33,045 bases of DNA from a virus. The number at the start of each line of letters is the position of its first letter. Within the stretch, counting starts at the first letter, position 1. Shown here piece after piece: positions 1-33,045 of the stretch. The DNA is taken from IMG/VR virus record IMGVR_UViG_3300034198_012448, positions 1-33,045 of that record, one strand, 5' to 3'. The position numbers and the translations under genes are program-made. The notes beneath the pieces were generated by a model. It saw only the letters and a list, made by a program, of their open reading frames with translations, did not search any database and had not been told where the DNA came from.

Positions 1-75
1 AAGCGCCGGGGGTTGCCGTTAGTGTCGTTGATTGATTTTAGATACAAAAATTCCACGGGATTAAAAAGAAAAGGA

Positions 76-255
76 CTAGTAAGCGTTAAACTCATCACCA
101 AAAATCACGGCCTCAACCGCAAAAGTCTGCCCAGGGTGCCGACGTGCCAGCCCAGCGAGTTCAAGCACCAGGGCCGCCCGGCTGTAACTGGCAATACCGG
201 TAGGCACCGTTCTGGTGCCGTACTCGTCTGTAATGGTGGTGATAATTTCAAACAT
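76..255 (-). CDS. Small hypothetical phage protein (59 aa)
   Basis: I do not recognise a family. The frame extends upstream to 291, but the ATG at 255 is preferred because it overlaps the stop of the preceding minus-strand gene as ATGA, a sign of translational coupling. The product starts MFEIITTITDEYGTR and has an amphipathic alanine/leucine-rich helix in the middle (ALVLELAGLARRHPG) between two strand-like ends, so it is probably a small soluble alpha/beta protein. It is the last of three small minus-strand genes that run away from the terminase. An AT-rich block of about 50 bases follows it. Confidence 0.6.
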   Translation of the reverse strand: MFEIITTITDEYGTRTVPTGIASYSRAALVLELAGLARRHPGQTFAVEAVIFGDEFNAY

Positions 256-479
256 CAGCGGAGCCTCTCTAGGTTGTGAACGTTGACCCAAACCGGCCAG
301 GCATCATCTGATCGCTGAAACTCCCAGGCAATATCGGCGCAGTCACCAGTAGAACCCCAAATACGGGTAACAACACCGCGCGCCGTAGGAAAAAAGCCGG
401 AGTAAGCCCCCACGATCCGACAAAACGCCGAGGAATAGCGGACCCGATCGCCCACTTTCAAAGGTTGACGGTTAGCCAT
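255..479 (-). CDS. Small SH3/KOW-like hypothetical protein (74 aa)
   Basis: The 74-residue product has the pattern of a small beta-barrel. It begins with a VGDRVRY motif at residues 8-14, followed by alternating strands, an ARGVV turn, and a WPVWVN strand near the C-terminus. Such KOW/SH3-like proteins are common among small phage early genes and often bind nucleic acid or partner proteins, but the role here is unknown. The ATG at 479 gives MANRQPLKVGD; a second in-frame ATG lies at 488. The stop codon overlaps the start of the next gene as ATGA, so the two are probably one transcript. Confidence 0.6.
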   Translation of the reverse strand: MANRQPLKVGDRVRYSSAFCRIVGAYSGFFPTARGVVTRIWGSTGDCADIAWEFQRSDDAWPVWVNVHNLERLR

Positions 480-506
480 AGCAAACAAGCAATAAGGAAA
501 AGGGAA

Positions 507-692
507 TCAGTAGCCAAGCCAAGCCAACAGCGCATCCGCCCGCCATTGGTGCAACCAAGCATTGTCTGGCTCGGCGTTCAGCTCAGCAAACGAAATGCCG
601 TGATCAGCCAACAGGCGGATCACTTGCGCTTTAGATAGGCAGCCCAACGAGTCGGCCGCATCAAGCACGGATTGGCAATAGTCAGAGTGCAT
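507..692 (-). CDS. Small hypothetical protein (61 aa)
   Basis: The family is not recognised. The protein starts MHSDYCQSVLDAADSLG at the ATG at 692. A longer start at 734 exists but would add a cysteine-rich stretch that does not look like the rest. The sequence predicts two or three helices (SKAQVIRLLADHG is a plausible amphipathic helix) and ends in the aromatic tail WLGY. It is the first of the three minus-strand genes, 27 bases upstream of the next. Its promoter should lie in the non-coding stretch to its right, but no clear -35/-10 pair was seen. Confidence 0.5.
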   Translation of the reverse strand: MHSDYCQSVLDAADSLGCLSKAQVIRLLADHGISFAELNAEPDNAWLHQWRADALLAWLGY

Positions 693-1155
693 CGCACAAA
701 AGCAAAGGACCGGCAGCTGAGCTCCCACACCCAAAGGGGGAGAGGCCCTCGCCGCTTGCTCTAATGATACGTCACCACGTAGCTAAAAGCAGCCCCAACC
801 GCAACATCTGGACACATTCCCAACCGGCCCAAACCCGTTGCACCCCAGCGAGTCTGGCCAAACCCTGCGCACCTGTCTATGCAACAGGTACGCAAGGCCA
901 AACCACAGGCACAGCAACGGATCAGCCGGCAAAGTTGGACACAGGCCCGAAACTGGACAAACAGGAGCCCCAGACCTACCCCCACGGCAAAGGAAACGCC
1001 GGAAAGAGGCACCTGTGTCGCCTCTCACACCAAACCTCCCAGCTTTTACCTACTTACGGATACAGCTACATGCATTGCCACAACTAGGCCCGGCGCACCT
1101 ACCCCCATCTTTCAGCCTGCCGCTAACCTCAGTCAGTAACTAGGCATTCAGCCGT
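693..1155. other. C-rich divergent intergenic region without a convincing gene
   Basis: This stretch separates the minus-strand small genes from the plus-strand terminase, so it should carry promoters in both directions and, by position, could hold the packaging start site. Several frames stay open by chance because stops are rare in the C-rich plus strand. Their translations are proline-, threonine- or cysteine-rich without a folded pattern. The longest plus frame runs from about 783 to 1139 and ends just before the terminase, so an atypical small terminase cannot be fully excluded. Short degenerate units built on CCAAACC recur around 818-900, and GGACA-type words recur at 810-960. No tRNA and no recognisable promoter were found. 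Confidence 0.6.
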
Positions 1156-2511
1156 GTGTCGTTACTTGGTGGAATACCCGGTGGAAAGTGCTTAGAGCCC
1201 CCAATTCGGACCAATACGCGATGTCGTGATACCTACGAAGAGATCCGCGACCGCATCTACGCCCGACTGCTACCCCCGCAGAAGGAATTCCTGGATTGCA
1301 CGGACAAGAAGATCGTGGGCTACGTGGCCGGTTTCGGTGCGGGAAAGACCCATGCGCTCTGTGCCAAAGCCGTGATGCTCTCCCTGGAGAACATCGGAAC
1401 CGTCGGTGCTGTTTTTGAGCCCACCCACATCATGTTGAAAGACGTTTGGGTGCGAAGTTTTGACGATTATTTAGACGACATCGGCATTGATTTCGATTTC
1501 CGTGTATCCCCGCAGCCCGAATACCGCCTGCACCTACCCGGCGGCACCGTAACCATCCTCTGCCGGGCCACCGAGACGTGGAACAGGATCCGGGGCCAGA
1601 ACCTCTCCTACGCCCTGGTAGACGAGGTAGACACCTCCCCCATGGAAACGGCCCAGAAGGCTTCGGAAATGATCCTGGCCCGACTACGGGGTGGGAAGAA
1701 GCCCCAACTGGCCGTGGCGTCGACGCCAGAGGGCTTTCGCTGGATGTACAAGACCTTCGTTGAGGACGGAGCACAACCTGACCGCCACCTAATCCGTGCC
1801 CGCACCCAAGACAACCCTTACCTACCCCCAGGGTTCGTCGATTCGCTCTACAAGAACTTCCCGCCGCAGCTTCTGGCGGCCTATCTCGAGGGGCAATTCA
1901 CCAACCTAAACAACACGCAGGTTTACAGCTATTTCGACCGCGACATCCACTGGACCGACGAAAAAATCCAGCCTGACGACCGCATTTACATCGGGATCGA
2001 CTTCAACGTGGGCTGTTGCTTCATGGAAGTATGCGTCCGGCGCGGGGATGAGTTCCACTTCATTGACGAGTACCACCCGAAAGACACCCCGTCGGTTGTG
2101 GCCAAGATCAAGGAGCTGTACCCGGACCACATCAACCGTGGAGACGTGGTGGTCATCCCTGACGCCGCATCCAGGCAGCGCAGCACCACCAACGCCCGCG
2201 AATCCGACCTCAGCCTCCTCAAAAAAGGTGGATTTGTGGTCAAAGCGCAAACCTCCAACCCTCAGATTGAGGACCGGATCAACGCAATGAACGTGTTGAT
2301 GATCAACAACCGTTTCCGGGTTGGTACACGCTGCAAATACCTGCTGCGGGCGTTAGAAACGCAGGCTTTCGATGATCGCGGCAAGCCGGATAAGTCTGGT
2401 CGTGGTTTGGATGACAAATCAGGCCCTGCAGACGCCTGCGGGTATGTAGTCACAGCCTTGGCCGGCCTGCGCCGCTATCAGACCGGCGGCAGCGCATTCC
2501 GCACGTACTAA
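1156..2511 (+). CDS. terL: Terminase large subunit (packaging ATPase and nuclease)
   Basis: This is the DNA-packaging motor: an N-terminal ATPase pumps DNA into the prohead and a C-terminal RNase H-like nuclease cuts the concatemer. In the 451-residue product the Walker A motif is GFGAGKT at 59-65 and the Walker B motif is ALVDEVD at 153-159. A coupling-like STPEGF motif lies at 189-194. The nuclease acidic residues are visible as IGIDFN (Asp282), VIPDAA (Asp336) and GPADACG (Asp426). The annotated start is a GTG. The first ~25 residues are glycine/proline-rich and may not be translated, because similarity-like sequence begins near DTYEEIRDRIY. No small terminase partner is recognisable upstream. 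The portal follows after 68 bases. Confidence 0.95.
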   Translation: MSLLGGIPGGKCLEPPIRTNTRCRDTYEEIRDRIYARLLPPQKEFLDCTDKKIVGYVAGFGAGKTHALCAKAVMLSLENIGTVGAVFEPTHIMLKDVWVRSFDDYLDDIGIDFDFRVSPQPEYRLHLPGGTVTILCRATETWNRIRGQNLSYALVDEVDTSPMETAQKASEMILARLRGGKKPQLAVASTPEGFRWMYKTFVEDGAQPDRHLIRARTQDNPYLPPGFVDSLYKNFPPQLLAAYLEGQFTNLNNTQVYSYFDRDIHWTDEKIQPDDRIYIGIDFNVGCCFMEVCVRRGDEFHFIDEYHPKDTPSVVAKIKELYPDHINRGDVVVIPDAASRQRSTTNARESDLSLLKKGGFVVKAQTSNPQIEDRINAMNVLMINNRFRVGTRCKYLLRALETQAFDDRGKPDKSGRGLDDKSGPADACGYVVTALAGLRRYQTGGSAFRTY

Positions 2512-2579
2512 CAACCCTACGTCGTGGCGTTAATGTATACACGGGGTTAACTCCCGCAGCATTTAGGGGTTGCCAATCC

Positions 2580-4256
2580 ATGGCTGACATGTCCGCGTCA
2601 TATCCCGGTCGCGATCTGGGCCTACAGCCTGGCCTTTGGGACGGCAACCCCCTCATCAATACCGGCGGCCTCTCTGGGCGTCCGTTTCAGCTCTCCGGGA
2701 TCACTGACGGGCACGACCCCAGTGTTCTGAGCACCAGCGTGCTGAACATGATCCCGTTTTGGCGGCCAATCCAGTTCTGCATGGGCGGCACCAAGTTGAT
2801 CCGCCGCATGGCCGAAGAGATCATCCCCCGTGAACCGAGAGAGGATCTTGATGCTTACAACCGTCGCATCTTCCACGCGACGATGCCGCCATTCCTACAG
2901 CGGTTGGCATCCCAAGCTGCTGGAACAATCCTCCGCAAAGGTGTTGAACTCCACGGCGACCCTTACTGGAAGGAATGGGCGAAGGATGTAACCGGCGACG
3001 GCATGACGCTGGATGAGTTTGCCCGGCGCACACTCTTCAACGCCATCATCTATGGCCACTCCTCGATCATGGTGGACTATCCATCAGCAGAGGAACCCAC
3101 CTCTCTTGCCGCCGAGCGTGAAGCCGACGACCTGGCGCCCTACCTGATTCCGGTTGAATGCACCCAAATCTTGGGTTGGCGCACCGAGGGCAACCGCGCA
3201 TCCACCGAGCTGACCCAGGTCCGCATCCGTGAGCGGATTGTTGAGCCCTACGGGGACTTCGGTGAACGGGTGCTGGATCAAGTGCGGGTGATGGAGCCCG
3301 GAAAGTACCAGATTTGGCGCAACCAAGCCAGCGAGGCTGGCCAGGCCCTCGGTACTGCTCCCGGCGGGTGGAGCATCTACGAAGAGGGCACCACCAGCCT
3401 GGATGACATCCCGCTGGTGACGGTCTACGGCAACCGCCTGGGCACCCTGGTCAGCCGCCCACCGCTGCTGGAGGTGGCGTACCTGAACATCGCTTACTGC
3501 CAGCGGTTCACTGATTACCACAACTCAATTCACATCGGTGCCAGCCCGATCCTGGTGCTCCGGGGCTTTGACCCCGACAACGACAGCCCACTAGGCCTCT
3601 CGGTTAACACCGCCATCGTTCTACCACCAGAAGGTGGTGCGGAGTACGTCCAGCCCACCAGTGCAGCCTTTGACGCCCAGCTGCAGTGTTTGCACGCCCT
3701 GGAAGAGCAGATCAGCCGGCTGGGAATCAACACCCTCACCCAGCAGAACCTGGGCAACGTAGCGGCCTCCTCAAAGCGCTTGGATCGCACCGATCAGGAC
3801 TCGATGATGGCAGTGCTAGCAGCGGATCTTACCGCCGGCTTACAACAAGTACTGGACCTGGCTGCCGACTATGCCGGCATCGAGCCTCCTGAAGTGATCA
3901 TCCGGCAGGACTACGAAAACCGGCTGGTGGACGGCAACCAGATCACCGCCTTCCTGCAGCTGTTCATGCAGGGCGCCATTAGCCAAGAAACGCTGCTTGA
4001 GATCCTGCAGCAGGGGGAAGTCATCCCACCGGGAGTCGACATCCAACAGGAGATCACGCGCACCCGTGACTACCTGGAGGAGCAGATGGCCATGGAAGCC
4101 CAGGCAAATGACGCGGAAAGCGGCCCTGGCGAACCTGCAGATTCCGGCCAGGGCGGCCTAGATCAAGCGGCTGTCTCCGTCAATGCTGGCCAGGGCAAAG
4201 ATCTCAACAGCCAGACCCTGGCGACCCCGATGCGGCCTGGTAAGCACAAAGCGTGA
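2580..4256 (+). CDS. Portal protein (DUF4055-type)
   Basis: The portal forms the dodecameric ring at one capsid vertex through which DNA enters and leaves, and it docks the terminase. The 558-residue length, the position between terminase and MuF-like gene, and the overall sequence pattern fit the DUF4055 portal family. A central loop with PLVTVYGNR near residue 280, the segment AYCQRFTDYHNSIH and the helix-rich QQVLDLAADYAGIE stretch support this. The C-terminus (after about residue 510) is a Gln/Ala/Gly-rich, probably disordered tail ending RPGKHKA. The ATG at 2580 is the first good start. The stop overlaps the GTG of the next gene (GTGA), indicating coupling. Confidence 0.9.
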   Translation: MADMSASYPGRDLGLQPGLWDGNPLINTGGLSGRPFQLSGITDGHDPSVLSTSVLNMIPFWRPIQFCMGGTKLIRRMAEEIIPREPREDLDAYNRRIFHATMPPFLQRLASQAAGTILRKGVELHGDPYWKEWAKDVTGDGMTLDEFARRTLFNAIIYGHSSIMVDYPSAEEPTSLAAEREADDLAPYLIPVECTQILGWRTEGNRASTELTQVRIRERIVEPYGDFGERVLDQVRVMEPGKYQIWRNQASEAGQALGTAPGGWSIYEEGTTSLDDIPLVTVYGNRLGTLVSRPPLLEVAYLNIAYCQRFTDYHNSIHIGASPILVLRGFDPDNDSPLGLSVNTAIVLPPEGGAEYVQPTSAAFDAQLQCLHALEEQISRLGINTLTQQNLGNVAASSKRLDRTDQDSMMAVLAADLTAGLQQVLDLAADYAGIEPPEVIIRQDYENRLVDGNQITAFLQLFMQGAISQETLLEILQQGEVIPPGVDIQQEITRTRDYLEEQMAMEAQANDAESGPGEPADSGQGGLDQAAVSVNAGQGKDLNSQTLATPMRPGKHKA

Positions 4257-5053
4257 ACAAAAAGGGCTACATCCTCCGCCTTTTGCTGCAGCTCGGGTCC
4301 ATCGAAAAGCAGCTGACGGGTTTTGTACGGCCACTGTTGTTGAAAGCGCTGCTAGTTGCCCGCGATCTGGTGCTGTCTTTGCCAGACAATGTCCTGACAC
4401 GGCAGCTGCTGTGGCGGATCAACCGCACGGGCCTGATTCCATCACTGGCGGCCTACAACGACACCTTTGCCTCCGCGCTGGGCAAAGCCTTGGTGCAGCT
4501 GGAGCCGCAGGCCCGGCAGCGAGCAGCTGAATACATGGGAATCCAACTCCCATCGATGTCATTGCGCCCCATCCCCATGGTCATGGGCGACACTCGCGTG
4601 CTCGAGCAGTCGCTCACCACGCTGTTTGATCGTGCAAACGCACAGGGCGTGTCACCGTTCATGCGTCAGCACATGCGAGAGATTGATCGGGTGGTGGAGG
4701 GTGGCATTCTGGCCGAAAAGACCACCACTGAAATAGCCAACGATGTAGTGGCCCACGTGGTCCGTCAGGGCGAACCACGCTTTGTAGCCAGGGTTGGCAC
4801 GGTCTTTAACCGGATGCGTTCCCGCGCCGAAGCTATCGTCGCTAACGCGGTGTGGGCGGTATCCCATGCCCAGGAACAGACCGTCTGGCAGGGCGAAAAC
4901 ATCCAAAGGTGGCAGTGGCACGCAACTTTGGACCCCAAAACCTGTCCGCGATGCGCCCCGCTAGATGGGGAGATCAGGGAAAACGTGAACGAATTCCCGT
5001 ACACCCCACCTGTTCACCCGTTCTGCCGGTGCGTCATTCTTCCGGCTGAATGA
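4253..5053 (+). CDS. MuF-like minor head / head morphogenesis protein
   Basis: Proteins of the MuF family are minor capsid components made next to the portal and thought to help prohead assembly or be ejected with the DNA. The 266-residue product has an amphipathic helical N-terminal half. Its C-terminal module is characteristic: WHATLDPKTCPRCAPLDG, then HPFCRCVILP at the end, with Cys pairs that look able to bind a metal. The start is a GTG overlapping the portal stop. The final 20 bases overlap the 3' end of an opposite-strand ORF. The MuF assignment is firm from the C-terminal motif; the exact role in this phage is inferred. Confidence 0.88.
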   Translation: MNKKGYILRLLLQLGSIEKQLTGFVRPLLLKALLVARDLVLSLPDNVLTRQLLWRINRTGLIPSLAAYNDTFASALGKALVQLEPQARQRAAEYMGIQLPSMSLRPIPMVMGDTRVLEQSLTTLFDRANAQGVSPFMRQHMREIDRVVEGGILAEKTTTEIANDVVAHVVRQGEPRFVARVGTVFNRMRSRAEAIVANAVWAVSHAQEQTVWQGENIQRWQWHATLDPKTCPRCAPLDGEIRENVNEFPYTPPVHPFCRCVILPAE

Positions 5054-5228
5054 CTTCCGCCACAGGAGCCGCCTTCGCTTTCTTGGAAGGCTTAGGCATC
5101 GGACAACCTTCTACAGGTGCTTCTTCCTCTACCTGCACTTCACCGTTAACCAATGCATTGACCTTCAATGCGTTAGCGGCGGCGGGGTCAGCAACTTGAT
5201 CCCAGGGGCCAGGCGTCCAGAGAGCCAT
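5034..5228 (-). CDS. Small opposite-strand hypothetical protein inside head operon (64 aa)
   Basis: This ORF runs against the head genes in the gap between MuF and scaffold. The protein begins MALWTPGPWDQVADPAAAN, continues with an acidic stretch (GEVQVEEEAPVEG) and ends with a lysine/alanine-rich segment and an acidic tail. Such segregated charge is unlike random antisense translation, so I think it is real. The ATG at 5228 is preferred; an in-frame ATG at 5264 adds 12 hydrophobic residues (MVVKVPVLLFID). No Shine-Dalgarno is visible at either. It overlaps the MuF 3' end by 20 bases. The function is unknown. Its position resembles that of independently transcribed small accessory genes in temperate phages. 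Confidence 0.5.
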   Translation of the reverse strand: MALWTPGPWDQVADPAAANALKVNALVNGEVQVEEEAPVEGCPMPKPSKKAKAAPVAEVIQPEE

Positions 5229-5332
5229 ATCAATGAAAAGCAATACCGGAACTTTAACTACCACCGTTACGGGTTAAAGGTTACGTAGCAACTTGGTCAC
5301 CTATAGACTTAGATGGCAACCCTACGTTCCAC

Positions 5333-6061
5333 ATGTCGGATCAAGCCATCGGGGACCAGTCAGTGACTGCTCAAGGCGCGTCTGCGACGCCCCAACCCGA
5401 AGCCCAGCCCGCAATTGACACCTCGGAGGTGGATCTACTCCGCAAGAAGCTCGAGCTTGCTCTGCAAGATCGTGCCGAAGCAGGAGCCACCAACCAGAAG
5501 CTCAATGAGCGTCTGAAAGAAGCCGAGAAGTCATTGAAGGCGCTGGAAAGCCAATTCCACAGTGGAAAACAGCAACAGCTTCAAGACGCAGGCGATTACA
5601 AGTCGCTCTGGGAGGAGTTGAAGCAGACCGCCGCCAATAAGGACAAAGAAATCGAGGCCCTGAAACAGCAGATCGAGTCCGTGACCCTCTCTGCCCAACA
5701 GGAACGCCTCAAAGCATCAGCGGTATCGAGCATCAGCAAAGCCGGCGTGATCGCCCCTGAGCAGATGTACGCGCTGTTGCAGTCCCAGCTTCGGGAAGTG
5801 AGTGGGAAACCAGTAGTGCTCGCGGGGGGCGCGGAGCAACCACTGGATGCCTATCTCGCAAACCTGAAAGCACCTGGCAGCGGTTACGAGCATCACTTCG
5901 CTCCCTCGGGCGCAAAAGGAATGGGCGCCAGCGCCACCAGTGGTGTCGCTCCGGGGATGAACAACCCGTATAAAGCGGGCAATCTCACCGAAGTACTGCG
6001 CCTGGAGAAAGACAATCCTGACCTTGCAATCGCACTGCGGAAGGAAGCCGGCCTGGGTTGA
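5333..6061 (+). CDS. Capsid scaffolding protein
   Basis: The product (242 aa) sits directly before the major capsid gene, the usual place for a scaffold, which guides prohead assembly and then leaves or is degraded. The N-terminal ~30 residues are Gln/Ala/Pro-rich and disordered. Residues ~33-125 form a long charged coiled coil (for example LNERLKEAEKSLKALESQ and NKDKEIEALKQQIES). The C-terminal part includes PGMNNPYKAGNLTEVLRLEK and ends GLG; short C-terminal segments of scaffolds typically contact the coat protein. No protease motif is seen. The start ATG at 5333 follows 104 bases after the opposite-strand ORF, so a promoter may lie between them. Confidence 0.85.
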   Translation: MSDQAIGDQSVTAQGASATPQPEAQPAIDTSEVDLLRKKLELALQDRAEAGATNQKLNERLKEAEKSLKALESQFHSGKQQQLQDAGDYKSLWEELKQTAANKDKEIEALKQQIESVTLSAQQERLKASAVSSISKAGVIAPEQMYALLQSQLREVSGKPVVLAGGAEQPLDAYLANLKAPGSGYEHHFAPSGAKGMGASATSGVAPGMNNPYKAGNLTEVLRLEKDNPDLAIALRKEAGLG

Positions 6062-6084
6062 TCCAACCTATCTAGGTCACGATC

Positions 6085-7140
6085 ATGTCTACTGCTGCCT
6101 TTACTAACTATTCGGGAGGTTCATTCCTCACCGATCTGATTACCGTACCTAATTTCACGCAGTACCTGCGTGAGGCTATCTACGAGAAATCAGCCTTTAT
6201 CAAGTCCGGCGCGATTGTGCGCGATTCCCGCCTCGACGCCTCTGCCGGCGGCGTGCGCGTGGTGGTGCCCGCGTTCAACCCGATTGCACCCACCGAAGAA
6301 GTCATCACCTCGGCTTCTAACTGGGGCACGGGTGGCGCTGGTTATCTGACTCCTCAGCGAATCACTGCCGACCAAGGCGTGATGACCATCCTGCGTCGTG
6401 GCTTCAGCTATGCCGTGGATGACATCTCGAAGTACGGCTCTGGCACCGACCCCATGTCGGCCATCCTGGGCTACCTGTCTGATGCCATCAACAAAAAGCG
6501 CACCGCCACCATGGTGTCGCAACTGACCGGCATCTTCGGCACCGCCCTGGCCGCCAACGTGGCTGACGTGTCTGCCGGCACCGATGGTTCGCAGTACATC
6601 ACTGCTGCCTCTGTGATCAAAGCCAAGTCGCTGCTTGGCGAACGTGGCGATGAACTGAACACCATTGCAGTTCACCCCAACGTTTACTACTACATGCAAC
6701 AAGTGGGCATGTTGCAGTTCTCCACCTCTTCTCTTACTGCAGGTGGTGCGATCACTTGGGGTGGTGGCGGTGTCGGCGTAACTGCCGGCTCTGCTGGTGT
6801 GGCCTCTTTCGCAGGCCTCAACGTGGTGGTCGACTCCCAGCTGCCCACCAGCGGCACTGGTGCCAACACCGTCTACACCTCTTACCTCTTTGGTAACGGT
6901 GTGGTGCTGGAGGGTCAACAGTCCCCCCTGATGATCGAGGCGGATCGCAACATCCTCTCGATGCAGAACGTGATGGCCGTCAACTACCACTACGGCTTCC
7001 ACGTGCAGGGCACCAGCTGGACTGCCGGCACCGACAACCCGACCAACTCTGGTCTGGCCACTGCCGCCAACTGGTCTCTCAACTACGATCCTCGCCTGAT
7101 CGCGTTGACTGCCCTGAAGACCAAATCTCCCTTCAGCTGA
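6085..7140 (+). CDS. Major capsid protein
   Basis: The 351-residue product follows the scaffold and is followed by a strong terminator, as expected for the most abundant head protein. Visible features fit an HK97-fold coat protein. There is an N-terminal arm with FLTDLITVPNFTQYLREAI, a helical spine region (SAILGYLSDAINKKRTATMV), a peptide reading NTIAVHPNVYYYMQQ, and a C-terminal segment EADRNILSMQNVMAVNYHYGF. There is no obvious N-terminal delta domain or cleavage site, which agrees with a separate scaffold gene. The glycine-rich loop near residues 222-240 (ITWGGGGVGVTAGSAGVASF) could be surface exposed. I cannot assign a coat subfamily. Confidence 0.88.
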   Translation: MSTAAFTNYSGGSFLTDLITVPNFTQYLREAIYEKSAFIKSGAIVRDSRLDASAGGVRVVVPAFNPIAPTEEVITSASNWGTGGAGYLTPQRITADQGVMTILRRGFSYAVDDISKYGSGTDPMSAILGYLSDAINKKRTATMVSQLTGIFGTALAANVADVSAGTDGSQYITAASVIKAKSLLGERGDELNTIAVHPNVYYYMQQVGMLQFSTSSLTAGGAITWGGGGVGVTAGSAGVASFAGLNVVVDSQLPTSGTGANTVYTSYLFGNGVVLEGQQSPLMIEADRNILSMQNVMAVNYHYGFHVQGTSWTAGTDNPTNSGLATAANWSLNYDPRLIALTALKTKSPFS

Positions 7141-7161
7141 TCACATCAGTTATTGGAGAAC

Positions 7162-7186
7162 GGGGGAGCTTCGGCTCCCCCTTTTT
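7162..7186 (+). terminator. Rho-independent terminator after major capsid gene
   Basis: A perfect 8-base stem, GGGGGAGC pairing with GCTCCCCC, closes on the stable tetraloop TTCG and is followed directly by five T. This is a textbook intrinsic terminator 22 bases after the capsid stop codon. It probably limits transcription into the connector genes or protects the capsid mRNA 3' end. Confidence 0.95.
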
Positions 7187-7231
7187 CATGCTGATGCGTG
7201 ACACTAGGAGTACGACACTCGGAGCCCTGAG

Positions 7232-7390
7232 ATGATCGGCATCACCCGTTTGATTGCTGAAAGCCCAGAGAAAGATCACACGGGGATGCCCGCTAGAATC
7301 AAAGTGCTAGACCTTCCACCAAAGGTTGCATCTGAGGTTCTAACCCGGCTCGTAAATGAGGGCTGGTCCGTCGAGGAGACACCCCTGTAA
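7232..7390 (+). CDS. Small hypothetical head-region protein (52 aa)
   Basis: This short gene lies between the capsid terminator and the connector gene. The ATG at 7232 is preceded by GGAG at 7221-7224, with an AGGAG further up, so it has one of the better ribosome sites here. The product starts MIGITRLIAESPEKDHTGMP and ends with a helix and the acidic tail SVEETPL. The TAA stop overlaps the next ATG (TAATG), implying coupled translation and supporting that it is real. No family is recognised. Position suggests a small head-decoration or connector accessory protein, which is inference only. Confidence 0.7.
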   Translation: MIGITRLIAESPEKDHTGMPARIKVLDLPPKVASEVLTRLVNEGWSVEETPL

Positions 7391-7998
7391 TGGCACCTAC
7401 TCTCGACGCCACGCTTGCCGGAGCTAGTTCCAACAGTTATCAGACTGTGGCAGCAGCTGACGCATACTTTTCCAACTCGTTGTACGGAACTCAGTGGAGC
7501 GCTCTGAGCACCGACGTTAAAGCCGCAGCACTGATCACAGCTGCTCAGTGGTTGGACACCTTGAAGTACATCGGCATCCGTTGCCAGAGCACGCAGAGCT
7601 TGACCTGGCCGCGCTACATCCCACCCACGTCTTATTTCAACCCGATCCAGTTCTACCAACCGCCAAACGACGACCCAATCCCGACCTGCGATCTGATCCC
7701 CAAAGAGATCCTGCAGGCCCATGCCGAGCTTGCTCTGCACTTAGGCGTCAACCCCACGCTGATGAACTGGGGTGTGGGCAAGGATCTGATGGGCGAGCAA
7801 GGCCCAGTCCGGCGTCAGAAACTGGACGCCCTCGAGGTCGAGTACTTCGATCCCCGGACGGTGCCCGGCTCTTCCCGCATTTACGGGGTCAACACCAATG
7901 CACCGCTGCTGCTTCAGAAGTTCCCCTGGCTGAAGCCGTTGATTGCTCGCTGGATGACCAACGCCACTGGTCAGGTCGTTAGCAAGGTGCGCTCATGA
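7390..7998 (+). CDS. Head-tail connector/adaptor (DnaT-like family)
   Basis: The 202-residue product resembles the phage family named DnaT-like ssDNA-binding protein (DnaT_2), found beside head genes and usually read as a head-completion or adaptor protein that extends the portal ring. Support comes from the N-terminal pattern NSYQTVAAADAYFSN, a helix with AALITAAQWLDTLKYIG, the RYIPP turn, and a later helix ILQAHAELALHLG. The C-terminal half after about residue 130 looks less conserved. It starts on an ATG overlapping the stop of the small gene before it and ends overlapping the next start (ATGA). The adaptor role is inferred from gene order. Confidence 0.75.
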   Translation: MAPTLDATLAGASSNSYQTVAAADAYFSNSLYGTQWSALSTDVKAAALITAAQWLDTLKYIGIRCQSTQSLTWPRYIPPTSYFNPIQFYQPPNDDPIPTCDLIPKEILQAHAELALHLGVNPTLMNWGVGKDLMGEQGPVRRQKLDALEVEYFDPRTVPGSSRIYGVNTNAPLLLQKFPWLKPLIARWMTNATGQVVSKVRS

Positions 7999-8372
7999 GC
8001 CAGGTCGACACCACCTTTGGCTCTATTCCTGGTCCCCTGGTCGGTAAATGGGGCCAGACCGTGACGTTTCTTAAAGCCGGCGGCCCTGCCACCTACAACC
8101 CAGCTACCGGCAACATCAGCGCAACAACCACCAGCTACACGGGCCGAGGTGTCATCACCAAGGTCCACGCCACCGAACTGAACGGTGTCCTGCAGAGCAC
8201 CGACTACAAGGTGATCACAGAGCCTGGGCAGATCGGCGGGAACTATGTGACCACGGCTGATTCGTTCAAATTCACCCGTGGCAACAAGACCATCAACGCC
8301 AAGGTGATTGATGTGGCCACATATGCCGGCGATGCCCCGATCATGTTCATCTGCTTTGTGAGGCCGCAGTGA
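7995..8372 (+). CDS. Probable head-closure (stopper) protein
   Basis: The product (125 aa) is a predicted all-beta protein: alternating hydrophobic and polar residues with strands such as GQTVTFLKAGG, TSYTGRGVITKV and DYKVITEPGQ. Position between the adaptor and the neck protein matches the head-tail stopper of siphophages, the ring that plugs the portal channel after packaging. No family motif fixes this, so the call depends mostly on synteny, size and fold pattern. Both ends overlap their neighbours by a few bases (ATGA at the start; TGATG at the end), so it is translated as part of the connector operon. Confidence 0.65.
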   Translation: MSQVDTTFGSIPGPLVGKWGQTVTFLKAGGPATYNPATGNISATTTSYTGRGVITKVHATELNGVLQSTDYKVITEPGQIGGNYVTTADSFKFTRGNKTINAKVIDVATYAGDAPIMFICFVRPQ

Positions 8373-8842
8373 TGGCTAAGCGTGATCTGTCACAACTTGG
8401 ATCAGATGTCAAAGGGCTAGCCGGCCTGTCCATTGAATTTCTGGCGCACGATCTGGTGAACGAATTGCAAAAAGAAGGGGAAGTGCCGATCTGGGACGGC
8501 TACTTCGTGAATGCCTGGCAAGTGAACCTTGGCAAAGAGGAAGTACCAGCCGACAGACAGAAGTCAACTGATTACCAAGGCGATCACCCCGTAACAATCA
8601 AGCAAATCCCGGTTCCGCCTCAACCTCTGAAACCCATTGGATACCGGATTGGCAACCGCATGGAGTACGCCGACATTGCTATGGACTTAGAGCCCGACCC
8701 TGATGGTCAATACCGGGGTGATCGGCCTGGTAGGACAGCACCCAAAAACTGGTTTACCACCTTGATGAACGGAGGCAAGCTCGAGGGCATGACCAACAAA
8801 GCAGTTGGGCAGGCTATTCAGGTGCTGGAGGCTGGGTACTGA
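8372..8842 (+). CDS. Neck / tail-completion protein (HK97 gp10-like position)
   Basis: The 156-residue product lies third in the connector cluster, the place of HK97 gp10-like neck proteins that join stopper and tail. An N-terminal helix (LSIEFLAHDLVNELQKEGEV) followed by WDGYFVNAWQVNLG fits that family's common pattern of a helix and a tryptophan-rich turn near the word N-A-W. The protein then becomes proline- and aspartate-rich and ends in a helix, AVGQAIQVLEAGY. The ATG at 8372 is chosen because it overlaps the previous stop as TGATG; a GTG one codon earlier is also in frame. Family placement is by pattern and gene order, not by a diagnostic motif. Confidence 0.65.
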   Translation: MAKRDLSQLGSDVKGLAGLSIEFLAHDLVNELQKEGEVPIWDGYFVNAWQVNLGKEEVPADRQKSTDYQGDHPVTIKQIPVPPQPLKPIGYRIGNRMEYADIAMDLEPDPDGQYRGDRPGRTAPKNWFTTLMNGGKLEGMTNKAVGQAIQVLEAGY

Positions 8843-8844
8843 TC

Positions 8845-9279
8845 ATGAGCATCTTCCAGGCCATCCGCGCATACTTTGAGGCTCCGCTGATTGAGGCCTA
8901 TGCAAGCCTGGCACCTTCAATTCCGGTTTACGTCGATAACCAGGAGTATGCCGATGCCGCAGCCGACAGTGAGTTTTGCTTGCTGAGCATCAACTTTGGT
9001 GCCACCAGTGAGCAGGCGTTGGTAGCCGGTTTTCAGCGATTTCGGGGCAGCCTGGTGCTTGAGGTGTACACAGCCAAAGGCAAAGGGCCAGGTCGCGGGT
9101 CAGAGCTGATTGCTGTGGGGTATGACAAGTTGATCGAGGTCAACAATTACTCGGTCCCCGTCAACCATGTCATGGGTTCCATCGGAGTCGTTAATGGCCC
9201 AACGTTTTCACCGCTAAACAAGCTGCCGCACTTCCAAACTCGGCTAAGTACGCCAATCTCGGGTCGTTACTATACGTAG
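8845..9279 (+). CDS. Probable tail terminator protein
   Basis: The product (144 aa) sits immediately before the tail-tube gene, the typical place of the tail terminator, a hexameric ring that caps the tube at its final length and binds the head. The sequence starts with a helix (IFQAIRAYFEAPLIEAY), then alternating strands (PVYVDNQEYAD, GSLVLEVYTAKGKG), and a helix around GSELIAVGYDKLIEV. That alpha/beta order suits lambda gpU-type terminators. The gene begins two bases after the previous stop. A short hairpin (CGGGC-TGT-GCCCG, 9284-9296) follows the stop but has no T-run. Confidence 0.65.
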   Translation: MSIFQAIRAYFEAPLIEAYASLAPSIPVYVDNQEYADAAADSEFCLLSINFGATSEQALVAGFQRFRGSLVLEVYTAKGKGPGRGSELIAVGYDKLIEVNNYSVPVNHVMGSIGVVNGPTFSPLNKLPHFQTRLSTPISGRYYT

Positions 9280-9346
9280 AAGCCGGGCTGTGCCCGTCGT
9301 GCCCCCAACAGCGCCCCCACCTGCTGTTTATTTCTAGGCACAACCC

Positions 9347-10120
9347 ATGTCTACCACTGTTCTTTCCGGTACTTCCGGGGCCTTGTACTACAAGCCCGCC
9401 GGTACTAAGGCTCAGTTTCTGCCTGCCGCTGTCACCACCGGTACTGGCACCATCACGCTGAACACCTACCTGAACTTCCAGGTTGGCGATCCCGTCAAGT
9501 TCTCCCTCGTTGATGCCAACGGCGGCAGCACCTCCGGGTCTTCCCTGCCCACCGGTATAACCGCAGGCACCACCTATTACGTCAAGTCGTACACCCCTTC
9601 TACCGGGGCTGCAACGTTCTCTGCCACGTCAGGTGGTTCTCTGCTGGCTCTCAGTGCTGCTGGCACTGCAGTCGGCACCAACCTGTTCCAGGTGAACTAC
9701 GCCGACTACGTGATTGTCGGCCAATGCCGTGACTGGTCCTTCTCTGTGACCCGTTCCGAGCTGGATGTCACCACCATTGGTGCCGCCCCCGGTCAGTTCG
9801 CACCCTTCAAGTCCTACATCAGCGGTTTTGCTGATGGTTCCGGTAGCGCCACCGTCTTCGTCACTGACGACGACTTTGCGCTTTCCAACCGGATGGTGCA
9901 GGACGTGATGCAGCGTCAGCAAGTTGGTGCAGCCTTCAAGCTGTACACCAACCAAGTGATCAGCGGCAGCACTGTCAGTGACACTGCCAGCCGTTGGATC
10001 TCGATGGACGCCGTGCTCACCAGCGCCGACATCTCCATCACTCCTGATGCTGCTCAGACCATCAACATCAAGTTCCGCCCCGCCGGCAACTTGAACTTTG
10101 ACCTGAGCACCACTGCTTGA
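9347..10120 (+). CDS. Major tail tube protein with inserted beta domain
   Basis: This is the probable tube subunit (257 aa). It lies upstream of the chaperone pair and tape measure and is followed by a strong terminator, as expected for an abundant structural protein. The tube fold is suggested by CRDWSFSVTRSELDVTTIG at ~127-145 and the C-terminal strands DISITPDAAQTINIKF. Residues ~30-112 form a separate Gly/Ser/Thr-rich block (VGDPVKFSL ... GTTYYVKSYTPSTG) that splits the N-terminal strand from the rest. It looks like an inserted beta domain that would decorate the outside of the tube. The ATG at 9347 follows a 67-base gap. Confidence 0.82.
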   Translation: MSTTVLSGTSGALYYKPAGTKAQFLPAAVTTGTGTITLNTYLNFQVGDPVKFSLVDANGGSTSGSSLPTGITAGTTYYVKSYTPSTGAATFSATSGGSLLALSAAGTAVGTNLFQVNYADYVIVGQCRDWSFSVTRSELDVTTIGAAPGQFAPFKSYISGFADGSGSATVFVTDDDFALSNRMVQDVMQRQQVGAAFKLYTNQVISGSTVSDTASRWISMDAVLTSADISITPDAAQTINIKFRPAGNLNFDLSTTA

Positions 10121-10139
10121 TTTTTAAGCTGTAGTTCTT

Positions 10140-10166
10140 GCCCCGGCCGAAAACCGGGGCTTTTTT
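10140..10166 (+). terminator. Rho-independent terminator after tail tube gene
   Basis: A 7-base GC-rich stem, GCCCCGG pairing with CCGGGGC, with a 7-base loop is followed by six T, 19 bases after the tail-tube stop codon. It should separate high expression of the tube from the tail assembly genes downstream. Confidence 0.93.
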
Positions 10167-10214
10167 CATGCAAGATGTATATGTCTAAGCTAGTAAGGTA
10201 CTTGACATTTCCAC

Positions 10215-10562
10215 GTGGCTTCGATCCCCACTAACCGCGCTATCGACAAGCTGCGGAAGGCCGCCAACCTCGAGCCCGTCAAAAAGAACGTTGAGCTGAA
10301 CGACGGCACTGAGTTTGAGTTCTGGCACACTCCGCTGACCATGGCGGAGCGCGAAAAAGCCCAGAAGAACGCCAACAGTGAAGACGCCACCGCCTTCGCA
10401 TTGCAGCTGCTGATCCAGAAGGCACTCGATGAGAACGGCCAGAAGCTGTTTGCTGTGGGTGATACCGCCGAACTGAAGACTGCCGTTCGCGACAGCGACC
10501 TGCAAAAGCTGATGTTTGCCGTCATCTCCAGCGAGGAGCCCCTCGATCCCAAAAGCACTTGA
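10215..10562 (+). CDS. Tail assembly chaperone (gpG-like)
   Basis: This 115-residue protein sits between tail tube and tape measure, where siphophages encode the chaperone that coats the tape measure during tail assembly (lambda G/GT). It starts on GTG at 10215 (MASIPTNRAIDKLRKAAN). The body contains VELNDGTEFEFWHTPLTMAEREKA and a helical C-terminal half with LQKLMFAVIS, then stops at a TGA right after LDPKST. A second open frame continues without a gap in the +1 frame and looks like the T extension, so the gene is probably expressed both as the short form and as a frameshifted long form. Confidence 0.82.
   Translation: MASIPTNRAIDKLRKAANLEPVKKNVELNDGTEFEFWHTPLTMAEREKAQKNANSEDATAFALQLLIQKALDENGQKLFAVGDTAELKTAVRDSDLQKLMFAVISSEEPLDPKST
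10548..10554 (+). promoter_or_regulatory. Candidate +1 programmed frameshift site
   Basis: In the upstream frame the codons are CCC AAA AGC ACT TGA. A +1 shift lets the Lys tRNA on AAA re-pair perfectly on the next AAA because four A are present, and CCC to CCA re-pairing is also possible. The new frame then reads GCA CTT GAG and stays open to 10746. The zero-frame stop lies 6 bases downstream of the A-run. A -2 shift would reach the same frame. Placement is inferred from the overlap of the two frames, not from a known consensus. Confidence 0.5.
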
Positions 10563-10746
10563 GCTAGAGCTGTCGAAAGACAACTGGCTCCTGCTTCAGT
10601 TTGGAGTAGCAAAAGAACTGGGCATGACGCTCGGTGAATTAAGAACGACCATGACTCCAGAAGAACTGGTGGGCTGGTCGGCTTACTTCTCGTACGTCAA
10701 TGCCCAGCAGGAAAAGGCAATGGAAGAGGCTAAACGACGCCGTTAG
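10552..10746 (+). CDS. Tail assembly chaperone extension (gpT-like, frameshifted)
   Basis: This frame lies +1 relative to the chaperone gene and encodes about 64 residues, KALELELSKDNWLLLQFGVA and onward, ending in a charged helix EKAMEEAKRRR. The residues look like a normal protein with conserved-type motifs (GMTLGELRTTMTPEELVGW). The only upstream ATG (10516) would add residues that are merely the other frame of the chaperone, so independent initiation is unlikely. The arrangement matches the G/GT tail chaperones, in which the T domain recruits tail-tube subunits to the tape measure. The fusion would be about 177 aa. The tape measure starts 24 bases downstream. Confidence 0.72.
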   Translation, partial: KALELELSKDNWLLLQFGVAKELGMTLGELRTTMTPEELVGWSAYFSYVNAQQEKAMEEAKRRR

Positions 10747-10770
10747 GATGTAGTTACGAGCGGGCGTGCC

Positions 10771-13700
10771 TTGGCAACTTACGCAGCCAATATCGCAATC
10801 GATGTCCTCGGCTTAGGCAAGCTGGACAGTCTTGAAAGGCGCGTAAACGTACTTAGGGAAAATTTCACAAAGATCAACGCCGCTGCAGCCAACATTTCAG
10901 CGCCGTTTCAGAACCACATCCAGGCTCTGGAGCGGATGAACACGCTTTTAGTAGCCAACGGGAGGCTATTGGAGCAACAGGCTAACGCCGCTGACAAGCT
11001 AAGCAGGGCAGCTGAAGGGGCCACAAAAGGGGGTAGAGGTAAGAGCGGACCCGATCCCCGAGTCCTGCAAGAACAAACCGAGCAGCTACAACGTCAAATC
11101 AATCTGCTACGTGATCGAGCCCGTGTGTTCGGGGCTGAAAACGAAGCAATGGATAAGCTCCGTGGAGCTTGGGTCGAACTGAATCGTGGAGCAAATGGAA
11201 ATCTGACATTGGTCCGTCAGATGATCCGTAATGCTCGTGAGCTCGTAAAGATCGATGAGGATCGTGCCAAGGCACTTGAAGCAACAGGAGGCCTGGCAAT
11301 CAAGGAATACGAGGAGCGACTGCGCCTTGCTCGTGAGTTACGCGAGTTCGAGATTGAAACAGCCCGCAATCTGCGGGAGATGCGGGCAGAGGATCGGAGA
11401 CGAGATAAAGCTGATAGTGATGCACGCGGCCGAGTTGCTTCAGGGCTAGGCCGAATAGATCAAGCGTGGGGCAGTCCCATCAAAAACATGGTGGGCGGGC
11501 TGACCGACAGCGCCCTGAAGTTTGGCAGCGTGATGGGAATCGAAGGGGCACTGCAGATCCCCGGAGAGGGAATGGGAGTACGGGCAATCGGCGCTCACAT
11601 GGGTGGCGTGTTCGAGCCCATTGCAAACGGCATTGCCAGCGTGATCAGCGCAGCCCATCACATGGGCCCAGAGCTTGCCGTTGCGATTGCTGGCTGTCTT
11701 GCCTTCTCCGACCAGCTCGGAGCGATGTTTGACACCGTCCTCAAGGGTGTGCCGGTATTTGGGAAGCTCGGCAAATCAATCCTGGATGTCACAGGAGTAA
11801 CTGAGCGAGCAAAGCCAATCCTTAGCAGCCTCAGCCGAAGCGTTGAGGCGATGAACGATAATGCCCTCACAAACTTCCTCTACGGCCTGGGCCCCAACAG
11901 CATGACGCTCCCGTCAACGGCGGGTGCATTTACCGAGCGAAGCGGGGCCAATTCCTTTGGCCCAAACCTGAACAAGGAATTAATTGCAGCACTTAATAAA
12001 GAGCTGGCTCAGTTCGTCAAGGAGTCTGAGGAAGCAACCCGTGCTTGGCAAGCATTTGAAGCCGCCGGAAAATCTGAGCATGCTCGTGAACTTGCTCAAG
12101 CAGCTGAAGAGTTTGCAAAGTTCAAGCTTGACAGCATTGCCGAAACGGCAAACGTTCAATCCCGTATAAGGCTGAGAAAAGCTGAAACCAAGGAGCTGTA
12201 CGCACAAGCCAATTTAGTCAAAGAAACATACGGGTACAACGGCAAAGCTCCGGCATTGATGCCTGCCGGCTTTACCAGCAATGACGTTGGCATTAAAAAC
12301 CGGCTGGATGACCAAGCAGCGGCAGCCAAGATCAATGCCGATCTTGAAATGGAGTTGGCAAAGATCGTCAATACACGCGAAATGGAGCTGGTACAAGAAC
12401 TCCTAAACAAAGAAATTACAGCTACTGAACAGTTCCTTGCAGCTCGTACAGCAGCTGATGAGAAATGGTGGGCAGAACATGCTGCTCGATTTGAAGCCAA
12501 CATCAAACGCGAAGAGGAACAGCAGGCAGCTGCAGACCAACGTAAAAAAGATCGCAGCTCACGGTTGGAGAGCATTGCTCTGGGCGTGGGCTTCCCACTG
12601 CTATTTGGTGGCGGGACTGGAAGCGTCCTTGGCAGTTTGGCAGGCAGCTTCGTCGGAAGTGGATTTGGTGGTCAAATTCTGGGTGGTGCAATCGGTACTG
12701 CAATCGATGAGCTGGTAACAAAGACTATTGCCTTTAACAAGTCCCTTGCAGAGTTAAATGCCGGCCTGCCGCAATCCGGTGCCGCCCTGCGCACAACAGC
12801 AAAGGACGTTGATTTTCTCGCTGAACGACTTGGCTTGGCTAGAGAAGACGCATTAAAACTAGTAGATACATTTAGTATTTTCGACTCGGCAAAAGCTCGT
12901 AAAGAGCTTGCCGCAGCCTTCGGAAAAGTTGGCGGAATTGAAACGGTCAATGCGCTGGCCGGGATGACGGATGAAAAGAAAGCCGTCGAGGAAATTGCCA
13001 AATTACATAAACAAATTGGAAATGCCGCAACTGAAGAAGCACTAACTCAGCTGCGCACCAATGGTGCGAAAGCCGCGCAATTAGTCATCGAACAAAAACT
13101 GCTAGAAATAGCGTTTAGAAAGAGTCAAATTGAAGCAAGTCAGCCTACATTAAAAGATTTCGGCATGGCAATAGTTGATAACTTGCTCGCTGCTCGTACT
13201 GGAGGTGAGCCGGTAACCTATAAAACCTATGGAGAAAAACGTGTTGCTCAACTGAAACAAGCAAACGCAGCGCAGGTCCTTGAGCTACTAAAACCATTGC
13301 AAGATTTGACTAAAAATCTTGAAAATGCGCGTAGTGAATTTTCCGATAAAACAACCAACGCAGCCAAAAAATCAGCTGAACAGGTTGCCGCTGAGCAAGC
13401 TCGGATCAACGAGCAGCTCATGCGCGATCAGATTGAAATCGACAACGCGGTCTGGAATCACCGTCGCCAGCTGCTGGAGGAGGAGCGTGCGCTCCGCCGG
13501 CAGATTGCCGAAGCCGAGGGGCGCATTTACGGCCTGCAGCAGACCGGCGGCGGCAAGAGCGGTGCTGACATTGTCAACCAGATCATGTCGGTGCAGCGGG
13601 ACTATCAGGAATCTGTACTGAAGCTGAAGTCAAATCAAGCCGACGCAATGAATGGGCTGATCCAAGCCCAACGGGGTGTGGCAGCGACGGCTGCGGGGCC

Positions 13701-15147
13701 GGCTCCTACCGGCAGCAGGTTCAAACCCACCCAGTACCTCACTGGGGATCCAAACAGCCCGAATTACCGCGCTGATCACGGCGGCACCGCTAAATACCAC
13801 GACCATCTGGCATTTGGTACACATGCTGAGGCAATGGCTGCTGCCAGAGCATTAATGGCTGCCGGCATCAATGTCACTGAGTTGCAAGGATTGGGTGCGG
13901 GTGTAACGGGCCCCCACAGCGGACCCAATTCAGCTCACATGTCAGGCCTGGCTTTCGATGTACCCGGTTATCAATGGGGAGGGAGCGGAGCCATCGGATC
14001 TCGTGAATATGCAGGTTCTGCAAAAATCCGCTCCATTCTTGGGATGGGCAACTCCAAGGTGGTCAAATCCCAAGGACAAGTTGGAGTGGCAGCAGCCGGT
14101 GTAGATGCCGCAAACAAGGGGCTGAAGGAGCAGATTCCCCTGCTCGAGGAACTTCGTCGGCTCAAGGAGGATGAAGTCATTTCCGGTATTACCAGCTCTT
14201 ACAAGGAGCAGGCCAAGGCCATCACCGACAGCACCGCCAGTTTGAAGCTACGAAACCGTCTCGAAATGGAAGGCGTTAGTCCTGAGATAGTCGACGGCGA
14301 AGTAAAGAAAGCTGAGATTTACGGAAAAGCTGAGGAGCAGGTTAGGGCGCTGCGTGAAAGCCTGGCAGCTCTTGGTCCTAAGACTGAAAAGAACGCAGAT
14401 GTCTTTGACCGGTTTAACCAAGCAATCAACGCCACTGAATCAGGATCGCGGGCTGCTGCCGCCGCCGTTGACGCCAATACCCAAGCTCTTCTCCAACAGA
14501 AAACCCCCGCGTTCGAGCTGGCCAAGAAGTACGGAGATTTACAGGTAGAGCTGGAACGGTTGTCCGACCCCGCAGCCAACATCATCAATGCTGCCGGCTC
14601 GATCAGCGCGGCCTTTGACAATACGTTCACCGCGATCACAACCGGCACCGTTACAGCCCAACAAGCCTTTGCACAGTTCACCCAGTCGCTAGCGGCCAAC
14701 TTCATGAAGATGGCGACTCAGATGATCGCCAAGTGGATTGAGATGAAGATCATCGGCCTGGCCATGAATTTCTTCCCGATGGAACCGTTCTCAGCGCCCG
14801 CAACGACGGGGCTGGGGAGCAATTTTAGTTCAGCCATTGGAAACGACACCGGCATCTCTTGGGGCAGTGCCCTTGGATTTAGAGCAGCCGGCGGTCCTGT
14901 CAGTAGCAACAGCCCCTACATCGTCGGGGAAAAAGGCCCCGAACTCTTTGTTCCTTCCTCAAGCGGTCGGATAATCCCCAACAATTCACTCGCAGGCGGC
15001 ACTACCAATGTGGTCGTAAACGTTGACGCTACCGGCAGCAATGTTCAGGGCGATGCCGCGCAAGCCAAACAACTTGGAGCTGTCGTATCAATGGCGGTTC
15101 AGGCAGAATTGATCAAACAGAAACGTCCTGGAGGGATCCTTGCATAA
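10771..15147 (+). CDS. Tape measure protein with M15-peptidase-like motif
   Basis: The 1458-residue protein sets tail length and is ejected ahead of the DNA. It is the longest gene and lies after the chaperones. The start is a TTG (MATYAANIAIDVLG). Coiled-coil segments alternate with hydrophobic glycine-rich stretches near residues 244-320 and 602-651 (ALGVGFPLLFGGG) that could span membranes. Residues ~983-1095 form a compact domain with YHDHLAF at 1009-1015 and SAHMSGLAFD at 1054-1063, which matches the SxHxxGxAxD zinc-site signature of M15-type peptidases. A distal histidine ligand is not evident, so activity is uncertain. Near the C-terminus GEKGPELFVP (1386-1395) is a motif often seen at the end of tape measures. 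Base composition in the middle (about 12.8-13.4 kb) is more AT-rich. Confidence 0.93.
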   Translation: MATYAANIAIDVLGLGKLDSLERRVNVLRENFTKINAAAANISAPFQNHIQALERMNTLLVANGRLLEQQANAADKLSRAAEGATKGGRGKSGPDPRVLQEQTEQLQRQINLLRDRARVFGAENEAMDKLRGAWVELNRGANGNLTLVRQMIRNARELVKIDEDRAKALEATGGLAIKEYEERLRLARELREFEIETARNLREMRAEDRRRDKADSDARGRVASGLGRIDQAWGSPIKNMVGGLTDSALKFGSVMGIEGALQIPGEGMGVRAIGAHMGGVFEPIANGIASVISAAHHMGPELAVAIAGCLAFSDQLGAMFDTVLKGVPVFGKLGKSILDVTGVTERAKPILSSLSRSVEAMNDNALTNFLYGLGPNSMTLPSTAGAFTERSGANSFGPNLNKELIAALNKELAQFVKESEEATRAWQAFEAAGKSEHARELAQAAEEFAKFKLDSIAETANVQSRIRLRKAETKELYAQANLVKETYGYNGKAPALMPAGFTSNDVGIKNRLDDQAAAAKINADLEMELAKIVNTREMELVQELLNKEITATEQFLAARTAADEKWWAEHAARFEANIKREEEQQAAADQRKKDRSSRLESIALGVGFPLLFGGGTGSVLGSLAGSFVGSGFGGQILGGAIGTAIDELVTKTIAFNKSLAELNAGLPQSGAALRTTAKDVDFLAERLGLAREDALKLVDTFSIFDSAKARKELAAAFGKVGGIETVNALAGMTDEKKAVEEIAKLHKQIGNAATEEALTQLRTNGAKAAQLVIEQKLLEIAFRKSQIEASQPTLKDFGMAIVDNLLAARTGGEPVTYKTYGEKRVAQLKQANAAQVLELLKPLQDLTKNLENARSEFSDKTTNAAKKSAEQVAAEQARINEQLMRDQIEIDNAVWNHRRQLLEEERALRRQIAEAEGRIYGLQQTGGGKSGADIVNQIMSVQRDYQESVLKLKSNQADAMNGLIQAQRGVAATAAGPAPTGSRFKPTQYLTGDPNSPNYRADHGGTAKYHDHLAFGTHAEAMAAARALMAAGINVTELQGLGAGVTGPHSGPNSAHMSGLAFDVPGYQWGGSGAIGSREYAGSAKIRSILGMGNSKVVKSQGQVGVAAAGVDAANKGLKEQIPLLEELRRLKEDEVISGITSSYKEQAKAITDSTASLKLRNRLEMEGVSPEIVDGEVKKAEIYGKAEEQVRALRESLAALGPKTEKNADVFDRFNQAINATESGSRAAAAAVDANTQALLQQKTPAFELAKKYGDLQVELERLSDPAANIINAAGSISAAFDNTFTAITTGTVTAQQAFAQFTQSLAANFMKMATQMIAKWIEMKIIGLAMNFFPMEPFSAPATTGLGSNFSSAIGNDTGISWGSALGFRAAGGPVSSNSPYIVGEKGPELFVPSSSGRIIPNNSLAGGTTNVVVNVDATGSNVQGDAAQAKQLGAVVSMAVQAELIKQKRPGGILA

Positions 15148-15485
15148 TGGCCACATTTCCTAACTACAAGCCGGCATACTCGGCCACAAAAACCAGCCAA
15201 CCAAAGGTCCACAAGACTAAGTTCGGTGACGGGTACGAAAACAGGGTGGTTTTTGGCTTGCACCAGAACCCAAAGGAATGGCAGCTTCAGTTCCTTGTTT
15301 CCGACACCGACGCTGCTGTCATAGAAACATTTTTCGATGTCCAGGGAGGTCGGTCCTCCTTTAACTGGACTACACCAGAAGGAACCTACGGTGACAAGTG
15401 GGTGTGCGAGCAGTGGAGCCGTGAAATGTACGACTACGGACAAAGCAAGATCACCGCAACGTTTAGGCAGGTATTTGAGCCATGA
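15147..15485 (+). CDS. Minor tail protein, gpM-like
   Basis: The 112-residue product fits the lambda gpM family of distal-tail proteins in length and position, directly after the tape measure and before gpL. Motifs include KTKFGDGYENRVVFGLHQNP, a DTDAAVIETFFDVQGG segment and FNWTTPEGTYGDKWVCEQW. These proteins form a ring where the tube meets the tail tip. The ATG overlaps the tape measure stop (TAATG) and the 3' end overlaps the next start (ATGA), so the tail-tip genes are tightly coupled. Confidence 0.85.
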   Translation: MATFPNYKPAYSATKTSQPKVHKTKFGDGYENRVVFGLHQNPKEWQLQFLVSDTDAAVIETFFDVQGGRSSFNWTTPEGTYGDKWVCEQWSREMYDYGQSKITATFRQVFEP

Positions 15486-16666
15486 CCGTCCCCGTCTCAG
15501 AGCTTCAGTCCATAGCGCCTAGCGCGATTATCGAATTGTTTGAGCTGCAGCTCAATACAGCGATCCAAGGCAGTAACACAATTTACCGCTTCCACGCCGG
15601 CACCAACGCAACCGGCACCAATGATGATGTGGTGTGGGCGGGCAACACCTACCAGGCGTTTCCGATTGAGGCCGAAGGTTTTGAATACAGCGGCAACGGC
15701 CAGCTCCCGCGCCCCAAGATCCGCGTCAGCAATATCCTCGGCACCATTACCGCCATCATCCTGGCCACACCGTTAGAAGGCGCCAAGGTCACACGCATCC
15801 GCACGATGGCCAGGTATCTGGATGCGGTGAACTTTGAAGGTGGCACTAATCCCTACGGCACACCTGATCCGACTGCTGAGTTTCCGCGTGAGGTGTACTA
15901 CATCGACCGCAAGAGCGCCGAAACCCGCGATGTGGTGGAGTTTGAACTTGCAGCGGCATTCGATTTAGTCTTTGTACGAGCGCCAAAACGGCAGTGCATT
16001 TCCAACATCTGTCAATGGGTCTACCGCTCGGCCGAATGCAGCTACACCGGGCCGCCAGTTGCCAACGAAAATGACCAACTGCTGACTGGTCTTCGCAGTT
16101 CTCCGCAGGCAATTGCTTACGAAAACGCCAAGATCGCGTTTGAGGCGGTTGTGACGCCTTACAACAATGCCCAGAACGCTCTTAATGCTGCTACCAACAC
16201 GATGAACAGCGCCCAAGGGCAATGGGTTCTGGCTGAAGAACGATATGACGAAAACAACTATGTCGTCGCAAATGCTTCTATTGGCTACTGGAGCGGATAC
16301 GAAGTCTCAATAGGCAGCGAATACAGGATTGGCAGCTACCAGTATTCGAGCTACTGGGGGGATGATTACGTAGATTATTACAGCATCCAGCGGTGGTATT
16401 TGGACTCTTCGCCCGTGACTGCAGCGCAAGCTGCTTACGGTACTGCATTGACTAACTACAACACGGCGTTGGCCAACTACAACACCGCCCTGGCGGCTCG
16501 CAATGCTGCCTTCGCCGCTTGGCAAGCATCACCTTCCTTTCAAAGCGAAATCAATGCTAGCGGTGACGTTTGCGGCAAACGTCTAAGTAGCTGCAAACTC
16601 CGGTTTGGGGCAACCGCTCAGTTGCCATTTGGCTCGTTCCCTGGAGTTGGCACCTACTTCACATGA
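15482..16666 (+). CDS. Minor tail protein gpL-like, iron-sulphur site with large insertion
   Basis: Lambda gpL is a tail-tip protein that binds a [4Fe-4S] cluster through four cysteines. The 394-residue product has the family's N-terminal domain ([36 protein letters not shown]) and cysteines at 172, 177, 186, 364 and 371. The words AECSYTGPP and SSCKLRFG plus the ending [11 protein letters not shown] are diagnostic. Cys177-Cys186 and Cys364-Cys371 keep spacings of 9 and 7, which from memory match lambda. Between them lie ~178 residues instead of the ~23 I recall in lambda. The insert (about 205-360) has Ala/Asn-rich helical arms, such as [20 protein letters not shown], around a Tyr/Ser-rich centre ([17 protein letters not shown]), suggesting a coiled-coil hairpin with an exposed tip. 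The gene overlaps both neighbours by ATGA. Confidence 0.9.
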
Positions 16667-17388
16667 AAACCACCACACGCGCTGCTGCGCTGGAGCACGC
16701 CAAAGCCGAAGATCCACGCGAGGCTTGTGGGTTGGTCGTGGTGGTTAAGGGTCGCGAGCGCTACTGGCCGTGCAAAAACCTCAGCACCGAGCCTGGCGAT
16801 TTCTTCACGCTTGACCCTGAAGACTTTGCCAAGGCTGAGGATGCTGGCGAAGTATTGGCAATTTTTCACAGCCATCCAATATCACCGCCCACACCCAGCC
16901 AAGCGGATCGTGTGGCGTGCGAGAAGTCCGGCCTGCCCTGGTACATCGTCAACCCCAAAACCGAAGCATGGGGAGAGTGCAAGCCATGCGGTTACGTTGC
17001 TCCGCTGATTGGTCGTGAATGGACGTGGGGGCAAACAGACTGCTGGAGCCTGGTGCGCGATTACTACGGCGAGCAGGGCATCGTGCTACCAGATTGGGAA
17101 CGACCGCTCACCTACGCCGAGTTTGAGGCCAATCCCATGTTTGAAGGCTGCTGGCGGGAGGCAGGCTTTGAGCAGGTATCCGAGGAGGACATTCAACCCG
17201 GCGATGCGGTGCTGATGTGCGTTTCAGGCACCGGACTCAATCACGTTGGCGTCTACCTCGGCGATCAGATGCTGCTGCACCACCTCGGGCCCAACAGGCT
17301 TTCCAGCAGAGATATTTATGGTGGCTGGATACGCAAGTGCGTGGGCTGGGTGGGTCGGCTTAAAATAGACAAAGGGTCGGCGGTCTAA
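16663..17388 (+). CDS. Tail tip peptidase, gpK-like (JAMM + NlpC/P60)
   Basis: This protein (241 aa) joins two peptidase modules, as in lambda gpK. The N-terminal JAMM/MPN metalloprotease domain shows Glu20, HSHP at 69-72 and Ser79/Asp82 in PTPSQAD. The C-terminal NlpC/P60 domain shows the catalytic Cys127 in [12 protein letters not shown], His194 in [11 protein letters not shown] and a following HH at 206-207. All key residues appear intact in both domains. The family processes tail-tip components or cuts peptidoglycan during entry; which job applies here is not decided by sequence. It sits between gpL and gpI, overlapping both. Confidence 0.92.
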
Positions 17389-17999
17389 TGCGCGAGATCA
17401 GGATCTACGGAGCATTGGCCAAGTTTCTCAAGCGGCGCGTGTTTCGCGCTGAGGTGGCATCAGCAGCAGAAGCTGTGCGGTTTCTGGTGGCCAATTTCCC
17501 CGCCGTCGAAAAGCACATGGCGGATCAGCATTACCGGGTAAGTCTTGGCGAGCGCGACCTTGATCTAGAAGAGATCCATGATCCTGCCGGCCAACAGGTG
17601 ATCAAGATCGTGCCCGTGGTGGCCGGCGCCGGCAAAGTCGGATCAATTATTGCCGGCGTAGCGTTAATCGCTCTTGCGATTGCGGTCCCAGGGCTTGGTG
17701 CAGCAGCAGGAGCACAAGCAGCGGCCACAATCTTCGGGACAGGATTCAGTTCACTTTCGCTTTCTGTAGGGCTTCTTGGCGCCAGCTTGGTGCTCGGTGG
17801 TGTCGCTCAACTTTTGACGCCCACACCAACACTTTCAACTGGCACTGATTCCAACAACGACCCTCGCAAGTCTTATAGCTTTAGCTCAATTCAGAACACA
17901 TCGCGCCAAGGCACGCCCGTGCCCGTGGTTTACGGCGAAACCATCGTCGGCTCTGTCGTAATCAGCGCCGGCATTGACATCGCGCAGAAGGCGGCATGA
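17388..17999 (+). CDS. Tail assembly protein gpI-like
   Basis: The 203-residue product fits lambda gpI-type tail assembly proteins in place and build. Residues 1-77 look like a ubiquitin/beta-grasp domain ([19 protein letters not shown] ... DPAGQQVIKIVPVVAG). Two hydrophobic glycine/alanine-rich segments follow at ~84-113 and ~123-143. The C-terminal tail reads GTPVPVVYGETIVGSVVISA, a pattern shared by this family. The protein is needed to make the tip but is generally not part of the finished virion. Its ATG overlaps the gpK stop (TAATG) and its stop overlaps the gpJ start (ATGA). Confidence 0.88.
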   Translation: MREIRIYGALAKFLKRRVFRAEVASAAEAVRFLVANFPAVEKHMADQHYRVSLGERDLDLEEIHDPAGQQVIKIVPVVAGAGKVGSIIAGVALIALAIAVPGLGAAAGAQAAATIFGTGFSSLSLSVGLLGASLVLGGVAQLLTPTPTLSTGTDSNNDPRKSYSFSSIQNTSRQGTPVPVVYGETIVGSVVISAGIDIAQKAA

Positions 18000-20900
18000 C
18001 CTTAATACGTGGTGCTAAAGGTGGCGGTGGCGGCGGCTTCAAAGGCGGTGGCGGTGGCGGTTCACAGCACACACCAACCGAAGCAGGCAACAGTCTGTTC
18101 TCTACGTCCTACGCCAAACTGGTCGATTTGATCAGCGAAGGTGAAATATATGGCCTTAAAGATGGGCTGAAATCGATCTACGTTGACAACACACCGCTGC
18201 AAAACGCAGACGGATCGTACAACTTTCAAAACGTTAGCGTTTTTACTCGCACCGGCACTGACGCAAAAACACAAACCTACATTCCCGGATTTGACGACGT
18301 TGGCAACGAAGTTGCTGTTGGTGTCACAGTGCAGCAAGCCACGCCCGTGGTGCGCAGCATCACCAACACAGCTGTTAACGCAGCGCGGGTCACTATCACC
18401 GTGCCTGCGCTTCAGCAAATTCAAGACAACGGTGACATCAACGGCACCAACGTGCAGTTACGCATTGCCGTGCAATATAACGGTGGCGGTTATACGACGG
18501 TTATTGATGACACGATTAGCGGACGCACCTCGCAGCAATACCAAAAACAATACCTAGTAAACCTCAGCGGCGCATTTCCGGTAGACATCAAAGTCACTCG
18601 CGTCACGGACGATAGCGGCAGCGCCAAACTTGCCAATGCTTTTAGCTGGAGCAGCTATACCGAAGTCACCTACGCCAAGTTGGCCTATCCCAACTCGGCG
18701 ATAATTGGAATTCGTATTGATTCAGAACAGTTTAGTAGTATTCCTAACCGTTCATATCGGATTCGTGGCATCAAAGTCAAGATTCCAAGTAACGCCACTG
18801 TTGATGGCCCCACCGGAAGGCTAATCTATTCCGGTGTTTGGAATGGCACCTTTGGCGCGGCGCAATGGTGTAGCGACCCCGCTTGGTGCTTATGGGATTT
18901 ACTGACCAGTACCCGCTATGGCTTTGGCAATCACATCGACACCAGCCAGCTTGACAAATGGGCGTTCTATTCCGCTAGCCAGTATTGCTCAGCCTTGGTG
19001 CCTAATGGTTTTGGTAGCACAGAGCCGCGTTTTTCTTGCAACGTTAATCTTCAAACCGAAGAGGACGCTTACAAGCTCATCAACGATATGTGCTCGGTGT
19101 TCCGAGCTATGCCGTATTGGAGCACTGGCTCGCTCACGGTCGCACAAGATAAGCCATCCGATCCCGCCTATCTTTTCACCTACGCCAACGTCGATGAAGC
19201 TGCCTTTAATTACAGCGGCTCCAGCCTAAAAACCAGGCCAAACGTGGCTGTGGTTCAGTACATGGATCTTGACCTTAGAAATACGGCCAGAGAGGTGGTT
19301 GAGAACGCGGCAGCGATTGCAAAATACGGAGTTATCAAAACTGAAGTAACCGCTTTTGCTTGTACCTCTCGGGGTCAAGCTAATCGCGTTGGTGATTGGC
19401 TGCTGTACACGGCCAACAATGAAGCTACAGAAACAGTCACTTTTACCGCATCCATCGACGCGGGCGTGATAGTGCGCCCTGGCCAGGTCATCGAGATCAG
19501 CGACCCCGTGCGGGCTGGCTCAAGGCGCGGCGGACGTATCCACGCGGCTACAACAACCGTCATCACCGTCGATGACGCAACTGAGTTAACTAAAGCTGCT
19601 ACCTATTCTCAAAGTGGAACCACAATTACTGTCACGACAACAACAGCCCATGGGCTAGTCGCTGGCGATACCGTGTTGCTGGACTTTACCAGCGGAATTG
19701 CAATTGACGGGGCCTACACAGTTGTCACAGCCCTAGCCACCTCTTTTACGGTCGCTAGTGGTACGAGTGGAACAACAAGTGGCAATGTTTTATGGTCGGC
19801 TTTTTCTCCCACAATTTCAGTAATCTTGAGCGATGGAACAGTTCAAACTCGATCAGTCTCAAGCATTAGTGGCAATGCAATCACAGTGTCATCTGCGTTC
19901 AGCTCCGCGCCCAATGCCAATAGCGTTTGGATCTACGAGACGACCGACCTAAAAACCACCACTTGGCGGGTGCTGGGCGTACAAGAACAAGATCAATGCA
20001 AATATGCCATTACGGCACTGGCATACGACAGCGGCAAATACGATTACATCGAGCGCGGCGTTGCGCTTCAGGCCCGGAGCGTTAGCAATCTCAACAACGT
20101 CCCAGCAGCGCCCACCAACCTCAGCCTTACGGAAGCGCTGTACAAATACCGCGATCAGGTCAGCTCCAAGATCATCATCACCTGGCAAGGCATCCAAGGC
20201 ATTAGTCAATATCTGGTCAAATACCGCAAGGACTCCGGCAACTGGACCACGGTCACAAGGCAACACCAAGAATACGAAATTCTTGATACCACCCCTGGTT
20301 TTTTTGAGGTCAACATTTACAGCCTAAGCGCGGGCGGGCAATCGTCTGCCACGGCACTTTCCGGCAGCATTGCAGCCCTAGGTAAGACCGCACCACCGGC
20401 CAACGTGCCGGCGCTTTATGCCGTACTGGATCCTGACGTTGGTGTCACGTTGAACTGGGAGCCTGTCACGGATTTGGATATTCAGGGCTATGAAATCTGG
20501 CAAGGGCCAGCCTGGGGTAGCGGCACCAAGCTTGGTGTGTTTGCAGCCACCAGCAAAAAGCTGGGCTTGCTGTCGGCAGGCACTACAACATGGTGGATCA
20601 AGGCGCTAGATACCAGCGGGTCTTACAGCACCACAGCTACCAGTGCATCAATCACAATCACAGCAGCCGGTAGGCCGACAACCAGCGGTTCATTTAGCAA
20701 CGACACTTTTAATTTGAAATGGACTGCGGTAGCGGGCAGCTTGAGGACGGCTTTATACGAAGTGCGTTACGGCACAGTGTTTGATACGTGGGGAACGGCA
20801 AACGTGCTTGGCGCCGTTTTGGGGACAACTTATTCAATCAAAGGCACTTGGGCTTACACGCGTCGATTCTTTGTTGCGGCTATTGATCTTAAAGGCAACG

Positions 20901-21922
20901 TCGGGGCCAGCGCCACCTACGACGCTGTGATCAGCTTGCCGTATGCACCGACTATCACTCAACAAGTTGTTGATAATAACGTGCTGTTGCAATGGAGTGA
21001 CACCAAACTGACACTACCTATCACGTCATACGAATTGCGCAAAGGATCTACATACGCTACTTCTACCTTAATCGGCACCAAACAAGGCAGATTTACTACG
21101 GTATTTGAATCAGATTCTGGCCTTTACACCTATTGGATTACTGGCATTGATTCGGCGGGCAACTACGGAACGCCCGCCTCTGTTAGCGCACAGGTCAATC
21201 AACCACCAGACTATGTGCTTAAACTGGATTACAACAGTGCTTTTACAGGTACTAAAAAATATATGGTGCCATACGGCACGGGATTGTTAACGCTTGTAAA
21301 TAGCACAGAAACGTGGACTACGCATTTTACCAGCCGTGGCTGGTCCAGTCCGCAAGACCAAATTAACGCAGGCTACGACTATTTCTTAATGCCTTCACCA
21401 ACGGGGGGTCTTTACACAGAGGACATTGATTACGGCGCTGTTCTGTCTGGCACCAGAATTACCATGACACTCACATCAAAAGTTGTTGCTGGTAGCATCA
21501 CTATCACACCAACCATTAAGGTGAAGAAACTTAGCACCGATGCTTGGACCGTTTATTCAGGTGTTAACTCTGTTTTTGTCACTGATATTCGCTACGTCCG
21601 AGCACAGTACGACTTTTTTAGCCCATCAACTAAAAGTTTGACTGAAATAACCGGACTAAACGTGCGCCTGGACTCAAAGCTTCGCAATGATTCCGGTAGA
21701 GGCACAGCGGTTTCTACGGACAGCGACGGAACGGTCGTGAACTTCAACGTTGCGTTTGTGGATGTGGACAGCATCTCCGTCACGGCAAGAGGTACGACTG
21801 CCGTCACAGCTGTTTACTCATTTACGGATGTAGCGAACCCAACTAGTTTCAAAGTGCTTTTATTTGATACAACTGGCGCTAGAGTTAGTGGAGCCTTTTC
21901 GTGGAGTGCTCGGGGCGTCTAA
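17996..21922 (+). CDS. Tail tip hub / host-specificity protein gpJ-like
   Basis: The 1308-residue protein is the central tail hub that contacts the receptor. After a glycine-rich leader (residues 9-24) it carries the gpJ signature SYAKLVDLISEGEIYGLKDG near 39-58 and hub domains with LWDLLTSTRYGFG near 300. Residues ~525-600 form a Thr/Gly/Ser-rich insert (AHGLVAGDTVLLDFTSGIAI) of a kind seen as small beta domains in tail proteins. From ~700 there are about four fibronectin-III-like domains, the first beginning AAPTNLSLTEALYKY. The final ~230 residues look like a receptor-facing beta region. The chain is somewhat longer than lambda gpJ. It ends directly against the next ATG. Confidence 0.92.
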   Translation: MTLIRGAKGGGGGGFKGGGGGGSQHTPTEAGNSLFSTSYAKLVDLISEGEIYGLKDGLKSIYVDNTPLQNADGSYNFQNVSVFTRTGTDAKTQTYIPGFDDVGNEVAVGVTVQQATPVVRSITNTAVNAARVTITVPALQQIQDNGDINGTNVQLRIAVQYNGGGYTTVIDDTISGRTSQQYQKQYLVNLSGAFPVDIKVTRVTDDSGSAKLANAFSWSSYTEVTYAKLAYPNSAIIGIRIDSEQFSSIPNRSYRIRGIKVKIPSNATVDGPTGRLIYSGVWNGTFGAAQWCSDPAWCLWDLLTSTRYGFGNHIDTSQLDKWAFYSASQYCSALVPNGFGSTEPRFSCNVNLQTEEDAYKLINDMCSVFRAMPYWSTGSLTVAQDKPSDPAYLFTYANVDEAAFNYSGSSLKTRPNVAVVQYMDLDLRNTAREVVENAAAIAKYGVIKTEVTAFACTSRGQANRVGDWLLYTANNEATETVTFTASIDAGVIVRPGQVIEISDPVRAGSRRGGRIHAATTTVITVDDATELTKAATYSQSGTTITVTTTTAHGLVAGDTVLLDFTSGIAIDGAYTVVTALATSFTVASGTSGTTSGNVLWSAFSPTISVILSDGTVQTRSVSSISGNAITVSSAFSSAPNANSVWIYETTDLKTTTWRVLGVQEQDQCKYAITALAYDSGKYDYIERGVALQARSVSNLNNVPAAPTNLSLTEALYKYRDQVSSKIIITWQGIQGISQYLVKYRKDSGNWTTVTRQHQEYEILDTTPGFFEVNIYSLSAGGQSSATALSGSIAALGKTAPPANVPALYAVLDPDVGVTLNWEPVTDLDIQGYEIWQGPAWGSGTKLGVFAATSKKLGLLSAGTTTWWIKALDTSGSYSTTATSASITITAAGRPTTSGSFSNDTFNLKWTAVAGSLRTALYEVRYGTVFDTWGTANVLGAVLGTTYSIKGTWAYTRRFFVAAIDLKGNVGASATYDAVISLPYAPTITQQVVDNNVLLQWSDTKLTLPITSYELRKGSTYATSTLIGTKQGRFTTVFESDSGLYTYWITGIDSAGNYGTPASVSAQVNQPPDYVLKLDYNSAFTGTKKYMVPYGTGLLTLVNSTETWTTHFTSRGWSSPQDQINAGYDYFLMPSPTGGLYTEDIDYGAVLSGTRITMTLTSKVVAGSITITPTIKVKKLSTDAWTVYSGVNSVFVTDIRYVRAQYDFFSPSTKSLTEITGLNVRLDSKLRNDSGRGTAVSTDSDGTVVNFNVAFVDVDSISVTARGTTAVTAVYSFTDVANPTSFKVLLFDTTGARVSGAFSWSARGV

Positions 21923-23350
21923 ATGGCTGATTGGTCCCTTCCAACGCTGACAAGCACCTACGCAAACTTCCTGAGTCAGCTTCAGACTCGGGATACAGAC
22001 CTTGCTGTTCAGTTTGACGGCACTAGCACCAGCAACCAGCCAACGGGCACCATCCGTTGGGATTCGACCGCTGGTCGATGGAAGCGATGGACTGGCACTG
22101 CATGGGACGAACTCGCAGCAACCTACGCATTGACTGGTCTGAGCACTACCGGCAACACATCAGTTGGCGGCACGCTCACAGTTACAGGCGCCACGACGCT
22201 GACAGGCGGAGGCACCAGCACCACGCCAGCAACCGATAACAACACCACTGCTATCGCCACGACGGCGTTTGTGGTTGGCCAGGCAGCAGCTACAGCGCCG
22301 ATCATGAATGGCACGGCAGCAGTCGGCACCTCGCTGCGTTATGCCCGCCAAGATCACGTCCACCCAACCGATACAACGGTGGCGCCACTGGCTAGCCCAG
22401 CGCTAACAGGAACACCAACAGCTCCAACGGCCAGCATCGGCACCAACACCACTCAAATCGCAACGACGGCTTTTGTCCTTGCTAATAACTTAACCAAAAG
22501 CGGCGGCACGTTTGATGGTGACATTACAACTCCGAGTCTTAATTCGGGTTCGTTGGCTGGCACACGCTCCCGGATCATAAATGGCGGAATGCAAATTGAT
22601 CAACGAAATAATGGCTCCTCAATTTCGTCGGGTGTCGGTGCTGTTACCTACACGGTTGACCGTTGGTATGTTTACGCAACTGGCGCGGCAGTTTCAGCGC
22701 AACGGGTTACATCCTCAAGCTCTGATTTTACAAGCGCTTTGCGCATAGTTGGTGCAACAAGCAATACCGGCATTGTCATTGGTCAACGAATCGAGGCGCA
22801 AAACAGTTATGATCTTGCCGGCAAATCGGTTGCATTGTCGTTTTATGCAGCCAGCAGCGCATCTGTGATGCTGGTCTTTAGTGTTTATTACGCTGGGACT
22901 GCAAACAATTTCACCACAAAAACGCTAATCCAAAACGGCAATGCCATTCCTTCATCTACGCTTCAAAAATACTACGTGCCCCTTTCGCCGCTTCCATCGT
23001 CGGCAACAACAGGCTTGGCAGTTGAATTTTCGGTTGCCAGTCTGACATCTGGCAGCATCGACATCACGGGTGTGCAGCTGGAGCCAGGGTCTCTCGCCAC
23101 ACCTTTCGAGAGAAGGTCGTTTGGGCAAGAGCTGAGTTTGGCACAGAGGTATTTTGCAGCGATTCCTACCGGTGTGCCCCCCAGCAGTTGGAATCCGACT
23201 CCGCTGAGCTATCCAGTAACCATGAGAGATGTACCAACCATTAGCAATGGCGGCTCTGGATATACAACGCAAAGGATCACCACAAATAATCTTTACCACA
23301 ACCAAACGTCTTTTGGTACTCAAACAATCTTTGCCAACGCCGAGCTGTAA
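21923..23350 (+). CDS. Tail fibre protein
   Basis: The 475-residue product starts right at the end of gpJ. The N-terminal part has IRWDSTAGRWKRWTGTAWDEL, a common virion-attachment-like pattern. Two copies of the phage fibre repeat occur, NTTAIATTAFV at 107-117 and NTTQIATTAFV at 175-185, linked by HVHPTDTTVAPLASPALTG. After ~218 comes a globular beta domain (RIINGGMQIDQRNNG ... DITGVQLEPGSLATPFERRS) like those that end many fibres and often resemble carbohydrate-binding jelly rolls. The last ~70 residues probably form the receptor tip. Assignment as a fibre is secure; the receptor is unknown. Confidence 0.85.
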   Translation: MADWSLPTLTSTYANFLSQLQTRDTDLAVQFDGTSTSNQPTGTIRWDSTAGRWKRWTGTAWDELAATYALTGLSTTGNTSVGGTLTVTGATTLTGGGTSTTPATDNNTTAIATTAFVVGQAAATAPIMNGTAAVGTSLRYARQDHVHPTDTTVAPLASPALTGTPTAPTASIGTNTTQIATTAFVLANNLTKSGGTFDGDITTPSLNSGSLAGTRSRIINGGMQIDQRNNGSSISSGVGAVTYTVDRWYVYATGAAVSAQRVTSSSSDFTSALRIVGATSNTGIVIGQRIEAQNSYDLAGKSVALSFYAASSASVMLVFSVYYAGTANNFTTKTLIQNGNAIPSSTLQKYYVPLSPLPSSATTGLAVEFSVASLTSGSIDITGVQLEPGSLATPFERRSFGQELSLAQRYFAAIPTGVPPSSWNPTPLSYPVTMRDVPTISNGGSGYTTQRITTNNLYHNQTSFGTQTIFANAEL

Positions 23351-23353
23351 CCC

Positions 23354-23584
23354 ATGACCTACCAACTCACTACTGGCGACACCATCCTCCGCCTTGCGGA
23401 CAACGCTTTTATTCCGCCCCACAAAGGCAATACCGATTACCGCGATTACCTGGCGTGGGTTAAAGCCGGCAACACCCCCGAGCCTGCACCGGAACCTGAG
23501 CCCGTACCCGAGCCCACTCCAGCAGAGAAGCTCGCAGCAGCCGGGTTGACGGTTGATGAACTTAGAACTCTCCTTGGGCTCTGA
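23354..23584 (+). CDS. Small tail-associated protein with proline-glutamate linker (76 aa)
   Basis: Follows the first fibre gene by three bases. The N-terminus (MTYQLTTGDTILRLADNAFI, then GNTDYRDYLAWVKAGN) resembles small proteins encoded beside phage fibres, some of which are called fibre assembly proteins. A PEPAPEPEPVPEPTP linker at ~47-61 joins it to a short helix (EKLAAAGLTVDELRTLLGL). The stop overlaps the next start as TGATG. A role in fibre folding or attachment is a guess from position only. Confidence 0.75.
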   Translation: MTYQLTTGDTILRLADNAFIPPHKGNTDYRDYLAWVKAGNTPEPAPEPEPVPEPTPAEKLAAAGLTVDELRTLLGL

Positions 23585-23721
23585 TGGCGGTGCGCTCTAA
23601 AACCGGCACCGCTCGCATCGAGCACAAGCCCGGACCACCCAAGACGACCAGTCAAGGTTACGGCCAGCACAGCCGTCCTCGGCGTCGTGGCCGCAAACCC
23701 CTCAAAGGTCAAGGCCGATGA
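23584..23721 (+). CDS. Very small basic protein (45 aa)
   Basis: This gene encodes a strongly basic 45-residue peptide, MAVRSKTGTARIEHKPGPPK, continuing with an arginine/lysine-rich half (RPRRRGRKPLKGQGR). The start overlaps the preceding stop (TGATG), showing coupling. From memory, similar tiny proteins beginning MAVRSK and containing PGPPK occur in other cyanophages beside structural genes, so I consider it real. The charge suggests binding to nucleic acid or to acidic protein surfaces. The function is unknown. Confidence 0.75.
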   Translation: MAVRSKTGTARIEHKPGPPKTTSQGYGQHSRPRRRGRKPLKGQGR

Positions 23722-23753
23722 GACCTCACCTAGTAGGGCGTTAGACTCTACCC

Positions 23754-23760
23754 AGGAGGA
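23754..23760 (+). promoter_or_regulatory. Canonical Shine-Dalgarno site
   Basis: AGGAGGA lies 5 bases before the ATG at 23766. It is the clearest ribosome binding site in the window. Most other genes rely on overlap with the preceding stop or lack a visible site, so the gene it serves may start a separately translated block. Confidence 0.8.
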
Positions 23761-23765
23761 ACATC

Positions 23766-24104
23766 ATGGCTGTATCACCTGGAACGTACAACTTCACGCT
23801 CCAGCGCCGAGCGGATTATGTTTTGCAGCTGCAATTCAAAGACAACACCTCGTCTCCAATTAACTTAAACGGCTGGACCGTTGCCTCTCAGGTCTGGAAC
23901 GAGGGTAGAACGAATAAGTTTGCTGACTTTACTGTCACATATACGAACCGCAGCACCGGAATGGTGCAGCTGTCATTGACGGCTAATCAAACTGCAACCT
24001 TTCCCGATGCCGCTTTTTACGACGTACTTTTGACTAATCCCTCTGGTGTCAAGGAGTACTACCTCCAAGGCATTATCTACGCCTCAGAGGGATACACGGG
24101 ATGA
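23766..24104 (+). CDS. Hypothetical beta-rich tail accessory protein (112 aa)
   Basis: The product begins MAVSPGTYNFTLQRRADYVL and is predicted to be an all-beta domain, with strands LQLQFKDN, WTVASQVWNE and GMVQLSLTANQTATF. Similar domains occur at the N-termini of baseplate or fibre-attachment proteins (BppU-type immunoglobulin-like folds), but I cannot name the family with confidence. A strong ribosome site precedes it, and its stop overlaps the next start (ATGA). Together with the following gene it may form a platform linking fibres to the tail tip. Confidence 0.75.
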   Translation: MAVSPGTYNFTLQRRADYVLQLQFKDNTSSPINLNGWTVASQVWNEGRTNKFADFTVTYTNRSTGMVQLSLTANQTATFPDAAFYDVLLTNPSGVKEYYLQGIIYASEGYTG

Positions 24105-24379
24105 CCGACATCAACGTCACAACTAGCGTTGTTTACGTCGATGTCACCAACGACGGATTGACAACTGTCGTCCAATCCCCTTCAGCACCTGTAGTTATAG
24201 ACGTAGTTACTCCGGGACCACAAGGAGCGTTTATTCCTCAGAAACTTGCAAACTTGGAAGATATGGACGTAACTGGTCTTACAGACCAGGCAGTTGTCTA
24301 TTACAGCTCTGTGTCCGCTAAATTTAGGGCGGACGGCACCAACACGATTCTGTCACTCACGGACGGGGGTAATTTCTGA
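24101..24379 (+). CDS. Hypothetical fibre-associated protein (92 aa)
   Basis: The sequence contains several strand-like segments (TSVVYVDVTNDG, APVVIDVVTPGPQG), then LANLEDMDVTGLTDQAVVYY, a pattern often seen in phage fibre-linked proteins, and ends with LTDGGNF. The ending resembles that of the next gene (IDGGTF). The gene overlaps its predecessor by ATGA and its TGA overlaps the next ATG (TGATG). Its role is probably structural, connecting to or trimerising with the fibre encoded next; this is inferred from context. Confidence 0.72.
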   Translation: MTDINVTTSVVYVDVTNDGLTTVVQSPSAPVVIDVVTPGPQGAFIPQKLANLEDMDVTGLTDQAVVYYSSVSAKFRADGTNTILSLTDGGNF

Positions 24380-25932
24380 TGGCTAACACGGTTCGCATCA
24401 AACGCCGCTTAGCCGGAGGTGCCGCCGGGGCTCCTAGCTCCTTGCAAAACGCAGAACTTGCTTTTAACGAGCAGGATTCCATCCTTTATTACGGTGTAGG
24501 AACTGGCGGGGCTGGGGGTTCAGCCACTTCGATCTTGGCGATTGGTGGTCCTGGCTCTATGGCCACGCTGAGCACTGCTCAGACGATTAGCGGCAATAAG
24601 ACCTTCACTGGCTCAGTTGACCTTACTGGCGCCACAGCCACCGCTGCAACTCAACTCACCAGCGACAACAGTACAAAGGTTGCCACCACCGCCTATGTCA
24701 AAGGCCAGAGCTACATCACCGGCAACCAAACCATCACTTTCTCTGGTGACGCCACGGGATCGGGCACGACATCTGTTGCGCTGACGCTGGCAGCAACCGG
24801 TACTGCCGGCACCTACACCAAAGTCACCACCGACAGCAAAGGCCGTGTAACTTCCGGCACCACTCTCAGCGCTACCGACATCCCGACGCTGACTGCCAGC
24901 AAGATCAGCGATTTTGACACCCAGGTCCGCACCAGCCGCCTGGACCAGATGGCGGCAGCGGCCGCCGACGTGTCGCATGGTGGCTTCAAGATCACCAACG
25001 TTGCTGACCCCGTCAGTGCGCAGGACGCCGCCACCAAGGCATACGTCGATTCCACCGCACAAGGGCTTGACGTTAAGGGTTCAGTCAAAGCGGCCACCAC
25101 CGCCAACATCACGCTAAGTGCCGCTCAAACCATTGATGGCATTTCGCTGGTTGCTGGTGATCGTTGCCTAGTCAAAAACCAGACCACGTCTAACCAAAAC
25201 GGTATTTACGTCGTTTCAGCTAGCGCATGGACCCGTGCCACTGATTTTGATGCCTGGGCTGAAGTGCCCGGCGCGTTCACTTTTGTCGAGCAAGGCACAA
25301 CTCAAGCCGATACAGGTTGGGTCTGCACCGCCGATGCAGGGGGCACGCTCGGCACCACATCAATCACTTTTGCCCAGTTCTCGGGCGCCGGCACCTATTT
25401 GGCCGGTAACGGTCTAGCACTTACCGGCAATAGTTTTTCTGTTACCGGCACCAGCAACCGGATCAGCGTCAGCGGTTCCGGCGTCGACATCGCCGCCACT
25501 TACGTCGGCCAGACCAGCATCACCACGCTGGGCACCATCGGCACCGGCACTTGGAACGGCAGCCTCATCGGCGCAACATACGGCGGTACTGGCGTCAACA
25601 ACGGTTCAAGCACGATCACGCTGGGCGGAAGCCTGACCTTCACTGGCGCATTCACCACCGCCTTCACGGTCACTGGCAACACCAGCGTGACCCTGCCGAC
25701 CACTGGCACCCTTGTCAACAGCGCCGTCACCACGCTTTCAAGCCTGGCCTCCGTTGGCACCATCACCACCGGCACCTGGAACGGCAGCACCGTTGGCGTT
25801 GCCTACGGCGGTACGGGTGCAACCACCCTGACCGGCGTGCTTAAGGGTAACGGCACCAGCGCCTTCACCGCTGCGGTGGATGGCACCGACTACCTGAGTC
25901 CAAACGCAACCATTGACGGCGGCACCTTCTAA
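24379..25932 (+). CDS. Tail fibre protein with tandem repeats
   Basis: The 517-residue product starts MANTVRIKRRLAGGAAG, a virion-attachment-like head shared with the next gene. It carries a fibre repeat (NSTKVATTAYV), then KITNVADPVSAQDAATKAYV, a motif of many phage fibres. A globular block follows, with AAQTIDGISLVAGDRCLVKN and NGIYVVSASAWTRATDFD. The C-terminal third is Gly/Thr-rich and duplicated: two units containing TGTWNGS and YGGTG lie about 60 residues apart. It ends YLSPNATIDGGTF. The layout suggests a trimeric beta shaft. The product is followed by 48 non-coding bases. Confidence 0.85.
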   Translation: MANTVRIKRRLAGGAAGAPSSLQNAELAFNEQDSILYYGVGTGGAGGSATSILAIGGPGSMATLSTAQTISGNKTFTGSVDLTGATATAATQLTSDNSTKVATTAYVKGQSYITGNQTITFSGDATGSGTTSVALTLAATGTAGTYTKVTTDSKGRVTSGTTLSATDIPTLTASKISDFDTQVRTSRLDQMAAAAADVSHGGFKITNVADPVSAQDAATKAYVDSTAQGLDVKGSVKAATTANITLSAAQTIDGISLVAGDRCLVKNQTTSNQNGIYVVSASAWTRATDFDAWAEVPGAFTFVEQGTTQADTGWVCTADAGGTLGTTSITFAQFSGAGTYLAGNGLALTGNSFSVTGTSNRISVSGSGVDIAATYVGQTSITTLGTIGTGTWNGSLIGATYGGTGVNNGSSTITLGGSLTFTGAFTTAFTVTGNTSVTLPTTGTLVNSAVTTLSSLASVGTITTGTWNGSTVGVAYGGTGATTLTGVLKGNGTSAFTAAVDGTDYLSPNATIDGGTF

Positions 25933-25980
25933 GGTGCTCCGCTGTCAATTCCGCCTACATAGGTATTACCGGACAGCCAA

Positions 25981-27513
25981 ATGGCAAACACAGTCAAACT
26001 CAAGCGATCAGCAGTAGCCAGCAAGGTTCCGTTGACGACGGACTTGCAGCTCGGCGAGCTTGCTCTCAACACGTATGACGGCAAGCTCTACACAAAAAAA
26101 GATAACGGCACTGCTTCCATCGTCGAGATTGGCGGCGGCAGTGGTGGTGTCACTGCAGTTTCTGGAACAGCGCCGATTACAAGCACTGGGGGGACCACTC
26201 CAGCCATCGGTATAAGCGCAGCCACAACGTCTGCCGCTGGCTCTATGTCGTCTGCCGACAAGACAAAGTTGGACGGCATCCAGGCAGGAGCACAGGTCAA
26301 CGTTGCGACAAACCTTGGCTACACCGATGCGACCAGAGCGCTGACATCAAGCACCGGCACTGGCGTGACACTGCCATTGGTGACAAGCTCCGCCCCTGGA
26401 TTAGCTCCCGCAAGCGGTGGCGGCACGACCAACTTCTTGCGTGCAGACGGCTCATGGGCTGCTCCTGGTGGTGGTGGCGGGGGTGGCTTAACTCAATTTC
26501 AAGAGAGCAAATCCACTGCCAGTCCAAATGCCACAACTCCAGTTGATGCGCTGACTGCCACCGATGCGAGTTATAGCAACATTGACGTGGCTTTAGTCGC
26601 CAAGGGCACGGGTGCAACGTTGGCGCAGGTACCCGATGGAACTATGGCTGGTGGGAACAAGCGAGGGAATTACGCAACAGATTTGCAAAAACAACGATCC
26701 AATTCATCTCAAGTTGCGTCTGGCATAAACTCTTCTATTGTTGGCGGAGCAAACAATCAAAATTCTTCTGACTACGGTTTTATAGGAGGCGGAAGCGACA
26801 ACCTTGCTCAAACATCTGGGGCAGCAACCATTTGCGGTGGTACTAACCACACTTCAACCGGTTACGCTTCTTTTGTTGGAGCTGGTACAAGTAATTACTG
26901 TTCAGCAAATAGAGGCGCAATAGTGGGCGGCGCAAACAACATTGCAGCGGGATATGCAAGTTTTATTGGTGGCGGCTATACCAATCGAGCTGATGCCGAT
27001 TATAGCTGTATTCCGGGCGGTGCTTACGGCACAGATCGAAACATTGTCGGCAATTTTGTTATTGCAGCATGTCTCGATCCGCTTTTATCTTACACACGCG
27101 GCACGTGTCAATCTGCTCGCGTTATCCTTGGGGGAAAGACTTCAAGTGCGACCCCGCTCGTCCTTACAAGCAATGGTTACTCTGCCTATTTTAATAATCA
27201 AATCTATCTCGGGGGATATGCAAATTCCGCTTATAGCTTTGCAGGCGATATTATTGCAGGCGTTACGGGTGCCGGAAATACTGCACGTTGGGCTTTTAGC
27301 GGCGCAGTCAAACGTGGAGCATCTGGGTCAAACCCAGTTTTTGTAGGAACGCCTACAATCACAAAAACCCACTCTGATAGCGGCGCATCGACATGGGCTG
27401 TAGCATTTAGTATTGATACCACTTATCAGTGCATTTCTGTTACCGTTACTGGCCAGGCCAGTACCAATATCCGCTGGGTTTGCACTTTTGACACTACCGA
27501 GATGACCTTCTAA
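25981..27513 (+). CDS. Second tail fibre with YadA-head-like repeats
   Basis: This 510-residue protein starts MANTVKLKRSAVASKVPLTT and shares an attachment-like head with the preceding fibre (GELALNTYDGKLY). It continues with fibre-type segments (SSADKTKLDGIQAGAQVNVA; TTNFLRADGSWAAPGG). Residues ~248-350 hold repeats of about 14-17 residues built on a [VI]GGG/A-x-x-N core, as in the left-handed beta-roll heads of YadA-like trimeric adhesins. The last ~130 residues form a separate C-terminal domain (PTITKTHSDSGASTWAVAFS). Codon and base usage in the repeat part are more AT-rich than in the preceding fibre, hinting at separate acquisition. A host-surface binding role is likely. Confidence 0.85.
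   Translation: MANTVKLKRSAVASKVPLTTDLQLGELALNTYDGKLYTKKDNGTASIVEIGGGSGGVTAVSGTAPITSTGGTTPAIGISAATTSAAGSMSSADKTKLDGIQAGAQVNVATNLGYTDATRALTSSTGTGVTLPLVTSSAPGLAPASGGGTTNFLRADGSWAAPGGGGGGGLTQFQESKSTASPNATTPVDALTATDASYSNIDVALVAKGTGATLAQVPDGTMAGGNKRGNYATDLQKQRSNSSQVASGINSSIVGGANNQNSSDYGFIGGGSDNLAQTSGAATICGGTNHTSTGYASFVGAGTSNYCSANRGAIVGGANNIAAGYASFIGGGYTNRADADYSCIPGGAYGTDRNIVGNFVIAACLDPLLSYTRGTCQSARVILGGKTSSATPLVLTSNGYSAYFNNQIYLGGYANSAYSFAGDIIAGVTGAGNTARWAFSGAVKRGASGSNPVFVGTPTITKTHSDSGASTWAVAFSIDTTYQCISVTVTGQASTNIRWVCTFDTTEMTF
26722..27030 (+). repeat. YadA-head-like protein repeats
   Basis: About six degenerate units are seen at protein level: SSIVGGANNQNSSDYG, FIGGGSDNLAQTSGAA, CGGTNHTSTGYASF, VGAGTSNYCSANRGAI, VGGANNIAAGYASF and IGGGYTNRADADYSC. 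The period is 14-18 residues, the glycines and the asparagine are constant, and the tails vary. DNA-level identity between units is low, so they are old repeats. Confidence 0.75.
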
Positions 27514-27788
27514 TGGCCTTCACAACTTCCCTGACCGAAACCAACATCGGCATCCCGCTTGCCGATACCTATGCCCGCATCACCCTGCTGCGCTGCGACA
27601 AGGAACAGTGCTTAATGCAGGTTTCGCATTACGCGAACGCGGATGCACGTCACGCCAATGCACAGCCGGTCTATGACCGCACGGTATTTTCCCCCACGGC
27701 TGAGTTGCAGCCTGGCGCCAACCCGCTGGCCATCGGTTACGCCTGGCTGAAGACCCAACCCGAGTACGCCGACGCGGTGGATTGCTGA
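27513..27788 (+). CDS. Small hypothetical fibre-downstream protein (91 aa)
   Basis: The ATG overlaps the fibre stop (TAATG). The 91-residue product begins MAFTTSLTETNIGIPLADTY and contains ARITLLRCDKEQCLMQVSHY and a C-terminal helix GYAWLKTQPEYADAVDC. It reads as a small alpha/beta protein. Its position behind a fibre gene would suit a fibre chaperone or cap, but there is no motif to prove this. A weak terminator follows, so it probably ends the tail operon. Confidence 0.75.
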   Translation: MAFTTSLTETNIGIPLADTYARITLLRCDKEQCLMQVSHYANADARHANAQPVYDRTVFSPTAELQPGANPLAIGYAWLKTQPEYADAVDC

Positions 27789-27795
27789 TGATCGG

Positions 27796-27818
27796 AACTA
27801 CTCTACGCAGTAGTTTTT
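27796..27818 (+). terminator. Probable terminator closing the tail operon
   Basis: AACTACT pairs with AGTAGTT over a 6-base loop (CTACGC) and runs into a TTTTT tract. The stem is short and AT-rich, so it is weaker than the two terminators upstream, but it lies 8 bases after the last tail-operon stop codon. Confidence 0.65.
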
Positions 27819-27878
27819 CAAGGCTACAAGCTAGGGTGGGCTAGCTGCCTCAGTTTTGTGCGTCCCTTAGAACGCTCG

Positions 27879-28076
27879 ATGGAAACCGAGCTGCGCCGTG
27901 AAACCACGCAGCGCCTGCTCCTTGAACTCCACTCCGACCGTCAGTACGACGAGCTGCTGGCTGCTGCTGAATTACTTAACGAGCTGTTCACCCATCAGCT
28001 CACAATCTCCCGCTGGCTGGCACAGGAAGCTGCTGAAAATCTCGGTGCTCAGTTTGAAGGCACCCGTGTCCTATAG
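27879..28076 (+). CDS. Small hypothetical helical protein (65 aa)
   Basis: The product starts METELRRETTQRLLLELHSD and is almost entirely helical and acidic, with a probable coiled coil through LLAAAELLNELFTHQL. An in-frame GTG at 27858 would add seven residues. It stands between the tail terminator and the putative lysis genes, so it could be a regulator or accessory of either. No family is recognised. The region just after the stop contains an ATAGGG...CCCTAT inverted repeat (28072-28096), which might be an operator or weak hairpin. Confidence 0.6.
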   Translation: METELRRETTQRLLLELHSDRQYDELLAAAELLNELFTHQLTISRWLAQEAAENLGAQFEGTRVL

Positions 28077-28121
28077 GGGTCGATAAGATAGCCCTATGAC
28101 CAGCTTCCTAGGACAAGCTCA

Positions 28122-28361
28122 GTGGACGACCCCCAGAAAAGCCTCCTAGAGACGTTTTCGGAAGCGGTCCCACAAGCCCTAGCTGTCGGTCTTATCGCCA
28201 TTGGTGGTTTGCTGTTTTCGATGCAGGTGTCGTTTGCCAGACTCGATGCCAACGTGCAGCAGCTGCTCAAATCCATTGAAGAATTGAAAACCGACACAAG
28301 AACGCAGATGACAGACCTGGAAAACAGGGTCCGTGTTTTAGAAATTAAAGACGCCCATTAA
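28122..28361 (+). CDS. Single-span membrane protein with coiled coil (possible lysis protein)
   Basis: The 79-residue product starts on GTG (MDDPQKSLLETF). Residues 18-38 form one hydrophobic membrane segment (QALAVGLIAIGGLLFSMQVS), followed by a charged coiled coil at 41-75 (LDANVQQLLKSIEELK). The build resembles phage membrane proteins of the lysis region, either a small holin-type protein or an inner-membrane spanin-like partner. Proximity to a second membrane peptide and to a cell-wall-type peptidase supports this. No lipoprotein partner is visible. Function is inferred from context. Confidence 0.7.
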   Translation: MDDPQKSLLETFSEAVPQALAVGLIAIGGLLFSMQVSFARLDANVQQLLKSIEELKTDTRTQMTDLENRVRVLEIKDAH

Positions 28362-28385
28362 ACTGACGTAGTTATTCCACTACCC

Positions 28386-28535
28386 ATGGAAAACCACGTT
28401 GACACTATGGCCGTAGCGGCCATCATATTCGGTGCCGGTAGCGAGCTGATTGCCCTCTCGCCACTGAAGTCCAACAGCTGGGTGCAGCTACTGCTCCAGT
28501 TTGGGCGAGTAGCGCTTCCTCCTCGCCGCCGCTAA
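28386..28535 (+). CDS. Very small membrane-associated protein (49 aa)
   Basis: MENHVDTMAVAAIIFGAGSE begins a 49-residue peptide with a hydrophobic N-terminal half, the segment LSPLKSNSWVQLLLQ, and a basic end PPRRR. It may be a holin or antiholin-type peptide, given its size and its place next to the other membrane gene. The last four bases overlap the 3' end of the converging peptidase gene. The presence of a conserved-looking SPLKSN...VQL motif argues for a real gene. The identity of the family is not known to me. Confidence 0.6.
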   Translation: MENHVDTMAVAAIIFGAGSELIALSPLKSNSWVQLLLQFGRVALPPRRR

Positions 28536-29257
28536 GGCTGGCAGCGCAGATACCAACCGCCGGAACCTCCGACCATCCAGCGGGGGTTCCAGCTTCCACG
28601 GCTGTAGCTGACCCCCGCACCGTTGAGGTTGGGGGTGTAGCCGCCGTTTACCAAATCAGCCACCCCATTCGGATCGTTGAGGATCCAGGAGGTGGCGTTG
28701 TAGCCGATCATGACGCTCCAGTGGCCGCCGCCCGTTGGTGCGTTGCGTGAGCCGTGGTGCAACCAGCCCACAGCCACCGGCCGACCGGCATTGATCTCCG
28801 CCTCAAGGGTGGCCGCATTGCCGTCGGTGTGAAAGTCGGCCTTTAGCCCCAGCGATCTAAGCGCGGATAACTGCGCCTGGGCGTCGGTGCTGTCGCCGAC
28901 GCGGATTGAGTTGTAAGCATCGTCGTTAGCGACCTTGCCCCAGTGCATGGCAAGCATGGCGCAGGAGCTGCTAAAGCACTCGCGGTAGCCCGTGCCGGAC
29001 TTGTTGTCGTTCTGGGACTGGTACTTGACCTTAAGGGGATTGCTGAACGCAGGAGCCGCAGGGCCGGCTTTGTAATCCACCACCCATTCGGCTGATTCGG
29101 TGAGCAAGCAAGGGTCAGCCTGCCGGATGTGCTGTCCCAGCAAGGCGACCGCTTTGCGCTGGTGGGGGAGATCTTTGTAATTAGCCCAGAACTGGAGCCA
29201 TCGGTCGTCGCTGAACTGGGTATCGGTGATCATGTGCCTACCAAGTAATGACTCCAT
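28532..29257 (-). CDS. C39-like cysteine peptidase, putative lysin
   Basis: The product (241 aa from the ATG at 29257) has a helical N-terminal part (RWLQFWANYKDLPHQRKAV) and a C39-like papain-fold domain. The catalytic Cys94 is in YRECFSSSCAM, His179 in GGGHWSVMIGYN and the Asn/Asp in NDPNG (Asp195). C39-like peptidases cut peptides at double-glycine or cell-wall cross-links, and phages use some of them as lysins. No other lysozyme or amidase is seen in the window, so this is the best lysin candidate. Starts at 29314 (43-base overlap with the gene upstream) and 29233 are also possible. It is transcribed toward the membrane-protein genes. Confidence 0.8.
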   Translation of the reverse strand: MESLLGRHMITDTQFSDDRWLQFWANYKDLPHQRKAVALLGQHIRQADPCLLTESAEWVVDYKAGPAAPAFSNPLKVKYQSQNDNKSGTGYRECFSSSCAMLAMHWGKVANDDAYNSIRVGDSTDAQAQLSALRSLGLKADFHTDGNAATLEAEINAGRPVAVGWLHHGSRNAPTGGGHWSVMIGYNATSWILNDPNGVADLVNGGYTPNLNGAGVSYSRGSWNPRWMVGGSGGWYLRCQP

Positions 29258-29271
29258 TCTGACTAAGTGAA

Positions 29272-29520
29272 TTAGGCCACCATCAATACCGACTTCAGAT
29301 AGCTGGCTTGCCAAATGGCCAACAACTCTTTGGCGTGATCTCGCTGAGCCTCGCTGGCCTTGGCAAACGCACGGAGCATGGCCACCTGCCCAGCGTCGTA
29401 ATCGTAGGGGTAGAGGTGGTGGCTGAGTTGATCAAGGATCTCCACGTACTCGCGAGCGTTCTGCTGGGCCTCCAGAAGCAGGCTGAGGGACTGAGGCAGG
29501 GCGTTGCTGGTGTGCTGCAC
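29272..29520 (-). CDS. Small hypothetical helical protein (82 aa)
   Basis: This gene lies 14 bases upstream of the C39-like peptidase on the same strand and probably shares its transcript. The 82-residue protein is helical throughout (LPQSLSLLLEAQQNAREYVE; RAFAKASEAQRDHAKELLAI), with no membrane segment. It could be a partner or inhibitor of the peptidase, but there is no motif to say so. Its start faces that of the recombinase gene across 65 bases. Confidence 0.6.
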   Translation of the reverse strand: MQHTSNALPQSLSLLLEAQQNAREYVEILDQLSHHLYPYDYDAGQVAMLRAFAKASEAQRDHAKELLAIWQASYLKSVLMVA

Positions 29521-29534
29521 TTGCGCGGTGTGCG

Positions 29535-29562
29535 TACTTACCTACTCAGAAGACCATGTCAA
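29535..29562 (-). promoter_or_regulatory. Weak candidate promoter for the peptidase transcript
   Basis: Reading the minus strand, a perfect TTGACA sits at 29562-29557. The hexamer about 16 bases downstream, TAAGTA, matches the -10 consensus poorly. It lies in the 65-base divergent gap between the recombinase and the small helical gene, where a promoter is expected. Confidence 0.3.
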
Positions 29563-29585
29563 ATGGGTTATCGCAAGCCCCCTGA

Positions 29586-30884
29586 ATGCCCCAGCCCCGC
29601 ATCCGAATCGGATACATCCGCGTTTCCACCGCCAGCGAAGAGCAGCTGTCCGCCCTCGAAAACCAACGCAGCCGCATCAAAGCCGCAGGCGTGGACAGGA
29701 TTTACGAGGATGTCGCCTCGGGCCTCAGCCAAACCAGAGCGGGGTTTGGCGAGGTCGAAAAGCTGATCGATAGCAAGACAGTTTCAGAACTGGTTGTCAC
29801 ACGGATTGACCGACTGGGCCGCCAGGCCGACGCGGTGGACCTGTTCCTCTTCTTTGCCGCCAAACGCAAAACCCTGGTCACGGCGCTGGATGGCGGCACC
29901 GTCGATACCGATTCGCCCTACGGCTTTTTCCAAAGCCGACTGTGGACCTCGCTGGCGGAACTGGAATCCCGGATGCTGTCCCTGCGCATCCATAGGGGAT
30001 TGGCGGCGGCGCGGAAGATTCGGAAACCGCTGCGGGGCAGGGCGCCCTGGGGCTACCAAATCACGGAAGACAAGAAGGCTTTAACACTCGATCCAGTGGA
30101 GGCGCCGAGAGCAAGCGCCTTTATTGAACTGCTCAAAGGCCTGGACTGGCGAATGAACACCGCCCTGGATGTGTGGGCTGCTACCGGTCATGGCGACATT
30201 CCTCTCCACTCCTGCAGGGCGGTCAGGGCGTGGCTACTAAATCCAATCCTTCGCGGAGGTATCGGGTACAACCAACGTGCCAACCACCAGTTTGATGAAA
30301 TCGTATGGGACACTCACGCAGCACTACTGACCAAGGAAGAATTCAATAAATACGAAGCGACTCTTGCAAAAAACAAAAGGCTCTGGGGGGTTAACGCGAC
30401 GATGAAAGTTCGATTGCTTACCGGCCTATGCGTATGCACCCGATGCGGCCTGCGAATGCCCTACGCAGGGGGAAGGGTGCATCCGGCGCTTTTATGCAAA
30501 AACCGCATGTGCTCGCAACGTTACAAGTCGACACCTGAGTCGGTGGTCAATGCAGCAATCTGCAGCACTCTGTCGCATCGGGCGGAGGAGATCGCCACCC
30601 ACGTTGCTGTTGAGTCGCCAGAAGAAATCGAACTGAAGGCTTCCATTGCAAAACTTGAAGCAATGCAAGACTCCGACCTAGAGGGGGTTCTCGGCGAAAA
30701 ACGGGAAAAATTGCGCAAACTGCATAAAGGGGTGTCTATAGACACCGAGCTCATGGAAGCACTACGGGATCCCGCTTTCTGGGACGCTTACTCCTACGAC
30801 GAGAAGGTAGACCTATTTCGGACGTTGGTGGACAAAGTAGAGATTCAGGATCAGTCGGTGCTGAGGGTGGTTCCTCGCGTTTGA
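29586..30884 (+). CDS. Large serine recombinase (XisF-like integrase/excisionase)
   Basis: The 432-residue product is a large serine recombinase that would catalyse site-specific integration or excision. The resolvase domain has IGYIRVST with the catalytic Ser14 and the conserved VTRIDRLGR motif. The recombinase domain follows (RAPWGYQI; RAVRAWLLNPILRGGIGY). A zinc ribbon has Cys282, 284, 287, 304 and 309 (VCTRCG and CKNRMC). A coiled coil lies at ~345-390. The build resembles cyanobacterial XisF proteins, which excise a DNA element in heterocysts, but it is shorter than the ~510 residues I recall for XisF. Its 3' end overlaps an antisense ORF. No att core was recognised. Confidence 0.92.
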   Translation: MPQPRIRIGYIRVSTASEEQLSALENQRSRIKAAGVDRIYEDVASGLSQTRAGFGEVEKLIDSKTVSELVVTRIDRLGRQADAVDLFLFFAAKRKTLVTALDGGTVDTDSPYGFFQSRLWTSLAELESRMLSLRIHRGLAAARKIRKPLRGRAPWGYQITEDKKALTLDPVEAPRASAFIELLKGLDWRMNTALDVWAATGHGDIPLHSCRAVRAWLLNPILRGGIGYNQRANHQFDEIVWDTHAALLTKEEFNKYEATLAKNKRLWGVNATMKVRLLTGLCVCTRCGLRMPYAGGRVHPALLCKNRMCSQRYKSTPESVVNAAICSTLSHRAEEIATHVAVESPEEIELKASIAKLEAMQDSDLEGVLGEKREKLRKLHKGVSIDTELMEALRDPAFWDAYSYDEKVDLFRTLVDKVEIQDQSVLRVVPRV

Positions 30885-30936
30885 TGTAGCGCCTAAGCCC
30901 GTCCAGCAATAGATCACGCAACTCAGATTTTTTCAT
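30751..30936 (-). CDS. Small basic hypothetical protein antisense to recombinase 3' end (61 aa)
   Basis: The frame starts MKKSELRDLLLDGLRRYIKR six bases after the stop of the gene upstream, with a good helical N-terminal part. The rest (SRRRSKRPRKRDPVVLP at the end) is basic and overlaps the last ~134 bases of the recombinase gene in antisense. The N-terminal half looks like real protein; the remainder could be a read-on through antisense DNA. It may be a true convergent overlapping gene or a truncated one. Confidence 0.45.
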   Translation of the reverse strand: MKKSELRDLLLDGLRRYIKREEPPSAPTDPESLLCPPTSEIGLPSRRRSKRPRKRDPVVLP

Positions 30937-30942
30937 AGCGGT

Positions 30943-31113
30943 CTACTGTACGCCGCAATTAGCAGCTTTCTGCTGTTGCAGCCTGATGGCGCGGGTCTCT
31001 AGCTGAAACTCGAGCATGTCCACCGTCCTGGCTAACTCGCAGGTGGTGGCCATCGAAATTGCATCGTTTAGACGCCGGATAACCTCCTTTCTGGGGGCCA
31101 TCCGGTCGTCCAT
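30943..31113 (-). CDS. Small hypothetical protein (56 aa)
   Basis: The ATG at 31113 gives MDDRMAPRKEVIRRLNDAIS, followed by MATTCELARTVDMLEFQ and a C-terminal RAIRLQQQKAANCGVQ. The peptide is helical and may form a coiled coil. It sits in line with the minus-strand early cluster, 29 bases after the DUF3310 gene, and is followed closely by another small gene. An alternative start is the methionine at residue 5. No family is recognised. Confidence 0.55.
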   Translation of the reverse strand: MDDRMAPRKEVIRRLNDAISMATTCELARTVDMLEFQLETRAIRLQQQKAANCGVQ

Positions 31114-31142
31114 TGTCAACTACGGCGTTAGATAGCTACATG

Positions 31143-31382
31143 TTACTGAATCGCTTCTAGCTCCTGGATAGCGCGGTTGATGTACCAAGCGGCTTTTTTG
31201 AGATCCTGCAAAGGCCCATCAAGTTCTTTGGCATCGCATCGGAATAAGTATTTGTGGGCATTGCCTTTGCAATACCCCAAAAACCCTTCCAGCCCAAGGG
31301 ATGCACGAATGGCATCAATGCACTCAATACCCCCGGCACCTTGGTAGTGCTTGGGATGGTTGACGGGATCGTGGTTGAACAT
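31143..31382 (-). CDS. DUF3310 family protein
   Basis: The 79-residue protein matches the small phage family DUF3310: it opens with DPVNHPKHYQ, then GIECIDAIRASLG, FCYCKGN-like GYCKGNAHKYLFRC, and ends with a helix DLKKAAWYINRAIQELE. The family is widespread in phages beside nucleotide-metabolism and replication genes and is sometimes called a nucleotide kinase, without proof for the short form. Its start overlaps the stop of the gene before it. The dCTP deaminase two genes upstream fits a role in early nucleotide supply. Confidence 0.88.
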   Translation of the reverse strand: MFNHDPVNHPKHYQGAGGIECIDAIRASLGLEGFLGYCKGNAHKYLFRCDAKELDGPLQDLKKAAWYINRAIQELEAIQ

Positions 31383-31846
31383 CAGTTGGCAGGAACAGGG
31401 TTTGTGCGGGCTGCTTCAGCCTTTAGGTATTCCTGGTACAAACCGGTGTAGGTGTGATCGCCAGCTTCCTTACGGCCGGAGCACTCCCACAGCCAATCCA
31501 AAAACTCCTGGCGTTTTTCCTGGACAACCGGATCACAGGGGTGGGGCATGGGTTCAGCAGGTTGAGAGGGGTCAGTCACTGGGTGAAGTATGGGGTCAAC
31601 AACAGCCGCCACCTCGCGGAGGAGCTGTTTACGGATCAGCTGGGAACAAGCCCACCAACCGTTTTCGTATGGGGGATCGAGCCCCATCGTTGGCGAGGGC
31701 TCATCCGGTGTCAGTTCATCGGCCAAGAAGGCAATGACGCTGGCCATCCGCATGGGGTGATCCAGGGTCAACTCATTGAACTGAGGATGCCGGTAAAGCC
31801 AGAGACATTGCGCGATCAATCCATCGCCGGGAACCCCGGTGGTCAT
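31382..31846 (-). CDS. Hypothetical protein (154 aa) between dCTP deaminase and DUF3310
   Basis: The family is not recognised. The sequence opens MTTGVPGDGLIAQCLWLYRH, has a helical stretch HPMRMASVIAFLADELTP and an aromatic YENGWWACSQLIRKQLL segment. A Pro-rich linker follows, then a C-terminal helix with QEFLDWLWECSGRKEAGD. The tryptophan-rich helices suggest protein-protein contacts. The start overlaps the dCTP deaminase stop (ATGA) and the end overlaps the DUF3310 start, so the three are translated together. Confidence 0.75.
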   Translation of the reverse strand: MTTGVPGDGLIAQCLWLYRHPQFNELTLDHPMRMASVIAFLADELTPDEPSPTMGLDPPYENGWWACSQLIRKQLLREVAAVVDPILHPVTDPSQPAEPMPHPCDPVVQEKRQEFLDWLWECSGRKEAGDHTYTGLYQEYLKAEAARTNPVPAN

Positions 31847-32442
31847 ACCCGCGCAAGCGTCACTTGCTCAGTCTGGCACTGATATTTACCAGCCCGTGAG
31901 GCGTAAGAAACCCCACACTGTTCACCCTCAAAAAACAGCAGTTGGCAAATGCCTTCGTTGGCGTAAAGCCTGCAATCAGCACCTGAGCTATTGGAAAACT
32001 CAAGCGTCAGGTGGCCGCGCCAACCAGCCTCAGCCGGGGTCATGTTGGCAATGACACCCATGCGGGCGTATGTGCTTTTACCCAGGCAGATGGCGGTGAC
32101 ATTTGTCGGCATCGCCAAGTGCTCAAGGGCCACACCCAGGCCGTAGCTGTGGGCGGGAAGGATGAAGTACGAACCACGCGCCCCGTCGTGGTGAAGCTCA
32201 ACGTCCTCAAGATTTCGAGGATTGAAAGCCTTGGGGTCCATGATCGTACCGGGCACATGCTTGAACACCGCAAACTGCTTGGGCGATAGACGGATGTCAT
32301 AGCCGTAGCTGCTGCAGCCGTAGCTCAGCACCGGCCGACCCAGATGATCTAGATCAGGAGACCGCCGAATCAAGTCGGGTTCAAAGGGTTTGATCATGCC
32401 GCTGTCGGCGCGGCTGCGGATCCAGATGTCGTTTTTAAGCAC
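31843..32442 (-). CDS. dcd: dCTP deaminase
   Basis: The enzyme converts dCTP to dUTP, feeding dTMP synthesis during phage replication. The 199-residue product shows the Dcd/dUTPase fold motifs: SSYGYDIRLS at 44-53, PAHSYGLGVALEHLAMP, GKSTYARMG at 121-129, and GWRGHLTLEFSN with the probable catalytic Glu148. The C-terminus has EGICQLLFF and then GKYQCQ, where GKYQGQ is usual. Whether it is monofunctional or bifunctional (DCD-DUT) cannot be told. The gene overlaps the regulator-like gene upstream by 8 bases and the 154-aa gene downstream by ATGA. Confidence 0.92.
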   Translation of the reverse strand: MLKNDIWIRSRADSGMIKPFEPDLIRRSPDLDHLGRPVLSYGCSSYGYDIRLSPKQFAVFKHVPGTIMDPKAFNPRNLEDVELHHDGARGSYFILPAHSYGLGVALEHLAMPTNVTAICLGKSTYARMGVIANMTPAEAGWRGHLTLEFSNSSGADCRLYANEGICQLLFFEGEQCGVSYASRAGKYQCQTEQVTLARV

Positions 32443-32944
32443 AGTCAGCTTGATTAGTTGTGGTTGATAGCGGCGTCACGGACGCCAAAAACACGGTGCA
32501 TTCGTTGGCGAACTCATCGCCCGCCTCGGGAAAGCCAAATCCGCAAACCCCATTAGACCAGTGCAAACACTCAACGCAGTAACGTAGCTGTCCCACCCTA
32601 GGTGGATGCAGTTCCCAGTACACGTCCTTGTACCGAAGCCCCGTTTGGATCAACGAGATGGCCTGTCGGGTAATGCCGTAAATCGCTGCCAGCTCGCGCT
32701 GGGGTAGCCCGGACTGAATAATTGCGCGAGCATCTTCACGCGAAAGACGACGCCACGCATCACTCCGCCCAGCTTGAGTATCCCATTTGGACTGGTAGGG
32801 CAGCCCATCGTTTTCCTTGGTGAATACAGTCCAGCGATGTGAGCACACATTGCACTGGAGCCGCCGCCTCCGCTCCCCCCTAACCGTCATCCGAGTTTCC
32901 TTAATAGTCCACTCCTGCATCCCGCACTGCTCGCATTTAGTCAC
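32435..32944 (-). CDS. NrdR-like zinc ribbon + helix-turn-helix DNA-binding protein
   Basis: The product (169 aa) starts on a GTG that overlaps the stop of the gene before it; this start is preferred over ATGs up to 32986 because the zinc ribbon begins at once. Residues 4-34 read CEQCG ... TR ... RRRRLQCNVC, which matches the zinc-ribbon pattern of NrdR repressors (CxxCG, TR/SR, RRRR, CxxC). NrdR's ATP-cone does not follow. Instead residues ~80-110 hold a helix-turn-helix (QRELAAIYGITRQAISLIQ) like those in phage HNH endonucleases. A second Cys4 set lies at 123, 126, 134 and 149. It is a probable DNA-binding regulator. The 3' end overlaps dcd by 8 bases. Confidence 0.75.
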   Translation of the reverse strand: MTKCEQCGMQEWTIKETRMTVRGERRRRLQCNVCSHRWTVFTKENDGLPYQSKWDTQAGRSDAWRRLSREDARAIIQSGLPQRELAAIYGITRQAISLIQTGLRYKDVYWELHPPRVGQLRYCVECLHWSNGVCGFGFPEAGDEFANECTVFLASVTPLSTTTNQADCA

Positions 32945-33045
32945 CAGCAACCTCCAGCTCGGCGGCGATGTCATCAAGAGCATCAACGCAGTTTTTTATT
33001 CCGCAGATGAACTCCGTTTTTGGTTGTTCGCGGACTTCGTTTCTC
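32937..33045 (-). CDS. Hypothetical protein, 5' part outside window (last 35 aa)
   Basis: Only the C-terminal 35 codons are visible (EFICGIKNCVDALDDIAAEL, ending EVAGD and a TAA). The stop overlaps the GTG start of the next gene, which supports the frame and implies coupling. The fragment is an acidic helix; the family cannot be named from this piece. Confidence 0.65.
   Translation of the reverse strand, partial: RNEVREQPKTEFICGIKNCVDALDDIAAELEVAGD

Follow-up and report, generated by a model that had tools for sequence, protein, structure and literature searches.

We found that the gpL-like tail-tip protein encoded in the window, by which we mean the whole 33,045-nt stretch of virus record IMGVR_UViG_3300034198_012448, carries a large in-frame insert between its two presumed iron-sulfur cysteine pairs. 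We propose, with a probability of roughly 0.6, that this insert is an exchangeable accessory adhesin mounted on a coiled-coil stalk that leaves the Fe-S domain. To our knowledge, gpL has so far been seen chiefly as a hub and assembly protein, and its Fe-S cluster has no known role.

The protein was assigned to the gpL family on the basis of a PF05100 (Phage_tail_L) match (E 9.7e-56; 188.8 bits against a curated cut-off of 25), a phrog_18 (minor tail protein) match (E 3.2e-84), and a Foldseek search in which lambda gpL (8iyk_L) was the best PDB match (E 1.4e-7); by sequence, the nearest solved structures were the F2 pyocin hub protein and lambda gpL. The PF05100 match was split in two, with residues 33-201 corresponding to profile positions 6-170, the C-terminal part corresponding to positions 173-204, and the insert lying between them. 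The surrounding genes followed the order M-L-K-I-J (PF05939, PF05100, JAB-NlpC/P60, a 203-aa ORF at the I position, and gpJ with PF24801; Table 1). Lambda gpL (PF05100; PMC10721106; Tam et al. 2013) shares with this protein the two domains, the four cysteines at the same spacings, and the gene order, but has 22 residues from Cys182 to Cys205 and no finger. The protein contains cysteines at positions 172, 177, 186, 364, and 371, and the spacings C177-x8-C186 and C364-x6-C371 equal those of lambda Cys173/182 and Cys205/212 (PMC10721106). The four [4Fe-4S] ligand positions named in the first-pass annotation were thus confirmed in their spacing, and by homology they are the presumed ligands here; Cys172 is an additional conserved cysteine that the annotation had not listed.

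Table 1. Features of the gpL-like protein and its neighboring genes (positions in the window).
Feature	Position	Strand	Basis
gpM-like distal tail protein, upstream neighbor	15147..15485	+	PF05939 E 3.9e-23
gpL-like tail-tip (hub) protein, 394 aa	15482..16666	+	PF05100, phrog_18, Foldseek 8iyk_L
HDI-like attachment domain, about residues 1-166	15482..15979	+	aligns with lambda gpL and F2-pyocin hub protein
First presumed Fe-S cysteine pair, Cys177 and Cys186	16010..16039	+	invariant in 37-row gpL alignment
Enlarged loop between cysteine pairs, 177 residues (normal 21-22)	16040..16570	+	cysteine positions; nucleotide homology break
Predicted stalk arm 1, residues 202-243	16085..16210	+	predicted helix 208-243, high pLDDT; length 41-42 aa across family
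Predicted variable beta head, residues 244-308	16211..16405	+	six predicted strands; lowest identity, nearly all indels
Predicted stalk arm 2, residues 309-350, YNTALAN-type heptads	16406..16531	+	predicted helix 310-349; length always 42 aa
Second presumed Fe-S cysteine pair, Cys364 and Cys371, plus C-terminal segment	16571..16663	+	C364, K366, C371 invariant in 37-row gpL alignment
gpK-like JAB and NlpC/P60 protein, downstream neighbor	16663..17388	+	PF14464 E 1.8e-17; PF00877 E 2.1e-17
gpJ-like central hub and fiber protein	17996..21922	+	PF24801 FNIII-A_GpJ E 2.9e-40; PF13550 E 5e-18

The loop from C186 to C364 comprises 177 residues, compared with 22 in lambda gpL and 21-22 in the nearest relatives, an excess of about 155 residues; together with the split profile match, this bore out the earlier reading of a gpL-like protein with a large insertion between its cysteine pairs. 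Nucleotide homology to the insert-less relative L014 was 81-84% on both flanks, stopped at 16050, and resumed at 16564, which places both breakpoints just inside the cysteine pairs. Among cultured phages, so long a loop is unusual: an insert-less relative matched 1442 annotated phage records, and each of the 60 rows in a spread sample of these was a single uninterrupted match. A chance or assembly artifact was ruled out, because independent contigs carry homologous inserts (41-54% identical) in frame at the same place.

An AlphaFold2 model built on a 37-row alignment of gpL predicted that the insert consists of a helix (208-243), six strands within residues 247-308, and a second helix (310-349), with pLDDT values of 76-96 over residues 201-360 and mostly 86-96 in the helical hairpin; the gpL core and cysteine region were modelled at low confidence, with pLDDT below 50 around the cysteines. 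The heptads of the second arm showed a lag-7 identity of 0.49, whereas no other lag exceeded 0.21. As modelled, this helix/beta head/helix insert with arms of constant length is a coiled-coil finger family. The two helical arms suggested at first pass were upheld, whereas the loose Tyr/Ser/Asp-rich center was replaced by a predicted folded beta domain. Pfam and PDB profile searches for a known fold gave only chance coiled-coil matches, and Foldseek matches to TolC, prefoldin, and SMC lacked significance; a match was obtained to the 435-aa BFVD protein A0A7T5QUL0 (E 3.5e-15). The head had no significant structural match in Foldseek, and neither sequence nor fold tied it to a binding domain.

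A second family with a helix-beta head-helix layout was found in gpLs of the type encoded by the cultured Synechococcus phage S-CBS4 (NC_016766). The 465-aa S-CBS4 gpL, annotated only as a minor tail protein, carries a finger in the same cysteine loop (hhalign of the insert profile against S-CBS4: E 2.3e-5, probability 76%), and a lower-confidence model predicted helix 198-234, a beta region at 241-383, and helix 387-422. The two proteins share the loop, the layout, and the entry motif GPP/A.AN..D, whereas the S-CBS4 head is about twice as large and unrelated in sequence. The larger S-CBS4-type finger occurs in about 25 further contigs. In fingers of this type (L117-L142), Cys235 and Cys389 are invariant, one at each arm end, and they possibly form a staple at the head-stalk junction.

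About a dozen further gpLs of uncultured viruses carry the finger of the window in frame and at the same position. Searched on its own, the insert was found in IMG/VR loci only, and in those examined it lay in gpL at the same site; pattern and tblastn searches of GTDB species genomes and of annotated phages gave no relative, although the low-complexity filter may hide coiled coils. An unrelated selfish element was rejected, as no sequence context other than gpL was found in these searches. The insert is absent from L012, whose gpL core is the nearest (97% identical), and the cores of insert-bearing relatives are only 64-77% identical to that of our protein. The insert-bearing gpLs need at least five changes on the gpL core tree, and a tree grouping them, as expected from a single origin following the core, was strongly rejected; the insert has therefore been repeatedly exchanged or lost. 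Present and absent among close relatives, it is an optional module in a conserved tail-tip scaffold, and the relatives without it have cores up to 97% identical and gpJ N-termini up to 90% identical. Among the close relatives compared, no consistent change in gpM, gpI, or gpJ accompanied the insert. These comparisons indicate that the insert is a real, reusable module and not a drifted loop. The alternative that a long loop is normal in this clade held only in part, since some relatives have the finger and the closest ones do not, as befits a polymorphic module.

Within the family, the arms hold their length (41-42 and 42 residues) and the head spans 65-72 residues. The core is the most conserved part (75% identity), followed by the arms (53-64%) and the head (47%), with only 26% identity left in hairpin 284-297. 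Of the 16 amino-acid changes that separate the close pair L010/L011, 13 fell in about 50 head codons. The head showed an excess of non-synonymous changes over the rest of the protein in L010/L011 (p 2.4e-4), L004/L087 (p 2.1e-6), and L009/L010 (p 3e-6), but the excess was weak or absent in the L007 comparisons and in close S-CBS4-type pairs. The pN/pS of the arms was 0.02-0.05 in L010/L011 and L004/L087. Synonymous divergence was also raised in the head of these close pairs (0.41 versus 0.08-0.13), as would be expected from local recombination. Since pN/pS was below 1 everywhere, in arms and head alike, relaxed constraint plus recombination would explain the head pattern as well as positive selection. 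The position of the variability supports the view that the head evolves like a host-contact surface. A diversity-generating retroelement was considered for the Tyr/Ser/Asp-rich head and judged unlikely, as the L010/L011 substitutions were not adenine-limited.

The same data bear on another reading, in which the finger would be a structural brace or docking post whose stalk packs on gpJ or attaches side fibers without host contact. The constant arm lengths and the strong constraint on the arms in two close pairs would suit such a part, as would the report that the gpL-like protein and the distal tail protein of phage JBD30 form tail-fiber attachment sites (PMC11445458). However, it is the head and not the arms that varies most, gpM, gpI, and gpJ do not change consistently with the insert, and the near relatives described above, with their almost identical cores, lack it, so that the core machine does not need the insert; we therefore regard a purely structural role as unlikely.

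Analysis of 231 distinct gpL sequences, a set gathered with queries near this clade whose frequencies are not population estimates, placed large insertions almost only at three sites, namely site A at about residue 117, site B in the cysteine loop, and site C following the last of the four cysteines. Five insert clusters were seen at site B, namely the finger, a B_lectin-like (bulb-lectin-like) region of 291-296 residues (E 3.6e-6, below the Pfam curated cut-off), an 85-residue EGR repeat (21 loci), a 70-residue domain weakly like an endosialidase barrel, and a short insert; in related phages, this loop thus takes at least four unrelated inserts. The inserts at site C are beta-rich, and L016 has a B_lectin-like domain there. 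One gpL (L069) combines a jelly-roll-like insert of about 200 residues at site A with the finger at site B. In gpJ of the window, a beta domain (HGLVAGDTVLLDFTSG...; about 19540-19740) resembles the 70-residue site B insert of L192, L155, and L177. A cupredoxin-like insert with a C-x2-H-x3-M copper-type motif was observed at site A in 74 distinct marine gpLs (L083, L224-L303, relatives of Marine virus AG-345-A17), all without the Fe-S cysteine segment; the site-A cluster and the "noFeS" label are partly artifacts of the search patterns, which missed REP gpLs with different flanks, and the re-check that followed was limited to these 74 rows. The gpL of Prochlorococcus phage MED4-184 (L116:1201-1773) is 190 aa long and also lacks the Fe-S domain.

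The stalk would exit exactly between the two ligand pairs, which is the best place to part them, and it has been proposed that hub proteins destabilize the RcGTA baseplate when they bind the receptor (PMC7296036); the finger could accordingly be imagined as a signal lever through which head contact strains the Fe-S site and helps trigger tail-tip opening. We consider this improbable, because the cysteine loop holds five kinds of flexible or globular inserts, or none, so that no shared lever geometry is kept, sites A and C, which are away from the cluster, accept comparable inserts, the cluster is missing altogether from some marine gpLs, and the finger showed no pattern of redox residues. The first-pass idea that the insert senses the cluster state likewise gained no support. 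Mostly neutral decoration of a tolerant surface loop by in-frame insertions kept through recombination, with no set function, would fit the sporadic distribution, the near relatives that dispense with the insert, and the existence of three tolerant loops in all, but it earns little credence against an open frame under purifying selection in arms and head (pN/pS < 1) across divergent contigs, conserved insert motifs (W, YR.G, I[QE]RW), and unrelated alternative inserts that include sugar-binding folds.

For the accessory adhesin that we favor, the two helices of 36-40 residues would form an antiparallel stalk, about 5-6 nm long if straight, with the small beta head on top, and this stalk would leave the gpL Fe-S domain between the cysteine pairs. 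Three finger copies per virion would presumably ring the tail tip beside gpJ. Because the Fe-S domain of lambda gpL faces outward (PMC10721106), the fingers may point outward as well and the heads would touch a host-surface polysaccharide or protein, a contact that could help the virion adsorb and orient itself before gpJ binds its receptor. By closing the loop, the Fe-S cluster may form a rigid clamp and hold the stalk in place. Binding of the host surface by the head is suggested indirectly by the variability of the head, the exchange of the module, and the lectin-like alternative inserts.

The insertion site and the idea of a host-contact insert have precedents. The hubs of RcGTA (Rcc01696; PMC7296036) and roseophage R4C (PMC10276861), seen by cryo-EM, are the Fe-S counterparts of gpL and carry an oligosaccharide-binding domain of about 80 residues between their cysteine segments, at the same location as the finger, and binding of host oligosaccharides by these inserts was proposed by the authors (PMC7296036, PMC10276861). 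In these hubs the insert is a compact oligosaccharide-binding fold and has no coiled-coil stalk, whereas helices of 36-40 residues and a beta head are predicted here; no sequence link to the finger was found, and these hubs are not among the Foldseek matches listed. The gpL-like gp50 of JBD30 has an 81-residue gap between its cysteine pairs (PMC11445458). Evolved Dit and Tal proteins of Gram-positive siphophages similarly carry carbohydrate-binding modules in peripheral loops of a conserved tail-tip scaffold, but the carrier protein and the inserts are different, and host binding, which we infer for the finger, has been shown for Dit/Tal (PMC7291167). The C-terminal region of gpL is hypervariable according to the LSH1 paper, which describes domain loss or replacement and not stalked inserts between the cysteines (PMC13243795). 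In the literature found, no description of a coiled-coil stalk with a variable head on such hubs was met. The first-pass claim that no described gpL has such a projection thus stands for the stalk and fails for the site, given RcGTA, R4C, and JBD30 gp50, and S-CBS4 has a finger too; the claim of a coiled-coil finger projecting from the metal site agrees with the stalk predicted between the cysteine pairs, its direction being presumed.

The gpL protein appears as a scaffold in which unrelated and partly sugar-binding domains are taken up at three insertion sites, of which one is closed by the cluster. More tentatively, the Fe-S loop of gpL might serve aquatic siphophages in general as a socket for interchangeable host-contact domains, with the finger as a distinct receptor-binding device whose head is swapped by local recombination to change host specificity, and with the cluster as a clamp. 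A clamp holding an open loop would offer a testable reason for the Fe-S cluster of gpL. This view of gpL also points to an overlooked host-range determinant in cyanophages, for which the cultured S-CBS4 on Synechococcus CB0101 is available.

Among cultured phages, the terminase is closest to those of the cyanophages S-H1, KBS-S-2A, and MED4-184, cyanophages are prominent among the relatives of the capsid protein, and in the genome collection gpL most closely matches a contig from a cyanobacterial MAG; a cyanobacterium is therefore the probable host, and the virus is probably a cyanosiphophage. The finger-bearing viruses, mostly uncultured, probably infect cyanobacteria. An ORF at 29586-30884 (432 aa) looks like a large serine recombinase, which suggests a temperate phage.
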